Source: Alphaproteobacteria bacterium
GTDB taxonomy: Bacteria; Planctomycetota; Phycisphaerae; UBA1845
Assembly (NCBI GenBank): GCA_028285105.1
Contig: JANQQE010000032.1
Span: forward strand, 124,001 to 188,000
Direction: 5' to 3'
DNA: 64,000 nucleotides
Shown: positions 1 through 64,000 of the stretch, piece by piece
Position numbering within the stretch: position 1 is the stretch's first letter
How the letters are laid out: every line of letters starts with the position of its first letter
Made by a program: the position numbers and the translations under genes
The notes under the pieces: generated by a model
Databases searched by the model: none
Told to the model about the DNA's origin: nothing
What the model saw: only the letters and a program-made list of their open reading frames with translations

Positions 1-151
1 GGGCGAGGTACTCGACTGCCAGAGACAGACCAGCCGGGTCGGCAAGCAAAGGCGTGATGTCCTTGAATACGATTCCTTCCTTGGGGAAATCGGGCACATC
101 TCTGATGAGGCAGCGAAGATCGGCAATTCGGGATGTCATGGTCTGAGTCAT
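1..151 (-). CDS. apt: Adenine phosphoribosyltransferase, N-terminal part (runs off left edge)
   Basis: The first 50 codons of a minus-strand gene whose remainder lies outside the window. The visible residues include [20 protein letters not shown], which matches the conserved N-terminus of adenine phosphoribosyltransferase. The family converts adenine and PRPP to AMP and pyrophosphate in the cytoplasm (purine salvage). The first ATG is at 151, with an AGGA about 11 bases upstream; a second in-frame ATG at 139 would give a start closer to the family norm. The PRPP-binding loop is not in the window. It is divergent from the pyrophosphatase gene at 528. Family assignment is strong despite the short stretch; activity cannot be judged. 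Confidence 0.85.
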
Positions 152-527
152 CGCAGATATTTTCCTGTTTTGGAGTCCCAACCGGATAAGTGAATGGACC
201 TTCGCGATCTACCTCAGGCCGCAAGCGCCGCGACAGTAGCGGGCCATCCAAGAGACCGCAAGCGAAACCTGATATGGGCATTCAAGTTGCACGCTCAATT
301 GCGACGTACCCAATCCCCAAAAACGCATCAATTCCTCACGTTTTCAACGCAAGAGGTGGCTGGACTTCAATCTCAGATTCGCTATAGTCCGCAGTCCGCT
401 GAGGGTGTGTAAACGCGGATCATCCCGGCGTAACTCATTTACCTTTCTAAGCTTAAGCACATGCAAGGTCACCGTTCGCAGGGCGCGGATAACGGTTGAC
501 CAGAACATGAACAAGAGGAGACCAGAC
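152..527. other. Divergent intergenic region between apt and hppA
   Basis: A 376-base stretch without a supported gene. It must hold the promoters for apt (leftward) and hppA (rightward). Short overlapping reading frames on both strands show no family resemblance and no ribosome binding site. No riboswitch class was recognised. A weak sigma70-like candidate is listed separately. Confidence 0.6.
361..388 (+). promoter_or_regulatory. Weak sigma70-like promoter candidate for hppA
   Basis: TGGACT (361-366) and TATAGT (383-388) are separated by 16 bases, 140 bases upstream of the hppA start. Each hexamer matches about four of six consensus positions. It is the best candidate seen in this gap, but such matches occur by chance. 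Confidence 0.25.
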
Positions 528-3203
528 TTGATCGTGTCTAAGGTTTTGAAATCGACTGTTTGGGTGATGCTGATTGCATTCGTCGCATGTTGCGCTACGT
601 CGGCGATTGCCCAGGATAATACTGGCGGTGCTGCAACTGTTGCGTCAGATGCAGCTGCTCGCTCGCCGATTCCCGGCATTTGGTATTGCGCTCCGGCATT
701 TGCGATCGTGGCACTTCTGTTTGCCCGCAAGTTCTATTCGGAGGTGATGGCCTCTGACGAGGGCGACGAGAGCATGATCAAAATCGCTTCGTATGTGCGC
801 GAGGGTGCGATGGCCTACCTCAACCGCCAGTACAAGGTGGTGTTTTGGGTGTTCGTCGTGCTGGCAGCCATTCTTGCATTCATGGCCTACGGGTTGCACG
901 TCCAGCATAAGATCGTCTGGTTCGCATTCCTGACCGGTGGATTCTTCAGCGGTTTGTGCGGTTACCTCGGTATGCGTACCGCAACGATCGCAGCCCACCG
1001 TACGACGGCCGGCGCTCGCGCCAGTTTGAATCGCGGGTTGGTTGTCGCGTTTCGAGCCGGTGCGGTCATGGGTCTGGTCGTGGTTGGTTTCGCTCTGATC
1101 GACATCACTGCTTGGTTCTACATTCTCAATAACTATGTCCCAAGCATGACGCTCAACGAAATCACAGTGGTCATGCTGACCTTCGGTATGGGGGCAAGTA
1201 CGCAGGCACTCTTCGCTCGCGTGGGTGGTGGTATTTATACGAAAGCGGCTGACGTCGGTGCTGACCTCGTCGGTAAAGTCGAAGCCGGTATCCCCGAAGA
1301 CGATCCCCGTAACCCAGCCGCCATCGCCGACAACGTGGGCGACAACGTCGGTGACGTCGCAGGTATGGGTGCTGACCTTTACGAATCATACGCCGGTTCG
1401 ATCCTCGCGACGGCTGCCCTTGGTGTGGCGGCTGCCTCTGCTCTGGCACCGACCGATGTCGAAGTTGCAACGAAGAACGCCATGATGCTGCTGTCGGTTC
1501 CGATGGTGCTGGCTGGCATCGGTATCGTGCTGTCGATTCTCGGTATCTACATGGTGCGTACGCAGGAAGGCGCATCGATGGGGCAATTGATGTCGGCACT
1601 CGGTAAGGGCGTTAACGGCAGTAGTGTGATGATCGCAGTTGCGGCATATGGCATCTGTTACGTTCTCTTGAAAGACATTCAAGATGTGACGTGGTACGGA
1701 GTGGCGTCGAGTGTGGTCGTCGGCCTGTTCGCCGGAATCATCATCGGTAAAGCCACCGAGTACTACACCAGTTACGAATACAAACCAACGCAGGAAATCG
1801 CTGGCCAAGCCGAAACCGGTTCAGCCACCGTCATCATCGCCGGTGTCGCCGAAGGCATGAAAAGTACCTGGGCATCGTTGGCAACGATCGTTGTCGCGAT
1901 CATGCTCGCGTTCGTTTGTGCGGGCGGTGGACGCGAATTCATGCTCGGTCTTTATGGTGTGGGTATCGCAGCCGTCGGTATGTTGGCCACACTGGGAATC
2001 ACTCTCGCAACCGACGCATACGGCCCCATCGCAGACAACGCCGGTGGTAACGCCGAAATGACCCACCAGGATCCGCAGGTTCGTGAACGCACCGACGCGT
2101 TGGATTCGCTCGGTAACACCACAGCCGCAACCGGTAAGGGGTTCGCCATTGGATCGGCAGCTTTGACGGCACTGGCATTGCTTGCTGCATACGTCGAAGA
2201 GGTCCGTGTTGGCCAGCAGCGTGAGGCGATGGGTTATGTGCAGGTTCAAGAGCCTGACGCCAAGTCGACCGACGACGCAGGCATGGAATATATCTACTAC
2301 ATGGGCCACGGTAAATTCGCCCAGAAGTGGAAAGCTGGAACGGGCGAAGGTGCATACCTCGCCTACATGATGCTGAATCACAAAGCTCAGGGCGAATTGT
2401 CCAAGGGTGATAAGTTCCCGGCAAGCGACCTGGGCGAAACCGACGCAGTCAACGAATTCGTCTACAACGTGAATGTCGGTGACACCGAGTGTCACTTGGT
2501 CAACACGCAGCGGGCGTCGATGCAGCAGTACATGACGTTCTATGACGTGACGCTGATGAATCCGAAGGTGTTGTGCGGAATGTTCAGCGGTGTGCTGCTG
2601 GCGTTTCTGTTCTGTGCGTTAACGATGAAAGCGGTGGGGCGTGCAGCATACGAGATGATGCAGGAATGTCGTCGTCAGTTCGAAACGATCAAAGCCTATC
2701 TCAAGAGCCAAGGCAAGGACGACGCCTTCGCGAACGATCCCGAAAACTGGCCACGTGAGCAAATCACGCACGAAGGTCGCGACATCCCCGACTACGCCAA
2801 CTGCGTCGCCATTTCGACAGCAGGGGCTCAAAAGGAAATGATCGTACCGTCGCTGCTGGCGATTGTGGTTCCGATTTTGGTCGGTCTCATCTTCGGTGTA
2901 CCGGGCGTGATGGGTATGTTGGCGGGCGGTCTGACGAGCGGATTCGCCGTCGCAATCTTCATGGCCAACGCCGGTGGTGCCTGGGACAACGCCAAGAAGT
3001 GGATCGAAACTGGCAAGCACGGCGGTAAGGGCAGCGAAGCCCACAAAGCCGGTGTCGTCGGTGATACGGTTGGCGACCCGTTTAAAGATACGTCGGGTCC
3101 GAGCCTCAACATTCTGATCAAGCTGATGAGCATGGTCAGCGTTGTGTTTGCGGGATTGATCGTCAAATACGCTCCGCAGATCAGCTCAATGCTGGGTCTG
3201 TAA
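528..3203 (+). CDS. hppA: Membrane-bound ion-translocating pyrophosphatase, K+-dependent type, with large insertions
   Basis: An integral membrane pyrophosphatase that couples PPi hydrolysis to H+ or Na+ export. Catalytic motifs are present: DVGADLVGK near residue 242, [17 protein letters not shown] near 495 and [13 protein letters not shown] near 845. Alanine in [10 protein letters not shown] (near 529-538), where K+-independent enzymes have lysine, points to the K+-dependent class; H+ versus Na+ specificity cannot be told. The protein is 891 residues, against about 650-800 usual. About 110 residues (nt about 2208-2540) are inserted after the YVEEV helix, and about 35 more precede DIPDYANCV. 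The N-terminus looks like a signal peptide. The TTG start was chosen because AGAGGAG (514-520) lies 7 bases upstream; an in-frame ATG at 507 is the alternative and would contain that site. Confidence 0.95.
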
Positions 3204-3301
3204 ATACGCTTTCTCGATTGCACAGTTTGCCGTCGCGAAGGCCGTTGGAAGTTAGAATCGCGCGGGTCTGTGTCGGTCGATGATTTAACGATTTGAACAC
3301 G

Positions 3302-3345
3302 ACACCCCGCCAGCCGCCAAAGTGCAGCTCGCGGGGTGTGTTTTG
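3302..3345 (+). terminator. Probable terminator after hppA
   Basis: ACACCCCGC (3302-3310) pairs perfectly with GCGGGGTGT (3331-3339), followed by GTTTTG. The loop is 20 bases and the T run is short, so strength is uncertain. It sits about 100 bases past the hppA stop. Confidence 0.5.
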
Positions 3346-3407
3346 CGCAGCCGCCTGTGGTACGATGGATTGGCAGTGATCTCTAGTTGAAGGTAAGAGT
3401 AGTAGTG

Positions 3408-3836
3408 ATGTCCGAGACAAAAGACAATTCAACCGAACAAGCCGCATCGAGTACGGCTGTGCCGGCATCGCAGGAGTTGGATGCCCGCGAACTTGCGATC
3501 AAACTCGCAAACATGGCCCATGATCGCCGCTGCGAACAGGTCGTCGTACTCGATCTTCGCGGGTTAAGCCCGATCACCGATTTCTTCGTGGTCTGTACTG
3601 GTACGTCCGATCGACAGATGCGCACCACCGGTGAAGAAATGATGGTCGAGTGCAAGCACGATGGCGACCCGCCGTACGGTCATTCCGGTCTCGATTCGGC
3701 ATCGTGGGTGTTAATCGACTTCGTGAATGTGGTTGTGCATATCTTCACGCCCGAACACCGTGCGTACTACGATCTCGAACTGCTCTGGGGCGACGCTCCG
3801 CGCATCGAGTGGCAGGAAGGTCAGCCGCAAACCTAA
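3408..3836 (+). CDS. rsfS: Ribosomal silencing factor RsfS
   Basis: A 142-residue RsfS (Iojap/DUF143) protein. The family binds ribosomal protein uL14 and blocks joining of the 30S and 50S subunits, lowering translation when nutrients are scarce. Visible family signatures are DFFVVCTGTSDRQMRTTGEE in the first half and WVLIDFVNVVVHIF plus YYDLELLWGDAPRIEW at the C-terminus. A polar 30-residue N-terminal stretch precedes the domain. ATG 3408 is chosen; an in-frame TTG at 3387 would add seven residues. It lies 38 bases upstream of argS on the same strand, so the two may be co-transcribed. It is not next to nadD, its frequent partner elsewhere. Confidence 0.95.
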   Translation: MSETKDNSTEQAASSTAVPASQELDARELAIKLANMAHDRRCEQVVVLDLRGLSPITDFFVVCTGTSDRQMRTTGEEMMVECKHDGDPPYGHSGLDSASWVLIDFVNVVVHIFTPEHRAYYDLELLWGDAPRIEWQEGQPQT

Positions 3837-3874
3837 TCACTTGAACCAACAGGCGCCGCGTTTCCTCAATCACC

Positions 3875-5677
3875 ATGTTTTCAAACACTATGCAACTCCT
3901 GGGCGATCGATTTCGCCATGCCGTGCGGTCGTCATTCGGTGAGGAATGTCCGTTCGACGAGCAGTGGATCAAGCCGTGCAATGATCCAAAATTCGGCGAT
4001 TACCAATTCAACGGTGCGCTTCCACTCGCCAAGTCTCTCAAGAAGAAACCGCGCGACATCGCCGAAACACTCGCAGCCGCCGTCGATCTTGCCGACATTT
4101 CCGAACCTCTCGAAATCGCCGGACCGGGTTTCTTGAATCTGCGCCTCACCAACGCGTTTCTGTCAACAGCGTTGACTTCGATTCCGGCAGAGCAGAACGA
4201 CGCCGAATACGATCGCCTTGGTTTGCAATTCGATGGCGAAACCGAAACCGTCGTCGTCGATATGTCGAGCCCGAACCTCGCAAAGGAAATGCACGTCGGC
4301 CATTTGCGCAGCACCGTCATCGGTGAAAGTGTCGCTCGCATTCTTGAATTCGCCGGTCACACCGTCGAACGGGTCAACCACGTCGGCGACTGGGGAACGC
4401 AGTTCGGCATGTTGATCACGCACCTTCGCGACGTGAACCCGCAAGTGATCAACGATCCGGATTCGCTGGCCATCAGCGACCTTGAAGCGTTTTACGTGGA
4501 AGCGAAGAAGGCGTTCGACAGCAGCAAGGAATTCGCCGATCGCGCCAGGCAAGCCGTCGTGCAGTTGCAGGGCGGCGACGAAGAAACGCTGGCTGTCTGG
4601 CGGGCGTTTTGCAACGAATCGCTGCGGCATTGTCACGCGATCTACGACCGATTGGACATTACCAAACTCATCGACCGTGGCGAAAGTTTCTACAACGAGC
4701 AATTGGCTGCGACGGTGCAGGAGCTAACCGATGCGGGCATGGTTGAAACCAGCGACGGTGCGGAATGCATTTTTCTGGATGATTTCAAGAATCGAGACGG
4801 CGATCCACTGCCAATGATTGTCCGCAAGTCCGATGGCGGTTTCAATTATTCCGCAACGGACTTAGCCGCCGTTCGACATCGACTGCGCGAAGTTGGTGCA
4901 ACGCGATTGATCTATGTGGTGGGCATTCCGCAGCAGCAGCACTTCGCCATGCTCATTGCAGCGATTCACAAATCGGGTTGGGCAACGTCAAGTGTGCGTC
5001 TCGAGCATCTTGCATTCGGAAGCATGTTGGGGCCAGACGGCCGGCCTTTCAAGACGCGTGAAGGTGGCACGGTCAAACTCAAAAACCTTCTCGAAGAAGC
5101 CGTACAAGCCGCCCGGGCAGCGATCGACAAACGTCAAGGCGGTGATGAAGAAGGCGGCCGTGCGCTAAGCGAATCGCAAAAGCGATCCATCAGCGAAGCC
5201 GTCGGGCTCGGGGCAGTCAAGTACGCCGACCTGTCGCACTCGCTGACCACGGACTACCGCTTCGACATGAATAAGATGCTGTCGTTCGAAGGCAACACCG
5301 CTCCGTACATGCTCTACGCCTACGCCCGAATCCGAAGCATCGGCAGAAAAGCAGGCATCGACTTCGACAAGTTGCCTTCCGACGCACCGATAGAAATCGA
5401 ACACGATGCCGAGATCGCCTTGGCAAAGATGATCACGCGCTTCCCCGAAGTCATCAACCAGATCGTACGCGACTTGCGACCGAACGTATTGACCGAATAC
5501 CTGTACGAGTTATCGAAGGCATTCAGCCGCTTCTACGACCGACGCCACGGCGTAAGGGTCACCGACGCCGAACCAGAATCAACAAGAACCTCGCGCCTCC
5601 GCCTATGCCAGATCACCGCCCGAACCATCAAATCGGGGCTGTATCTATTGGGCATCGACACGATCGAACAGATGTAG
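3875..5677 (+). CDS. argS: Arginyl-tRNA synthetase
   Basis: A 600-residue class I arginyl-tRNA synthetase that charges tRNA-Arg using ATP in the cytoplasm. The N-terminal Add1 domain occupies roughly residues 1-100. The HIGH-type motif appears as HVGH within SPNLAKEMHVGHLRST (about 130-145). The KMSKS region is the degenerate form usual in ArgS (GRPFKTREGGTVKL, about 388-401). The C-terminal anticodon-binding domain includes LSKAFSRFYD and ends LLGIDTIEQM. Length and domain order are normal. It follows rsfS by 38 bases. Confidence 0.97.
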   Translation: MFSNTMQLLGDRFRHAVRSSFGEECPFDEQWIKPCNDPKFGDYQFNGALPLAKSLKKKPRDIAETLAAAVDLADISEPLEIAGPGFLNLRLTNAFLSTALTSIPAEQNDAEYDRLGLQFDGETETVVVDMSSPNLAKEMHVGHLRSTVIGESVARILEFAGHTVERVNHVGDWGTQFGMLITHLRDVNPQVINDPDSLAISDLEAFYVEAKKAFDSSKEFADRARQAVVQLQGGDEETLAVWRAFCNESLRHCHAIYDRLDITKLIDRGESFYNEQLAATVQELTDAGMVETSDGAECIFLDDFKNRDGDPLPMIVRKSDGGFNYSATDLAAVRHRLREVGATRLIYVVGIPQQQHFAMLIAAIHKSGWATSSVRLEHLAFGSMLGPDGRPFKTREGGTVKLKNLLEEAVQAARAAIDKRQGGDEEGGRALSESQKRSISEAVGLGAVKYADLSHSLTTDYRFDMNKMLSFEGNTAPYMLYAYARIRSIGRKAGIDFDKLPSDAPIEIEHDAEIALAKMITRFPEVINQIVRDLRPNVLTEYLYELSKAFSRFYDRRHGVRVTDAEPESTRTSRLRLCQITARTIKSGLYLLGIDTIEQM

Positions 5678-5995
5678 GACTTGGATGTGCGGTTACCGCA
5701 CTTTCCCAATCTGCATCGTTCAATGGCTTAGCGAAATCGCCGTCAACGTTTGGCGACTGGTAGACGTACGCTTTCTGCACATTCGACAAATCTAAAGGTT
5801 TATTTAACGAACGCCAACTGATCCCATCAGGGTTTGTTCGCTCTACTGCATGCAACCTTGATTTTGTCTAACTCTGTGTCCCAGTTACATGCAGGTTATA
5901 TGGTTGAAGTTCCGGCCTCTACCCGGCAGTGCTATCATTCGGTTGTTTGCGGCAAAACTTCTTTGTTTGATTGAAAAAAAATCGCAAGGGCGGAA
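5678..5995. other. Intergenic region downstream of argS
   Basis: A 318-base gap. Just after the argS stop, GTGCGG-TTA-CCGCAC (5687-5701) followed by TTTCCC could be a weak terminator. Just before the next gene an A-rich run and AAGGGCGGAA lead into its start. Nothing else was recognised. Confidence 0.5.
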
Positions 5996-6463
5996 ATGAA
6001 ACGTCGATCCAGAATTCGGTTTGTCTTGAGGTGGACGGGCGTGGCGGCGATTGTTGCTTTTGCTTATCTATGGTGGTGGTCCACTGAGCATGTACTCAAA
6101 TACCGCGGCGACAATTATCAATTTCAGATCATGTCAGGGGCATTCTCTGTCAGACCACAACTATTGCCCCGTGACTGCATCGGCAAAAGGCTACGCATTG
6201 CCGATCACAATTGGCCCGGCACAACTTGGCGCCCGGGATTTCGATATCGCAAGAAATTGACCGTCGGCGGTCTTATTTGGGCAATATATATTCCGATGTG
6301 GCTAGTGATCTCGGCAATTGCACCTCCCGTAGCGTTTTCATTCTGGCGAGACAGAAAACCGCGCGTTGGGCATTGCATTGAATGCAGCTACAACTTAACG
6401 GGCACTATGTCGGGCTCATGCCCTGAATGTGGCAAGCCAATTGATTCGACGACAACTCACTAG
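5996..6463 (+). CDS. Small membrane protein with C-terminal zinc ribbon
   Basis: A 155-residue protein of unknown function. An N-terminal hydrophobic helix (about 14-28) and a second at about 92-115 suggest two membrane spans with a roughly 60-residue loop between them. The C-terminus carries a four-cysteine zinc ribbon, CIECSYNLTG then CPECGKPI, typical of many small planctomycete membrane proteins. AAGGGCGGAA directly precedes the ATG. It is a more distant relative of the zinc-ribbon genes at 38920-42988 and 63495. Its position between argS and a convergent kinase gene gives no functional clue. Confidence 0.75.
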   Translation: MKRRSRIRFVLRWTGVAAIVAFAYLWWWSTEHVLKYRGDNYQFQIMSGAFSVRPQLLPRDCIGKRLRIADHNWPGTTWRPGFRYRKKLTVGGLIWAIYIPMWLVISAIAPPVAFSFWRDRKPRVGHCIECSYNLTGTMSGSCPECGKPIDSTTTH

Positions 6464-6506
6464 ATTAGCGAACCACCAGTCTTACCGTAGCATATCCAAT
6501 GATGAC

Positions 6507-9020
6507 CTAGTGTTGCTTTGTCGTCTCGGCCAGATGTTTGTATAGGCTCTGGTGTGGGTGGGGTTGCTGGGCGATTTCTATGGAGCGTTTGAGGCACTGG
6601 ACCGCGTTGTCTTTCTCGCCGGCTAGTTCGTGGGCGCGGGCTTTTTGTTCCCAGGCGTCGGCTTCCATGCGTCGGTTGTTGTGCTTTTGGGCTAGCTTCA
6701 GACGTTGATCGATCGCTTCGATCGCCGGGTCGGTCTTGCCCTCTTGCAGGTACATTTCTGCCAGGTGTTCGTAGACCATTGTTAGCCCGTTCCAGAACTC
6801 CGTGCCGTTGAGCGCTGTCAAAGCTTCGTCGAAGCACGCTTCGGCTTCGGCGTAATCGTTTAACAGACACGCGCAGCGGCCAAGGTTCATGTGCGACACG
6901 CCGATGTTGACGCGATCGCCAACTTCATTCGCCAGCCCCAGCGCTCGACGATAGTACTCTGCCGCTTCAGCATAACGTTGTTGTTTGAGAAGCACGCCAC
7001 CCATGCCGTTGTACGGCCAAGCCAGCGATACGACGTCGCGGTATTTCTTGTGAATGTCGATTGCCCTGGCGAAAGCCTTCTCAGCCTCCTCAAAATGTTT
7101 TAACCGCATGAGCACGAAACCGAGATTGCCCTCGTACTTGGCGGTGTCGGAATGCTGCTCCAAGTTAACGGTCAGGTCGCGGGCCTTTTCGAGAAACTCG
7201 TACGCCGACGTGTATTCGCCCTGGTAGTAATACATCACGCCTAGGTTGCCAAGCGCTTCTGCCACCCGTCGCTGGTCGCCGTCTTGTCGGGCTGCGATTT
7301 CTTCGCGGCGGTGGAATTCGAGAGCCCGGTCATAATCGCCAATTCGAGCGTAGGCGGCACCGATCAGGCTGACCGCGTCGATGTAATGTTCATCGACTGA
7401 CAATGCCTCGTTGCAAAGACCGATCGCAATCGCATACCGGGCGTCGGCGTAGGCCAATCGCGCTTTGATGAATCTCTCATGGGCTTCAAGGTTATCTGTG
7501 CCAGCTGTATGCACCTTCCCGCCAGTTCGGACGCTGCGATGGTCGCCGATGGCGTCGATGACCTTTGCGGCCAGTTGATCTTCCAACGCGAATAATTCAC
7601 CGACATCGCCCACGATGTCCGCCGACATCGATGGTCCTTCGCCTTTCTTGCGGCTGATCGACCGGGCGATGATTCGCAGTTTGTCGCCAGTCCGTTGATA
7701 CGTCCCAATGATGACGGTGGCTGCCCCCAGCATTTCTGCCGACGACAGCAACCGATTCTCGTCGTGCTTATCGACAGCCGTCCCATGCTCCTGACCGAGA
7801 AGCTTGGCGAGGTTGTGCCGATCGACGACGTGCAATCCGTCTAGGTCCAATAGTCGGGCGCTGAGGAATTCTGCGACAGCTTCCCCGATCCAATCGTCGG
7901 ACGGTTGGCGCGACATGTTCTCAAACGTTGCCACCACCACACCGCCCGGTGCGCCATTGTCAGCCGCTTGCGGTACCAGCGCCGTCACGTCCACGCCGCT
8001 TCTTAGCGCTTCTGAAACTTTCTCGGCGTTTTCGAATCGATGCTCCGGACGTTTGGCCAGACACACTTCGATGACATTGCGAAGCCACCCGGGCGACGAC
8101 TGGGTGATGTTCTGCGGCCAAATGACCGGGTCGTGCTTGTGGCGGTTGGAAAGTTCAATGACACCAGCTCCTCTAAACGGCGGTTTGCCGCAGAGCAGGT
8201 GATACATCGAAGCGCCGAGGCTGTAGATGTCGGCGCGGTGCGTCAGGCAATTGTCGCCGTCGAACTGTTCGGGGGCCATGTAGTAGGGCGTGCCCAGAAT
8301 CTGCCCGTCGCATGTCAGAGCCATGTCGCCTTCGATACCCCTGATCTTGACCAAACCCAGGTCGGTGATCTTCACGATCCCGTTGGCGGACAACATGATG
8401 TTGCTTGGCTTGATGTCGCGGTGGATCAACTCGGATGCGTGAATCGCCGTCAGTCCGTTGGCGATCTGAACGCCGATTTCGACCACTTGCTGCCAGCACA
8501 TCGCCCCGACCGCATTGAGCATTTTTCGCAGGTTTTCGCCTTCGATGTACTCCATGGCGAAGTACCAGGTGTCTTCCACGCAGTCGCAATCGAGAACTTT
8601 GGCTACGTTTGGGTGGGCGATGAGGGCGCCGGCTCGGGCTTCGGCTTGAAGTCGGGCGGTGGCGAGTTCGCGCCATTCGTCCTGCGTCGCGATGATTTTG
8701 AGGATGCAGATCTGGTCGAGATGGCAATGGTGGGCTAGCAGGATGCGCCCCTGAGCCCCGGTGGCGATTGCCCGAATGATGCGGTAGCGGTCCGATCGAA
8801 CCTTCGGCCAGGCCTCGCCAGCCGTATCGAAGAGGGCGGCTTGCTCGCGCCAGGTGCTGCCATCCTGAATATTCGCCGCCGCCGCGAAGGAGAACTTGCA
8901 CGACTCACAGGTGAGCAGGTGTTGGTCCGTGGCACTGGGTAGTGCTTCGGAACCCTGGCAGTGAGGGCATATCCATGCTGCATCGATCATTGTGTTTCTT
9001 GCCATGATCAGCCCGTTCAT
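6507..9020 (-). CDS. Zinc-ribbon / Ser-Thr protein kinase / TolB-like / TPR protein
   Basis: An 837-residue multidomain kinase. C18, C21, C38 and C41 form a zinc ribbon at the N-terminus. The Hanks-type kinase domain follows (about 78-340): a glycine loop ATGAQGRILLA, a lysine in CILKII, the catalytic loop HRDIKPSN (about 199-206), DLG in place of DFG, and GTPYYMAPEQ. Residues about 355-490 begin GGVVVATFENMSRQPSDDWI and resemble the TolB-N/FlgO-like module attached to bacterial regulators. About six to eight TPRs fill the rest (GNLGVMYYYQGEY, YNGMGGVLLKQQRY). No membrane span was seen, so it is likely cytoplasmic. Substrate and signal are unknown. The gene is alone on its strand. Confidence 0.9.
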   Translation of the reverse strand: MNGLIMARNTMIDAAWICPHCQGSEALPSATDQHLLTCESCKFSFAAAANIQDGSTWREQAALFDTAGEAWPKVRSDRYRIIRAIATGAQGRILLAHHCHLDQICILKIIATQDEWRELATARLQAEARAGALIAHPNVAKVLDCDCVEDTWYFAMEYIEGENLRKMLNAVGAMCWQQVVEIGVQIANGLTAIHASELIHRDIKPSNIMLSANGIVKITDLGLVKIRGIEGDMALTCDGQILGTPYYMAPEQFDGDNCLTHRADIYSLGASMYHLLCGKPPFRGAGVIELSNRHKHDPVIWPQNITQSSPGWLRNVIEVCLAKRPEHRFENAEKVSEALRSGVDVTALVPQAADNGAPGGVVVATFENMSRQPSDDWIGEAVAEFLSARLLDLDGLHVVDRHNLAKLLGQEHGTAVDKHDENRLLSSAEMLGAATVIIGTYQRTGDKLRIIARSISRKKGEGPSMSADIVGDVGELFALEDQLAAKVIDAIGDHRSVRTGGKVHTAGTDNLEAHERFIKARLAYADARYAIAIGLCNEALSVDEHYIDAVSLIGAAYARIGDYDRALEFHRREEIAARQDGDQRRVAEALGNLGVMYYYQGEYTSAYEFLEKARDLTVNLEQHSDTAKYEGNLGFVLMRLKHFEEAEKAFARAIDIHKKYRDVVSLAWPYNGMGGVLLKQQRYAEAAEYYRRALGLANEVGDRVNIGVSHMNLGRCACLLNDYAEAEACFDEALTALNGTEFWNGLTMVYEHLAEMYLQEGKTDPAIEAIDQRLKLAQKHNNRRMEADAWEQKARAHELAGEKDNAVQCLKRSIEIAQQPHPHQSLYKHLAETTKQH

Positions 9021-9359
9021 TTACATTCGGCGCTCATTCAAGATCCTTTGGAAATCATAACACAGATGTCTGAAATTCGATCGCTCATTTTGCAGCGCAA
9101 CGCGCTCGGTTTTGAAATTAACCTACATCTTGTGTGATGGTTGACGTCTGTTACATCTTGTTGGAAAAGCCTTCAGATTGAAGCGTCAGCGAGCAATTTG
9201 CGTTGGATGATATGGCATTCAAACCTGCAACTTGTCGAGAAATGTTGACCAATTCCTTTGTCCTATCCCGATGAATCCATTACAAAGGTGTTATGATTGA
9301 CAAGCGCTCGGATGCGCAGTCATCAAGCCGAATCAAATCAAACCAATTTGAAGAGTACG
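9021..9359. other. Divergent intergenic region
   Basis: A 339-base, relatively AT-rich gap between the divergent kinase gene and the gene at 9360. It must hold both promoters, but no convincing hexamer pair with correct spacing was found. An in-frame upstream ATG at 9297 exists but lacks a ribosome binding site. Confidence 0.5.
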
Positions 9360-9917
9360 ATGGACGAACGAACACGGATGTTCCGAGTTTTAAGCAGCCT
9401 CGCCATCGCCATGGTGGGTGGTGGCGGCATCTTGTTCTGGCTCGAACCCGAGTCCGGAATCAACCTCTCCCTGACGCCAACACATTACGCCACGAAAGCG
9501 GTCGAGGCTTGCCCAACGCTGACCCAGCAGTGGGAAGGCGTTACCATAGTTCCAATCGATGCTCCGAATAAGAGCTTAACCCTGACAGCCGTCAGTCAAC
9601 GACAGGACCTGCACTTTCTGGTCATGCCGGATGGGTCGGTTCTGGCTCAAAACCTATGGATTTCGCAGTCAAACTGGATTCCCGACGATTCGGCGATCAT
9701 TCGCGTGGGCATGCACTTCGATTCCGATGGCTCGCGAATCAAGCCCGATCAGTTTGAAGGTCTAAAGGCGCTATGGATGAAGCTGAACGACCGAATAGGC
9801 CATTCGGGTGGCGCTATTCCGCTGAATCTTCGTTTCGCCGGGACCGATCGCTACCAAGGCCTGGGTGATTCCATCTCTGCCGATCTGCTTGCTTCTCCGG
9901 TTCAGGCAAAAGGCTAA
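9360..9917 (+). CDS. Membrane-anchored protein resembling an N-acetylmuramoyl-L-alanine amidase fold without its zinc ligands
   Basis: A 185-residue protein with an N-terminal membrane anchor or signal peptide (about residues 8-26). The rest is tentatively similar to the amidase_2/PGRP fold: GVTIVPIDAP aligns with the first strand and DLHFLVMPDGSV with the HFVI...DG strand. Then come IIRVGMHFDSDG and Q..GLKALWMKLND. Zinc-ligand histidines expected after the first strand and near the C-terminus are not evident. If the assignment is right, it would be a non-catalytic, possibly muropeptide-binding relative. ATG 9360 was chosen because GAAGAG lies just upstream and a signal-like N-terminus results. 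The similarity was judged by eye and could be chance. Confidence 0.6.
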   Translation: MDERTRMFRVLSSLAIAMVGGGGILFWLEPESGINLSLTPTHYATKAVEACPTLTQQWEGVTIVPIDAPNKSLTLTAVSQRQDLHFLVMPDGSVLAQNLWISQSNWIPDDSAIIRVGMHFDSDGSRIKPDQFEGLKALWMKLNDRIGHSGGAIPLNLRFAGTDRYQGLGDSISADLLASPVQAKG

Positions 9918-10181
9918 TCCTTTTTTCGTCGAAAGGTTGGGGCTTCGGTGTTTTGCGGAAGTCGTGTGGTGAAAATCTGCGCAAACGCCGCAGCGGTATC
10001 GACGCATCTGAAAATGCGCTATCTGGGAGGTGGTTTACAATGGCCTCTGTGGTGCGCGCCATTCCACTCGAATATGATCCGACTCGAATATGATGCGCGC
10101 ACGCGCTTTGTGCGAAATGTCATGATTGTTACTGGGCGAACGATCGATCTGAGCAATTCGGGACTTTGATCCCGACTGGCT

Positions 10182-10469
10182 TTATGCGAACATGTCGATT
10201 CGGTCGCCCAGTCCGGGCTGCGAAGCGGCCTGTCGCTCGACTCGCTCGATTTCGTCGCCTGTTGGAACTTCGCGCTGGTTTTCAAAACGCTCGAAGTCGG
10301 CTGGCGTTACTGCTTGGGATGTCTCTGTTTCGTCCCTTGTCTTCTGCGGTCGCACCCACATGGGGGGCGATCCTGCGTCGTCGGGGGACGATGCCACCTG
10401 CCGGTCTGTTACCCGTGTCTGCTCTTGTGCTGCAGGAATTGCCCCTACTGCATTCACCAAACCTACCAT
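10182..10469 (-). CDS. Small hydrophilic protein of unknown function
   Basis: A 95-residue protein, not recognised. Support comes from its translation start: AGGAGG lies six bases upstream of the ATG at 10469, an optimal Shine-Dalgarno. The protein begins MVGLVNAVGAIPAAQEQTR and is then polar and charged, rich in Glu, Arg and Gln, with no cysteine, membrane span or known motif. It ends GLGDRIDMFA. It is divergent from the AAA+/coiled-coil gene at 10845. The reading frame continues upstream to 10580, but without a ribosome binding site. TCGGGA/TCCCGA (10158-10175) just past its stop could be a weak hairpin. Confidence 0.6.
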   Translation of the reverse strand: MVGLVNAVGAIPAAQEQTRVTDRQVASSPDDAGSPPMWVRPQKTRDETETSQAVTPADFERFENQREVPTGDEIERVERQAASQPGLGDRIDMFA

Positions 10470-10844
10470 CGCTCTCCTCCTCTCCCTTGTTGATGGGGTC
10501 GCCCAACTGATCTCGCCGGATCGACCCAAACATACGCTTCCATTACTGAAATAAGATATCCAATCTCCGTGGGCACCCAAAACTTCCGATCCGGGGGAAA
10601 CAATCTCGGCCCGTATAAATGCCGAGAGTCCGCTTCAAGCCCCCGTAAAGGCCGATAACTCCAGTTAAATGAAGCAGGTTCCGATATTACACGCGAGTAC
10701 CGCCATTTGGCCCGGATTATCCATTTTTGGGCTGTTTGACGTTTCTGTGCTGATTGTCGTTTCGGCGCGGGCGCCATGAATCGGTCGACGATGTTTTTGT
10801 GATCGAGTGATTGCCAGAGAGCGAGCGGTAACCAGGAGCCGTCC
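10470..10844. other. Divergent intergenic region
   Basis: A 375-base gap between the small gene at 10182-10469 and the AAA+ gene at 10845. Reading frames here show no family resemblance. It ends in AGGAG seven bases before the 10845 ATG. No promoter stood out. Confidence 0.5.
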
Positions 10845-13800
10845 ATGGATTCCACATATCTCGAAACGTTTGGATTGAGTCGTCCGCCCTTTGAAGAAAC
10901 GACCAGCGCTGCATTCTTTTGCGCCAGCGGGGTCAGCGACCGCATCATGCGATCCGTCAAGGAGCAGCTTAACCGTGGCGGTGTATCCGTGATCATCGGA
11001 GCGGCAGGGTGCGGAAAGAGCATCTTGGCTCAAACGATGGTCGCGCGGTTCAAATCGAATGCTCGTGTCCTGTCGTTATCGGTCCCGCCACATGGCGACG
11101 ATGCTGACGCGCAGGCCCAAGGCGACAAAGATATTGGCAGCACATCCAAACGAGGTATCGAACAGGTGGCTGGCGAGATTGTGGAGATCATCGCCGATGC
11201 GACGGATAAGAAGTGCGCGGTCATCGTAGATCAGGCGCAGCATTTGTCTGCTGACGATTTGATTTCCCTTCAGCAGCACATCGTCTCAGCGAACGATCGC
11301 GGTTTGAAACTGTCGATTGTCTTGATCGGCAGCGAAGCCATCGAATCGACGCTTTTGGCGCCGAATCTCAAGGCGTTCGCGAAATCCGTCAAGCGCCTTG
11401 GTAAACTCAATACGTTAAGCGTTTCTGAGACTGAAGGCTATATCAGCAATCGGTTGCGCGTTGCGGGCGCCAAACGCAGCAACAAGGTCATCGCAAGAAA
11501 AGCCGTCCGCCGGATTTCGGAATTGACTGGTGGCGTTCCCCGAAGAATCAACGATCTCGCCAAGAAAACCCTTCATCACGCTGCAAGCCAAAAGCAGTCC
11601 ACCGTGACGGTTGCGATGGTCGCCAAGTGCGCAGCGGCTACCACTTCCAGTGAAAATATGAACAAAAACAAAGAGCAATCACAGGCGGCCGAAACCCCGA
11701 CGCCACCAGTGCAGACAGCCGACATGCCGAGCATGAACCAGGGCAAGGTCGAGAGTGTCGTCAAGCAACTTCAGGATGCGTTGACCAAGACGCCCGAATC
11801 GGTGGGGGCACCGCGTCAAGGTTCGGATGACAACCTTCCGAACGTGAACGATACATTGGATGAACTGGCTGAGACCACGGGAGAAGCCGACGCCAGTGCA
11901 TCGAAGCTCAAATCGGTCATCGAGCGCGCAGAAGAAACGCACAACCAGCTTGCCGACTTTGCAGATGCCCTGTCGCGTATCGGATCGTCGACGGACGAAC
12001 GCATCGAACTGCTACTGACCAGTCTGGAGTCGGCGCAGCAGATTCACGAAGAGTTGCAGCACATTGGCGATCAGGCGCAGGGTTTGATCGACGAATCGCG
12101 AAACGTTGTCGCCGACGAGCACGACAAGATGCTCGCCCAGCTTGACGAGGTCACCTGTCGCCGCGAAGAACTTTCCAACGTCATCGATCAGTTCAAGCAC
12201 GAACAGGATGACGCCCTGCGAGATGCCCGCCGCGAAGTGGACGAGAAGATCGTCGTCATTCGCGAAGAGATGGATGTTGCATGCGGCGAGTCGCGGCGCA
12301 TCCTTAATGAAGCCGAACACACGCTCAAGCGTACCGATCGTTCGCTGAAGGAAACGTCGAACCTCGGCGAGCAGGTGGAAGCTGCCCTGAACGACGCCCG
12401 CCATCTCGAAGGTAAGCTGGCTAAGACGTTTGCCCAGGTCCGTCAGGATCTTTCCACCCATCGCGACAACGCTGCGGCTGCGACAGCCGCCCACGAGCAA
12501 TGTCGCCAGTCCACTTTGGAAGCCCGCGAGATCGCCGAGGAAACGGCCAACAACTCCCAGAAACTCATCGACGCCGAAGCAAAAGCGAAGGTGCAACAAT
12601 CAAAGCTTGAAGGTGCCATCGAAGAAGCCAGGACGATTTCTGATGAAATCACCGGTCATGCGGAGACCGTCCATGAAGGGATTCGCCAAGCTGGCGAGGG
12701 GATTCAGGAGCGGTTGGCGAGCGGTATCAAAGAGGTGGGCCGGCTTGCTGACGATGCCACCGACAAGATCAATCGCGCTGCATTTGCCATCGATGAACAG
12801 ATGACCGATTCGGTGGCTGCGGTCAAGTCAACAGGCGAGAAAGCCAACACAACGATCCGATCGTCGCGCGATGACGCGATGAACGCGCTGCAGACGACGG
12901 GTCAACAAATCGAAGCCAGGATTGCCGACAGCATTCGACGTTACGAGCAATTGGTGGCGGCAGAGGAGTCTGCGGCGAAACGCGCTGAGGAAGCATCCGC
13001 GCATGCAACAACGATGATGAACCGCGTGAGTCAGAGTGAAGCCAAGCTGGCAGAGACGCAGCAATCGATTCTAAATGTCGAGGCGCTCGCGGCAGAAACT
13101 TTGGCATCGGTTCAGTCACGCCTCAAGACGATGCAGGATTCCGTTAATGTCATCGTCGACAACGGTGCCGCCCGAGCCAAGACGATGCTCGACGAAACGC
13201 TGGCCGCATTCCAGGACGAGGCGTTGGCGATTTCTGAATCGTTGCGCAACTCGGCGACAGACATTCAGGAAACCATGCAGTCGCAGGCCCAAAACATCGA
13301 ATCGACTTTCGATACCAAGAAGCAAGCCGCTTCGGAAATCATCGAACAGTTCGGCATGTCGATCGACGAACTCGCGATGGGCAAGATGACCGACGCGCGC
13401 GATACCATCAGCGTGATGGCCACCGAAGCGACGGCGATGATTGAGCAGCAGAAGATCGACTTTGTCAAAGAAGTCGATACGCACACCGCAAACTGCGATG
13501 CGAAGATGTCTGAGATTGCCCGGTCGCAAGGCGAACAAGTCAAACGTCAGATTCAGGAACAAGGCGGGGATGCGGTCGGTGCCATCCAGAAGACGACTAG
13601 CGAGTCCACCGAGAGCCTTAAGAAGCTTTCGCTGGAGATCGACAAGAAGTCCCGTGCTGCCTTGGTCACGGTTGAAGACACCGCGATTACGACATCCGAG
13701 CAAGCTGAGAAACGCGTCAATGGTGCAGCATTGGCCGCTGCGAAAGCCATTCAGGACAAAATCGCCAGCGCCACAGAAACGGTCAGTATTCTCGATCAGG

Positions 13801-15002
13801 CCATCGTCAGCGGAAATGACATGATCGCCAATGCAGACGAGAAACAGCAGAAGATCAACCAGCTGATTCAAGATGTCTGGTCGTTGACGTCTACGACCGA
13901 TCACCGCGCTCGTGCGCTGGAGAATCTTTCCAGCAAGGCCAAAGCTTGCGAAGACAACATTTCATCGCTGGTCGATCAAGCCGCATCGCGCATCACCATG
14001 CTTCAGGAACAAAACGATGCGGCTGACCAAAACGGAGCGACACTCTCATCGCAACACGAGCAGGTCGAATCGATTTCGGCTGAGCTGGTCAAGCAACTTT
14101 CGGTCGCCCAGTCGCTGCACAATGAATTGATCGAAGCCAATTCGGCTGGCAAGCAAATCGAAGCCAGCATGGCCGCGCACGCCGAAGAAATCCAGGACTT
14201 GGTTGCGACGGCAGAGTCCATCGTCAAAACCATTCGCGAAGACGATGAACGCGCAGCGCAAATCAGCGCGAGCGTTAAGCATTCGTCTGGTGTGGCTGAG
14301 AACGTGGAACACCGCCTCAATGAATTGCAGCAGTCGTTGGCTGATCCGATCAGCACGATTCAAAATGCCCGAGCGCAAGCCGACGAACTGAACGAATTGT
14401 GCCTGGCAGTGAAGCGAATCTTCCGCGGTGTTTCGCAGGCCAGCATCGATGCCAACGAGCGCATTAAAATGATGGGTAAGATGCTGACCGCATCGCACAA
14501 AACAGCAGAGACCATGAAGCAGTGGGTCACCGAAGCCGAGCATTCACGCGAGCGTCTCGAAGCCGCGATTCGATCCACGCCGACCATCAGCGACACGCAC
14601 CCCGCAACGGCAATGCCCGATGCGATCGGACTTGTCGAGAGTCTACCGACACCCGTCGGGGCAAGCGATTTGGCAGCTGTCGCCAAGATGGCTCAAACAG
14701 CCGCAAATGGTTCGTCTGCAAAGTCTGCGACGAATGCTCAATCGTCTAAATCGGGAAAACCGGCTCAGTCAAAGCCGAAAACGATCAAATTCGAAGGGCC
14801 GGAGGCTTTGGATGCCGAAAAACGCATCGAACCGGCAAATTCCGTCAAGCGTGCCAATCAGAATTCGGTCGCTACGGCCCAGGGTGGGGCGAACAAATCG
14901 AAAGAATCAACGCCTGAACCTGCGAAGAAGCGTAACAGGCTTAGTGCAGAAGACGTTCGCAGCCTCATCGAAGCTGCCAAGGGCAAGTCGGCTGTCGGTT
15001 GA
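10845..15002 (+). CDS. ExeA-like AAA+ ATPase fused to a ~900-residue coiled coil
   Basis: A 1385-residue protein. Residues about 1-265 form an ExeA/GspA-type AAA+ ATPase beginning YLETFGLSRPPFEETT. It has Walker A GAAGCGKS (52-59), a Walker-B-like CAVIVDQAQ (about 125-133) and a C-terminal GGVPRRINDLAKKTL. ExeA proteins help build type II secretion portals. From about 350 to 1240 the sequence is almost continuous heptad-like coiled coil rich in Ala, Glu, Asp, Gln and Ile, reminiscent of methyl-accepting or apolipoprotein-like helices. The last 130 residues are a Lys/Ser/Pro-rich linker ending RLSAEDVRSLIEAAKGK. No membrane span or signal peptide is visible. AGGAG sits seven bases before the ATG. 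A strong terminator follows, so it is probably monocistronic. Role unknown; scaffold or filament-like organisation is inference. Confidence 0.85.
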   Translation: MDSTYLETFGLSRPPFEETTSAAFFCASGVSDRIMRSVKEQLNRGGVSVIIGAAGCGKSILAQTMVARFKSNARVLSLSVPPHGDDADAQAQGDKDIGSTSKRGIEQVAGEIVEIIADATDKKCAVIVDQAQHLSADDLISLQQHIVSANDRGLKLSIVLIGSEAIESTLLAPNLKAFAKSVKRLGKLNTLSVSETEGYISNRLRVAGAKRSNKVIARKAVRRISELTGGVPRRINDLAKKTLHHAASQKQSTVTVAMVAKCAAATTSSENMNKNKEQSQAAETPTPPVQTADMPSMNQGKVESVVKQLQDALTKTPESVGAPRQGSDDNLPNVNDTLDELAETTGEADASASKLKSVIERAEETHNQLADFADALSRIGSSTDERIELLLTSLESAQQIHEELQHIGDQAQGLIDESRNVVADEHDKMLAQLDEVTCRREELSNVIDQFKHEQDDALRDARREVDEKIVVIREEMDVACGESRRILNEAEHTLKRTDRSLKETSNLGEQVEAALNDARHLEGKLAKTFAQVRQDLSTHRDNAAAATAAHEQCRQSTLEAREIAEETANNSQKLIDAEAKAKVQQSKLEGAIEEARTISDEITGHAETVHEGIRQAGEGIQERLASGIKEVGRLADDATDKINRAAFAIDEQMTDSVAAVKSTGEKANTTIRSSRDDAMNALQTTGQQIEARIADSIRRYEQLVAAEESAAKRAEEASAHATTMMNRVSQSEAKLAETQQSILNVEALAAETLASVQSRLKTMQDSVNVIVDNGAARAKTMLDETLAAFQDEALAISESLRNSATDIQETMQSQAQNIESTFDTKKQAASEIIEQFGMSIDELAMGKMTDARDTISVMATEATAMIEQQKIDFVKEVDTHTANCDAKMSEIARSQGEQVKRQIQEQGGDAVGAIQKTTSESTESLKKLSLEIDKKSRAALVTVEDTAITTSEQAEKRVNGAALAAAKAIQDKIASATETVSILDQAIVSGNDMIANADEKQQKINQLIQDVWSLTSTTDHRARALENLSSKAKACEDNISSLVDQAASRITMLQEQNDAADQNGATLSSQHEQVESISAELVKQLSVAQSLHNELIEANSAGKQIEASMAAHAEEIQDLVATAESIVKTIREDDERAAQISASVKHSSGVAENVEHRLNELQQSLADPISTIQNARAQADELNELCLAVKRIFRGVSQASIDANERIKMMGKMLTASHKTAETMKQWVTEAEHSRERLEAAIRSTPTISDTHPATAMPDAIGLVESLPTPVGASDLAAVAKMAQTAANGSSAKSATNAQSSKSGKPAQSKPKTIKFEGPEALDAEKRIEPANSVKRANQNSVATAQGGANKSKESTPEPAKKRNRLSAEDVRSLIEAAKGKSAVG

Positions 15003-15060
15003 ACAAAGGTCCGAGACGAACCTCGCTGAAAGCTGACTCAAGACTCAGATCGCGCTTAAA

Positions 15061-15092
15061 AAAAGGCACCGTCCATTGCGACGGTGCCTTTT
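15061..15092. terminator. Strong bidirectional terminator
   Basis: A perfect 13-bp stem, AAAAGGCACCGTC (15061-15073) with GACGGTGCCTTTT (15080-15092) and a six-base loop. A/T tracts on both sides fit termination of the AAA+ gene rightward and of the FlgM-like gene leftward. Confidence 0.9.
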
Positions 15093-15128
15093 CCATTTAT
15101 GCAATTGAATTGTGTTGATCGGTGATGG

Positions 15129-15386
15129 TTAAGCGAGTTCCGATTCGCCGGCATCTGAGTTCCAGCAGAGCGTGGTCAGATCCTGATCGATGCGGCGGAG
15201 CATTTTGTCGATGCTGGTGGATTCGTCGTAACCGTTGGTATGGATGGCCCGACGCAGTCGCATGACTTTCGCCCAGCGCAGGTCAGGAATGGCGCTGAGA
15301 CGCTCTTTCCAGAACGCCAATTCGTCTTCATCGATATTCTGACGCACACGCGCGTCGCCCGGCTCTTGCTGGTATGGCATTAACAT
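15129..15386 (-). CDS. Small FlgM-like (anti-sigma-28-like) protein
   Basis: An 85-residue protein. The central part, RWAKVMRLRRAIHTNGYD followed by IDKMLRRI, resembles the C-terminal helix-turn-helix pair of FlgM, where the consensus is KV..LR..I..G.Y....IA..ml. FlgM binds sigma-28 (FliA) and delays late flagellar gene expression. AAGGAGG lies six bases upstream of ATG 15386, so this start is strong. No flagellar genes are nearby in the window. It ends just before the shared terminator at 15061-15092. The similarity is short, so a different small helical regulator is possible. Confidence 0.6.
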   Translation of the reverse strand: MLMPYQQEPGDARVRQNIDEDELAFWKERLSAIPDLRWAKVMRLRRAIHTNGYDESTSIDKMLRRIDQDLTTLCWNSDAGESELA

Positions 15387-15670
15387 CAACTCCCTCCTTC
15401 GGTCAGACTCACATTGGTGCGGTCTGGAGGTTTCATATGTTCATCTTCTCTGGTTTTATTATCGATCAAAGGAGGCATCGAACTGTACGCAAAACAAGAC
15501 CGCCCAACCGCGATCAGAAGGGCTCAATTGGGGTCGAAAAATCGGATGGTCGCATTTTGCCTTTACTGCCGATATGCTTCTAAAGGCCGGTCATACGCTC
15601 ATGCTGTGGTGTTCCAATAGGCAATGGTAAGCGGGCCAAGATAGGCGATTGTAAACTGAAGGGTTTGGGT

Positions 15671-16435
15671 ATGAATTGTGTTCGAAGCGGTGCAAAATGG
15701 GTGGCTGGCATCATGTTGATTGGCATCATGACGACCGGTTGTGCGAATCAAAAAAAGATGGATCGTTTCTCCAAGCCGATCTTCACGACCAAGCCTCCAC
15801 GGAAAACTCGGCTTGCACCCAAGCCAGCACCTCCGCCCGTACAGCACTATGCCCAGCGTCCCATACAGCGACCGGCTCCACGTCCGTTGCAGCAGCCGCG
15901 TCGAGTCGTGGCTGAGCCTGGTTGGATACCTCCTGGCGGTGTGCGAAACCGTTGGCGCGAAATCGTGATCCATCACAGTGCATCGAAGACAGGTGGGGCG
16001 GTCGCGTTCGACCACCATCATCGCAACGTTCGCAAGTGGGACGAACTGGGTTACCACTTCGTCATTGGCAATGGTTCCGATACTTCGGACGGCAATATCG
16101 AAGTCGGTTCGCGCTGGACCAAACAAAAAACCGGTGCCCACTGCAAGACCAGCGACAATTTCTACAACGAACATGGCGTCGGTATCTGTCTGGTGGGCAA
16201 TTTTGAAACCTCGTGGCCATCGAAGGCTCAAATGGCCAGCCTCGATAAACTGGTGCTGTTTTTGTCGCAGCAGTGCGGACTGTCGGCAGCGAATATCAAA
16301 GGCCACGGCGCCGTCACGCACAAGACCGCTTGCCCGGGACGTCGGTTCCCGCTGTCAGCCGTAAAGCGAAACTTAAGCGTCGCCCAATCCAATCTTCCGA
16401 CGGGCATGCTCGTGACAGCCAACACGGCTCGGTAA
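15671..16435 (+). CDS. Lipoprotein N-acetylmuramoyl-L-alanine amidase (amidase_2/PGRP family)
   Basis: A 254-residue lipoprotein. A hydrophobic leader ends in a lipobox-like MTTGC, followed by a Pro/Arg/Gln-rich linker to about residue 85. The amidase_2 domain then shows IVIHHSAS with the first zinc-ligand histidine, YHFVIGNG, DGNIEVGSRW, GVGICLVGNF and KGHGAVTHKTACPGRRFP with further ligand positions. The family cleaves the bond between N-acetylmuramic acid and L-alanine in peptidoglycan, in line with an outer-membrane or periplasmic location. ATG 15671 is used in preference to TTG 15665; GAAGGG lies upstream. It shares its fold with the tentative relative at 9360. Confidence 0.9.
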   Translation: MNCVRSGAKWVAGIMLIGIMTTGCANQKKMDRFSKPIFTTKPPRKTRLAPKPAPPPVQHYAQRPIQRPAPRPLQQPRRVVAEPGWIPPGGVRNRWREIVIHHSASKTGGAVAFDHHHRNVRKWDELGYHFVIGNGSDTSDGNIEVGSRWTKQKTGAHCKTSDNFYNEHGVGICLVGNFETSWPSKAQMASLDKLVLFLSQQCGLSAANIKGHGAVTHKTACPGRRFPLSAVKRNLSVAQSNLPTGMLVTANTAR

Positions 16436-16747
16436 GGTCACTTTCCTGGTCAGGTTGCTTACACTCTGGTTGAACACATCGTCCGTTTCAGCCCCGCCCA
16501 AGGGTACATTTGCGCTTACATTATCGGACAATTGGTTTGCGCCTAAGATGTATCATCGATCATATCGGAAGTTCTAAACCGCACCCCGGAAGCGTCCGAT
16601 GTGTAGAACGAATAGGAATCTGCGGAATGCGAGGAACTCGGTGATTGTCTTGCCTTCGTGGGCGGCATAACTTAGCCTCTTGACGGTGACCGCGCTTTCG
16701 CCGCGTTCAAAACGCCATCAACCGCAAAACAGCTAGGAGTGCATCAA
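16436..16747. other. Intergenic region
   Basis: A 312-base stretch with no supported gene, RNA or repeat. It ends with the AGGAG (16735-16739) of the next gene. Confidence 0.5.
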
Positions 16748-16975
16748 ATGGCAAAGCGAGGCAAGAGAATGAGGGCAAAAGCCCTGGCTGCTCTCTTCGT
16801 AGGTGGTAGCGTTCTTCAACTGGGTTCGTGCGATCCGACCGTTCGCAGCACATTGCTGACCGGTCTGGAAGCGACGGCCAGCACGCTGACGCAAACATTC
16901 ATCACCGCGTACTTCACCGGATTGCAGCAGGATATCGACGGTACCGGTACCGGCGGATTGACCACAACTCCATAG
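16748..16975 (+). CDS. Tiny exported lipoprotein, function unknown
   Basis: A 75-residue protein with a basic N-terminus (MAKRGKRMRAK), a hydrophobic stretch and a lipobox-like LGSC near residue 28. The mature part is about 48 residues, Thr/Leu-rich, ending in a Gly/Thr-rich tail (DGTGTGGLTTTP). AGGAG (16735-16739) lies eight bases before ATG 16748; the alternative GTG 16739 overlaps that site. A strong terminator follows about 140 bases downstream, so it appears to be its own transcription unit. No family was recognised. Confidence 0.7.
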   Translation: MAKRGKRMRAKALAALFVGGSVLQLGSCDPTVRSTLLTGLEATASTLTQTFITAYFTGLQQDIDGTGTGGLTTTP

Positions 16976-17116
16976 CAATTTCGGGCCAGCCGGCCTTGGT
17001 TGCGTGCGGTTCCCAAGAGATTGGGAATTCTGCGATGGTACGCGGGCAGCGTCTGTTCGGTTCGAGTCGCAGCCGAGTCGGGCATGGCTGACAACCGACA
17101 AATTTTGAAGCAATTG

Positions 17117-17144
17117 AAGCGTAGCCGATGGCTACGCTTTTTTT
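17117..17144 (+). terminator. Strong intrinsic terminator
   Basis: AAGCGTAGCC (17117-17126) pairs perfectly with GGCTACGCTT (17130-17139) around a three-base loop, followed by a run of seven T (17138-17144). It serves the small lipoprotein gene and lies just past the end of the convergent permease gene. Confidence 0.9.
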
Positions 17145-17171
17145 GCGCTCGCCCGGCGACAACTGATACGA

Positions 17172-18308
17172 TCAGTGTATTCCGAGAAACTTCTCGGCGA
17201 TCTGCAATCCGATCAGCGTAACCATCGCCGAGAGAATGCCAGCCAACGCCACGATCAGCAAGAGTTCGGTCGCTTGCAGGCGAAAGGTGAACCACCGGCT
17301 TGCCCCGATGCGCCGCATGGTGTCCAACTCATTCTTACGAAGTTGCGACGACAGGGCGACGATCAAACCGACGAACAACAACGTTGCGATCAGGACGAAC
17401 AGGTAATAGGCATCGAAGAATGATTTGATCCGAATGACCATGCCAAGGATTTTTTCCACGACTTTTGTGCAATTCTGCAATTGGAGGTTTTCATTGGTTT
17501 CGTATCGGGCTTCGAGGATGGTTGCACCTTTTTCACTCTTGGGAATCACGATCGCGGCGCTGATGGGGATTTCGGCTGGGTAGGCGTGCAGATGGAACGA
17601 CGCTCGGTTTTCCGTCGTCACTTCGTGATAAGAGATGCCTTGGTTGTGCGGGTCCTCGCTACCCGTGTGCTGCGGGTCGGGATGGCCATGCATCAAACCG
17701 TCGAGCAGCCACGTCGTCTTTAAGTTGGAAAACAGCACGCGGTCGTCGGCGGTTCCGGTGGGTTCCAAGACAGCAACCACTTTGAGATTCACCGGGTTCT
17801 GACCAGTCACGTTGTAAAGTGTTTTTCGATCCGAAAGAATGCGATCGCCAACGCTCAGTTTCAATGCATCCGCCGCTTCCGCGCCAACGACGATGTCGCC
17901 AAGTTCAAGTTGAATGCCTTGATCCTTCGCGTGTAGATTGCGAAACGCGAAGTATTCTTCGGAGATGCCGATGATGGGCGTGTCACTGGCTGAATGCTCT
18001 AGATGCAGGGGAAGCGCCGTCGCCCATTCCGAGCGATTCACCTGATCGACATCTTCCTGCGCGATCGAATTAAGCTGTGCGTCGCCGAAATAAAGCGACT
18101 TGAGAACGAGGTCGAACCGGTTGCCGCTCGCTCCGAGAACGTATGGGGTGGTGTTGGCTCGCGAGCGCAACGATTCGCCGTACTTTGTGATGATCAGATG
18201 CGACGCAATCGGCAGAGCGAAGGTCAGCGTCAGTCCCAGCACGAGGATGGCGCTTCGGTACTTAAAGAAGCGCAGGTGCTGCCACGCCAGATAGAAAACG
18301 CCATTCAT
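17172..18308 (-). CDS. FtsX/MacB-like ABC transporter permease
   Basis: A 378-residue permease with the FtsX/LolC topology: one helix near the N-terminus (about 20-42), a periplasmic domain of about 220 residues, then three helices (about 295-315, 335-355, 355-375). It contains the signature ELDTMRRIGASRW found in the cytoplasmic loop of this family. Its start overlaps the stop of the ATPase gene in an ATGA arrangement, indicating translational coupling. Together they form a type VII ABC (MacB/LolCDE-like) system, which transmits force across the membrane and does not usually pump substrate through it. Last gene of the six-gene minus-strand run. Confidence 0.9.
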   Translation of the reverse strand: MNGVFYLAWQHLRFFKYRSAILVLGLTLTFALPIASHLIITKYGESLRSRANTTPYVLGASGNRFDLVLKSLYFGDAQLNSIAQEDVDQVNRSEWATALPLHLEHSASDTPIIGISEEYFAFRNLHAKDQGIQLELGDIVVGAEAADALKLSVGDRILSDRKTLYNVTGQNPVNLKVVAVLEPTGTADDRVLFSNLKTTWLLDGLMHGHPDPQHTGSEDPHNQGISYHEVTTENRASFHLHAYPAEIPISAAIVIPKSEKGATILEARYETNENLQLQNCTKVVEKILGMVIRIKSFFDAYYLFVLIATLLFVGLIVALSSQLRKNELDTMRRIGASRWFTFRLQATELLLIVALAGILSAMVTLIGLQIAEKFLGIH

Positions 18309-18967
18309 GCGTGAGCCGCCACAAACGCGCCCACATCGATCGTTCGATCAAAGCGGCTGGTCAGCTGAAGATTGTGAGTGACAACGATCAGCGTCGCTCC
18401 GGATCGTTTCACGTTTTCAACAAGAATCGAGATGACTTCGTTGGCTGTCTCGCCGTCAAGATTGCCCGTGGGTTCATCCGCAAGGACGATTGAGGGTGGC
18501 GTGACGATGGCGCGACAGATGGCAATTCGCTGACGTTCGCCAAACGAAAGCTCCCGCGGGTATCGGTCAAGATGGCGATCGATGCCGAGGCTTCCTGCGA
18601 GTTCTTCCGCTCGGTCGCAGTCCGCCTGAATCAATTCGCGGGCACCCAATCGGAATGGGAGCAAGATATTGTCGCGCACGGTGAGGTATTCCAACAAGGC
18701 GAATTCCTGAAAAACGAACCCGATTCGGTTCAATCGAAACTGTCGGCGAGCATCGTCGCGGAGATCTGTCAATTTGGTGTTGCAAGAGATGATGGTCCCA
18801 CGCTGCTGTGTCAGTTCGCCAGAAATAAGATTCACCAGCGTTGTCTTGCCGCTTCCGCTGGGTCCGACGACAGCCACCCGTTCGCCCTCCTCGATCGTCA
18901 GATCGGGAACCGAAAGGCTGAATCTGTGATTCGGGTAGGTAAACTCGACGTTGGTGAATTGAATCAT
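18305..18967 (-). CDS. LolD/MacB-like ABC transporter ATPase
   Basis: A 220-residue ABC ATPase starting MIQFTNVEFTYPNHRFSLSV. It shows Walker A GPSGSGKTT, Q-loop FVFQEFALLEYLTVRDN, signature LSFGERQRIAICRAI, Walker B SIVLADEPTGNLD and the switch histidine in VVTHN. These are features of the LolD/MacB/FtsE group. ATG 18967 aligns with the family start; an upstream in-frame ATG at 19015 would add 16 unrelated residues. It is coupled to the permease at 17172 and lies 77 bases after the gene at 19044. Confidence 0.92.
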   Translation of the reverse strand: MIQFTNVEFTYPNHRFSLSVPDLTIEEGERVAVVGPSGSGKTTLVNLISGELTQQRGTIISCNTKLTDLRDDARRQFRLNRIGFVFQEFALLEYLTVRDNILLPFRLGARELIQADCDRAEELAGSLGIDRHLDRYPRELSFGERQRIAICRAIVTPPSIVLADEPTGNLDGETANEVISILVENVKRSGATLIVVTHNLQLTSRFDRTIDVGAFVAAHA

Positions 18968-19043
18968 TGTTTGGCGACAGACCGAAGGATGCAGCGCGTA
19001 TTTACATTGACGCAAGAATGTTCGACCGGTTTACATGGACCGA

Positions 19044-20384
19044 TTACGTTTCCGGTTCGGATGACAGCAACTCCGTCTTGACGATTTTCCAGAATCCGTC
19101 GCATGGGGCAAGCGTGTAGACCGCTTCAAAAATGTTCGATGTGTCGTGAACGTGCCCCCAGTGGTAAACCATGCCGTCGACGCGCCACTGCCCGCGGACC
19201 TGGAACGGATGACCTTCGACATTGGTCGATTCTGTCAATTCCGATTTCAGGATTTCAACCGATTTGACCTTGGCGATTGCACCGTTTTGATCCGCCGACA
19301 CCAGTCCGGCTTGCACTTCCTTGTACACTCTGTCGAGCAATGGCCCATCAACGCTCTGTTCCAGTACATCGTAGACATCGCTTTCGTTTCGAAACTCGAA
19401 CGCCCGATAGATGTTCTTCAACAGCGATTCAAAAATGTCCGGTGCATTCGCCGCCATGGGGCCATCGGTGGGTGGTGAGGCAGGCTTACCGATTGCGATG
19501 GTTCCGACGCTTCGCATTTGAATGGAAGCCGCTAAAGCGACGGACAATATCACGATGCGCAGCGGCATTGGGCGCTTCAGTCGATTGCACAGGTAAGCTC
19601 CGACGATTCCCGATGCCAGAACCGCCAGCGAGGCCATCGGAATTCGAGCAGGTTCATTCGCCGGTGCGGGTGTACTCACAGCGATCCGCTGATCGGCGGG
19701 CGCATCGGGGCGATTCCATTCAAGCGTTGGAGTCTCTTGCGTAAAGGTCACGATGCGACTTTGCGATGGGGTGTCAAGCCGCGCCGCCAGGCTCGGATCG
19801 ACAGGATCGCCAAATGCATCGACAGAATACTCGTTGGCAAAAATGTTCCATGTCAGTCGGACGTTTCTTGGAGTCGTCGGCGCTTGAAACACGACTTGCA
19901 CCCGGGCATCGGGTGGAAGCGTTTCGCTGATTGCCAGGTCAGCCGACGCGCTGGATCGAACATACTTGAAACTTTCGAGTTGTGGATTGGCTGACAGGTC
20001 ATTGATTTCAACCGGTGGCAATTGCTCGAAAAAAGTTGCAAAAGCCGCCTGTTCTGCGGCCTGCTGCCCTAGGTCGAGCATCTCAAACGTGTCCTCGACC
20101 AATTTCAGGTTGAGGTGCCCACGTTCGTGTGGAATCAATGTGTTGAGGAAACCGTTCGACAGCGAAATGTCGTAGACGACCCGCTCGTTTTCGATGCTGA
20201 TGACGAGTCCCAGCGCCGGATGTTCGTGCAGGACGATCTCGAATGCGCTGTGCGGGTGGGCAAACAAGAAACCGGGACAGACGAACACGCCCAGCGCGAT
20301 CATGCACACCATCGCGCGGGTCAGATTCGCCCACCCCGGTTCAGCGCAATCCGATGAACGCCTCCCGTTAATCCGTTTTCCCAT
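19044..20384 (-). CDS. Exported/membrane protein of unknown function (six-gene operon)
   Basis: A 446-residue protein, not recognised. It has an N-terminal signal-type helix (MVCMIALGVFVCPGFLFA, about residues 25-42), and the mature chain begins with histidine-rich HPHSAFEIVLHEHP. An extracytoplasmic domain of about 200 residues follows, then two hydrophobic stretches near 250-290. The C-terminal domain of about 130 residues starts FESLLKNIYRAFEFRNESDV, contains WRVDGMVYHWGHVH and ends FWKIVKTELLSSE, with the look of a small alpha+beta protein domain. ATG 20384 overlaps the end of the peptidase gene by 17 bases, suggesting coupling; ATG 20312 is the alternative. Its place ahead of the ABC pair suggests a role at the envelope. 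Confidence 0.75.
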   Translation of the reverse strand: MGKRINGRRSSDCAEPGWANLTRAMVCMIALGVFVCPGFLFAHPHSAFEIVLHEHPALGLVISIENERVVYDISLSNGFLNTLIPHERGHLNLKLVEDTFEMLDLGQQAAEQAAFATFFEQLPPVEINDLSANPQLESFKYVRSSASADLAISETLPPDARVQVVFQAPTTPRNVRLTWNIFANEYSVDAFGDPVDPSLAARLDTPSQSRIVTFTQETPTLEWNRPDAPADQRIAVSTPAPANEPARIPMASLAVLASGIVGAYLCNRLKRPMPLRIVILSVALAASIQMRSVGTIAIGKPASPPTDGPMAANAPDIFESLLKNIYRAFEFRNESDVYDVLEQSVDGPLLDRVYKEVQAGLVSADQNGAIAKVKSVEILKSELTESTNVEGHPFQVRGQWRVDGMVYHWGHVHDTSNIFEAVYTLAPCDGFWKIVKTELLSSEPET

Positions 20385-22164
20385 CGGCAACCAGCAAGAA
20401 TTCCTCGAAACGGGTGGCTTTGATGTCCGACACTTCGACAGACCCATACGCGACGAGAGCGATGGGCCAATCGATGTCCTCGTTGAGTTGGTCCGCTCGC
20501 AATGAGGGGAAACGTCCCGTGCATTTTCCGTCCACGTAAAGGGCGATTTCGTCGGTCACAACGCAGGTCAATGAATGTTGCTGTCGATCGGACAAGACGG
20601 CACCCACTTCAATGCCGGTGTCGTCACCGCGATGGTCGAGCATGCCCAAAGCGAAACGCAAGGGCGCATCGTAGGATGCATCTGGGGCACGCAATTTGAA
20701 TTTGATCGCCATTGGTGGTTCTTCGTCCAGACGAATGCCCAGCAGCGTACCGATCTTGCTGGGTTTCATCGAGCAGACGAGCTTGTTGCCATCGACTTTC
20801 CAGAAACGTTTTGATCCGCCCACATCTTTGAATTGATCCATTGAATCCGTGCGAATGTCGGTCCAGTCCTCGGCGTTTTCGACGGTCGGCAGTTCGCTGA
20901 ATTTCGCCTGGACGAGCGGTTCGTCGAGCGTTTTGGCAACCGAGGTTTCGCCTTCGTCGATCTTATCGCCATAGCGAACGTACAGATCGCGGGCCCATTC
21001 GACCCAGCGGCGTTCAAATTCATCGACTGCGATTTCTTCGGGTAAGCCCAATGCACCTGCCGTCGCTTCGTCATGGCTCTTGCCTTGCTTCAGCGCCGTG
21101 AAGAATGCTTTGGCGGCATCCGGACCGTATTGCTCAAGCAAGAAGAGAATCATCGTCGCGCTTTGTTCATAGAATCGCCAGACACGATCGCCACGATGCG
21201 GGTATTCCTTTTGTGCGAAGAGATCGCGGAAGCGGTAGTACTCGCCAGCGGCTGCGTCGCGCCCGGTCTTTGCCGCCTCCTTGTAGTGGTTTCGGGATTG
21301 TTCCATGCGGCGGGCCATCCCTTCGTTGATCCACCGTGGAACCCGCGTGCCGCCGAACCATTCGTTCACCACCATATGGACCAGTTCGTGAGGCAGTGTT
21401 CCTTCCAGTGACTCGCGGTCGAGCTTGCCTTCGTTATCGAGCATGTACATGGCGATGAAGATGGGTACGCCGGTGCGGGAGTCGGACATGGTTACGCCCC
21501 CACTTCCTTCGAATGAGGGGTTGTAGCTGACATAGTCCTTGCTGTCTTTGAAGACGTAAATCGGGATTCGAAGAGCCCATTCTTGACCGCCGTGGAAATA
21601 CTTGTCGAGCAGGAATTCGGTGTACTTTTCAGCCAGCTGGTTGGCCACGTATGCCGCCCGCCCCGTAGGCGCGTACATCTTGAAGAAAGGACTCTCCAGG
21701 AGTACAGGAGGAAGTACCCCCTGACCGCCTGCCGGCTTGACTTCGTCGACTTCGTTTTCAAGCCGTTTCCAGTCGATGCGTCCGACATCGACCTTATAGG
21801 GATCGTTTTCCCAGGTGTTGTCTTCATCCAATTCTGGTTTCTGCGGACCGTTGATTCTCAAAAGCCCCAGGCGGGCCAGCTGCGTTCTTTCCGGATCGCG
21901 GGTGATTGTTTTCAGGTCCGTCCAGATCTTGGCGGCTTGTTCTTTTTTCTCGAGCTTTTCGTAGGCCTCAGCCAACAGGACGTACGCTTCTTCATGCCCC
22001 GGGTTGGATTTGATTTCTTTTGCCAGTTCGTTGACCACAGACTTGTAATCACCCGAAGCGAACTTGGTGTGCAATTCCGACATCGATAACGCCATTGCAC
22101 CTTGCACGAACAGGAGGCTTAGTGCGGACGTGACTAGCAAGCGAAGGTAAGTATGGTTTTTCAT
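20368..22164 (-). CDS. Secreted TPR/gluzincin-type peptidase (peptidase MA-like)
   Basis: A 598-residue secreted protein. A signal peptide ends near residue 26 and TPR-like helices occupy about 28-100 (GHEEAYVLLAEAYEKLEK). The metallopeptidase-like domain spans about 160-400, with HELVH (about 257-261) as the zinc motif and RWINEGMA about 18 residues later supplying the third-ligand glutamate, the arrangement of peptidase MA-like gluzincins. The C-terminal 190 residues look like a LamG/concanavalin-type beta-sandwich (FWKVDGNKLVCS, ALYVDGKCTGRFP). Likely periplasmic or surface; substrate unknown. AGGA lies ten bases before the ATG. Flanked closely by operon partners, with its stop inside the next gene. 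Confidence 0.85.
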   Translation of the reverse strand: MKNHTYLRLLVTSALSLLFVQGAMALSMSELHTKFASGDYKSVVNELAKEIKSNPGHEEAYVLLAEAYEKLEKKEQAAKIWTDLKTITRDPERTQLARLGLLRINGPQKPELDEDNTWENDPYKVDVGRIDWKRLENEVDEVKPAGGQGVLPPVLLESPFFKMYAPTGRAAYVANQLAEKYTEFLLDKYFHGGQEWALRIPIYVFKDSKDYVSYNPSFEGSGGVTMSDSRTGVPIFIAMYMLDNEGKLDRESLEGTLPHELVHMVVNEWFGGTRVPRWINEGMARRMEQSRNHYKEAAKTGRDAAAGEYYRFRDLFAQKEYPHRGDRVWRFYEQSATMILFLLEQYGPDAAKAFFTALKQGKSHDEATAGALGLPEEIAVDEFERRWVEWARDLYVRYGDKIDEGETSVAKTLDEPLVQAKFSELPTVENAEDWTDIRTDSMDQFKDVGGSKRFWKVDGNKLVCSMKPSKIGTLLGIRLDEEPPMAIKFKLRAPDASYDAPLRFALGMLDHRGDDTGIEVGAVLSDRQQHSLTCVVTDEIALYVDGKCTGRFPSLRADQLNEDIDWPIALVAYGSVEVSDIKATRFEEFLLVADGKTD

Positions 22165-22263
22165 GGTTCGTCGTCCTGAATGCGGTTTGTTTCGGGGACT
22201 GCGTTTTGTTCGAATACCTTTGACCGTACCGTTTTATGGCACGGGCTTTGCCAAATACAACTA

Positions 22264-23526
22264 TCACACGCGGGTCCGGTCTCGATTGCGGTTCGTGTTT
22301 TGCTCCATTTGCTCGACGCGCTCCAGGGTGTCTTCCCATTGTTTGATAAAGGGCGTCAGTTTCTTGGGAAAACCTCGGGCTCGTTTGAGCAGATATTCAA
22401 TCAGGCGCCTCATGGGCCGGCTTTGATCCAGAAATCGATCGCACGCTTCGCGCCATTGGGTGCGTTGGTCAGCCGTTAGTCGGCCGTCGTCACCGCCGAA
22501 CGAAAAGTTCTGGTTGTCTGGATACACACCCGACAACTCGCCGAGAAGATGATTGTAGACCTGTTCAAGGTGAAGCAGTTCTGTCCGCACAAGATCGAGC
22601 TCAAATCCGGATGCGTAACCCGGTAAAATCGCCTCGGCACGATAAACAGATTGTTCGGTTTTGCGGAGCATGTCCATGTATGGAAGCGTGTCTTCAACGA
22701 CGAGACGGCGGTCCGGCTCGTCCGGATCGCGGGTGACATCTTGAATGGCCTTCAAGGTCTCATTCGGGTCGAGGGACTCTTCGAACGATCCGACGCTGAT
22801 CTTGTCGTTACGCACAATTTGATTGAGGTATTCAAGCAGACCGGCTTCCATGATCTCGCGATCTTGAAGGGCGTTTCGGCGCTTGGCTTTGTTTCGCATC
22901 TCGCGTTTCATGAAATCTTTGGTACGTACGCCACCGACCTTGCGAAGGTTTCGATCGGGGTTTTCCTTAAAGAGGTCTTTGTGGGCTTTTGCACGAATTT
23001 TGTCGGATTCCAAATCGGACTTGGACATTTCGTCGAGCATTTTGTCCACCTCGGCCCAATTGCCTTTGCGCTCGAGGTTTTCGATCAACAACCACTTGAT
23101 GCGGCTGTCATCGAGATCCGTACCCTTGCCAAGAAGAGGCTCGACCAATGGTGGGATTTCGTCGAAGCGGCCCAGTTCATAAAGTGCGTCGGCATTCTTA
23201 AGCGTTTGGGCGAGATCCGTCAGTTTGCCATAGTCGCGGACCTGGCTGATCGAAAAGACGGCACTGCTTTTGTGATCTTCGCGAACGATCTTTTCGATTT
23301 TGTTGTGTCTAAACGACTTGTCGCCGAACTTCGTTTTCATTTTTACATAGCGTGATGTTTCCTTCACGATCTCGCCTTCGACGACGGTTCCGTCCTTGAG
23401 GATAATCGTGTCGGCTAGGGCGCATTGCGCGAAAACAAAAAGGCATGACATTGCCATGACCCAGACGAATAGCGCAGGGTCTCTGCTCTTGTTGATTCTT
23501 GCTTCCCATGAACGTCTAAAACACAT
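22264..23526 (-). CDS. Exported protein with SH3-like N-terminal motif
   Basis: A 420-residue exported protein. The signal peptide (FVWVMAMSCLFVFAQCALA) is followed by DTIILKDGTVVEGEIVKE, a short beta motif found at the start of many planctomycete secreted proteins and reminiscent of Sm/SH3-like barrels. The rest is charged and helical, with TPR-like segments (about 90-150) and a basic middle (RKVGGVRTKDFMKREMRN). The end is Arg/Asn-rich. ATG 23526 is chosen because AAGGGA lies nine bases upstream and a good signal peptide results; ATG 23550 is the alternative. It sits 82 bases after the DUF4159 gene and 99 before the peptidase gene. Function unknown. Confidence 0.75.
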   Translation of the reverse strand: MCFRRSWEARINKSRDPALFVWVMAMSCLFVFAQCALADTIILKDGTVVEGEIVKETSRYVKMKTKFGDKSFRHNKIEKIVREDHKSSAVFSISQVRDYGKLTDLAQTLKNADALYELGRFDEIPPLVEPLLGKGTDLDDSRIKWLLIENLERKGNWAEVDKMLDEMSKSDLESDKIRAKAHKDLFKENPDRNLRKVGGVRTKDFMKREMRNKAKRRNALQDREIMEAGLLEYLNQIVRNDKISVGSFEESLDPNETLKAIQDVTRDPDEPDRRLVVEDTLPYMDMLRKTEQSVYRAEAILPGYASGFELDLVRTELLHLEQVYNHLLGELSGVYPDNQNFSFGGDDGRLTADQRTQWREACDRFLDQSRPMRRLIEYLLKRARGFPKKLTPFIKQWEDTLERVEQMEQNTNRNRDRTRV

Positions 23527-23607
23527 CGGTTCAAATCCCTTTGATTTCATTGCGGATGTTGTCAAAATCCAATCGGAAACCATCCTGATCAGTAGCAGGT
23601 CGCCAGG

Positions 23608-26532
23608 TCACATGCTCGATTGCAGCGATCTTTGAAGCGAGTACAGCACAAGGTTGGCGCCAAGTTGTCGGCTGTACGTTGGCATAATGCCCCGACACTT
23701 CGGATACATGAAGTATCCCAAACCGCTGCCCACGTCGTGCGTACTCAAGATTCCGATTTCTTCGCCGTCGCGTTCAATGATGTAGGCGTCGATTCGCGGA
23801 AGTTTCTCATAATCGTCGCGAAGCGTTCGCCGCATCGCCATGGTGCGAACATCATAGCCAAACGTCTCGTAGAGTTTTCCATTCAGCACGGGATGATTGG
23901 CGACGAGTTTGCGAATGCGAATTTCTCCCTTCAGCTTTTGTAGATCGGCACGGAACGATTCAGCCCAGTTGGGGTCGCCGGTCAACACCTCGGCGAACAG
24001 GAACGCTCCCTTGTCGATCTGTCTGTTGATGAGTCCCAGTTGCGCTTCGGTGAGTTTTTCCGGGCCGCCGCAAGACACCCATACGAGGCGAACATCGTTG
24101 GCTGGCTTGTCGATCGGTGCGTTTTCGATGGACATGCGATAACCCGATTCGATGGACCGACTCAACGTTTCCGGGAGGTCGGGAAAGACGGGCTGACTCG
24201 CGCCGACTTCCAGATGGGCCATCTTCATCGACTTTCCGGTCGTCGTTCCGGTCTCCCAGGTGGAGTGCAAAAAGCTGCTGCGTGGCGGGTCGCCATCCAT
24301 CGTGTAGTGAAGCAGGTTGTCGAAGAATTTGAACGGGGTTTGGTCGCCTTGGACGTCGTAGGTGTTGAGTTTGCACGACCAATCCTTCGGTGTGAGGAAC
24401 ACGAAATCCTTAATGCCGTTACCGATCGTTCGCATGCCTCCGAGGTCTTCGAACTTGATTTCATGCTTGGCGGTAAGAAGGTCGCTGTCTTCTGAAATCG
24501 TGCTGATCTTGTATTCGCCGAAGGCTTTGGCCAGCCCAGTTTCAACGTCGCTTCGGCGCTGTTCGTGGTCTTCAGCGATATTGAATACCACCACGCCCCC
24601 ACCAAAGCAGTAGTCGCGAAGCCGTTTCCAATGTTCGTCCTCGAACTCGAGTTCGCCCGCGACATGGAAGTAGAGAATCGGTACGCGAATGAGGTCTTCG
24701 ATGGGGTCGTCGATATCGAAAACGCGCCAGTTCAAGGGTTTCTTGCGATTCTTTCGAAGAAACCGCGTCAGATGTTCGGCGTCTCGCGAGAAATCGAGAT
24801 CGTCGTTTTCGCTGACGATGTGTCTTTGAAAAACGATCGGAGCGCTACCCGCATCAAGCACGTTCAGGGCGGCTGCACTGAATATCAGACTACCTGCAAA
24901 CAATCCGCTTCCCTGATCCAGATACTGAATGATGGTTTCGGATTCGGTGCGAAAGACATCCTTTTCGTGCAATCGATGAACACCCGATTGCTCCATGAAG
25001 TTCAGCATTGCGAGCGCGTTGTAGATCGGATTCGGCTGACTGTTGAGCGTGGGCAATTTTTTGTAATACTCGTCATAATAATCATCGAGCCAATCCATGC
25101 CGTTTCGCAGTCCCGACAGGTGTCGCGAGTTGGTCAGGTACTGCATGCATCGATCGGAACCCGCCGCAAAAGCCATGTCCAGCGTGAGAAATAGTCCCGT
25201 CATGCCCCAGGCTGTGTTCATGGTTGTGGTGGCTTCGCCCAAACCTCCGTACTTGTCGAGTCGCGCTCTGAATCCGCCGTCACGCGCTTGCGCTTCTCGG
25301 AAGTAGCGGGCTGCGTTGACCCAAGTCTTGGGTCTGATCGTGTATCCGGCATAGTAGGCCTCGCGAAGAGCCGACACGGCATTGAGGGTGCTGTTGTTGT
25401 CGGTCTTCAGCGAACGATTCTTGGTTTCGGCATCGGGGTCTGTCGAAGTCGACCAGCCACCATCTTCGTATTGGCAGTCAACCAATGTATTGATGTCGCT
25501 GGCGACTTGCTGGCGGTACTCCGGAAGTCCGTAATTTGCCAGAAAGAAGAGGCGGTTGGATACTGCGTTTCCATCGGTAGGCTCTTGCTCTGCCAACCAT
25601 TTCATGGCCGCTTTCATGGGCTTGGCGTTCAGATCTTCCCCCTGTTTCGCCAGCGTATCGAGGATATATGCGGTTATTCCCACACTGTCGTCTATGCTGC
25701 CAGCATTCCAATAGCCTTGTTGGTTCTGCGCTCTCTTGATGGCGTTTGCTGTTCGCTCGTGGGCCAACACGATTTGTTCTTCCAAGACATCGTCGATGGT
25801 GATGTACCGCGTTGGTGTGGGGAGGGTTGGCTCCTTGCCTTCAAGCAATGCTTCGTTGATTTCGCGCAGGCTCACGCGCGTGAAGGTGGCGCTGCCCTTG
25901 AAGTTTTTAGGAAACTTAAAGACAAGCCACTGTCCCCCCGTGATGTACTGAAAGTCAGGCGTCTTGACCACGCCACGTTTCGTAAAGTCGTCGTACGACT
26001 TGCCCTCGTCAGGCCAATCCAGTTTGACGGATGCACCAACGAACTCGCCATCCGCCCAAAATGCCGGGGCGATCATCTCGAATTCAGGGAGTTTTCCTTT
26101 TCCACCGGGGATGCAAGTAACATTGTACGAATATTGGCGGTTGGGCCGTATGCTTCCCAGCAGGTCAAACCAAATTTCAATTTCGTATTCGCCTCTGGCA
26201 TCTTTGATCCCAGACGCATCGAGATTCAGACCAGCGAGACTTCCGCCTTGCACGTAGCCAACCAACATGCCTTCAGCCAACTTACCCGCCGATGGTCCGC
26301 GGGCGATGACCCGACCGAAGCTTTGTCTTCCTGGAATCTCAAAGATGGCTTCATGTTCCGTCCCGCTCAGACGAACTGCCGCCCGGGTTTGCGGTTGTTC
26401 AAGATCGCCATTGGCCACCATGTTGGGATTGGCATTGGCGTACGGACTGAGACAGGTCGCAATAGTCCCCACAATCAAGAGTGCGCTGGACCATTTGGCG
26501 CCTGGCATTCGTCGACCCGAATTGTTCATCAT
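23608..26532 (-). CDS. Exported alpha/alpha-toroid protein with two DUF4159-like domains
   Basis: A 974-residue exported protein, first gene of the six-gene run. After a signal peptide (about 1-36) comes a beta-rich region (about 40-230) with carbohydrate-binding-module look. Residues about 260-560 hold repeats typical of prenyltransferase/squalene-cyclase toroids (NQQGYWNAGS, YEDGGWSTS, ARDGGFRAR), but no DxDD cyclase motif was seen. The C-terminal half holds two segments like DUF4159: IRVPILYFHVAGE...GGGVVVFNIAED and VRLVWVSCGGPEKLTEAQ...KGAFLFAEVL. DUF4159 has a glutamine-amidotransferase-like fold and unknown function. GGAG lies nine bases before ATG 26532. Likely binding or scaffolding rather than isoprenoid chemistry; this is inference. 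Confidence 0.85.
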   Translation of the reverse strand: MMNNSGRRMPGAKWSSALLIVGTIATCLSPYANANPNMVANGDLEQPQTRAAVRLSGTEHEAIFEIPGRQSFGRVIARGPSAGKLAEGMLVGYVQGGSLAGLNLDASGIKDARGEYEIEIWFDLLGSIRPNRQYSYNVTCIPGGKGKLPEFEMIAPAFWADGEFVGASVKLDWPDEGKSYDDFTKRGVVKTPDFQYITGGQWLVFKFPKNFKGSATFTRVSLREINEALLEGKEPTLPTPTRYITIDDVLEEQIVLAHERTANAIKRAQNQQGYWNAGSIDDSVGITAYILDTLAKQGEDLNAKPMKAAMKWLAEQEPTDGNAVSNRLFFLANYGLPEYRQQVASDINTLVDCQYEDGGWSTSTDPDAETKNRSLKTDNNSTLNAVSALREAYYAGYTIRPKTWVNAARYFREAQARDGGFRARLDKYGGLGEATTTMNTAWGMTGLFLTLDMAFAAGSDRCMQYLTNSRHLSGLRNGMDWLDDYYDEYYKKLPTLNSQPNPIYNALAMLNFMEQSGVHRLHEKDVFRTESETIIQYLDQGSGLFAGSLIFSAAALNVLDAGSAPIVFQRHIVSENDDLDFSRDAEHLTRFLRKNRKKPLNWRVFDIDDPIEDLIRVPILYFHVAGELEFEDEHWKRLRDYCFGGGVVVFNIAEDHEQRRSDVETGLAKAFGEYKISTISEDSDLLTAKHEIKFEDLGGMRTIGNGIKDFVFLTPKDWSCKLNTYDVQGDQTPFKFFDNLLHYTMDGDPPRSSFLHSTWETGTTTGKSMKMAHLEVGASQPVFPDLPETLSRSIESGYRMSIENAPIDKPANDVRLVWVSCGGPEKLTEAQLGLINRQIDKGAFLFAEVLTGDPNWAESFRADLQKLKGEIRIRKLVANHPVLNGKLYETFGYDVRTMAMRRTLRDDYEKLPRIDAYIIERDGEEIGILSTHDVGSGLGYFMYPKCRGIMPTYSRQLGANLVLYSLQRSLQSSM

Positions 26533-26970
26533 GTTCGATTGCTCCGCTGTAGTCGATGACCGATTTGTTTTCGTGCGTTTACGCCGCCAATCAACTGCAA
26601 CCGAATCGCCGACCTGATTCATTCTATCGCGGGTCAAGCCAATATGTGTATTATGCCGCGGGCGAATTCGAATTGAGTTGACTCCGAACCCACTCATCAA
26701 AACAGTGGGCCCATAAAAGAGATTTGCGGAACAACCGCCGCCTTGATCGAACTAATATAACTAACGCTTTTAGTTTATCGGTATTCTGGACGGATTGCCA
26801 GAACCGTTTAAGGTGGCGTCGCACAAAATTGAGTTGCGCTTCACGGGCACGTGGAATCTGCACAATGCCGGACCGCCACCACCAAGAACGGGCAGAACTT
26901 GCCTGCTGCGCTTAACTTGTTATTTTTCAATACCTTACATGTATGATGGTTCTCTGGGAACGGGCGAGAG
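26533..26970. other. Divergent intergenic region
   Basis: A 438-base, AT-richer gap between the minus-strand operon and the TSUP gene. It should hold the operon promoter. Candidate hexamers (for example TTGACC near 26633 on the minus strand) lack a correctly spaced partner. No RNA or repeat was recognised. Confidence 0.5.
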
Positions 26971-27741
26971 TTGGGCGCCATTACCATAGTCTTACCGCTG
27001 ACCGCACTGATTACATCCATCATTTCCGGCATCATCGGGATGGGTGGTGGGATCTTGTTGTTGGCTGTCATGCTTTCGTTCCTGGGGCATGGCGAGGCGA
27101 TCCCGCTCCATGGGGTGGTTCAACTTTGCAGCAACACGACGCGTTCGATCGCGTTTCTCAAGAGCGCCGACATTTCTGCCGTACGGCGGTTTTCGATCGG
27201 ATTGCTCCCCGGTGCGGTCCTCGGAACGTTGGCGCTTTTTTGGATCGGCAATCTCGAAACCGGCGAGCCGTATCTCAAAATCCTCGTCGGCATGTACGTC
27301 TTGATCGCACCGTTCGTACCTAAGCGCCAAGCCAACCATTGCGAAGAATCGAATTCGAATTGGCGCGGGTTTGTCGGTATCGGTTTTCTGGCTGGTGCGA
27401 TGGCATTGACCGTTGGTGCGATTGGACCTTTGATCGCGCCGATCTTTGCGCGCCACGGTTATGTCAAAGAGCGCCTGATCGCAACCAAAGCACTGTGCCA
27501 AACGCTGACACACCTCATCAAGATTCCGGCATTTCTGTTCCTGGGCGGTTTCAATGTGTCAACGACAGGCTTGCTCACCATCTTAATGATCATCGCCGTG
27601 ATTCCGGGAACGCTCATCGGCAAGCGACTCTTGCAATATGTATCGCCGAGTCTGTTCGTGTGGATGTTCAAGATCGCGCTGGTTGTTGCGGGTGCGAAAG
27701 TGTTGATTGTCGACGGACTCATGAAACTCAATCCGACTTAG
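26971..27741 (+). CDS. TSUP (TauE/SafE) family membrane transporter
   Basis: A 256-residue integral membrane protein of the TSUP family, which moves sulfite, sulfoacetate or related organosulfur anions. It has about seven to eight helices in two halves, each with a Gly-rich family signature: ISGIIGMGGGILLLA near residues 18-32 and GFLAGAMALTVGAIGPLIAP near 138-157. The start is TTG 26971 with GGGCGAGAG just upstream; no better in-frame start is available. Substrate cannot be told. It converges with the DUF423 gene, six bases away. Confidence 0.88.
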   Translation: MGAITIVLPLTALITSIISGIIGMGGGILLLAVMLSFLGHGEAIPLHGVVQLCSNTTRSIAFLKSADISAVRRFSIGLLPGAVLGTLALFWIGNLETGEPYLKILVGMYVLIAPFVPKRQANHCEESNSNWRGFVGIGFLAGAMALTVGAIGPLIAPIFARHGYVKERLIATKALCQTLTHLIKIPAFLFLGGFNVSTTGLLTILMIIAVIPGTLIGKRLLQYVSPSLFVWMFKIALVVAGAKVLIVDGLMKLNPT

Positions 27742-27746
27742 CCGCC

Positions 27747-28124
27747 TCAATCGCTTGCCGAGTATGCCGCGTAGCCCATCAAAAACCACCCAATAAGCAG
27801 CAGCGTTCCGCCGATGGGCGTGATCGCGCCGAACTTCGTGATCTCCGTAAGAGCCAACGCGTAGAGGCTGAATGAGAAGATGCACGCGCCGATGGTCATG
27901 CAGTATCCAGATGCGTTGATTGTTCTTGATGGAAACTTGCATGCAAGAAACGCAACGCCGATCAGCGCGAGGGCGTGGTACATTTCGTAACGGGCGCCGG
28001 TTTCAAAGTCAGCGGTTCGACCGGCTTGCGCCAGGCGATCCTTCAAGCCGTGCGCCCCAAACGCACCCAGCGCCACCGACACAAATCCATGTACCGCCGC
28101 ACAAATGAGCCATACTCTCCACAT
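27747..28124 (-). CDS. DUF423 small membrane protein (YgdD-like)
   Basis: A 125-residue protein with four predicted helices. Family signatures are GAFGAHGLKDRL near the N-terminus, TGARYEMYHALAL in the middle and TPIGGTLLLIGWF near the end. DUF423 proteins are conserved inner-membrane proteins of unknown role. The gene follows fxsA by 60 bases on the same strand, so both are likely co-transcribed. Confidence 0.93.
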   Translation of the reverse strand: MWRVWLICAAVHGFVSVALGAFGAHGLKDRLAQAGRTADFETGARYEMYHALALIGVAFLACKFPSRTINASGYCMTIGACIFSFSLYALALTEITKFGAITPIGGTLLLIGWFLMGYAAYSASD

Positions 28125-28184
28125 TGATTTTCACTCGCTAAATGATGATTGAAGCGACATCCGGTCGATAACGTTCGCGAACCG

Positions 28185-28691
28185 CTATTGCTCTTTTTCG
28201 ATTGATCCATCTTCCGGTTCGTTGGTCACGTCGCGATACGGAACGTCGATGAATTCGTCAGACTCCGATTCGTTGGCGCTCGGCTGATTGAAGATTCCGG
28301 CACCGCCAAAGTGGATCGTCGTCGATCGCGTCGCGACGCGCTGGCTGAACTGGGCTTGGAGCATTTTGCGAATGACCCGGCGAATTGGGGCGATGAGCAG
28401 TCCAAACCCGACGACATCGGTCATGACTCCGGGCGTCACCAACAGCAAGGCTGCGATGAAGATCATCATCCCCTCGATCATATCGTCGGTGGGGACGGTT
28501 CCCGAGGCCATGCGTTCCTGAATCCGCGTCATCGCCCGCATGCCTTCGCGACGGGCGAGTGCCGCTCCAATGATCCCCGTCAGAATCACCAGCACGATCG
28601 TCGGGCCCACGTTGATGGCTCGGCCAATACGAATCAGAAGCCAGAGTTCAACAATCGGTACGCAGACAAAAAGTAGGAATAACCAAGGCAT
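28185..28691 (-). CDS. fxsA: FxsA family membrane protein
   Basis: A 168-residue protein. The FxsA domain covers about residues 1-125: MPWLFLLFVCVPIVELWLLI, then GPTIVLVILTGIIGAALARR and the conserved D..MIEG...ALLLVTPGVMTDVVG. In E. coli, FxsA overproduction relieves F-plasmid exclusion of phage T7; its cellular role is unclear. A hydrophilic acidic tail of about 40 residues follows. GGGGG lies six bases before ATG 28691. Confidence 0.93.
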   Translation of the reverse strand: MPWLFLLFVCVPIVELWLLIRIGRAINVGPTIVLVILTGIIGAALARREGMRAMTRIQERMASGTVPTDDMIEGMMIFIAALLLVTPGVMTDVVGFGLLIAPIRRVIRKMLQAQFSQRVATRSTTIHFGGAGIFNQPSANESESDEFIDVPYRDVTNEPEDGSIEKEQ

Positions 28692-28920
28692 TTACAGCCC
28701 CCAACCCGCGACCCAATGGCTTCCGGTGCAATGCATTCGGCGACGTTGCAGTATCGAATCACCGTCCGACACGTCAAGCGATCGCGCCTCGCCCTACGCA
28801 ATCGCTGCATTTTGGGACACTTCTGTGAATATAGGAGAAATGGCGTCGATTGGCCGGGAATACGCGAAAAATAAAAAAATTATCTGTCAAGAATCTGCCC
28901 TTAACGACGTATATATCAGT

Positions 28921-29166
28921 GGATAACGAACTCGGCGTCGCCGAAATGATTTGGCGGCTGAAAGGTCGGGACCGACCGACGCCAATAGCAAGTTGAATGA
29001 TGTGACTGGTGGGCAGATGGATGATTGAAGCCGCCCAACAAATGAAGATGACTGACAAACGAAGATAGCGACAACTGCCGGAGCATCGGCAGGCTAAAAA
29101 TACTCCTCCTTCTCCTTCTCGTAGGGACCCCACCGCCGCAAGGCTCTGGGGTCTCTTTACTTTTTA
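28921..29166 (+). ncRNA. Candidate structured small RNA with anti-Shine-Dalgarno-like tract
   Basis: An intergenic segment with several nested stems and an intrinsic terminator but no plus-strand gene to terminate. GGCGTC (28934-28939) can pair with GACGCC (28978-28983), enclosing two hairpins: CCGAA/TTTGG (28941-28954, loop ATGA) and GGTCG/CGACC (28964-28977). CTGCCG/CGGCAG forms a hairpin at 29075-29092. A single-stranded pyrimidine tract CTCCTCCTTCTCCTTCTC (29103-29120) is complementary to Shine-Dalgarno sequences. The terminator follows. TATATA (28910-28915) could be a -10 giving a start near 28922, but no good -35 is seen. No known RNA family was recognised. A short frame ending at 28926 is the only coding alternative. 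Confidence 0.4.
29123..29165 (+). terminator. Orphan intrinsic terminator with GNRA tetraloop
   Basis: AGGGACCCCA (29123-29132) pairs with TGGGGTCTCT (29047+100 to 29156, i.e. 29147-29156) with one G-U pair. An inner GCC-GCAA-GGC stem (29135-29144) has a GNRA tetraloop, and TTACTTTTT follows. The T tract points rightward, although the nearest gene end is the leftward DUF547 gene at 29195. It therefore most likely ends the candidate small RNA. Confidence 0.7.
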
Positions 29167-29194
29167 CACAGTTGATCTTGTCGGTAGCGAAATG

Positions 29195-30073
29195 TCATCC
29201 GCCCGATCTTGGCGACCAACCATTCAGTGTCCGATCGAAGGGCAGTGGCGTGACCCGATACCCGGAACCGCGGGCGAGAAATTGCCGCCGCTGCGGACCG
29301 GCAAGGTGCATGAGGCAGTTGAGCATGGTGGCTGTCGTGTTGCGGGTTTCGTTGCGAAACAGCGAGTAAAACGCCTCGCGGTGCGACCAGATCGCGAGGC
29401 TCACCAGCAATTGCTGCCCTTCATGATTGACCATGACCATGCGCGGATCGTCGATAGAACGCAGCGCGAGTTCACGCAAGCGATCGTTCAAACCGTTCGT
29501 GCGGTACGGCTGGTCGCTAAGCGTTGGGGACCCTTTGGCGGCAGAGCACATCGCGAAATGTACACGAGCGTTACCGTTACTTTCCGTGACAGCCAACTCG
29601 CGCATTTCAGCGAGGTTGACGATCTTCCCATCGATGCGAAAACGATAGTCGTATTCCAGATCGCGCATCGCTACGTCGTGCATGGTCGAAGGAATGCCAG
29701 CCGCCAGTACTGACCGCAGCACGCATGCGTTGTAGCAATTGATGTAGTATGCCGTTCGCGCGGGGGGGGTTGCAAAAAATGATGGCGTCGAGACTGGACC
29801 AACGAACGCGACTTGCTCAAGGTACTGATCGAGTTGACTTGGGTCGCGCTTCAGCGTTTCGTAATCGACTAGCCCGTCGCGCACGCACGTGCGGAGTACA
29901 CCAGCCCAAGTGCGATCGTCATAGGCAGCCGGGGCTTCGGCTGGCTTCGCCGAACTTGGATCGAACAGATCGGCTTTGGGGGGGCCGCAACCGACGGCGA
30001 ACAATCCGATGCAAAGCAAGATAAAACGTCGCACAATGGCAAACGTGAAACTTTGGGCCAATGGTTTCGCCAC
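29195..30073 (-). CDS. DUF547 lipoprotein
   Basis: A 292-residue lipoprotein with lipobox-like AVGC near residue 29. The DUF547 domain begins TWAGVLRTCVRDGLVDYETL and includes the family hallmarks ARTAYYINCYNACVLR, NLAEMRELAV and RVHFAMCSAAKGSPTL, with the conserved cysteine and histidine. DUF547 proteins are probably hydrolase- or transglutaminase-like, but no reaction is established. The start is GTG 30073, with GAGGAG overlapping the end of the DUF1015 gene three bases upstream, so translation of the two is likely coupled. Confidence 0.9.
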   Translation of the reverse strand: MAKPLAQSFTFAIVRRFILLCIGLFAVGCGPPKADLFDPSSAKPAEAPAAYDDRTWAGVLRTCVRDGLVDYETLKRDPSQLDQYLEQVAFVGPVSTPSFFATPPARTAYYINCYNACVLRSVLAAGIPSTMHDVAMRDLEYDYRFRIDGKIVNLAEMRELAVTESNGNARVHFAMCSAAKGSPTLSDQPYRTNGLNDRLRELALRSIDDPRMVMVNHEGQQLLVSLAIWSHREAFYSLFRNETRNTTATMLNCLMHLAGPQRRQFLARGSGYRVTPLPFDRTLNGWSPRSGG

Positions 30074-30076
30074 GGG

Positions 30077-31321
30077 CTACTCCTCGAAGAGTTGATAAAT
30101 CGTTAAACCGGTGGCCAGTTTCGGGAAAAAGAACGTACTTTTTTGCGGCATGAGTTCACCGGCTTCGCTGACGGCGCGAAGATGCTCCATCGGTGTTGCT
30201 TTCGGCAGGACAGCGACTCCGCCGTTTTCCTCGGCCATCTTGCAGGCAAGTTCCGTGGACTTGGCGTATTCGATTTTGAAATTGGCGTTGGCCGACAGCT
30301 CATCGATGAGATAGTGGTGTAGATACGCCACATCGAGTTCGCGCCAGGCAGGGGCTCGATCGGAGGCGATGTTGTCGAGAACAGAGCGATTCGTAAATCG
30401 GACAGCCGCTTTTTTCTTCGACGTACCATCGTACAGATGCATGTCGGCGGATGTGTCGTCGGTGGCTTCTATTCCGTCGGACCAGCCCTCCATCAGCCCG
30501 CTGAGGTTGACGCCATTTCCTGAAAGCACGCGGTTGTAGCCTTGAATCGCGCAGCCGGGGTCGTCCATGCTGGCGAGGACCATCATGACGTAATTGGCTG
30601 GGTGATGCTCGGGCAGTGCGGAACCGTGCATGTCAGTAAGATACTTGCGGTAGTTGAGCGCCGTGTTGTAGCGATGGTGACCGTCCGCGATGTAGAATTT
30701 TTTGCAAAGCAGCGCATCGACCACGCCCTTGATCGCGGCATCGTCTTTAACGACCCACATTTCGTGATGCACTTTGTCGCAGTTGGCGGTTGCATCGGGC
30801 TTACCGGATGTCGGTGTTGCCAGTGCCTTGCCGACGGCGTTCTCCGGATCGGTATAGACTGAGAAGATCGGCGAAAGGTTGCAGCGCGTTTCCTTGGTCA
30901 ATGCGAACCGATCGGCTTTCGGTCCGCCGAAAGTTTCTTCATGCGGAAGGATCAGCCCTTCGTCGAATTCGTGCAGCCGCGCGGTGACGATGATCTGATG
31001 TCGTGTGTGCTTCTTTCCGTTTAGCTCAAACGTTTGGTTGTAGGCATAGACGGCTGGTACATCTTCGCGTATGAGAACGCCCTGTGCCGTCCAACTGTCG
31101 AGGTTGAATTGGGCATCGACGTAGGCCTGCTGCGGACCTTCGTCCTTCGGGGGAATGTGCGGCAGATCGACGGCGACGATGTTGTTCGGGTCCTTCGCGA
31201 GCAGGGCGTCCTTGTCGCTTTGATCGAGTACGTCGTACGGGGGGGCTAACACGTTCGACAAGTCGCCATTGAGACGGTCAAATTCATAGCGCAAGGCTCG
31301 AAATGGCGCGACTTCAGGCAT
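30077..31321 (-). CDS. DUF1015 family protein
   Basis: A 414-residue cytoplasmic protein of the DUF1015 family. Signatures are VAPFRALRYEFD and NVLAPPYDVLD at the N-terminus, IILPHEETFGGPKADR-like residues (LILPHEETFGGPKADR) near 125, and YIADGHHRYNTALNYR near 215. The family is often annotated as a possible SpoOJ/ParB-nuclease-like protein, but its function is not established. ATG 31321 was chosen over ATG 31327 because AGGA then sits seven bases upstream. Directly coupled to the DUF547 lipoprotein gene. Confidence 0.92.
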   Translation of the reverse strand: MPEVAPFRALRYEFDRLNGDLSNVLAPPYDVLDQSDKDALLAKDPNNIVAVDLPHIPPKDEGPQQAYVDAQFNLDSWTAQGVLIREDVPAVYAYNQTFELNGKKHTRHQIIVTARLHEFDEGLILPHEETFGGPKADRFALTKETRCNLSPIFSVYTDPENAVGKALATPTSGKPDATANCDKVHHEMWVVKDDAAIKGVVDALLCKKFYIADGHHRYNTALNYRKYLTDMHGSALPEHHPANYVMMVLASMDDPGCAIQGYNRVLSGNGVNLSGLMEGWSDGIEATDDTSADMHLYDGTSKKKAAVRFTNRSVLDNIASDRAPAWRELDVAYLHHYLIDELSANANFKIEYAKSTELACKMAEENGGVAVLPKATPMEHLRAVSEAGELMPQKSTFFFPKLATGLTIYQLFEE

Positions 31322-31687
31322 CGTCATGTCCTCGCTTTAAGAAAGTTTGAAACCACGCAGCGTATGCCGGATTGTTTGCTACGGTTATCGATTTGAGCGG
31401 GCTGATCAAATCGGGCTCTCCCCTCGTATCGGCCGACAAGCCTATCGCTTGGCGGATGATGCTGCAACCATCGGTTGACCCTGCTATTCGACATCTTTTC
31501 GACGGGTCTTGACTGATGATCTACTTGCGAATTACCGAATGGAGTACCCGCGTCGTGGAGCAGTGTTTCAGCCTGCTGGCGTGGGATTTCTGGCGACAGT
31601 CGCCCCGCGAAGCCGATAACACTTGGTGAGCGTTTTGACGGCCAAGTTTTTGCCGACCGAGTTACCAATAGAAAGGGATCATTCGTA
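31322..31687. other. Divergent intergenic region upstream of queC
   Basis: A 366-base gap. A leftward reading frame crosses it into queC but has no family resemblance. I looked for a preQ1-type riboswitch because queC follows, and saw none. AAAGGGA ends about ten bases before the queC GTG. Confidence 0.5.
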
Positions 31688-32389
31688 GTGGCTGATTGCA
31701 TTGTCCTTTGCAGCGGTGGTATTAACAGCACGGTGGCTGCGACCCACGCAGCCCGCGAGCATGGCGTGCATCTATTGCACGTTGACTTCGGGCAGCGAGC
31801 TGCGACAGTTCAGCGGACGGCTGTGCGCGAAATCGCCCAGAAGTTGGAATGCAGCGTGACCGATGTAGACCTGCGCCATGTCGCTGATAATACCGGATTG
31901 AATCGAAGTGCGAATCAGCAATCGGATGGCAGCACAAACGCAACAGCCCCGACGCTGGCAACGGTGCCGCTGTTGATGTCCGAGATCATATCCGTCGGCA
32001 TTCAGTTGGCCGCCCGACTCGGCGCGCAGTTCGTCATCGTCGGTTCCAGCGAAGCCGCCAACGAATCCGAAACCGAGTCAGCCCCCGGCTTCGGCACGCC
32101 GCATTTGAGGCAGGACTTTTACTATTTGCAAAACCGTCTGATCGAAATGTCAGTCAAAGCAAAGAACCCCATCCGACTCGAAACCCCGCTGATCGATTTT
32201 ACTCGTGAAGAAATCATCAAAATCGGCAGCCGCTACAACACCCCGTTCGACCTCACCTACGCCTGCCAATCCGACCTCGGTACCCACTGCAACCAATGCC
32301 CCGACTGCCTCGCCCGAAACGCGGCGTTTGAAGGGGCCAACATGCACGATCCGGTCGCTGCCAACTCAATCACTCAGTCGATTCAATAG
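31688..32389 (+). CDS. queC: 7-cyano-7-deazaguanine synthase QueC (queuosine pathway), with variant P-loop
   Basis: A 233-residue QueC-like ATP-pyrophosphatase. The enzyme turns 7-carboxy-7-deazaguanine into preQ0 using ATP and ammonia, for queuosine-modified tRNA. The P-loop reads SGGINST, with Asn where most family members have Asp (SGGLDST). Zinc-ligand cysteines are present near the C-terminus: TYACQSDLGTHCNQCPDCLA, i.e. C, C, C, C in the usual spacing. The middle has GSSEAANESE where family members commonly show a substrate-contacting Asp/Tyr stretch. The start is GTG 31688 with AAGGGA upstream. No other queuosine genes are in the window, so substrate assignment rests on sequence alone. 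Confidence 0.85.
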   Translation: MADCIVLCSGGINSTVAATHAAREHGVHLLHVDFGQRAATVQRTAVREIAQKLECSVTDVDLRHVADNTGLNRSANQQSDGSTNATAPTLATVPLLMSEIISVGIQLAARLGAQFVIVGSSEAANESETESAPGFGTPHLRQDFYYLQNRLIEMSVKAKNPIRLETPLIDFTREEIIKIGSRYNTPFDLTYACQSDLGTHCNQCPDCLARNAAFEGANMHDPVAANSITQSIQ

Positions 32390-32527
32390 CGGACTCGCAA
32401 CAGGTCAATGCTTCTTGAGGTAGTCGCCATTACACGCCGCATCATGTGCAAGATTCGTTGCACGTTCGTTGCTCTAACAGTAGTCTGCCCTAACAATTTG
32501 CATGAGTAGAGTCGACGGGGAGCGTAC

Positions 32528-33559
32528 GTGTCAGACATTGGAAACATCTTAAACCTCGCTCGCAGCAAGATGGCTGGCGATGTTCATATTGTGGCTGGGT
32601 CGCCGGTTTTGTTTCGTGTTGGTGGCGAGTTGCAGCCGGTGACGCGCGAAGTGTTGGACTCTAAGATGGCCAAGGATTTGACGTTTGCGCTTTTGACGTC
32701 GGAGCAGATTCTCGATTTTGAGAAGAACCTCGACATCGACTTCATGTATGCCGACATGCAGAAGCGGCGGTATCGCGTCAACGTTGCTTACAACGATGGC
32801 GAAATTGGCGCGGTGCTGCGACTCTTAGCCAGCGAACCGATGACACTCGACCAAATCCGCATGCCCGACATCGTTCGAAAATTCGCCCATGCACGTAAGG
32901 GTTTGGTACTCATCACCGGGGCGACGAGCGAGGGCAAAACCACGACGATGGCGGCGATGATCAACGAGATCAACGAGACGGCAAAGCGGCACATCATCAC
33001 CATCGAAGACCCGATCGAATACGTCCACACCAATAAGAACTCCGTCGTACGGCAGCGCGAAGTTGGCAAGGACACCAAAACGTTTGGGCGAGGCTTGCGG
33101 GCTGCACTTCGACAGGATCCGGACGTCATCGCCATCGGCGAGATGCGCGACTACGACACGATTAAAATCGCCCTGACTGCCGCAGAAACAGGCGTGTTGG
33201 TCATGTCAACCTTGCACGTGATTTCGATCGACAAAATCGTCGAGCGATTGCTCTCATACGCACCGGACAGCGGCGACGGGCACATTCGCAACCTGATGGC
33301 CGAATCGCTCCTCGGCGTGATCCATCAGGAATTGATGCCAACGGTTGACGGCGGCAAGCGCGTCGCGTGCGAGACGCTCGTCGCGACCGACGCGGTGCGC
33401 AACGTGCTGCGAAACAAGGGCACGTTCCACCTGCGAAATGCGATCACTACCGGTCAGCGTTACGGCATGCAAACGATGAAGAATTCGCTTGATAAAATTC
33501 TGGAAGAAGGCGTCATCAGCGATTCCACCTACCATCGCGTGCTGGAGAACTACGTTTGA
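32528..33559 (+). CDS. PilT-like type IV pilus ATPase
   Basis: A 343-residue GspE/PilT-family ATPase. Motifs: Walker A ITGATSEGKTTT (about 134-145, with SE where PilT usually has GS), the Asp box IITIEDPIEYVH, Walker B RQDPDVIAIGEMRD and a His box STLHVISIDKI. The short N-terminal PAS-like domain and C-terminal helices (GMQTMKNSLDKIL) fit PilT, which disassembles pilin subunits to retract type IV pili. The usual AIRNLIRE motif region is divergent (VRNVLRNKGTFHLRNAI). The start is GTG 32528 with GGGGAG five bases upstream. A pseudopilin gene (45546) lies elsewhere in the window, but no pilus cluster surrounds it. Confidence 0.88.
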   Translation: MSDIGNILNLARSKMAGDVHIVAGSPVLFRVGGELQPVTREVLDSKMAKDLTFALLTSEQILDFEKNLDIDFMYADMQKRRYRVNVAYNDGEIGAVLRLLASEPMTLDQIRMPDIVRKFAHARKGLVLITGATSEGKTTTMAAMINEINETAKRHIITIEDPIEYVHTNKNSVVRQREVGKDTKTFGRGLRAALRQDPDVIAIGEMRDYDTIKIALTAAETGVLVMSTLHVISIDKIVERLLSYAPDSGDGHIRNLMAESLLGVIHQELMPTVDGGKRVACETLVATDAVRNVLRNKGTFHLRNAITTGQRYGMQTMKNSLDKILEEGVISDSTYHRVLENYV

Positions 33560-34574
33560 TTTCTTGATCGCCACCTCTCGATGAATGTTCTTCGTTGTCA
33601 ACTGTAGAGATATCCGCGCCCAGGGCAGAATTGCGCATCTCCAGAAATGCCGTCGCCAAGCGGGCACTGGTCAGTTGGGGCAATGGACACCGCGACATTT
33701 GCGCAAGCGATCAGCAAACGACACGCGGCAAGAAATGGCTGAAAATGCGCTTGCGTAAGAGTCCGTCATGAGGGTCATTTGCTTCGGTTGAATCTTCACA
33801 CGAGCAATGACTTGGTAACGTTTCTTCATTCACACACTCGGAATAGATGATTCGGCTGACACGTCCGCAGTCTCCGATTTGCGATCTTCAGGGCCGCCTG
33901 CGCGCTTCGTGAAAAATTGGAAAACGAATGGATCCATTATTCTTTTGAGGTGTCGGACACATCGGCGATGATTTCGAGGTTTGGCCAACACTGTTGATCA
34001 CGGGAACCAAAGTGTCATCAATCGATTGCGCGAATTTCGGGTGCAAACTCACAGTGCGGTTGGCGATCGAGCTCAACCAGGCCCATATCGGGAATACCTA
34101 TCTCATTTAACCAAAAGAAAACAAGTTGATTATCAACAGTAAATAATCTGCGGATAGGATTCCGCTTGCCGTTGGGGCGATGGTTGCTTCGACGGGATTT
34201 GTTTGAACTCGACTTGGTTGCTGGCTGGCCCTTTGAGTCGAACTGTCGGCGACCGGGACTTTAAGAGACCGTTTTTTGGAGGGGTCAGGTCGCGGGGAAG
34301 GAAGTCATCCTCTATGAGTCGGTGCTGAGTGTTGCGGTTTTCACACCCAATTGCTCACAACGCTTACCAGCATAGCGCTCGCCATACTACACGAATCGCA
34401 TGCCGGCACCGACTCGACCTTTTTTCCCGCAGTTGATCTTCCTGAGTACCTGTCGGGTCGATGACCCGACCTACCGGTTGCCGTTTTTTTTTTATTGAAT
34501 TGAGCGAGACTTCGTAGGGTCCGCTGTGCGGACCGTTGTTGCTGCGTACGGAGGATCGGTCCGCACAGCGGACC
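33560..34574. other. 1-kb gene-free region ending in repeats
   Basis: No reading frame here has a family resemblance or a ribosome binding site. The first 200 bases contain protein-like stretches on the minus strand (for example RLATAFLEMRNSALGADIS), which may be the decayed end of a gene; this is a guess. AT content is higher than in the flanks. The last 130 bases hold a perfect hairpin, a T10 tract (about 34484-34493) and a 22-bp inverted repeat, listed separately. Confidence 0.55.
34452..34470. repeat. Short palindromic hairpin element
   Basis: GTCGGGTC-GAT-GACCCGAC is a perfect 8-bp stem with a three-base loop, flanked by CCT and CTACC. It lies 44 bases upstream of the longer inverted repeat. 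About a dozen bases later a run of ten T begins. Likely a small dispersed palindromic element; a terminator role is possible but nothing is transcribed into it from close by. Confidence 0.6.
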
Positions 34575-34578
34575 CTAC
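34514..34578. repeat. 22-bp inverted repeat element, copy 1
   Basis: Perfect 22-base arms at 34514-34535 and 34557-34578, separated by 21 bases. Each arm starts GTAGGGTCCGC and is itself partly palindromic (GGTCCGC/GCGGACC). Identical arms occur at 54144-54211. The stop codon of the minus-strand methyltransferase gene (34575-34577) lies inside the right arm, so the element forms that gene's 3' end and could terminate its transcript. Confidence 0.9.
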
Positions 34579-35267
34579 TTTGCGAGTACCAGAAGCGAAT
34601 ATCGCCCCAATAATCTTACAGCTAAGTCTTTGTGCAATCCGTAGGCCAGCTTTCTTGGAATGTTCATCAGGTTGGCTTTCCAGCCACGATTAGGCAACTC
34701 CGTTGAACCGCAAGTGTAGAAGTGGTCCACGATTTCGTAGCCTGTGTCCTTGAGCGTTTCGAGTGCGGTTTCCTTGGTGAAGTAATGGATGTGTCCCACC
34801 GACGCCCGTGCTCGCGTGATTGGCGATGATCGCAGCACAGTTTGAACCGACAAGTCGAGAGGAATGTGGAAGATCTTGTATTCGCCTTTGCCCATGAGCT
34901 TGCGCAGAAATCCGAAGCAATCTTCCACGTGCTCAATCACGTCGATCGCAAGAACGAGGTCGAACCGGGCATCGTCGTCATCCAACAAATCGCGCAGGTG
35001 AAATGTAACATTGTCGGTTGACTTGTTCTGGCACATCTCAAAGGCCTGCGGCGAAATTTCGTAACCGATGTACTGCTTGTCTGCGTAGTGTTCGGACAAT
35101 TGATGCAGAATCTCCCCAGCACCGCAGCCGACCTCGCAAATCGTTGCGGGTTTTAGTCGATTGCGCTCGATCATCTTGACGATCTGCTGCGCTTTCCAGG
35201 GCGAATCCTCTTCGTGCCACGATGGGTTGTTTTCAAGGTAAGCGCCGTCTTCGTAAATCTTGCTCAT
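34575..35267 (-). CDS. Class I SAM-dependent methyltransferase
   Basis: A 230-residue methyltransferase of the UbiG/methyltransf_11-12 type. Motif I is ICEVGCGAGEIL (about 45-56), motif II-like YIGYEISPQAFEMC, post-II FHLRDLLDD, and FDLVLAIDVIEHVED marks motif IV. A C-terminal segment VGHIHYFTKETALETLKDTG is typical of methyltransferases in polysaccharide or glycolipid loci. The substrate is unknown and no glycosyltransferases are adjacent. ATG 35267 (MSKIYEDGAYLENNPSWH) matches the usual start. The gene ends inside a 22-bp inverted repeat. Confidence 0.88.
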   Translation of the reverse strand: MSKIYEDGAYLENNPSWHEEDSPWKAQQIVKMIERNRLKPATICEVGCGAGEILHQLSEHYADKQYIGYEISPQAFEMCQNKSTDNVTFHLRDLLDDDDARFDLVLAIDVIEHVEDCFGFLRKLMGKGEYKIFHIPLDLSVQTVLRSSPITRARASVGHIHYFTKETALETLKDTGYEIVDHFYTCGSTELPNRGWKANLMNIPRKLAYGLHKDLAVRLLGRYSLLVLAK

Positions 35268-35427
35268 GCCGAATGCTCTGGTGCCTGCCGACGATTGCCT
35301 CAAATCGATCCCTTGTCCCGATCAGTCATTGTCGCTATTTGAACCTAATCGAACGCAATGTGCCTGTATACCCAGAAATGCGAAGCCAAACCGATGCTGC
35401 CTGCTAACATTGATATCGGCAAGTGCG

Positions 35428-36918
35428 TCACACCGGTTCGGCTGATTCCACTTTGGCTGATTCCCCTTCTCCCGAGAAGATGTTGATCTTCTGCCAAGCG
35501 CCGCTGCTCCATCGCCACCAAAGAGCCACACTTAAGAAGATCAGCAGGAATGTGGCGGCTGACCACGGTCCGATGCTGCCCCATTCGGGTTTGAGCGTGG
35601 CGATCGTCCAACCGCCGCCGATCACGATGACCCAATGGCTAATGACGAACAACATTGCCGGCCAAAAGGTGTCGCCCGCGCCACGAAGGGCTGCGTTGTA
35701 GGTGATGCCCAGCGCATCGGATACCTGAAAAATCACGGCGCAGATCATGATCGCCGACGCAATGCGCACGATCTCCGGGTCGGTGTTGAATAATTCAATA
35801 AGTTCTACCCGATAACGCAGGTAAACGAGGCTCAGCGCACTGAGGTAGACGATCAGGATCGCCACCGCGAATCGTGCGAAACGGATGGCCATCTGCGGAT
35901 CGCGCTGCCCGACGGCTTTCCCCACCAGCGACGACAGCGCAATGCCAACACCAATCGCTGGCATGAATGCGATGCGCATGAACTGCCACGCCACGTTGCT
36001 CGCGATCAGATGTGCGTCGTCAAACGTTCGGCCGATCAGCACATTGACGAACAGCATCCAGACCAGAACATCGCTGACCCATTGCAAACCCTGGGGGAAG
36101 CCTACGCGGATGATCGAGCGCATCTTCTCGCCATCGATTCGCCACGTTGTTCGCGATGCATACCGTTCGTGGTTCCCGCGCATCAGAAACGCCAGCAACA
36201 ATCGAATGAACCGGTAGGTCACACCTATCACCGTGCCCCATGCCGCGCCCGCAAAACCCAGTGCAGGTACGCCGGCGAAACCCAGCGCCGGTATCGGTCC
36301 CAGCCCGAACATCAGCATCCAACTGAGTGCGACGTTGAGAATGTTGGCCTCGATCGCCGACCACATCGTGACTCTGGGGCGATGAATACCATTGAAGTAT
36401 CCTGCGAGCGCTTCACCGGCGATGGTGGGGGCGATCGACAGCACCATCACGTTGCAGTAGATCAATTCCAGCCGCGCGATGTGCTGGCTATGACCGATCC
36501 AATCGATGACCGTCGGCATTACCGAGTAAAGCCCGAGACATACCGCACCGTATGAAAGGGCCATGTATATGCCCTGCCAGGCGTATGCACTGGTTTCGTT
36601 GTATCGTTTGCGCCCCAGCGATTGTGACACGAACGTGTTGACGATGCTGATCGTGCCGAGACCGAGGACGATGAATGTCCACATCACGAGTTGTGCGGGC
36701 ATGATCGCGCCCTGTGCGGCGCTGTTGAGTCCGTTGACCTTGTCCAACTGCGTGATCATCGCGAAGTCGGCAAGGTCCATGAACAGGCGCGAACAGGTCG
36801 TGATGACGATGGGGATGGACATCGCCAGCACGTTGCGAATCTCTTCGCGTCGTTGCTCGTCTTTGAGCGTTTTTTCCAGTTTGGGTTGCGACGTATTCAC
36901 GGCTAATTCAATCCACAA
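35428..36918 (-). CDS. MATE family multidrug/cation efflux protein
   Basis: A roughly 496-residue membrane protein with about 12 helices in the two-bundle MATE arrangement. Family traits include SIPIVITTCSRLFMDLADFA in helix 1 and the second-half equivalents (SIIRVGFPQGLQWVSDVLVW; ITYNAALRGAGDTFWPAM). MATE proteins export cationic drugs or metabolites using Na+ or H+ gradients. A small internal duplication, PALGFAGVPALGFAGAAWG, sits near residue 225. The start is uncertain: TTG 36918 and GTG 36900 both lack a clear ribosome binding site. Confidence 0.9.
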   Translation of the reverse strand: MWIELAVNTSQPKLEKTLKDEQRREEIRNVLAMSIPIVITTCSRLFMDLADFAMITQLDKVNGLNSAAQGAIMPAQLVMWTFIVLGLGTISIVNTFVSQSLGRKRYNETSAYAWQGIYMALSYGAVCLGLYSVMPTVIDWIGHSQHIARLELIYCNVMVLSIAPTIAGEALAGYFNGIHRPRVTMWSAIEANILNVALSWMLMFGLGPIPALGFAGVPALGFAGAAWGTVIGVTYRFIRLLLAFLMRGNHERYASRTTWRIDGEKMRSIIRVGFPQGLQWVSDVLVWMLFVNVLIGRTFDDAHLIASNVAWQFMRIAFMPAIGVGIALSSLVGKAVGQRDPQMAIRFARFAVAILIVYLSALSLVYLRYRVELIELFNTDPEIVRIASAIMICAVIFQVSDALGITYNAALRGAGDTFWPAMLFVISHWVIVIGGGWTIATLKPEWGSIGPWSAATFLLIFLSVALWWRWSSGAWQKINIFSGEGESAKVESAEPV

Positions 36919-37320
36919 GTGGCGCTGCGTTCAATGTCGCGCATCGCACCCAAGGGATTACCCTGCGAATTCGCCTTCTATGTCGATCTTCAAAAGAATG
37001 GCCCGTTGGTTGAGAAGCGCATCGAACGGATACGGACAGTCGGATGCGTGCAGTACCCTTGGGTGGGCCGACCGAGAACTAGTTGAAACAGGGTACTGTG
37101 ATCATAGTGCGCGTATCGTACGCTTTGCCGAACGAACTTCAAGGGAAAAAACGCGTGTTTCCCAGCGACGAGTTTATACGGACTTCGGGGGACATGGGCG
37201 GTAATCGCCCCTGACAGCCTGATGACGCCTGGCTCGGGTTGACTATCCAACCGGTCAAGATATGCTCCGGTCAGACGTGACGACACGCCTCTTACACGCG
37301 CTATTTTAAGGGTTTTTGCA
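36919..37320. other. Divergent intergenic region
   Basis: A 402-base gap between the MATE gene and the aldehyde dehydrogenase gene. Reading frames here have no family match. AAGGG lies eight bases before the 37321 ATG. No RNA, repeat or convincing promoter was seen. Confidence 0.5.
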
Positions 37321-38841
37321 ATGAACGACGTGCTGAAGCAACTGGGGATTTCCGACGTTTCGCCGGGCGGTTTCTGCGGTGAATGGCTGGGTTCGGGCGA
37401 TTCGCTCGACTCGATGTCGCCGATCAATGGCGAGAAGATCGCTTCGGTGACGCAGGTGACCCCCGATGAGTATGAGCAAGTCGTATCGCGGGCCCATGAG
37501 GCGTTTCTTAATTGGCGTACCGTGCCAGCCCCCAAGCGCGGCGAAGTGGTGCGACTGCTGGGCAATGCGCTTCGCGACAAAAAAGAGGCACTCGGTGCGC
37601 TCGTCACCATGGAAATGGGAAAGATTCGCGCCGAGGGTGAAGGCGAAGTTCAGGAGATGATCGACATCTGCGACTTTGCTGTTGGATTGTCGCGGCAGCT
37701 CTACGGTTTAACGATGCACTCAGAGCGACCCGGTCACCGCATGTACGAGCAATGGCATCCGCTGGGTGTAGTTGGCGTGATCAGTGCATTTAACTTTCCC
37801 GTCGCGGTGTGGGCGTGGAATTCGGCGCTGGCGGCTGCCTGTGGCGATTCGACGTTGTGGAAACCGTCATCGAAAACGCCGCTGACCGCGATCGCTTGCA
37901 CGAAGATCGCCGAACAGGTTTGTAAAGATGCAGGCGTCGATCCTGCGATCTTCAGCCTCGTCATTGGTCGCGGTTCGTCGATTGGCGAAAAGCTACTGCA
38001 TGACAAACGCATTCCGTTGGTGTCAGCCACCGGTAGTTGCAAGATGGGTTACCACGTCGGCGAGGTTGTGCATAAGCGGCTGGGCCGGACGATTCTGGAG
38101 CTTGGCGGTAACAACGCGATCATTGCGTCGCAGCATGCCAACATGGATCTGCTCGTGCCTGCGATTCTGTTCGGTGCGGTCGGGACAGCCGGCCAGCGCT
38201 GCACCTCGACGCGCCGTATCATTGCCCACAAGTCGATCAAGGATTCGCTCGTTGAACGTCTGCTGAAGGGATACGCCCAGGTCAACATCGGCAACCCGCT
38301 AGAAGAGGGCACGCTGATGGGGCCGATGATCGATACCGGCGCGGTGGACGATTTGATGAACGCCATCGACAAGGTCAAAGCCGAGGGCGGCGAAATCCTT
38401 TGCGGTGGTGAGCGGCTTAGCGGTGATAAGTATCCGGGCGGGTGCTACGTGTCACCTGCGATTGCGACGGCAAAGAACGAGTGGCAGATCGTGCAGGACG
38501 AAACGTTCGCGCCGCTGCTGTACATCATGGAATACGAAACGCTCGATGAAGCCATCGCAATCCACAACAACGTTCCGCAAGGTTTGAGTTCGGCGATCTT
38601 CACCGAAAACCTGCTCGAAGCCGAGCAATTCCTAAGCAGCGCCGGCAGCGACTGCGGCATCGCCAACGCCAACATCGGAACCAGCGGTGCCGAAATTGGC
38701 GGAGCATTTGGCGGCGAAAAAGAAACGGGCGGTGGCCGCGAATCCGGAAGTGACGCATGGAAAGCCTACATGCGCCGCCAAACCAACACGATCAACTGGA
38801 GCAAGGACCTTCCGCTCGCGCAAGGCATCAAGTTCGGGTAG
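37321..38841 (+). CDS. Aldehyde dehydrogenase, ALDH7 (antiquitin/AmaB) type
   Basis: A 506-residue NAD(P)-dependent aldehyde dehydrogenase. The nucleophile is Cys in GQRCTSTRR (about 298-301), the general base Glu is in LELGGNNA (about 263-270), and the Rossmann stretch is ISAFNFPVAVWAWN. The C-terminal GGEKETGGGRESGSDAWKAY followed by MRRQTN is diagnostic of ALDH7, which oxidises alpha-aminoadipate semialdehyde in lysine breakdown and related aldehydes. AAGGG precedes ATG 37321. No lysine catabolism genes are adjacent, so substrate remains open. Confidence 0.93.
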   Translation: MNDVLKQLGISDVSPGGFCGEWLGSGDSLDSMSPINGEKIASVTQVTPDEYEQVVSRAHEAFLNWRTVPAPKRGEVVRLLGNALRDKKEALGALVTMEMGKIRAEGEGEVQEMIDICDFAVGLSRQLYGLTMHSERPGHRMYEQWHPLGVVGVISAFNFPVAVWAWNSALAAACGDSTLWKPSSKTPLTAIACTKIAEQVCKDAGVDPAIFSLVIGRGSSIGEKLLHDKRIPLVSATGSCKMGYHVGEVVHKRLGRTILELGGNNAIIASQHANMDLLVPAILFGAVGTAGQRCTSTRRIIAHKSIKDSLVERLLKGYAQVNIGNPLEEGTLMGPMIDTGAVDDLMNAIDKVKAEGGEILCGGERLSGDKYPGGCYVSPAIATAKNEWQIVQDETFAPLLYIMEYETLDEAIAIHNNVPQGLSSAIFTENLLEAEQFLSSAGSDCGIANANIGTSGAEIGGAFGGEKETGGGRESGSDAWKAYMRRQTNTINWSKDLPLAQGIKFG

Positions 38842-38919
38842 TTGCGATGAACTAGATAATTGACGAGTGCGTTACGGCTCGGTGAACTGTGTCGTGGCAA
38901 CCCGAAGGATTGGCGAGGA

Positions 38920-39305
38920 ATGAACTTTCGATTCAAAGTTCCGCGAATCTACCGAAAGCTCTTTCCTGAGATCGATCACATCAAGGATGACGAACAGCAG
39001 TTTCGCGCTTTTGCAGAGGCATGGCAAAGCGTCTGGCCAACTGCGGTCGTGTTCATGATATTGATCGCCTACGCATCAAGCACGATCAATCATTGGGGGC
39101 TCGAAATCGTCATGCCGGTTGGAGAGTACGTCGCACAGTTTTTATTCATGCTCATTTGCTTGCCGCTATTCATGGAAAACAGATTCGTCGCACAATTCGA
39201 ATCAAAATTAATGAAGCAGGCACACCAATGTGCATCGGATGCGGGTATATGTTGGAGAGTTTAGAAGGTTCTGCCTGCCCCGAGTGTGGCAACATTGCTG
39301 AATAG
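38920..39305 (+). pseudogene. Frameshifted zinc-ribbon membrane protein
   Basis: One gene split over two frames. The first part (38920 onward) gives MNFRFKVPRIYRKLFPEID, a helix, and FLFMLICLPLF. The second part, in the -1 frame, gives GKQIRRTIRIKINEAGTP and the zinc ribbon CIGCGYMLESL...CPECG, ending at 39305. The paralogue at 42527 reads straight through the same positions (NGKHASRTIRQKINEFGTP). The break lies at about 39165-39179, around AAAA (39176-39179), and one missing base would explain it. No canonical slippery heptamer is present in frame. Either a recent mutation or a sequencing error. Confidence 0.8.
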
Positions 39306-39459
39306 TATCGCTGTTGGCCCCTGCGTTTGAATTGCCTCATGGGAGTTGCTTGTTCTCGATTTGGCAAAATCGCTCACCCAATGTATCGTTCGGCCCGATG
39401 TATAATTCACGCGGGACGTGTGCGCGTACGTGCCGAAACATTCAGGAGAACAACCAGCG

Positions 39460-41592
39460 GTGAAGCAGATTTTGCAACATCTTCGTACTGGCCAGATTGA
39501 GGTGGCTGACGTGCCTTGTCCGGCTGTTCGGCCTGGGCATCTTCTTATTCAAACGTCTTGCACATTGATTTCTTCGGGGACGGAGCGCGGGTTGGTCGAG
39601 TTCGGGAAAGCCGGCTTGATCGCCAAGGCCCGTTCGCAGCCCGACAAGGTCAAGCAGGTTCTCGAAAAAATCAAAACCGACGGCCTCATGCCGACGCTCG
39701 AAACGGTGTTTGGGCGTCTCGATGAACCGCTGCCTTTGGGTTACTGCAACGTCGGGCGCGTGGTTGAAGTTGGCGCGGGCGTCGAAGGTTTCGCCTTGGG
39801 CGATCGTGTGGCTAGCAATGGTGCGCATGCGGAGATGGTCTGCGTGCCGACCACGCTGGCGGCAAAGGTTCCCGAAAACGTCGATGACGAATCGGCATCG
39901 TTTACTGTACTGGGTTCGATTGCGCTTCATGGCGTGCGTTTGCTTGAACCGACTTTGGGCGAGCGCTTTGTGGTGGTCGGGCTTGGTCTCGTTGGACTGA
40001 TGGCGGTACAGTTTTTGCGGGCGAACGGTTGCAGCGTACTCGGCGTCGATACGAATGCCGAAAGGTGCCGATTGGCTGAGACCTTCGGGTGCCAGACCGC
40101 GTCACCGGCAGAGGGGGCTGACCCGGTCAAAGCTGCGATGGCGTTCTCGCAAAGCGAGGGCGCGGACGGCGTGTTGATCACCGCGTCGGCAAAGACCAAC
40201 GCCATCATCAAGCAAGCGGCAGACATGTGTCGCAAACGTGGGCGGATCGTGCTGGTTGGTGTCGTCGGGCTCGATATTCAACGCAGCGATTTCTACGAGA
40301 AGGAACTGAGCTTCCAGGTGTCGTGTTCGTACGGACCGGGGCGCTACGACCCGACGTATGAGCAGATGACCCGCGACTATCCACTGCCGTACGTGCGCTG
40401 GACCGTTGCGCGAAACTTTGAAGCTGTCCTCGCGACGGCATCTTCCGGGGCTCTGGATTTAAGGCCGCTGATCTCCAAATCCATCGCCCAAGCCGACGCC
40501 GAAACCGCTTATGACGCGGTGTTGAACGATGCCAGTGCGCTCGGTGTGGTGATGACGTATCCGGATCAACCTGCGCCCACGACGCGAGCGGTCAAGCTGT
40601 CGGCAGTTGCGATGACTTCTGCGCCATCTGCTCCGCGGGTCGGCGTGATTGGTGCGGGCAACTTTACGAAACTCGTATTGCTGCCTGCGATCAAGGCGGC
40701 CGGCGGGCATATTCAAACGGTCGTCAGTGCCGGAGGAGTGACCAGTCTGCACTCCGGTCGAAAGTTCGAAGCCGCAGAGGCCAGCACCGACTACAAGGAG
40801 ATGCTCGCGTCCGATGCAGTCAATACCGTGTTCATCACCACACGCCACAACGCCCATGCCGGAATGGCAATCGAAGCTTTGAATGCTGGCAAGCACGTCT
40901 TCGTTGAGAAACCGTTGGCGCTAACCGCCGAACAACTCAGCGAAGTCAGCGCCGCATTTGCATCGACCGACGGATTGCAACTGATGGTCGGTTTCAATCG
41001 ACGCTTTGCCCCGCATGCCGTCGAACTTAAGAAACGCCTGGGCGGAAGAAGCGAACCGATCGCCGTGCAGATTATGGCCAACGCCGGTGACATACCAGCC
41101 GACCATTGGATTCAAGATCCAAACGTCGGCGGGGGGCGCATCATCGGTGAGGGTTGTCACTATATCGACACTGCAATGTTCCTCGTCGGTAGCCCGATCA
41201 CAACCGTGCAAGCCGTTTGCTTCGGCGACGGAACGGCCAGCATCACCGAAGACAAAATGAGCATCAACCTCGGGTTCGCCGATGGGTCAATCGCATCGAT
41301 TCAATATTGGTCGAACGGCCCGAAGACGTATCCGAAAGAGCGGGTCGAAGTCTTCAGCCAAGGCCGGGTGGCAGTCATCGACAACTGGCGGAAGCTGCAA
41401 TCGTATAACTGGAACATCCCCAAGATGAAAATCAGGATGGACAAAGGCCACAAAAACGAAATCGCCGGATTCCTAAAACGCATCGCCGACGGCGGGTCGG
41501 CAATGATCCCCTACGAGGAAATCAAAAACGTAACCAAAGCAAGCTTCGCAGCCGTCACCAGCGCCAAAGAACGCAGAACCATCGAGTTATGA
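39460..41592 (+). CDS. Two-domain oxidoreductase: zinc-type alcohol dehydrogenase fused to Gfo/Idh/MocA
   Basis: A 710-residue fusion. Residues about 1-365 are a medium-chain dehydrogenase with GroES-like fold (GYCNVGRVVEVGAGVEGFALGDR) and Rossmann motif VVVGLGLVGLMA. Residues about 390-710 are a Gfo/Idh/MocA oxidoreductase with RVGVIGAGNFTKLVLLPA, HVFVEKPLAL (catalytic EKP) and GEGCHYIDTAMFLVG. The dehydrogenase half lacks the usual Cys-rich structural zinc loop. This arrangement is usually found in polysaccharide or sugar-nucleotide loci. GTG 39460 was chosen because AGGAG lies 11 bases upstream and MKQILQHLRTG is the typical start. Followed after nine bases by a zinc-ribbon gene. Confidence 0.9.
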   Translation: MKQILQHLRTGQIEVADVPCPAVRPGHLLIQTSCTLISSGTERGLVEFGKAGLIAKARSQPDKVKQVLEKIKTDGLMPTLETVFGRLDEPLPLGYCNVGRVVEVGAGVEGFALGDRVASNGAHAEMVCVPTTLAAKVPENVDDESASFTVLGSIALHGVRLLEPTLGERFVVVGLGLVGLMAVQFLRANGCSVLGVDTNAERCRLAETFGCQTASPAEGADPVKAAMAFSQSEGADGVLITASAKTNAIIKQAADMCRKRGRIVLVGVVGLDIQRSDFYEKELSFQVSCSYGPGRYDPTYEQMTRDYPLPYVRWTVARNFEAVLATASSGALDLRPLISKSIAQADAETAYDAVLNDASALGVVMTYPDQPAPTTRAVKLSAVAMTSAPSAPRVGVIGAGNFTKLVLLPAIKAAGGHIQTVVSAGGVTSLHSGRKFEAAEASTDYKEMLASDAVNTVFITTRHNAHAGMAIEALNAGKHVFVEKPLALTAEQLSEVSAAFASTDGLQLMVGFNRRFAPHAVELKKRLGGRSEPIAVQIMANAGDIPADHWIQDPNVGGGRIIGEGCHYIDTAMFLVGSPITTVQAVCFGDGTASITEDKMSINLGFADGSIASIQYWSNGPKTYPKERVEVFSQGRVAVIDNWRKLQSYNWNIPKMKIRMDKGHKNEIAGFLKRIADGGSAMIPYEEIKNVTKASFAAVTSAKERRTIEL

Positions 41593-41601
41593 GAATTCAG
41601 C

Positions 41602-42546
41602 GTGTCGGATCGATCTGACCAACGAAAGTTGACGCGAAGCACCAAGCGGTGCATGAAGTTCTTCCCTGAGTTATCTGCGATCGAAGACATCGGGCAAAGA
41701 AACGAAATCGCCGACGCAGCATGGCGATGTACTTCCGGGTCACTGTTCGTACTCATGCTCTTGGTTGCAGGACCTCTAATGGTGTTTATTCGATTCAGAC
41801 TCGGTTTTTTGAAACAGGTTCATCCTTGGCTGCCGCAACTCGTTTTTACGATACTGATGTTCGGTTTTTTCATGTGCATTCCAATTATGGTTTGCCGAAA
41901 GCGAATGACCAAGACCATACGCAGCCGCATCAATGAACTCGGCATTCCCATGTGCATGGAGTGCGGTTATCAATTGAAGGGGGCTACTGGCCCACGTTGC
42001 CCGGAATGTGGAAACCTGTTTGGACCTCTGTGGATAGAAGGCGAACCTTGGGATGCGGAAGCCGACAAGTTTTTCTTCGGTCCTGGCAAGAGCACGTTGC
42101 GTGGAATTCGGGCCATGCGCTTTAAGCGAGTCATATTGATTTATTCCGCATTCTTTCCTGATTTGCGGCTGATAAAGGATCGAGGCAAAGAGCGTTTGGC
42201 CATTCTTAATGCAACAAGGAATATCGTTTGGCTTCAATGGGTGCTGGCCATTGTCATTCCGGTGGTAACGATACCGCTGTGGCAATTCGGTGTGAATTTC
42301 ATCCGTCCGCCACTCAATGAATTTGTATTGCTGACTCTCGCTGTCGCAATGGGGGCCGTTTGGATATTCGCTCCATTACTCGTGTACCGTAAGAGTATTC
42401 AGAGAAGGGTCCGGGAGGAAATCTGTTCATTCGGTGTCCCGATTTGCATAACATGCGGATACCAGTTGCGAGGAATTCCGAAAGCCCGCTGTCCAGAATG
42501 CGGTAGTGAGTCTACAGCAACGCCAGATGAAAAACTCAAACGATGA
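41602..42546 (+). CDS. Zinc-ribbon membrane protein, internally duplicated
   Basis: A 314-residue protein made of two similar modules. Each has a short cytoplasmic start with FP.L..I.D..., two membrane helices, a basic stretch (MTKTIRSRINELGIPMC; IQRRVREEICSFGVPIC) and a four-cysteine ribbon (MECGYQLKG...RCPECG; ITCGYQLRG...RCPECG). The modules cover about residues 1-140 and 165-310. GTG 41602 starts nine bases after the fusion oxidoreductase. The single-module gene at 42527 overlaps its end and the frameshifted copy at 38920 lies upstream, so this is a local gene family. Function unknown; the ribbon probably binds zinc. Confidence 0.85.
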   Translation: MSDRSDQRKLTRSTKRCMKFFPELSAIEDIGQRNEIADAAWRCTSGSLFVLMLLVAGPLMVFIRFRLGFLKQVHPWLPQLVFTILMFGFFMCIPIMVCRKRMTKTIRSRINELGIPMCMECGYQLKGATGPRCPECGNLFGPLWIEGEPWDAEADKFFFGPGKSTLRGIRAMRFKRVILIYSAFFPDLRLIKDRGKERLAILNATRNIVWLQWVLAIVIPVVTIPLWQFGVNFIRPPLNEFVLLTLAVAMGAVWIFAPLLVYRKSIQRRVREEICSFGVPICITCGYQLRGIPKARCPECGSESTATPDEKLKR

Positions 42547-42988
42547 CAATCCGCCAGATGAGCGACTCAAGTGGAGTACCAAGGCCGCAATGAAGCGGTT
42601 TCCCGAACTTGCCCAGCTCAAGAATAACTGTCAGCGCAACGAAATTGTCAAAGCCGCGCAAGGAAGGGTGACGGGCAAATTTCTTTTCGGAATGTGTGGA
42701 ATCCAAGTCATTGTGATGATTGTTGTAGGCGACTGGGAAAGACGGTTGGGCGTAGATGGCACTTATTGGCTCTTTCCCATCGAAGTTGCTCTTTTTGGTA
42801 TAGGTTTTGGCCTTTGGAATGACGCAGTGAACGGAAAGCACGCCAGCCGCACCATTCGACAGAAGATCAACGAATTTGGTACGCCCGTTTGCATTGAGTG
42901 CGGATATTTGTTGACGGCGATTACGGAATCACGCTGCCCCGAATGTGGTCAGCCATATTGCGGTGAAGATTCAATTGATCCGGAATGA
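42527..42988 (+). CDS. Zinc-ribbon membrane protein, single module
   Basis: A 153-residue paralogue of the modules in the preceding gene. It has a polar start with RFPELAQLKNN, two membrane helices (about 55-75 and 85-105), RTIRQKINEFGTPVC and the ribbon IECGYLLTA...RCPECG, then an acidic tail. ATG 42527 overlaps the previous gene by 20 bases; GTG 42506 is an alternative. Overlap suggests co-translation with the duplicated gene. A terminator shared with the 5S gene follows at 43022. Function unknown. Confidence 0.8.
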   Translation: MKNSNDDNPPDERLKWSTKAAMKRFPELAQLKNNCQRNEIVKAAQGRVTGKFLFGMCGIQVIVMIVVGDWERRLGVDGTYWLFPIEVALFGIGFGLWNDAVNGKHASRTIRQKINEFGTPVCIECGYLLTAITESRCPECGQPYCGEDSIDPE

Positions 42989-43021
42989 TTTGCGAGCCAA
43001 CCTCTCAGTAGGTGCGCAAAA

Positions 43022-43049
43022 AAAAGAACCCGCCGGAGCGGGTTCTTTT
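43022..43049. terminator. Bidirectional terminator between zinc-ribbon genes and 5S rRNA
   Basis: AAAAGAACCCGC (43022-43033) pairs perfectly with GCGGGTTCTTTT (43038-43049) around a four-base loop, with A runs on the left and T/A runs on the right. It lies just past the 5S 3' end on the minus strand and past the zinc-ribbon gene on the plus strand, so it can serve both. Confidence 0.9.
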
Positions 43050-43056
43050 AAAAAAA

Positions 43057-43161
43057 TGCGGCAATCACCTAATCTCGCCTTGCGACTACCCTCGGCCGTA
43101 TGGGCTTAACTGCCGTGTTCGGAATGGGAACGGGTGTGGCCCCACACGTAACGTCACCGCG
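43057..43161 (-). rRNA. rrf: 5S ribosomal RNA
   Basis: The minus strand carries the 5S core CCCGTTCCCATTCCGAACAC followed by GGCAGTTAAGCCCA, plus ACGGCCGAGGGTAGT and GCGAGATTAGGTGATTGCCGC. Terminal helix I forms between GCGGTGA at the 5' end and TTGCCGC at the 3' end, which sets the limits to within a few bases. The length is about 105 nt, slightly short. No 16S or 23S gene is nearby in either direction; cdaR lies upstream. It has its own promoter and terminator, so it is an independent transcription unit. Confidence 0.95.
43068..43095 (-). promoter_or_regulatory. Sigma70-type promoter of the 5S rRNA gene
   Basis: On the minus strand, TTGACG (43095-43090) and TATTAT (43073-43068) are separated by 16 bases. 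Each hexamer matches five of six consensus positions. Initiation about seven bases after the -10 would fall at 43061 +100, i.e. about 43161, right at the 5' end of the 5S gene when the hexamers are read at 43168-43173 and 43190-43195. See the corrected coordinates in the next entry. Confidence 0.2.
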
Positions 43162-43167
43162 ACGGAG

Positions 43168-43195
43168 ATAATACCAATCCTCGATTGATCGTCAA
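43168..43195 (-). promoter_or_regulatory. Sigma70-type promoter of the 5S rRNA gene (correct position)
   Basis: This entry supersedes the previous one, whose coordinates are off by 100. The -35 TTGACG is at 43195-43190 and the -10 TATTAT at 43173-43168, with a 16-base spacer. Transcription would begin near 43161, which coincides with the 5S 5' end. It is the clearest promoter in the window and shows that the 5S gene does not depend on an rRNA operon. Confidence 0.75.
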
Positions 43196-43246
43196 GGCGA
43201 CTCGATCGAATTATTCATTAGCCGTAACGTGTTGAAATTTCTTGGG

Positions 43247-44254
43247 TTAGGGCGTTTCCGGCTGGGCGACCGTCCTGTCGGCTTTTCGGGAAACCAGGCG
43301 GATTTCGATCAATTCGGGTTCGCCGACAAGCGAGACACCGGCAGGCAGGCTGAACCGGGGGGTGACGAATCGGAACTCGTCCGGGTTGGTTTTGTCGTCG
43401 GCACCGATGGAGATTACGCCGTGGACCTTGATTTCCTCGGCATGGATGCGTTCGATGATTTCGACGGGGGCTTTGATGGTGATGGTCTGCGTGAGGATTG
43501 CGCCGGCATCGCGGACCTCGACATCGAAGGCGTTGAAGATGTCCATACTGGCTTCGATGCGAATGGGAACGGCAGGCAAGGTTTCTTCGCGAAACTGCTC
43601 TTTGATTTGAGCGCGAAGCGTTACATATTCGGGATCGAGTTGGACGCTGAATCCTTCGACGACCGGAATCAGCGGGACGACTTTTTCGAGCAGCTTGCCG
43701 CGCTCAGCCGTGCGAAGATGTTCGTCGGCATTGAGATTGACAACGCGCGCTTCGGGAGCGATCGCTTCGAGATCGATCTCCGAAAGTTTGACCATAACGT
43801 GAGTGGGTTCAACAATCGGCTCGGTTTCATACTTCAGGTCATTGTGCGTCATTTCAATCATCATCGAAACGGTTTTGTCGCGAATGACTTGAATTTCCAT
43901 GCTGGGTGGTGTCACTTCCTGAACAATCACATCGGGAAAGCGCGTTACGTCGGCAGAGAGTTCCGATTCGAGTTGCAACGTGTATTTGCCGGACGCACGC
44001 TCGGTGATTGGAATTTCAACGAGAAGCGGGGCGCTTTGGCTTAGGCTGGTGATTGCAGATTTGGATCCGGTGAATTTGACATCGTAGGATGATTTGATTG
44101 GCGAAAGTTTCTCGACATGCATGTCTTCGCTGCCGGCAGCTTTGACGGAAATCAAAACCTTGATCTTTTCCGTTTTCGACATGGATACGTCGGCGACGAT
44201 CCAGATGAGGACGGAAATGAACGATGACATTCCGATGATGCGAAGTTGCTGCAC
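43247..44254 (-). CDS. cdaR: YbbR-domain protein, likely CdaR regulator of the diadenylate cyclase
   Basis: A 335-residue membrane-anchored protein. One N-terminal helix (MSSFISVLIWIVADVSM) precedes an extracytoplasmic region with repeated YbbR-like beta domains (SPIKSSYDVKFTGSKSAITS; PSMEIQVIRDKTV; FSVQLDPEYVTLRAQ). In Firmicutes CdaR binds and modulates CdaA, and its gene follows cdaA, as here. GTG 44254 is chosen because AGGA lies eight bases upstream and the gene then starts 16 bases after the cdaA stop. ATG 44230 is an alternative. Confidence 0.85.
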   Translation of the reverse strand: MQQLRIIGMSSFISVLIWIVADVSMSKTEKIKVLISVKAAGSEDMHVEKLSPIKSSYDVKFTGSKSAITSLSQSAPLLVEIPITERASGKYTLQLESELSADVTRFPDVIVQEVTPPSMEIQVIRDKTVSMMIEMTHNDLKYETEPIVEPTHVMVKLSEIDLEAIAPEARVVNLNADEHLRTAERGKLLEKVVPLIPVVEGFSVQLDPEYVTLRAQIKEQFREETLPAVPIRIEASMDIFNAFDVEVRDAGAILTQTITIKAPVEIIERIHAEEIKVHGVISIGADDKTNPDEFRFVTPRFSLPAGVSLVGEPELIEIRLVSRKADRTVAQPETP

Positions 44255-44270
44255 GGTTTCGATCCTGTCG

Positions 44271-45296
44271 CTACGATCCTGTTTCGGTTTTGGCCAGCTT
44301 GTCGGCGATGATGTCGAGGTCTTCACTACCGGAAAGTTGTGTCGGTGCGTTCGATTTGCCTTTCGATTCAGTCTGGCCTGACGTAGTGGCCGTTTCGGCA
44401 GCCGCACCATCGGCTGTTGAATTTACGGACGACACCGCATCCGCTTCGGTATTCAATTCGTCCGAAGCTTCAGTTCCAAGCAGATTTGCAGCCAGCGATT
44501 CACGAAGCATTTCGGGCGATTCTTGCGGCGTTAGTCGGCCACGGTTGGCAATGGAGATCGTTCCCGTTTCTTCACTGACGACTACGACAAGCGCATCGGT
44601 TTCGAGGCTGACGCCGATTGCAGCGCGGTGGCGACTACCGATGATCTGATTACCGGGGTCTGCTTCCGAAGTCGGAAATTCGCAGCCAGCCGCCGCAATT
44701 CTTCCGTGGCTGACGATGACGCCAAGATCGTGAAGCGCCGACCCGGGCCAGAAGATGGTCTCGATCAATTCGGGCGTCGTGTCGGCATCCACAACGATAC
44801 CGGATTCGATCAATGCACCCATTGGCACGCGACGTTCAATCGCAATGATCGCGCCGATTTTTCGACGCGACATATTGGAGCAGGATTTGATGATGGGTTC
44901 GATCACGCGACTGGACTCAGCCGTACGCGACAGGCGCGTCAGTGATTCGCCAATTCGCATCAGTCCGCGCCGAAGTTCCGGTTGGAACACAACCAGCGTC
45001 ACGAGAAACGAACCACCCACAAAGAAAGGGTACAAGACCAGGATATGAGCGAGGTCGAGTACCCGGGCGATCAGGGCCAACCCAAGAAATGCAACGAGAA
45101 TGACCAGAACGGCTTGCAGCAGTCGCGCCCCTCGCGTGCCTTCCAGGAACCGAAGGATAAAATAAACGACCAACCCAATGAGAAACAGTTCCGTAATTGC
45201 CCGCCATGAAAACCATTCGCCATTGCTGAGGCGTTGAGCATACATGTTGATCATGGGGAATTGCTTGGCTTGCGAGATGAGAAAGGACGCCAGCAT
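44271..45296 (-). CDS. cdaA: Diadenylate cyclase CdaA-type (c-di-AMP synthase), altered DGA motif
   Basis: A 341-residue protein. Three N-terminal membrane helices (about 32-105) are followed by a DisA_N/DAC domain. The RHR motif is present in GSRHRAAIG, and VVVVSEETGTISIA follows. The second signature reads LHDLGVIV where CdaA enzymes have LHDGAVII: the metal-binding Asp is kept, but Gly-Ala is replaced by Leu-Gly. A Ser/Thr/Ala-rich acidic tail of about 80 residues ends the protein, unlike the short Firmicutes enzyme. The family makes c-di-AMP from two ATP. It forms an operon with cdaR. Whether the variant motif is active is open. Confidence 0.88.
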   Translation of the reverse strand: MLASFLISQAKQFPMINMYAQRLSNGEWFSWRAITELFLIGLVVYFILRFLEGTRGARLLQAVLVILVAFLGLALIARVLDLAHILVLYPFFVGGSFLVTLVVFQPELRRGLMRIGESLTRLSRTAESSRVIEPIIKSCSNMSRRKIGAIIAIERRVPMGALIESGIVVDADTTPELIETIFWPGSALHDLGVIVSHGRIAAAGCEFPTSEADPGNQIIGSRHRAAIGVSLETDALVVVVSEETGTISIANRGRLTPQESPEMLRESLAANLLGTEASDELNTEADAVSSVNSTADGAAAETATTSGQTESKGKSNAPTQLSGSEDLDIIADKLAKTETGS

Positions 45297-45545
45297 CGAT
45301 CAATTCCAAAAAGGGTGATGCGACAATCAAATCGCTTTCGACGATTCGCGAAGGAGGCATATGCGTTGCGCCTTCTCGCAAATTCGATCACGGCGGTCAA
45401 CGTGGCGGATTTGACGCGCGGGTCAGTGGTCTAAGTCTATTTACAATATAGACCTGCGCCAAGTGAACGTCGAATCGGCAAGTCGAAAATAACAGGCCAG
45501 ATTGCCCAGCGTAATGATTGCCAGTGTTGGGGCGCGGATGTTGGG

Positions 45546-46139
45546 TTATGGCCCGGAGTCGGCTGCGTCCTGCACGTCCATCAGAAATATCATCGCTGAG
45601 TTGTTCGCCCATTCGCAGCGCCCCGTGACTCGCCAGTCCCCGCTGACACCACGGTCGATCATCGCATCGATTTGCCTGCCGACGGTCTCGCTGATTTCGG
45701 TGATGAGAAGATACTGACCGGCGCCGGTGGAAGTGTCGGAACCTCGACCCACCAGATCAAAGCCGACCGGGTGGGCTGGCCCTGCGTCAAAGCGGTCGTA
45801 CACACGGACGATTCCGCCGAAGGGATTCTCAGCACCGGAAAGGGGTCGATCGAGATACGGCCCATTCCAGTTGTTGTAAGTTTGCTTGAGCGTGAGTTGA
45901 TGTTCGCCGGTGGCTGTTGAATTCGAGAACTCGCGCGACAACCGACCGGTATCGGCGTGGTGGGCTTGGACCGCGGTTCGGGTTGCATCGATCAAGCGTA
46001 TAAGCCGGCCAACCTTGGCGTCGCCCGCGGCTTCGGAGACCTGCGGAATGATGAGCGCCGCCAGAATACCAATAATGATGACGACGATGAGGATTTCAAG
46101 CAGCGTGAATGCTGAATTTTGAATACGGTGACGACCCAT
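45546..46139 (-). CDS. GspG-like type II secretion pseudopilin
   Basis: A 197-residue prepilin-like protein. The type III signal sequence is clear: MGRHRIQNSAFTLLEILIVV, with cleavage expected before Phe and Glu5 present in the mature protein, then a helix to about residue 35. The C-terminal domain has GspG-like features (GPYLDRPLSGAENPFGG; DLVGRGSDTSTGAGQYL). GspG builds the periplasmic pseudopilus of type II secretion. GGAG lies seven bases before ATG 46139. It is not surrounded by other gsp genes. A separately coded PilZ gene lies 220 bases upstream on the same strand. Confidence 0.85.
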   Translation of the reverse strand: MGRHRIQNSAFTLLEILIVVIIIGILAALIIPQVSEAAGDAKVGRLIRLIDATRTAVQAHHADTGRLSREFSNSTATGEHQLTLKQTYNNWNGPYLDRPLSGAENPFGGIVRVYDRFDAGPAHPVGFDLVGRGSDTSTGAGQYLLITEISETVGRQIDAMIDRGVSGDWRVTGRCEWANNSAMIFLMDVQDAADSGP

Positions 46140-46360
46140 GATCTGCTCCGGGTTTTTGGGCTTGCGAATCGACGTTCGCGCCTTTACCAAAGACTTAAAT
46201 GGTACAGGTTGTTTATCGCCAAACTCGGACTCGAACTGGATATCATCGCGCAAACGAAAACAGGGCAAAGACGATTGCTCCAAACGTCCTTGCCCAACCA
46301 TCATGTCTTCAATATCGGACGCCAACTGTGACGCATTCGCGGTTGGTCGGAACGTCGGGT

Positions 46361-46717
46361 TTACTCAAACAGGACACCGACGATATATCCGCCCAGCGCG
46401 GTTGAAGAGTGAACGACGACACCCGTGACACTTTCCGCGCTTGAGTCGAGATGGACTTCAAGCCGCGTGTGCAGCGGAATCGACTGTCTTGAAAGAAAGC
46501 TCATTCCGGCTTCGCTGACGTTGCGGGTACGAACAAAGAACGTTTCGTTCCTATTTCCGCGAGATACATCGGTCGCGACGAGCGGTTCGTTCCAGGTGAT
46601 CCGAGCCGAATGACGCTTGGAGAGGTATGCGTCTCGTTCGCCGTACTTTTCGGCGGCGGCCACCCATTCTCTGACGATCGTTGCCTGGTTTCCTGGTGTG
46701 TTGTTTATTGGGGCCAT
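46361..46717 (-). CDS. PilZ-domain protein (putative c-di-GMP binding)
   Basis: A 118-residue protein starting MAPINNTPG. A short helix (REWVAAAEKYGERDAYL) precedes a PilZ-like beta barrel: KRHSARITWNEPL would supply the R...R-type loop and TRNVSEAGMSFLS matches the D/N-x-S-x-x-G turn. PilZ proteins bind c-di-GMP and affect motility or secretion, but the RxxxR motif here is imperfect (KRHSAR), so binding is uncertain. Co-orientation with the downstream pseudopilin gene could link them functionally. ATG 46717 has no strong ribosome binding site. Confidence 0.7.
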   Translation of the reverse strand: MAPINNTPGNQATIVREWVAAAEKYGERDAYLSKRHSARITWNEPLVATDVSRGNRNETFFVRTRNVSEAGMSFLSRQSIPLHTRLEVHLDSSAESVTGVVVHSSTALGGYIVGVLFE

Positions 46718-46954
46718 GGTTCGGACTTTCACGAAGAGCTGCGAAATCCACTCGATTACAAGGAGCCAAATGCTCCATTCAATCAATGTTTGAAGGGCGA
46801 ACAGACAACGTCAATTGACTGGAAGGATGCTTGAATTGCGGATTTGACGCGGTTCCACATTACCGGGGATAGCACGGGCTTGCGCGGCGCAATAATATGA
46901 CATTATCGGAGTGGCGATTTTGAAGATGCCAAGGAATTCGGAGCAAATCGACAC

Positions 46955-47311
46955 CTACCCCATGTTCTGATCGGACGTGTTCGACGATTCTTCGGTTGAC
47001 TCAAATCCGGGAATCGGATCGAACCCACCCCTGGCAAAAGGATGGCAGCGAATGATTCGCTTGAAGGTCAGCCAACCGCCGAAAAGAACACCATGTGTTT
47101 CGACGCACGCCACACCGTACTCGCTGCACGTGGGCCAATAACGACATCGTCCGAAAACGTGAAGGCGCAGGTATGATTGATAGAAGCGGATCAAAAAAAC
47201 GGCGAGCCACTGGAATCTGTTGCGCGGTGTGGCTTTGCGAAGATCGACATTGCCATCGCAGGTCGAACAACTTTCATCATGACCAGATGATTGCTCAAGG
47301 GCGGCGTCCAC
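46955..47311 (-). CDS. yidD: Membrane protein insertion efficiency factor YidD
   Basis: A 118-residue YidD protein with the full signature: FLIRFYQSYLR, CRYWPTCSEYGVACVETHG and KRIIRCHPFARGGFDPIP. YidD assists YidC-dependent insertion of inner-membrane proteins. The N-terminal 30 residues are longer than usual. GTG 47311 overlaps the 3' end of the hydrolase gene by 17 bases, suggesting coupling. It is away from its frequent neighbours rpmH, rnpA and yidC, none of which is in the window. Confidence 0.95.
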   Translation of the reverse strand: MDAALEQSSGHDESCSTCDGNVDLRKATPRNRFQWLAVFLIRFYQSYLRLHVFGRCRYWPTCSEYGVACVETHGVLFGGWLTFKRIIRCHPFARGGFDPIPGFESTEESSNTSDQNMG

Positions 47312-48824
47312 GACGGGTCTTCTCCAATACGTTGATCGATTTTTTCGCGCGGTATTCCGTTCCGTTTGCGGTGGTCATCAAGACTTCCAACTCGTGCTTG
47401 CCCGGAGCGAGCAAATATTTTTGTCCATTGATACCGTTGGAAATCGGTTCTCCGTTGTCGGTCCAAAGGAAGTAAGCTCCGCGACGCAGCGGACCTGGAG
47501 CGACCGCACTGAAACTGACCATCAACGGCGAAACGCCAATTGTCGAACTCACGCGAACTTGTAACGGATTAGTTGATTGTGGTTTTGGTGAAGGCGTCTG
47601 GCGTGATGGAGTCTGGCGCGATCGCGATGTACGGCGCGTATTCCGTTGGCGCGGTTGCGATGGTTGCTTTTGTGCGGACCGAGGATTGGATGGCGTCGAA
47701 GATGACCGGGCGACATTGTTGGGATCATATGCGTTGCCGAAATCGTTTCGCGGTCGAGGAACGCCTTGCTTGCCGGAGACAGCCACCGATCGGTCTGGTT
47801 CGCGTTGATTGTAGACGTTCGGTCCTTTTGGCGTTGCTGGCTGACTTGTTGCGACGGCTGGTTTGTTTTTTGGATTGGTGCTCGCCGGAGGGTTCGTTTT
47901 TGCTGGAGGCGGTAACGGTTGACTCGAAACGGTACGCGGTTTTGGGGTGGCCCGTTGTTGACTGGCTTGAATCGGCATGTTCTTGATTCTGAGTCGAGCC
48001 AATTCCGTCGGTGGAGTCTTCGCCGTCGCGTTGCAGGTTCTTGCAAAGAAATCTGCAGCGACGCTGGGCCGGCGGACGTGACCGAGGTTTTCAAACACCG
48101 CAAACGTCACGTCGAAACCGTGCTTGGCGTACCAGTTGGCCCCCGCTCGTGATTCTCGCTTGCAGACCTCGAAGTCGTTTTCGGTGTAGAAAATACCCAC
48201 CTTCATGTCTCGGTACTTGGGGACCTGCTTGGGATCGAGGACCGACGAAGAAAAATTTGACTGCCTGGGTGCCACGCAACTGAAGAGATTTGGATGACGG
48301 TTCACCATGTAGTGGGCGATGTATCCGCCGGATGACCAACTCGTCGAAAGCACCGACGATAGATCGACATCCACGCGACGGGCAACATCGTCGAGGGCTG
48401 CGACGGTCAGTTTCTCGTCGAAGCGAACCCCGCTGTGAACGGTCTTTAGCGGGAACTCCGAAAGCAGGTCGGGTGAACGCAGTTGTGGCGAGATCACGAC
48501 GAACCCGTATCGGTCGGCTTCCTGCTGCCACTCGCGGATTTGCTTGCCTGCATCGTCGAACGGTTTCATGCCATGAAAGGTGACCACGACGGGCCAGCGC
48601 TTGGGGCGGGCGTTTGGCGATTGGTTGGCGGGCGAGTCCTTGGAGACGTAATCCTCCGGCAAGTAAAGGTAATACCACCCTTTGGTGGATTGCTCCTGAA
48701 GGTGCATGACGCGACCCTTACCGGGCGCCTGCCCCACAGCGCAACCCCACGCGCCGGAGACAAGCGTTACAAGCCCCAACATCACGAACTTCGTGAGGCG
48801 GCACTTCGTCAGACGGTTGTTCAT
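47295..48824 (-). CDS. Lipoprotein alpha/beta hydrolase with Pro-rich linker and C-terminal beta domain
   Basis: A 509-residue lipoprotein (MNNRLTKCRLTKFVML..., lipobox-like GAWGC). The alpha/beta-hydrolase (PHB-depolymerase/esterase-like) domain covers about 40-270. It contains VVVTFHGMKPFDD with oxyanion His-Gly, the nucleophile elbow TSWSSGGYIAH with Ser in S-x-S-x-G, and a late NLGHVRRP histidine. A 150-residue disordered Pro/Ser/Gln/Arg-rich linker follows. The C-terminal 80 residues resemble a PKD/Ig-type domain (VSPLMVSFSAVAPGPLRRG; KYLLAPGKHELEVLM). Likely outer-membrane or surface-located; substrate unknown. ATG 48824 gives the lipoprotein leader. Confidence 0.82.
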   Translation of the reverse strand: MNNRLTKCRLTKFVMLGLVTLVSGAWGCAVGQAPGKGRVMHLQEQSTKGWYYLYLPEDYVSKDSPANQSPNARPKRWPVVVTFHGMKPFDDAGKQIREWQQEADRYGFVVISPQLRSPDLLSEFPLKTVHSGVRFDEKLTVAALDDVARRVDVDLSSVLSTSWSSGGYIAHYMVNRHPNLFSCVAPRQSNFSSSVLDPKQVPKYRDMKVGIFYTENDFEVCKRESRAGANWYAKHGFDVTFAVFENLGHVRRPSVAADFFARTCNATAKTPPTELARLRIKNMPIQASQQRATPKPRTVSSQPLPPPAKTNPPASTNPKNKPAVATSQPATPKGPNVYNQREPDRSVAVSGKQGVPRPRNDFGNAYDPNNVARSSSTPSNPRSAQKQPSQPRQRNTRRTSRSRQTPSRQTPSPKPQSTNPLQVRVSSTIGVSPLMVSFSAVAPGPLRRGAYFLWTDNGEPISNGINGQKYLLAPGKHELEVLMTTANGTEYRAKKSINVLEKTRRGRRP

Positions 48825-49270
48825 AATTCTCGCATTCAAATTGCCGCCCGAGGAAATCTGCCCGGCGACGCCTTTTAGTGTAAAGCCACCCACCATCAGG
48901 ATGTGCCTCAAGTACGATTCACGTCCCAACGTGCCCAATTGTCGCATATTTGTACGCATTCGACCATCCATGGTTCCGGACGCTGCAAATCGGTCCATGC
49001 GTGTTGCCATGCGGGTTTGTCTCATTGGTTTCGGACCGATGCATGGAATCTCTGCAAGGTATTACAATTGGCCAATGTGCAAGTGGCTGAGACGGCTGGC
49101 AATGCGGTTCGACAATTCACAGCCTCATCGGATTCCGCAACTTTTGTCTCACATCGGTCGCATTGAGGGATCGCCAGGCAGTATTATGATAATGCGTTCC
49201 AGTCGCCTCGATGTACCTGCACCGAGCAAGGTGGCTGACCATTTCGACGACGAAAGGATTCGTAGCACCC
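48825..49270. other. Divergent intergenic region upstream of dnaE
   Basis: A 446-base gap between the hydrolase lipoprotein gene and dnaE. Reading frames extending into it from both sides lack signals that would support them. A plausible dnaE promoter is listed separately; nothing else was recognised. Confidence 0.5.
49163..49190 (+). promoter_or_regulatory. Candidate sigma70-type promoter of dnaE
   Basis: TTGAGG (49163-49168) and TATGAT (49185-49190) are separated by 16 bases, about 80 bases upstream of the dnaE start. The -10 matches five and the -35 four of six consensus positions. Confidence 0.4.
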
Positions 49271-52200
49271 ATGCCATCAGCCGAATCGGGACCGGTCACT
49301 TTCCCCAAGTTTGCGCATCTGCATCTGCACACGCATTACAGCCTGCTCGATGGGGCCACGCGGATCGGTCCGCTGATGCAGCGCTGCAAAGAGTTGAACA
49401 TGCCAGCTGTCGCGATGACGGATCACGGCAACATGTTTGCGGCGGTCGAGTTCTACCAAGCGGCTAAGAAAGCAGGCATCAAACCGATCATCGGCAGCGA
49501 GTTCTACATCGCACCCGACAGCCGCTTCAACAAAGACTACCCGGGCCGGAAGGCGTCGAGTTTTCACCTGCTGTTGTTGGCGATGAACCGCACCGGTTAC
49601 GAAAACCTCTTGAAGCTCAGCAGTATCGGCTACCTCGAAGGGTTCTATTACAAACCGCGCATCGACAAGGAAGTACTCCGCGAATTCAGCGAGGGGTTGA
49701 TCTGCACAAGCACGTGTTTGGGCGGCGAAATTCCGCAAGCGTTCATCGGGAAAGATCGGGCAGCCGCAGAGACGATGGCGAAGGACTATCTGGGTATCTT
49801 CGGACCCGAACGATTTTTCGTCGAGTTGCAGGATCACGGCATTCCCGAACAGCGCATCTTGAATCCCGAACTGACCGAGATGGCCACCCGTTTGGGCGTT
49901 GCGACGATTGCGTCAAACGATGTGCATTATCTCGACGAGGGCGACGTCGAAGCGCACGACATTCTCTGCTGCATCAACACGGGTAAGCTCGTTTCCGACG
50001 AGAATCGCTTCAAATTCGAAACGGGTGAGTTCTATCTCAAATCGCCCGAGCAGATGGCCCAGTTGTTCCCCAATCAACCGGAAGCGTTGAGCAATACGCT
50101 GATGGTGGCTGACATGTGCAACCTGGAGTTCGATTTCAATCAGCGGTTCGCACCGGTTTACAAAGTAGCCGAGACAACCACTCCTGAAAATGAGCTTCGC
50201 CGCATCGTCTACGAGGCAGCCGAGCGGAAATATGACGACCTCAATGACGAAGTCCGCGAACGCATCGATTACGAACTGGAAGTTATTTCGAGTAAAGGCT
50301 TTTCGAGTTACTTCCTGATCGTTTGGGATCTCGTCCAATACGCACGCGGCAATAACATTCCTTGCGGCGCGCGCGGTAGCGGTTGCAGTTCGGTGGTGGC
50401 GTATTGCCTCGATATTTCCACTCCCGATCCGCTGACCTACGGCTTGTACTTTGAGCGGTTCATGGACCCCGATCGCGACGAAATGCCTGATATTGACGTG
50501 GATATCTGCCAGAACGGGCGTGCGAAAGTGATCGAATACGTTCGCGAAAAGTACGGGCACGTCGCGCAGATCATCACCTTCGGGACGCTCAAGGCCAAAG
50601 CCGCAGTCAAAGACGTGTCGCGCGTCATGGGTTTGGGGTTTGAAGAAGCCAACAAGCTAACATCGCTTATTCCTTTCGAATTGAAGATGACGATTGACAA
50701 GGCGCTCGAGCAGGAACCGGAACTCAAGAGTCAATACGAAACCAATGAGCAGGTGAAAAAAGTCATCGACATCAGCCGCAAGTTGGAAGGGCTCGCGCGT
50801 CATGCGGGGGTCCATGCAGCTGGCGTGGTGATCGCGGATAAGTCGCTCGATCAATTCCTGCCATTGTATCGTGGCTCCGATGCTGATGCGGTGGTGACGC
50901 AGTTTGATGGTCCGACGGTCGAAGCGGTGGGCTTGTTGAAGATGGACTTTCTGGGTCTGCGGACGCTGAGCATTTTGCAGCGTTCGATCGATCTGGTGAA
51001 AGAACTGCGCGGAATCGAGGTCGATATCGAGAACGTCGATTTGACCGATCAGGGCGTCTATTCGCTTTTCGCAGCCGGTCATACCAAGGGCGTGTTTCAA
51101 TTTGAATCGGGCGGGATGCGCGACGTCATCATGCGGATGCGCCCCAACCGCATTCAGGATTTGATCGCGGCCAACGCTTTGTATCGTCCCGGTCCGATGA
51201 AGTACATCGACGATTACGTTTCGCGTAAGCACGGTGCGAAGTGGACGACGCCCCATCCTGAGATGACGGCAGTTTTGGACGAGACGTACGGCATCATGGT
51301 TTATCAGGAGCAGGTGTCGCGGATGGTCAATCGTTTGGGCGGCGTCGAGTTGAAAGAGGCGTTTCGTCTTGCGAAGCTCATCAGCAAGAAAAAGACCGAC
51401 AAGATCGAAGCCAACCGCGGCCCGTTCGTAAAGGGCTGCATTGCCAACGGTCTGGACGATTCTACCGCGCAAAAAATCTACGACGACATTCTCGAATTCG
51501 GTGGATACGCATTCAACAAAGCTCACTCGACCGGTTACGCCATCGTCGCGTTTCAAACCGGGTTCATGAAGCATTATTACCCTGTCGAATTCATGGCCGC
51601 CTTGCTCACGTTTGAAATGGGGACGGCAGCCAAGGTTCAGGAATACATCGACGAGTGCAAGCGACTTGGTATCGAGATCGCACCGCCGGACGTCAACGCG
51701 AGCGGCAACGATTTCACGCCCGACGTGCGCGACCCGGATCGCAAGGTGATTCGATTCGGATTGGGGGCAATCAAAGGTGTCGGCAGCAAAGCCGTCGAAG
51801 CCATTGTCCGCGCTCGACAGGAGGGTGGGGCGTTCACTTCGATTTTCGATTTCTGCGAACGCGTTGACATGTCGGCAGTCAATCGCGGTGTGGTCGAAGC
51901 ACTAACTTGTTGCGGCGCGTTTGACGATACCGGTGCGATGCGCAAAGCTTTGATGAACGTTGTGGAGGATGCCATTCAAGGTGGCGTTCGCGCCCAGCAG
52001 GATAAGAAAGCCGGTCAATTTAGTTTGTTCGGCGGGGGCGATGAATCGACAAAATCGGAATATACACCGCACCAGTTACCGCAGGATGAATGGAGCGAAG
52101 CGGAGATGCTCGCCCGCGAGAAAGCGGTCCTGGGTTTTTTCGTGACGCGCCATCCGTTGACGAGTTGCAGCGATCTGGTGGAGTCGTGTTCGACGGCGGC

Positions 52201-52891
52201 CACGGTTGATCTGGTCGGTTATGAAGACAACTCGAGCGTGATACTCGGCGGGTTGATCACCGACATTCGCTACATCCTTTTGCGGAATGGTCGCAAGCAG
52301 GGACAGCGGATGGCCATCGTGACACTGGAAGACCTGAAGGGTAAGGTCGAAGTTACGATTTCGCCGAAGGAACTCGACACTTATCGTAGTCTCCTAAAAC
52401 CCGACGCAATTATCTTTGTGAAGGGTTCGGTGAATCGTAAACGCGAAGAACCTTCGGTGCGCGTAAGCGAAGTCATCGCCGCCGAAAAAGCACCGTCGCA
52501 ATTGTCCGACAGCGTGATCGTTCGGATCGATGAGATGCGCGACAGCGACGAAGTGATCGAGAAACTGTTCGAAATCACTGCAAGGCATCGCGGTGAATGT
52601 CCGCTGTATGTAGAAATTCGAACTAACGAGCAGGAAATTGCGACGATCAAATGCAGCCACGAAATGTCGGTGCAGGCGTCGCCGTATTGCCTGCACGAAC
52701 TTGCCTCGTTGATCGGTGAAGCGCGCGTCATCTGCACCGGTCCAAAGCGTCAGCCCATCCCCTGGCCAACCATCATGCCCAAGCCGTCTCAATCACAAGA
52801 AGTAGCAAGTGAAAATCAAAACGCCCCGCCGCGCCCGGTCGATTCACCGCAGCGCAACGGGGCGAGTATGTTGCAGCAGGAATTTGCGTAA
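49271..52891 (+). CDS. dnaE: DNA polymerase III alpha subunit, DnaE1 type
   Basis: A 1206-residue replicative polymerase catalytic subunit. The PHP domain starts FAHLHLHTHYSLLDGATRI. The palm domain has GARGSGCSSVVAYCL and the catalytic aspartates in PDIDVDICQ. Fingers and thumb include FQFESGGMRD and GGYAFNKAHSTGYA. A tandem HhH is seen in IRFGLGAIKGVGSKAVEAI, and an OB fold (VILGGLITDIRYILLRNG) and C-terminal region follow, with a Gln/Pro/Asn-rich tail. Length and order match DnaE1. ATG 49271 is used; AAAGGA lies about 12 bases upstream. It converges with the lipoprotein gene at 52894, two bases away. Confidence 0.97.
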   Translation: MPSAESGPVTFPKFAHLHLHTHYSLLDGATRIGPLMQRCKELNMPAVAMTDHGNMFAAVEFYQAAKKAGIKPIIGSEFYIAPDSRFNKDYPGRKASSFHLLLLAMNRTGYENLLKLSSIGYLEGFYYKPRIDKEVLREFSEGLICTSTCLGGEIPQAFIGKDRAAAETMAKDYLGIFGPERFFVELQDHGIPEQRILNPELTEMATRLGVATIASNDVHYLDEGDVEAHDILCCINTGKLVSDENRFKFETGEFYLKSPEQMAQLFPNQPEALSNTLMVADMCNLEFDFNQRFAPVYKVAETTTPENELRRIVYEAAERKYDDLNDEVRERIDYELEVISSKGFSSYFLIVWDLVQYARGNNIPCGARGSGCSSVVAYCLDISTPDPLTYGLYFERFMDPDRDEMPDIDVDICQNGRAKVIEYVREKYGHVAQIITFGTLKAKAAVKDVSRVMGLGFEEANKLTSLIPFELKMTIDKALEQEPELKSQYETNEQVKKVIDISRKLEGLARHAGVHAAGVVIADKSLDQFLPLYRGSDADAVVTQFDGPTVEAVGLLKMDFLGLRTLSILQRSIDLVKELRGIEVDIENVDLTDQGVYSLFAAGHTKGVFQFESGGMRDVIMRMRPNRIQDLIAANALYRPGPMKYIDDYVSRKHGAKWTTPHPEMTAVLDETYGIMVYQEQVSRMVNRLGGVELKEAFRLAKLISKKKTDKIEANRGPFVKGCIANGLDDSTAQKIYDDILEFGGYAFNKAHSTGYAIVAFQTGFMKHYYPVEFMAALLTFEMGTAAKVQEYIDECKRLGIEIAPPDVNASGNDFTPDVRDPDRKVIRFGLGAIKGVGSKAVEAIVRARQEGGAFTSIFDFCERVDMSAVNRGVVEALTCCGAFDDTGAMRKALMNVVEDAIQGGVRAQQDKKAGQFSLFGGGDESTKSEYTPHQLPQDEWSEAEMLAREKAVLGFFVTRHPLTSCSDLVESCSTAATVDLVGYEDNSSVILGGLITDIRYILLRNGRKQGQRMAIVTLEDLKGKVEVTISPKELDTYRSLLKPDAIIFVKGSVNRKREEPSVRVSEVIAAEKAPSQLSDSVIVRIDEMRDSDEVIEKLFEITARHRGECPLYVEIRTNEQEIATIKCSHEMSVQASPYCLHELASLIGEARVICTGPKRQPIPWPTIMPKPSQSQEVASENQNAPPRPVDSPQRNGASMLQQEFA

Positions 52892-52893
52892 CA

Positions 52894-53790
52894 TTACGAA
52901 CCGACGAATTCGATCGTACCCGTTGGGTTGTTCGCCGACTGGTTGGCCATGTCCTGACTGCCGCCCATTCCGACATCCTCGATGTCCATATCGACCAACG
53001 GTTTGAGGGCAAACGGTGCCGGGCTGTCGTCCGGTTCCGGTTCGACGCTGATGACGGCTGCGTATCCGATCAACACCATCGCCGGGTCGATCAAATCCTG
53101 TCCGGGAAACGGAGGAGCACCATCGGGGCCAGCTGTAGCGCCGGGTCCGTCGCTGTCGGCAGCATCGACGCTGGTAAATCGACCGGTACTCATCGGGCCA
53201 TCGTCACCCACGACCCAACCCTCGTACGCCCAGCCAGCCGGCAACGTCGGAAGGATCAGCGATGCGGCTGGTCCGTTGTCGGTCATTTCCAACCACCAGA
53301 GGCCTTGATCAAAGTCTTCAGCGATGTCAGCCGTCGTGGGCGTTTCGATAATGAACGAACCTTCGGCGTCTGCAAAACTGTCGCCAAGGGCAGCTGCATG
53401 TTCGATGGTCAGGTTAGCGATGTTTGAATCGAAATCACCGGCAAGGACATGCGTGACTGCCGGTTCGGGCGGATCGTTCTGCTCGGGTTCGATTGTCAGG
53501 ACGAAAGTCGTTGTCGCATCGGCGTCGGCAGAATCCACTTCAAATTCGCTCGGCACGGCCATGCCATCCCCGTCGATATTGAAACGACCGGAACTGACAG
53601 CCGCCCCATTGACGATGAGCCAGCCTTCATAAACGAAACCTTCGCCGAGCGATTCGAGTCCTTCGAACCTCATGCGCATCGTGGTTGTCGAGTCGCCGTC
53701 GGTCCCGGGCGGTAGCAGATCGCAGCCGACCGCACCAACAACGCTTAGCCCCAATACCAAACCAAATCTAGAAAACAAACTTCTACTCAT
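52894..53790 (-). CDS. Lipoprotein with two RskA-like domains
   Basis: A 298-residue acidic lipoprotein (SVVGAVGC lipobox). Two similar halves each contain a stretch like the extracytoplasmic part of anti-sigma factor RskA: YEGWLIVNGAAVSSGRF with FVLTIEPEQNDPPEPAVTH, and YEGWVVGDDGPMSTGRF with AVISVEPEPDDSPAP. Unlike RskA there is no cytoplasmic zinc-binding domain or membrane helix, so it is not an anti-sigma factor by itself. The C-terminus has Met/Gly/Asn-rich residues. GGAG lies eight bases before ATG 53790. Probably envelope-located; function unknown. Confidence 0.75.
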   Translation of the reverse strand: MSRSLFSRFGLVLGLSVVGAVGCDLLPPGTDGDSTTTMRMRFEGLESLGEGFVYEGWLIVNGAAVSSGRFNIDGDGMAVPSEFEVDSADADATTTFVLTIEPEQNDPPEPAVTHVLAGDFDSNIANLTIEHAAALGDSFADAEGSFIIETPTTADIAEDFDQGLWWLEMTDNGPAASLILPTLPAGWAYEGWVVGDDGPMSTGRFTSVDAADSDGPGATAGPDGAPPFPGQDLIDPAMVLIGYAAVISVEPEPDDSPAPFALKPLVDMDIEDVGMGGSQDMANQSANNPTGTIEFVGS

Positions 53791-53978
53791 CAATTCACTC
53801 CGATCATTGTGTTTGCAATCGCTGAAAGAACCTGAACACGTCCCCGGTATGCAGAAACACCCCAAGTAGTGTCACTCGTCTGTTGGTCGAATTGAGGCGA
53901 AGGGCCTTACAAGAAAAATGATGAAATTGCGGGGGTTTGCTTAATTGTGGGGTCCACTCCGCGGACCGATCAATCATT

Positions 53979-54125
53979 CGTCATTCCCGCGCACGCGGGA
54001 ATCCAGGATGACACATGATGTCCCCGGTTTTATATCGCATGCGGACGCGGTGGGTTTATTGAAGGATATTGTTTTGCCGGTGGGGTGACGCATGCCCCTG
54101 GATTCCCGCTTGCGCGGGAATGACG
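53979..54125. repeat. REP-type palindrome pair in inverted orientation
   Basis: Two units of the widespread CGTCATTCCCGCG...GGGAATCCAG type lie at 53979-54006 and, inverted, at 54098-54125, with 91 bases between them. Each unit is a small hairpin (ATTCCCGCG/CGCGGGAAT), with minor loop differences (CAC versus CTTGC side). This layout resembles REPIN/BIME elements, which are usually mobilised by a RAYT transposase; none is in the window. Confidence 0.85.
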
Positions 54126-54143
54126 GCATTGCGCCGATGCGTT

Positions 54144-54211
54144 GTAGGGTCCGCTGTGCGGACCGAATCGACACCATAAGCGGCAACGGCGGTCCGCACA
54201 GCGGACCCTAC
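54144..54211. repeat. 22-bp inverted repeat element, copy 2
   Basis: Perfect 22-base arms at 54144-54165 and 54190-54211, identical to those at 34514-34578, with a different 24-base spacer. The arms are conserved while the spacer is not, which suggests selection or recent spread of the arms. It starts 18 bases after the REP pair. Confidence 0.9.
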
Positions 54212-54663
54212 ATGTCATCATGTTGCGATCGAAAGTTTCGTCGTGAAGGGCGCAAATCTGAAGCCCCGCACCCCAAGCTCCGTGTCTCTAGTTCTTTCAA
54301 TAAGGCCCCATTTGATCACTTGGGTTTGTCCTTAGGGACTGCCTTACGAGAACGTCATCACAGACCTCGACCGCGAGGCTTCCATTACGGAGTTCCGACT
54401 CACTCGTCGAAACAAGGTTCAATGACCTGACGTGTTGCACGCCTATAGTCGTATTCTGTTGTCTACACCTGTGTTCAGTATGAAACACGTTTTGATGTCA
54501 GGCAAACGAAACGCGTATAAAACTGGGCGCGAATTAAAACGGATTAATTGATATCCGGAAGTGACATGAAGTTGCGCGAGGCGCACCGTATCAAAAAACT
54601 TTGCACGGGTTTGCTACTGACCTTGTGAGTTATTCGCCTGCGTAAAGTGCGAAACGAACGGCG

Positions 54664-56880
54664 CTAGTTTTCTTGCGTCGAGCAGATGCCCGCGTAAATC
54701 TCGCAGCGGTTGATGAGTTCTTCGTGCGTGCCCTGATCGACGACGCGGCCTTGATCCAAAACGATGATTCTTTGGGCGAAACGAATCGTACTCAAACGGT
54801 GGGCGATAAGGATGGTCGTGCGTCCGGTGGCGTATTCTCGGACGGCATCCTGGATCTGTTGTTCGGATTCGCTGTCGATCTGGCTGGTGGCTTCGTCGAA
54901 GATGAGGATCGGTGCGTCGCGAAGCATGGCCCGAGCGATGCAGAGGCGCTGGCGTTGTCCGCCGGAAAGGGTGCTTCCGCGTTCGCCGACGAGTTCGTCG
55001 TAGGCGTCGGGTTTGGCGCTGATGAATTCTTCGGCATGGGCGCGGCGCGCGGCATCTTTGATGGCGTCTTCGTCCGGTCGGCGCGTCCCATAAGCGATGT
55101 TTTCGGCGATGGTCATGGCGAAAACGACGGGGTCTTGCGTGACCATACTGATTTGTCGGCGGAGGCTTGCGAGTTTGGCGCTGCGGATGTCGATGCCGTC
55201 GATGAAAACCGCGCCATGTTCCGGGTCGTAAAAGCGCACGAGCATTTTCGTGAGCGTGGTCTTACCGCTTCCGTTGGCACCAACGAGTGCGACGGTTTCG
55301 CCTTTGTTGATGGTCAGGTTGATTTCTGAAAGGGCTGGCGTTTCCGTTTCGGGGTAGGTGAAAGTGACGTTCTTGAATTCGATGCGGTCCTTGATGGGTT
55401 GCAATTCGAGCGCACCTTCGAGCAACTCGGCTTCTTCGGGCATGTCGATGATTTCAAAGATGCGTTGGGCACCAGCCGCCGACCGCATAACACGCGGGTA
55501 GACGTCGGCTAACTTTCGCAGCGGGTCGATCAGCATTCCGAGGACGATGACGAGCGTTCCGAATTCTTCGAGCCTGATGTCTTCCCGCAAGACTTTCGCA
55601 CCAAGCCAGCCAAAGACAATCGCAATACCGACGATGCCCATCATTTCGAGCGCGGGTCTGAGGAAGGCTTCGAGTTTGGCGATGCGCAGTTGTTGCTTGA
55701 ACATCTTACGGTCGATGGTCCAAAGGTGTTTGCGTTCCTGGTTTTCGGCATTGTAAGTCTTGACAACACCGATGGCTGCGAGCGCTGTTCCCAAAGCGCC
55801 GATCATCATCCCGTAGGTTTGCAGCAAGCGGTTGTTGGCTTTGCGGATTTTTCGTCCGACGCTCCAGAAAAGTAGTATGGCAATCGGCGAAATCAACAGC
55901 ATGGTCAGCGTCATGCGTGCGTCGATGACCAGCGCCCATCCGAACAGGAATATCGCTTTGATCGGTTCGCGGAGCATCTTGCCAAAGATGGACATCAAAC
56001 CACGCTGCATCTCTTGGGCATCTTGCACAAATCGTGAGACTAGGTCCGACGTGTCGTGTGCGAAGAACGACATCGGAAGGCGAAGAATCTTTCGGTAGAG
56101 CGTTCGACGCATGTCCATGACGGAGCGAAGGATGCCAGCAGCGACGAAGTATTGGGCGATGAAACGCGCGAAGTTGCTGAGCAGGTTGACGACAACGACG
56201 AAACCCAAAACCCAGTACAGAGCGGCAACGCGCCCGCCCGGATGAGTCGCTCGGGGAACGAAACTTGTCGCCCACCTTCCGATTCTCCAGCCAACTGATC
56301 CGATGCTCCAGCCCGTCGATACCGGCTTGAGAACAATCGTCATCGAAGCTGCTCTCGATTCACCATCCGGGCCCGATGTGCTGATTTCAAGCTTGGCATT
56401 TTCGTCGGCGGCTGAAATCGCTTCTAAGAATTTTGACGGAACTACGATTTCAAACGCGTCGGTCGATTTCCCTTCGGTAGAATTGAGTCTGTAGGTGTCG
56501 ATTGAGTCGAGCGATTGCACACCATTGGATGCGAAATCGGAATGCGTCGAAACATCGACGATCATCAGTTGCCGTTTGACGGTGTCGGTCCCGTCCGGTT
56601 GCGTGCGGATATCCAAGTCCACACCAAGGCGTTTCTCTGCGACAGATCGATCCACCCAGCCGTGTAATCCCTCATCGGAAAGCATGACTTTCAGCACGGG
56701 CAGTACGCTGACGATGCCAGCCGAATTCAGGAATCCGTAGATGATCGAGGCTATGAGTCCGATGGTGACCAGTCGTCGGTGCGGCCAAACCAGGCGCAAC
56801 ATTCGTCGAAAGTGGGGGGTGCGAATGCTTGCGCTTTGGGCCCGATTCTTTCTGTCAGCTTTGATGAGATTGGTTTGCAT
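54664..56880 (-). CDS. MsbA-like ABC exporter with extracytoplasmic insertion
   Basis: A 738-residue half-transporter with fused membrane and ATPase domains. The ATPase has Walker A VGANGSGKTT, signature TLSGGQRQRLCIARAM, Walker B ILIFDEATSQID and H-loop IAHRLST. Helix 1 (about 38-60) is followed by an insertion of about 150 residues before helix 2 (about 220). The insertion holds a beta-rich segment (MIVDVSTHSDFASNGVQSLD; IDTYRL) that looks PDZ-like. MsbA-type exporters flip lipid-linked substrates. Ordinary members have only a short loop there, giving 580-600 residues. The start may be ATG 56880. The gene is alone, with repeat DNA downstream. Confidence 0.9.
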   Translation of the reverse strand: MQTNLIKADRKNRAQSASIRTPHFRRMLRLVWPHRRLVTIGLIASIIYGFLNSAGIVSVLPVLKVMLSDEGLHGWVDRSVAEKRLGVDLDIRTQPDGTDTVKRQLMIVDVSTHSDFASNGVQSLDSIDTYRLNSTEGKSTDAFEIVVPSKFLEAISAADENAKLEISTSGPDGESRAASMTIVLKPVSTGWSIGSVGWRIGRWATSFVPRATHPGGRVAALYWVLGFVVVVNLLSNFARFIAQYFVAAGILRSVMDMRRTLYRKILRLPMSFFAHDTSDLVSRFVQDAQEMQRGLMSIFGKMLREPIKAIFLFGWALVIDARMTLTMLLISPIAILLFWSVGRKIRKANNRLLQTYGMMIGALGTALAAIGVVKTYNAENQERKHLWTIDRKMFKQQLRIAKLEAFLRPALEMMGIVGIAIVFGWLGAKVLREDIRLEEFGTLVIVLGMLIDPLRKLADVYPRVMRSAAGAQRIFEIIDMPEEAELLEGALELQPIKDRIEFKNVTFTYPETETPALSEINLTINKGETVALVGANGSGKTTLTKMLVRFYDPEHGAVFIDGIDIRSAKLASLRRQISMVTQDPVVFAMTIAENIAYGTRRPDEDAIKDAARRAHAEEFISAKPDAYDELVGERGSTLSGGQRQRLCIARAMLRDAPILIFDEATSQIDSESEQQIQDAVREYATGRTTILIAHRLSTIRFAQRIIVLDQGRVVDQGTHEELINRCEIYAGICSTQEN

Positions 56881-57303
56881 GTTGCGGCGACGATGGGGCG
56901 AATGCCCGACCCCGAGACGTGGCTATTAATTCGCTTCGTAGCGTAAATTCGTTTTTCGGCGTAAATTCGTTTTTCAGGGCTATTAATGGCGAGAAGCGAC
57001 AACTAACGACAATCTCGCTACCAACCGATCTAGTTCCGAAAAACCGTTTCCGATAATATCGTAGACATCAGGCATCTTATCCGGCGGATTGTTGCAGGGC
57101 AACGGTGGCGATTTGAGGGGGTCAGGACGGCTTCGCGAGTCGGATGATCTCTATCGGTTGTAACATTCGCCAAAGGATGTCAAACCAAAACTGGAAGCCG
57201 ATTGACTTACAGACCCATCGAATTTCTGACCTACGGGCAAATGTCTGCGGTCATCTGTTCAGCAATCAGCGGGATACTTTTTAACACTAGGAGATGGTCG
57301 AAC
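56881..57303. other. Divergent intergenic region with small direct repeats
   Basis: A 423-base gap between the exporter and the metalloprotease gene. It holds an 18-base tandem repeat (56941-56976) between two GGCTATTAAT copies (56931-56940 and 56979-56988). AGGAG (57289-57293) precedes the downstream gene. No RNA gene or clear promoter was recognised. Confidence 0.5.
56941..56976. repeat. 18-bp tandem direct repeat, two copies
   Basis: GCGTAAATTCGTTTTTC plus one base occurs twice in direct succession (56941-56958 and 56959-56976), differing only at the last base. It lies 61 bases upstream of the exporter start, so it may overlap the exporter promoter. It is bracketed by GGCTATTAAT copies. 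Confidence 0.85.
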
Positions 57304-60033
57304 ATGATCGCGAAATCGAATGCAGCATGGATTCGTCGGGGCTGGGGCTCAATGCTTCTGGTCATTCTGGCAATCCTCGTAGCGACACCGACGGTATCGT
57401 TCGCAGAAGGCGATGCGAAGGATGCGAAAGAAGCCAAGAAGAAAAAGAAGAAAGAGAAACCCGATTTCAAACCCTTTGAAGAAGTCACCAAAGGGTACGA
57501 ACTGATCGAAGGCTTCTTCCCGATGTATTACAACAAGAAGACTGACGACCTGCTGGCTGTGATCCCGAGCGGTATGGTCGGTAAGGACTTCTTAATGGCC
57601 CTGAGCATGACCTCGGGTGGTGGCATCACGGGATTCCCCCTCGGGCATCGTCTGGTTCGGTGGGAAGAATACAACAAGAAAATGATCCTGGTTCAGCCGG
57701 AACTGCGCCACCTTAAAGGCAAAGGAACCGACGTGCAGGACGTGATCGACCGCACTTACACCGATTCGGTTCTGCTCTCGACACCGATCGTCACCAAACG
57801 CGGTGGCGATGCGGTCATCAATCTCGATTCAGTTCTCAAGAAAGACTTTGTCGGCCTGGGCCCGTTCTTTGGCGGTAGTATGGATTCGTCGATCAGCAAA
57901 TGGGTCAAGCGCAAAGGCTTCAAGGACAATCTCGAACTCTCCGTCGAGGCTGTATTCATGGCTGGCAATAACGGCGGAACCAAGTCGGTGATCCATTACA
58001 GTATCTCGCGCCTGCCCGAAACCGACTACAAGCCGCGCGAAGCCGACGATCGTATCGGTTACTTCATGACGGCGCGTAAGAACTGGGCAGCCGACCACGA
58101 TGACCGCACCATCTTCAAGCGTAATATTCATCGCTGGCAACTGCGCAAGAGCGATCCGAAGCAAGCCGTCTCTGACGTTCACCCCGACGATCAGATCGTC
58201 TTCTACATCGAAAAGACCGTCCCGGTGAAGTATCGCCGTTACATCCGAGAGGGCATCGAAATGTGGAACGTCGCATTCGAGAATGCGGGTATTCGCAATG
58301 CAGTTCAAGTTCGCCAGCAGACCGATACGAATGAATTCGCCAACATCGATCCGGAAGACGTCAACTACAACTTCTTCCGTTGGATCGTCAGCGGTCGTTC
58401 ATTTGCGATGGGACCGAGTCGGGCCAACCCGCTGACCGGTCAGATTCTTGATGCCGACATCATCATGGACGACTCGATGGCGCGCGTTTGGACCGCCCGT
58501 TACGATCGCATGTTGGGTGAAGGGCCTTCCGCAACTGAAGACCCGAAACTTCATTCATTCTTCGATGCCCATCCCGAGTGGCGTCCGACTTCTGCGATGA
58601 CCAATCTCATTCCCGATTCCGGTGTCGATCACAATGTGGATGACTGGGAACCGCGGGCGATGAAGATCCTGGACGCCTTCCATCCCAATGGGGCGTGTTC
58701 GTACGCAAGTGGTGCGATGCACGAAATGGCGCTGGGGGCGGCATTCCTTTCGGCAACCTCGGATGCTCTGGCTTCACGCGATGAGTATGTCGGTCAGTGG
58801 ATCAAGCTGGTTGCGTGTCATGAAGTTGGCCATACGCTTGGCCTGCGTCACAACTTCAAAGCCAGTTCATGGAAATCGCTTGATGACATCCTGGCCAACG
58901 AAGATCCAGACGTTCCGATGACCGCATCGGTCATGGACTACAACCCCGCCGTTTACAACCTCGATGGATCAAAGCGAAAGCTCTACATGAGCCAGGCCGT
59001 CGGTCCCTATGACGAAATCGCAATCGCGTACGGATACAGCGTGCCGACGCCAGATCAGAAAGAAGACGAAATGCTGGCGGCCATCGCCGGGCGAATTTCC
59101 GCAGAAGGACTCGACTTCGCGACCGACGAAGACAGCAGCTATCTCGCTCCCGACCCGCTGGTCAACACGTATGACAATACCAGCGACCCGCTCGAATGGG
59201 CAAAATACCGAATCGATCTTGTTAACGGTCTGAGCAAAAAAATGACCGAATGGGGCATGAAGGAAGGCGAAAGCTACAACCGCCTCCGCCAGTTGTTCGA
59301 CATGTTCCTTTACGAGATCAGCCGCGTAAACCGTTTTGCTGCCCGCCAGATTGGTGGTCAGTACATGCATCGCGATCACAAGGGCGATCCGAAAGCACGT
59401 CAACCGGTTGAACTCGTCGATGCGCAAACACAACGCAAGACGTTGGAATTCCTCAACGAACGTGTCTTTGGACCGAATGCGTTTGCGTTCGATCCTGACT
59501 TGCTCTTGAAACTCGCTCCGGGTCGATGGAATCACTGGGATACCGATTCGTACGATTACTACCAGGAATATCCGATTCACGACAAAATTTCGAATGTGCA
59601 GTCTTGGGCGCTATTTCATGTGATGAGCCCGATGACGATTCGCCGCATCTACGATGCCGGTTTGAAAGCCGCACCCGGTGAAGATTTCCTCGGTGTTCCG
59701 GAATTGATGACCTCGGTGACGGAATCCATCTGGGCAGAGGTCGATCAAGATGGTGCGAGCCAGATGAACGGCAACAGCGCACCGTTGATTTCGAGCATCC
59801 GCCGCACATTGCAGCGCAATCAATTGATGATGCTGGAACGTACCGTGATGTCCAATCCGGGTTATTCGTTCCCCGCAGATGCCGTCGCTGTCGCCCGCAT
59901 GACGCTTGGCAATCTGCGCGATCGCATTGAGAAGCGTTTGGAAGCCGGCGGACTCGATGACTACACGCAAGCGCACCTCCTCGATTCAAAAACGCGAATC
60001 GAGCGGGCATTGGAGGCTGGCTACGAGTTGTAG
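57304..60033 (+). CDS. Large secreted zinc metalloprotease (DUF5117/DUF4953 type)
   Basis: A 909-residue secreted protein. The signal peptide (SMLLVILAILVATPTVSFA) is followed by a Lys/Glu-rich stretch and the DUF5117-type region (LIEGFFPMYYNKKTDDLL). The metzincin-type zinc motif HEVGHTLGLRHNF (about 506-518) has all three histidines and the catalytic Glu, and SVMDYNPAVYNL supplies a Met-turn-like VMDY. The C-terminal DUF4953 region runs to the end. The family is common in Planctomycetota and Bacteroidota; its substrates are unknown. AGGAG lies ten bases before ATG 57304. A strong terminator follows. Confidence 0.92.
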   Translation: MIAKSNAAWIRRGWGSMLLVILAILVATPTVSFAEGDAKDAKEAKKKKKKEKPDFKPFEEVTKGYELIEGFFPMYYNKKTDDLLAVIPSGMVGKDFLMALSMTSGGGITGFPLGHRLVRWEEYNKKMILVQPELRHLKGKGTDVQDVIDRTYTDSVLLSTPIVTKRGGDAVINLDSVLKKDFVGLGPFFGGSMDSSISKWVKRKGFKDNLELSVEAVFMAGNNGGTKSVIHYSISRLPETDYKPREADDRIGYFMTARKNWAADHDDRTIFKRNIHRWQLRKSDPKQAVSDVHPDDQIVFYIEKTVPVKYRRYIREGIEMWNVAFENAGIRNAVQVRQQTDTNEFANIDPEDVNYNFFRWIVSGRSFAMGPSRANPLTGQILDADIIMDDSMARVWTARYDRMLGEGPSATEDPKLHSFFDAHPEWRPTSAMTNLIPDSGVDHNVDDWEPRAMKILDAFHPNGACSYASGAMHEMALGAAFLSATSDALASRDEYVGQWIKLVACHEVGHTLGLRHNFKASSWKSLDDILANEDPDVPMTASVMDYNPAVYNLDGSKRKLYMSQAVGPYDEIAIAYGYSVPTPDQKEDEMLAAIAGRISAEGLDFATDEDSSYLAPDPLVNTYDNTSDPLEWAKYRIDLVNGLSKKMTEWGMKEGESYNRLRQLFDMFLYEISRVNRFAARQIGGQYMHRDHKGDPKARQPVELVDAQTQRKTLEFLNERVFGPNAFAFDPDLLLKLAPGRWNHWDTDSYDYYQEYPIHDKISNVQSWALFHVMSPMTIRRIYDAGLKAAPGEDFLGVPELMTSVTESIWAEVDQDGASQMNGNSAPLISSIRRTLQRNQLMMLERTVMSNPGYSFPADAVAVARMTLGNLRDRIEKRLEAGGLDDYTQAHLLDSKTRIERALEAGYEL

Positions 60034-60066
60034 GAACAACTCCTCCAGCTGAATTACCGTTAACTC

Positions 60067-60100
60067 AGGCGGGTCCGATTGATTTCGGGCTCGCCTTTTT
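60067..60100 (+). terminator. Intrinsic terminator after the metalloprotease gene
   Basis: AGGCGGGTCCGA (60067-60078) pairs over 12 positions, two of them G-U, with TCGGGCTCGCCT (60085-60096). The loop is six bases, and the hairpin is followed by TTTTT. Confidence 0.85.
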
Positions 60101-60163
60101 GTGTCAAGATCGAAGCGTCTTGGTAGTGTCTGCACGGCTGACCAGCCAATTTATTTGATTCGG

Positions 60164-60736
60164 TTACTCGCCATTTGAATTGGCGTTTGATTGGTTGGCT
60201 TTTTCGAACTCGCCTTTCATCATCTTGGCGAATTTTCTGGGGGCTTTTCGGAGGCGCCAATTGTCGCTTTCGTTGACAATGAGCAGGACGACATCGCGTT
60301 CGGGTTCGGGTACTTCGTTGGGATCAAGCGACACGTGGGCTCGGACGGCGTAAACGATTTCGCCGTCGGGCGTTTTCATTCGTTGCATGTCGGTCAGTTC
60401 AAATCGCGGGTTGGCTTGCCACGCGCGGATGAATTCCTTTTCGCTGATCGGGTCTTCACGAGCGCTCCACATCGACCGAAACGCATCGTAATCCTGATTG
60501 ACGCAAGCGCTCACTGCGCTCTTGAGAAATTCAGGTACTTCAGGATCGTCGCAGGTGAAGTTCGGGGGAAACTTGACCAACTCCTCTTGAACGACATCCG
60601 GTGGCGGCGTGGGTTTCAGATCGGAATCGGTTTCTGATTCGCCTTTCTTGCAACCGGTCAACGTCAGGGCGATCAGGCACGTTGCTAGCAGTCGAAACGT
60701 CGCATTGAGCACGTTGTTGGTTTCGTAATTCTTCAC
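60164..60736 (-). CDS. Lipoprotein of unknown function
   Basis: A 190-residue lipoprotein with leader FRLLATCLIALTLTGC. A short Pro/Asp-rich linker leads into a domain of about 120 residues: FLKSAVSACVNQDYDAFRSM, EFIRAWQANPRFEL, GEIVYAVRAHVSLDP and NWRLRKAPRKFA. The pattern of helices followed by strands resembles NTF2/SnoaL-like folds, but this is tentative. GTG 60736 is chosen because GGAG lies eight bases upstream and a clean lipoprotein leader results. It is divergent from the deacylase gene. Confidence 0.75.
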   Translation of the reverse strand: MKNYETNNVLNATFRLLATCLIALTLTGCKKGESETDSDLKPTPPPDVVQEELVKFPPNFTCDDPEVPEFLKSAVSACVNQDYDAFRSMWSAREDPISEKEFIRAWQANPRFELTDMQRMKTPDGEIVYAVRAHVSLDPNEVPEPERDVVLLIVNESDNWRLRKAPRKFAKMMKGEFEKANQSNANSNGE

Positions 60737-60959
60737 AGCAAAACTCCGTCTCGATTTGCAGATTAATGTTGGCAACCACCGACCACGCCGAGTCTGGCAT
60801 CCTAGCCGTCACAACAATTCCTGGCAACGTGATCGGCGGTTTCCGCAATATCGCACGCGCGACCAGCGCGATTGCCGAATGCGAGCGATTACCCAAATCG
60901 AGCGTGTGCCCGATGCGCAGAATCTTGAACGCCGGCGACTTGCGACTAAGCTACCAATT

Positions 60960-62141
60960 ATGCAAACACGCCGCACCATTTCTCATCGTGATCGCGTCGA
61001 ACTGTTCCGACGCTTGATCGCATTCGATACCACCAGTGCAAAATCCAATGTGCCTGCAGCTGACGATCTTGCGAACTTCCTGACGGACCGCGGTTGTCGT
61101 GTCGATCGGTTTGAATCCGAACATGGGCAGAAGGTTAACCTGGTCGCCCATAAAGGTCCGGAGTGTGACGGTGGGTTGTTGCTGTCTGGCCATCTGGATG
61201 TGGTCCCAGCCACCGAAGACGGATGGACCAGCGATCCGTTTGGTTTGACCGACGTCGATGATCGTTATGTTGCCCGCGGGTCAGCCGACATGAAGGGATT
61301 CGTTGCGCTCGCTGCGTGCTTGTTGGCTGACATCGACGCGGATCAAATGAACGTTCCGCTGGTCGGTTTGTTCACCCATGACGAAGAGGTTGGAACCATC
61401 GGCGCTCAGCGATTCTGCAATCAGTGGGACGATCGCTATCCATTGCCGAAAGCTGGCATCATCGGGGAACCGACCGAACTGCGTGTCGTCCGGATGCACA
61501 AAGGGCACACCAAGCTGCGCATCGATGTGCTCGGCACGCCAGCCCACAGCGGTTATCCGCATCTTGGTTCCAACGCCATCGAAAAATTGGGGCGCGTCAT
61601 TCACGCATTGACCGAACTGCGCAGGCAACTCGAGTCGGAGCGATGCGACACCAGTCAGTTTTATCCGGAGACTCCGTTTGCAATACTCAACCAAGCCGTC
61701 GTCGAAGGTGGGGTGGCAGTCAACATCATTCCGGGTGGGTGCAGTTTGGTGGTGGGCATTCGTGTCCTGCCGGGACAGAAGTCAGCTGACACGATTGAAG
61801 CGGTCCGACATACCATTGGGTCGATTCCAGACATCGCTGACGACGTATCGGTATCATTGATTGGTGACAGCCCGCCGCTCCTTACGGCTGACGATTCCGA
61901 AATCAACTGGAGACTCTGTGAGCATGTTGGTCAAACGGAGACTGCCGCAGTCTCGTATGCGAGCGATGCCGGACCCTTGGCAGCGATGGGCATAGAGTGC
62001 GTTCTTTACGGGCCCGGCAGCATCGAAGTCGCCCACAGGCCCAACGAGTATCTGCCCAAGGATCAGTTCGAGCAAGCATGGGGATCGCTTTCCGACTTTG
62101 CCAGGAAATGGTGCATCGACGGTTGGCATTCGGAGGGATAA
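60960..62141 (+). CDS. M20 family deacylase, ArgE-like
   Basis: A 393-residue M20 metallohydrolase. Zinc ligands and catalytic residues are visible: SGHLDVVP (about 76-83, His and Asp), RGSADMKGF (about 109-117), THDEEVGTIG (catalytic Glu pair, about 140-149), GEPTELR and GPGSIEVAHRPNEYLP (C-terminal His). The best match by motif is acetylornithine deacetylase (ArgE), which releases acetate from N2-acetylornithine. Its stop is six bases before hutF, so an N-acyl or N-formyl glutamate substrate is also conceivable. ATG 60960 aligns with family starts. Confidence 0.88.
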   Translation: MQTRRTISHRDRVELFRRLIAFDTTSAKSNVPAADDLANFLTDRGCRVDRFESEHGQKVNLVAHKGPECDGGLLLSGHLDVVPATEDGWTSDPFGLTDVDDRYVARGSADMKGFVALAACLLADIDADQMNVPLVGLFTHDEEVGTIGAQRFCNQWDDRYPLPKAGIIGEPTELRVVRMHKGHTKLRIDVLGTPAHSGYPHLGSNAIEKLGRVIHALTELRRQLESERCDTSQFYPETPFAILNQAVVEGGVAVNIIPGGCSLVVGIRVLPGQKSADTIEAVRHTIGSIPDIADDVSVSLIGDSPPLLTADDSEINWRLCEHVGQTETAAVSYASDAGPLAAMGIECVLYGPGSIEVAHRPNEYLPKDQFEQAWGSLSDFARKWCIDGWHSEG

Positions 62142-62147
62142 TGAAAC

Positions 62148-63440
62148 ATGGTGCCATCCAATGTCATCGAAGCCGACCTGACCTGGTTCAATGGGTCGTT
62201 TGAACCGCGCATCCAGGTGGTCACCGACGCAAACGGTTTGATCGAACAGGTAGGGTATCTCGACTTGCAACCGACGATGAGGCTGGAAGGGAAGGCACTG
62301 CTGCCGGGCATGGTCAACGCGCACAGTCATGCCTTCCAGCGCGGTCTGCGTGGGTTTGGCGAAACGTTTCCAAAGGGAGCGGGCAGTTTCTGGACCTGGC
62401 GCGAGGCGATGTACGAACTCGTCGAGTGCCTGGAAGCCGAAGAGTTTCAAAACATCTGCCGCATGGCGTTCGAGGAAATGCTGCGACAGGGTATCACCAC
62501 CGTCGGCGAGTTTCATTACTTTCATCACAGTCCAACCGCGCCCGATCTGTTGTTCGACGATCTCGTGTTGGCCGCGGCAGACGAAGCGGGAATTCGGATC
62601 GTTTTGTTGGAGACGTTCTATGCGCATGGCGGATTTGGCGAACCGTTAACTGGCGGACAGCGACGCTTCGCCACGCCCGATGTCGAGAGTTTCTTGAACC
62701 ATGTCGATCAATTGCGCGAGAAGTACGAATCAAACCTGTGTCGCATCGGATTGGCCGCCCACAGCCTCCGAGCGGCCAACCCGGACGAGATTGCGGAACT
62801 GTTGGCGTACGCCCAAAGACACAAGATGGTGCTGCACATGCACGTCGAAGAACAACGGCAGGAAATCGAAGCGTGCAAAAAAGCCCACGGCAATACGCCG
62901 ATCGAGTTGCTGCTCGATCGTCAATTGCTCGATGGGTCGGTTACATTGGTTCACTGCACCCACACTTCGGCAAAGGTGATCGACCAAGTGGCGGACACGG
63001 GGGCGTCGATCAGCATTTGCCCGACAACGGAAGGTAACTTAGCCGACGGTATCGCTGACGTTCCGGCGATGATGAAAGCCAATACATCAGTCTGCCTTGG
63101 CACCGATTCCAACGCCCGCATCAGCATGAACGAAGAAATGCGCTGGCTGGAATACGTGCAGCGCGTCCGCCAAGAAAAGCGCGGTGTGTGCGTAGGCGAA
63201 TCGGGCCACAACGCAGAAAGACTGTTCGAGTGCGCCACCACCGCCGGCGCAAAATCGCTGGGCATAAAAGCCGGCAAGATTGCCACAGGCACAAGCGCCG
63301 ACCTGATCGTATTAGACACGCAAGGCATCTCGCTACTCGGCGCAACAGCAGAAACCCTGCTGCCAGCATTCGTCTTAGGAGCCGACCGAGGAAGCATCAC
63401 AAGAACCTGCATCGCCGGTCAATGGCACGAGTGGCGCTGA
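62148..63440 (+). CDS. hutF: Formimidoylglutamate deiminase HutF
   Basis: A 430-residue amidohydrolase of the HutF type, which converts N-formimino-L-glutamate to N-formyl-L-glutamate and ammonia in histidine breakdown. Metal-binding HSHAF is found in LLPGMVNAHSHAFQRGLRGF, followed by FWTWREAMYEL, a typical HutF stretch. Later come HMHVEEQRQEIEACK, VHCTHT and the metal Asp in LGTDSNARIS. Length is normal. GGAGGG lies about ten bases before ATG 62148. It forms an operon with the M20 gene; hutH, hutU, hutI and hutG are not in the window. Confidence 0.9.
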   Translation: MVPSNVIEADLTWFNGSFEPRIQVVTDANGLIEQVGYLDLQPTMRLEGKALLPGMVNAHSHAFQRGLRGFGETFPKGAGSFWTWREAMYELVECLEAEEFQNICRMAFEEMLRQGITTVGEFHYFHHSPTAPDLLFDDLVLAAADEAGIRIVLLETFYAHGGFGEPLTGGQRRFATPDVESFLNHVDQLREKYESNLCRIGLAAHSLRAANPDEIAELLAYAQRHKMVLHMHVEEQRQEIEACKKAHGNTPIELLLDRQLLDGSVTLVHCTHTSAKVIDQVADTGASISICPTTEGNLADGIADVPAMMKANTSVCLGTDSNARISMNEEMRWLEYVQRVRQEKRGVCVGESGHNAERLFECATTAGAKSLGIKAGKIATGTSADLIVLDTQGISLLGATAETLLPAFVLGADRGSITRTCIAGQWHEWR

Positions 63441-63494
63441 TAAGACGACGCCATTCGTAGGGTGCGTCCCGGATGCACTTGTTAGGTTTCGCCA

Positions 63495-64000
63495 ATGATC
63501 AATTGCCCCAAATGCGGCTATTCACTCGAAGGCCTGCCCGAGGTTCATGTCTGTCCAGAGTGCGGGCTGGACTATTACGGGGAGACACTTTGTTTAGAGT
63601 TTAAGGCGCACTCGGATTCGTGGAGGACCATCGCATTGACAGTGGTGGGAACTTCATGGATCGCGCTGGTCCCGGCGTATCGCGCCCAATCTTACTGGAA
63701 GCTCGTTTTTCTCCTCTGGTTGTTTGCTGTGGTTTTTAGAATAATTGCCCACATGTATCGATCGATGCCCGAGAACCAGGGAGAATTCATTGTCGATCGC
63801 AAAGGAATCCGGATGTCGCGCCCAAAGCGTGGCTCCAAGTTCATCGCGATTTCAATCATCAAACGAGCCAATTACAGTATTTGGACCGGACGGCTCGTAT
63901 TGTTTGGACACGACGCTCAGAAACTGCTCTCCATTCAGTATTGGGAACTGGGGGGACAAGCGAATGCAAAAAAATGTGCCCAGAGGATCAACAGTCTTAT
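63495..64000 (+). CDS. Zinc-ribbon membrane protein (runs off right edge)
   Basis: The first 168 codons of a gene continuing past the window. It starts with the ribbon MINCPKCGYSLEGL...CPECG, here at the N-terminus rather than the C-terminus. Two hydrophobic stretches follow (IALTVVGTSWIALVPAY and LVFLLWLFAVVFRIIAHMY). A soluble segment resembles a PH-like beta domain (GEFIVDRKGIRMSRP; SKFIAISIIKRANYSIW). Found by direct translation because no stop falls inside the window. It is related through its ribbon to the genes at 5996 and 38920-42988. Function unknown. Confidence 0.8.
   Translation, partial: MINCPKCGYSLEGLPEVHVCPECGLDYYGETLCLEFKAHSDSWRTIALTVVGTSWIALVPAYRAQSYWKLVFLLWLFAVVFRIIAHMYRSMPENQGEFIVDRKGIRMSRPKRGSKFIAISIIKRANYSIWTGRLVLFGHDAQKLLSIQYWELGGQANAKKCAQRINSL

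Follow-up and report, generated by a model that had tools for sequence, protein, structure and literature searches.

The six-gene operon in this 64,000-nucleotide stretch of DNA (the window) consists of two independently conserved gene sets that have been joined in one planctomycete genus. The second set, genes D, E and F, is probably a Zrg-like divalent-metal ABC system with a MacB-type fold, and this genus-specific join places it beside A-B-C, a peptidase module restricted to a single family. We name the D-E-F type of cassette by its parts: a tethered catcher of the ZrgA/Ang-1-like type, an ATPase, a MacB-fold permease with a conserved four-histidine motif and, usually, a ZnuA-type protein. 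This metal-handling cassette spans Planctomycetota, Verrucomicrobiota and Proteobacteria, and no description of it was found in the literature that we searched. It links two recent findings, the Zrg zinc systems and the "anglerase" domains, and D-E-F provides a natural setting for testing metal handling by a MacB-fold transporter.

Table 1. Genes of the operon and the palindrome upstream of it, in positions of the window
Feature	Positions	Strand	Description
Gene A (module 1)	23608..26532	-	974 aa; squalene-cyclase-like toroid and DUF4159 domain; predicted exported
Gene B (module 1)	22264..23583	-	Predicted exported; small N-terminal domain, then helical
Gene C (module 1)	20368..22164	-	TPR and Peptidase_MA_2 gluzincin; catalytic residues intact
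Gene D (module 2)	19044..20384	-	Signal/anchor region, ZrgA/Ang-1-fold N-terminal domain, two TM helices, NTF2/VirB8-like C-terminal domain with HWGHxH motif
Gene E (module 2)	18305..18967	-	ABC ATPase
Gene F (module 2)	17172..18308	-	MacB/FtsX-type permease of a clade related to ZrgB/PA4065; HGH and FHxH in periplasmic domain
Palindrome AACTAA-N5-TTAGTT	26759..26775	.	Between A and divergent TauE/SafE gene

An ORF check of the window found all six genes on the minus strand (Table 1), and the close packing with two overlaps that the original prediction had described was borne out. A and B are separated by 24 nt and B and C by 99 nt. The gap between D and E is 28 or 76 nt, depending on whether E begins at TTG 19015, which gives the longest ORF, or at ATG 18967, which is the likely start. 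The ATG of D lies inside the end of C in a 17-nt overlap, and the ATG of F sits on the end of E in a 4-nt overlap. Both overlaps are identical in all five sequenced species that make up our sample of the genus (G000-G004), as is the use of ATG at 26532 to start A; the A/B and B/C spacers differ among the five. When we checked the operon region for internal promoters and terminators, promoter-like matches (7 against 4.8 expected) and terminator-like matches (15 against 12.6 expected) were both at chance level. Genes A to F are likely co-transcribed. Export of A to D was judged by eye and is hence given as predicted.

The conservation of the neighborhood reveals its composite history. All six genes stand together in 5/5 genomes of the genus and were found together nowhere outside it. 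In a set of 60 relatives, A, B and C are present at full length in the genus and in G008, G011, G016, G025, G032 and G035, which belong to other genera of the family; in those six genomes the three genes sit side by side without D, E or F as neighbors. Besides the genus, G010, G021 and G044 have both D and F, and G020 has F; in these non-genus genomes, some of which have short contigs, A-C do not adjoin the D/F loci. The wider family of the window, represented by 51 genomes, contains B in 17 and F in 9. G060 is the only one of these outside the genus to carry both, and its modules lie 2.7 Mb apart on one contig (B at 868 kb, F at 3590 kb). Matches to B appeared in ten of 298 genomes drawn from the class, every one of them in the window's family, and a scan of viral contigs found no relatives. 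Because A-C and D-F are separate outside the genus, we regard the six-gene operon as a genus-level join. The original prediction of one dedicated system for processing or moving an envelope component is not supported, since the six genes are together in a single genus and beyond it the operon splits into A-B-C and D-E-F. The flanks, on the TauE/SafE side and on the Amidase_2 side, are likewise syntenic within the genus. Shared gene order at that level is therefore weak evidence for shared function, and we did not accept it as proof that the genes serve a single pathway. The strongest indication that the modules are coupled in the genus is the fixed 17-nt overlap of C and D.

The first module contains a recognizable peptidase. 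C matches Peptidase_MA_2 in Pfam at 36.6 bits, above the cut-off of 32.4, and its active-site residues H259, E260, H263 and E281 are invariant in ten homologues. The gluzincin named in the original prediction is real. The toroid protein with a DUF4159 domain was also confirmed: A matches DUF4159 at 57.9 bits and SQHop_cyclase_C at 26.5 against a cut-off of 26.1. A "carbohydrate-module-like" label that had been given to A is without Pfam support. No mention of DUF4159 was found in the literature searched. The SH3-like protein B has a weak, sub-threshold N-terminal match to Leptospira LA_0442-type domains. We read A-B-C as an envelope module confined to one family, with a predicted zinc peptidase that is catalytically intact.

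The second module is built around an ABC pair. E matches ABC_tran in Pfam, and F comes out slightly below the cut-offs for MacB_PCD and FtsX. The best NCBIfam matches of E include FtsE (178.5 bits, cut-off 264.85) and LolD (163.1 bits, cut-off 307.75), both below their curated thresholds; F scores 14 bits against LolCE (cut-off 362.45) and 31.5 bits against FtsX (cut-off 250). Of the LolD/MacB-type system that had been predicted, the MacB-fold pair stands, and a LolD/LolC identity does not reach the curated cut-offs. In a tblastn search F matched a permease of P. aeruginosa (24% identity, E 1e-6) whose gene belongs to a DUF2796-DUF3299 cluster, and the distant matches of F in Pseudomonas, Phaeobacter and Sulfitobacter all come from DUF2796-ATPase-permease-DUF3299 clusters of the PA4063-PA4066/Zrg type. 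None of the six proteins matches DUF3299 (ZrgE), and Pfam revealed no MacA-like adaptor among the six genes. In a permease tree, which has several long branches and deeper nodes that are not to be over-read, the genus falls inside the Phycisphaerae with linked ZnuA genes (95/96); Zrg proper and two more of the genome's MacB-type permeases branch elsewhere. Further FtsX-domain permeases are present in the genome. Two motifs of F, HGH (207-209) and FHxH (238-241), occur in 20/20 rows of the clade; they are absent from the Zrg permeases, which keep one histidine, and from generic MacB-type permeases.

The partner of this pair, D, belongs to no Pfam family, DUF2796 and HupE/UreJ-2 included. A PDB sequence search with the D profile returned no match, and neither did an hhalign comparison with a single DUF2796 protein (E 0.35 over 19 columns). 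The profile does find a 497-aa protein of Methylomagnum (6e-41) and a 166-aa protein of Paracoccus (4e-24). A model of full-length D, built from 13 sequences (pLDDT 78.7), starts with a mixed domain at the N-terminus, continues through two probable TM helices and ends in a domain that resembles VirB8/ARC6/NTF2. Because the NTF2-like domain dominated the fold matches of the full-length protein, we folded the N-terminal domain alone with AlphaFold2 (pLDDT 82). All 16 of the 16 PDB chains that it matched at E<=1e-3 are ZrgA, PA4063 or copper-bound Ang-1. Structural Z scores reach 7.8-8.9 for ZrgA and PA4063 and 9.3 for Ang-1 (9gce; E 5.8e-5, 146 residues aligned, rmsd 4.5), compared to 5.2 for the next entry, and since the rmsd values for the three proteins are large (4.5-5.3) we take these scores to mean a shared fold, not close kinship. 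The authors of the Ang-1 structure independently found ZrgA to be its closest structural match and report that Ang-1 prefers Cu and Ni (PMC12537917).

H43 of D (H4 of the domain alignment) is invariant and follows an Ala-rich stretch. In the genus, D carries an extra HPH...HEH stretch near its N-terminus, directly ahead of the first strand and modelled with low confidence, at the place where its relatives have AHPG or a similar motif. The zinc site of ZrgA, conserved among homologues, is formed by His35 and His37 (H-x-H) with Glu66 (PMC9820375), and by analogy the HPH...HEH of the genus may be likened to this H-x-H site.

The loci of D-E-F in other organisms provide a further link to metals. 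In a first scan of four outgroup loci, the gene after F encodes a ZnuA-family binding protein (PF01297). A profile of F, run against named genomes, then picked up 20 loci, chiefly in Phycisphaerae and Verrucomicrobia. Most loci outside the genus whose contigs extend far enough share this order, and they come from Planctomycetota, Verrucomicrobiota and two Proteobacteria; L114, L116 and L117 are without a ZnuA gene. On plasmids of Methylomagnum and Paracoccus, genes for an ATPase, a permease and a "zinc ABC transporter substrate-binding protein" follow each other in the same order. One D-E-F-type cassette adjoins nikR. The linked ZnuA proteins mostly have DPAxW in place of the metal-ligand histidine that is usual in ZnuA-type proteins. 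They form one group in a binding-protein tree, from which several rows were dropped and in which L113 is misframed, so that it supports this grouping and nothing further. When we looked for an orphan ZnuA elsewhere in the genus, both copies turned out to sit in other transport clusters, whose ORF order resembles that of ordinary binding-protein/ATPase/permease sets. D-E-F of the genus would therefore work without a ZnuA of its own or borrow one, and most likely the genus lost the ZnuA partner from this locus.

The region between A and the divergent TauE/SafE gene contains a palindrome (Table 1) that shows 0, 0, 0, 0 and 1 mismatches when the five species are compared; other genera do not have it upstream of A. 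A genome-wide search for a palindrome regulon found a single copy in each genome with an exact match, and the idea of a regulon was dropped. The palindrome is a possible operator common to A and the TauE/SafE gene. No Zur-like box was found upstream of A, or upstream of D in relatives, with a consensus that is proteobacterial and may not be that of this phylum.

Taken together, these data make a metal or a metal complex the more likely substrate of D-E-F than an envelope component. The neighboring genes and the fold of D suggest that zinc is most likely the metal, and acquisition is the most likely direction. Against this reading stand the missing sequence match between D and ZrgA, the large rmsd values, the failure to find a Zur-like box, the loci without a ZnuA gene and, for the identity of the metal, the Cu and Ni preference of Ang-1 and the cassette at nikR. 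The packing of the genes, their history as two modules, the relationship of F to the Zrg permeases, D's fold match and the conserved residues come directly from computation; the working of the system is our proposal. D would be tethered to the inner membrane, with its ZrgA/Ang-1-type domain capturing metal on the outer face, and would hand the metal to the histidine-rich site in the periplasmic domain of F. Hydrolysis of ATP by E could then drive release or transfer through mechanotransmission. Known MacB-fold transporters act in this way. In other lineages, a ZnuA-type binding protein would complete the set, whereas D of the genus instead carries the added HPH...HEH. In a bolder and rather improbable extension of this scheme, the zinc that D-E-F catches outside the inner membrane would be delivered, at the cost of ATP, to the secreted zinc peptidase C, so that an ABC system would metallate a periplasmic enzyme. 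If true, metallation of C would explain both the loss of ZnuA and the fixed C/D overlap in the genus.

The most serious competing explanation concerns the direction of transport. PA4063-PA4066 of P. aeruginosa was reinterpreted as an exporter of pyochelin-cobalt, and cobalt and pyochelin build up in PA4064-PA4065 mutants (PMC11481552). D-E-F could similarly export a metal chelate or metallophore in the manner of MacB and guard against metal overload, a reading that agrees with the MacB and FtsX domain types of F and with the binding of Cu and Ni by Ang-1-like domains (PMC12537917). However, V. cholerae zrgA is required for growth without zinc (PMC9820375), the ZnuA-type binding proteins linked to other members point to uptake, and the locus is without a MacA-like adaptor gene. 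With a Vibrio protein that is needed when zinc is lacking and a Pseudomonas relative that is read as an exporter, D-E-F could run either way, and we consider export the distinctly less probable of the two.

Readings that dispense with metal transport fare worse. Tight packing, a C/D overlap that is fixed in five species and a secreted peptidase adjoining a mechanotransmission-type ABC pair would all suit a single pathway for processing or moving an envelope component. Such a pathway is nonetheless unlikely, because the two halves lie apart in every non-genus genome in which they were found and D-E-F has metal-linked neighbors outside the genus. We give very little credence to D-E-F being a lipoprotein-release (LolCDE) or division (FtsEX) system: although FtsE and LolD are among the best NCBIfam matches of E, the FtsE, LolD, LolCE and FtsX scores are all below curated cut-offs, F groups with metal-linked permeases, and the genome has other permeases with FtsX domains.

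Several known systems can be compared with the operon. F shares the MacB_PCD and FtsX domain types of MacB and other mechanotransmission ABC transporters; unlike MacB/MacAB, E and F are separate chains, there is no MacA gene at the locus, and the cassette has metal-linked neighbors elsewhere. C resembles other Peptidase_MA_2 gluzincins in its HEXXH and downstream Glu, all invariant, but it sits in an A-B-C neighborhood that we found in one Phycisphaerae family only. The closest parallels are ZrgABCDE of Vibrio (PMC9820375, PMC9817125), where zrg is Zur-repressed (PMC9817125), and PA4063-PA4066 of Pseudomonas aeruginosa (PMC8561739, PMC11481552). As in these systems, a separate ABC ATPase adjoins a MacB-fold permease, F is detectably homologous to the permeases of DUF2796/DUF3299 clusters, and the putative metal-binding partner D has the ZrgA fold, a likeness of fold only that comes from an AlphaFold2 model. 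In contrast to them, D is not DUF2796 by sequence and includes two TM helices plus an NTF2/VirB8-like domain, the DUF3299 gene is missing, F carries the additional HGH/FHxH region, a ZnuA-type protein is part of other members, and no Zur box was found. Anglerase, in which Ang-1 is carried on HupE/UreJ-2 (PMC12537917), differs in that D has no HupE/UreJ-2 fusion and is instead joined to two TM helices and an NTF2-like domain, with an ABC partner. What D shares with it is the domain fold, the arrangement as a putative membrane-attached metal catcher and, among the relatives of D, a histidine (AHPG) at the likely mature N-terminus.

Locus L103 offers a second instance of a peptidase-like gene adjoining the D-E-F cassette (protein with a ZrgA/Ang-1-fold domain, ATPase and MacB/FtsX-type permease). 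Its product is possibly a gluzincin, and comparison with Pfam gave no match. Among homologues of the operon's own gluzincin, C, arginine-rich C-terminal tails occur in several other genera (L063-L066), and the C proteins of the window's own genus have no such tail. The palindrome upstream of gene A, which encodes the toroid protein, is retained across the five species of that genus and occurs in exact form no more than once per genome.

Peptidase-like genes and the palindrome
Feature	Coordinates	Position
487-aa protein, HESCH and WWNEG motifs	L103:10314-11777	after ZnuA-type gene
DUF4953/DUF5117 met-zincin protein, 943 aa	57202-60033	elsewhere in the 64-kb window
Palindrome AACTAA-N5-TTAGTT	26759-26775	between gene A and divergent TauE/SafE gene

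Near the cassettes of Methylomagnum (L119) and Paracoccus (L120) lie a TonB receptor gene with nikR, and two genes of DUF4198, a nickel-binding family (PMC12537917). Because of these neighbors, zinc may not be the metal of every D-E-F member. Most of the ZnuA-type metal-binding proteins encoded after F (L102-L108, L118, L119) carry the motif DPAxW. Typical ZnuA-family members have a ligand histidine at this position, and its replacement in the sequences of the linked proteins suggests either that the metal site has changed or that the substrate is chelated.
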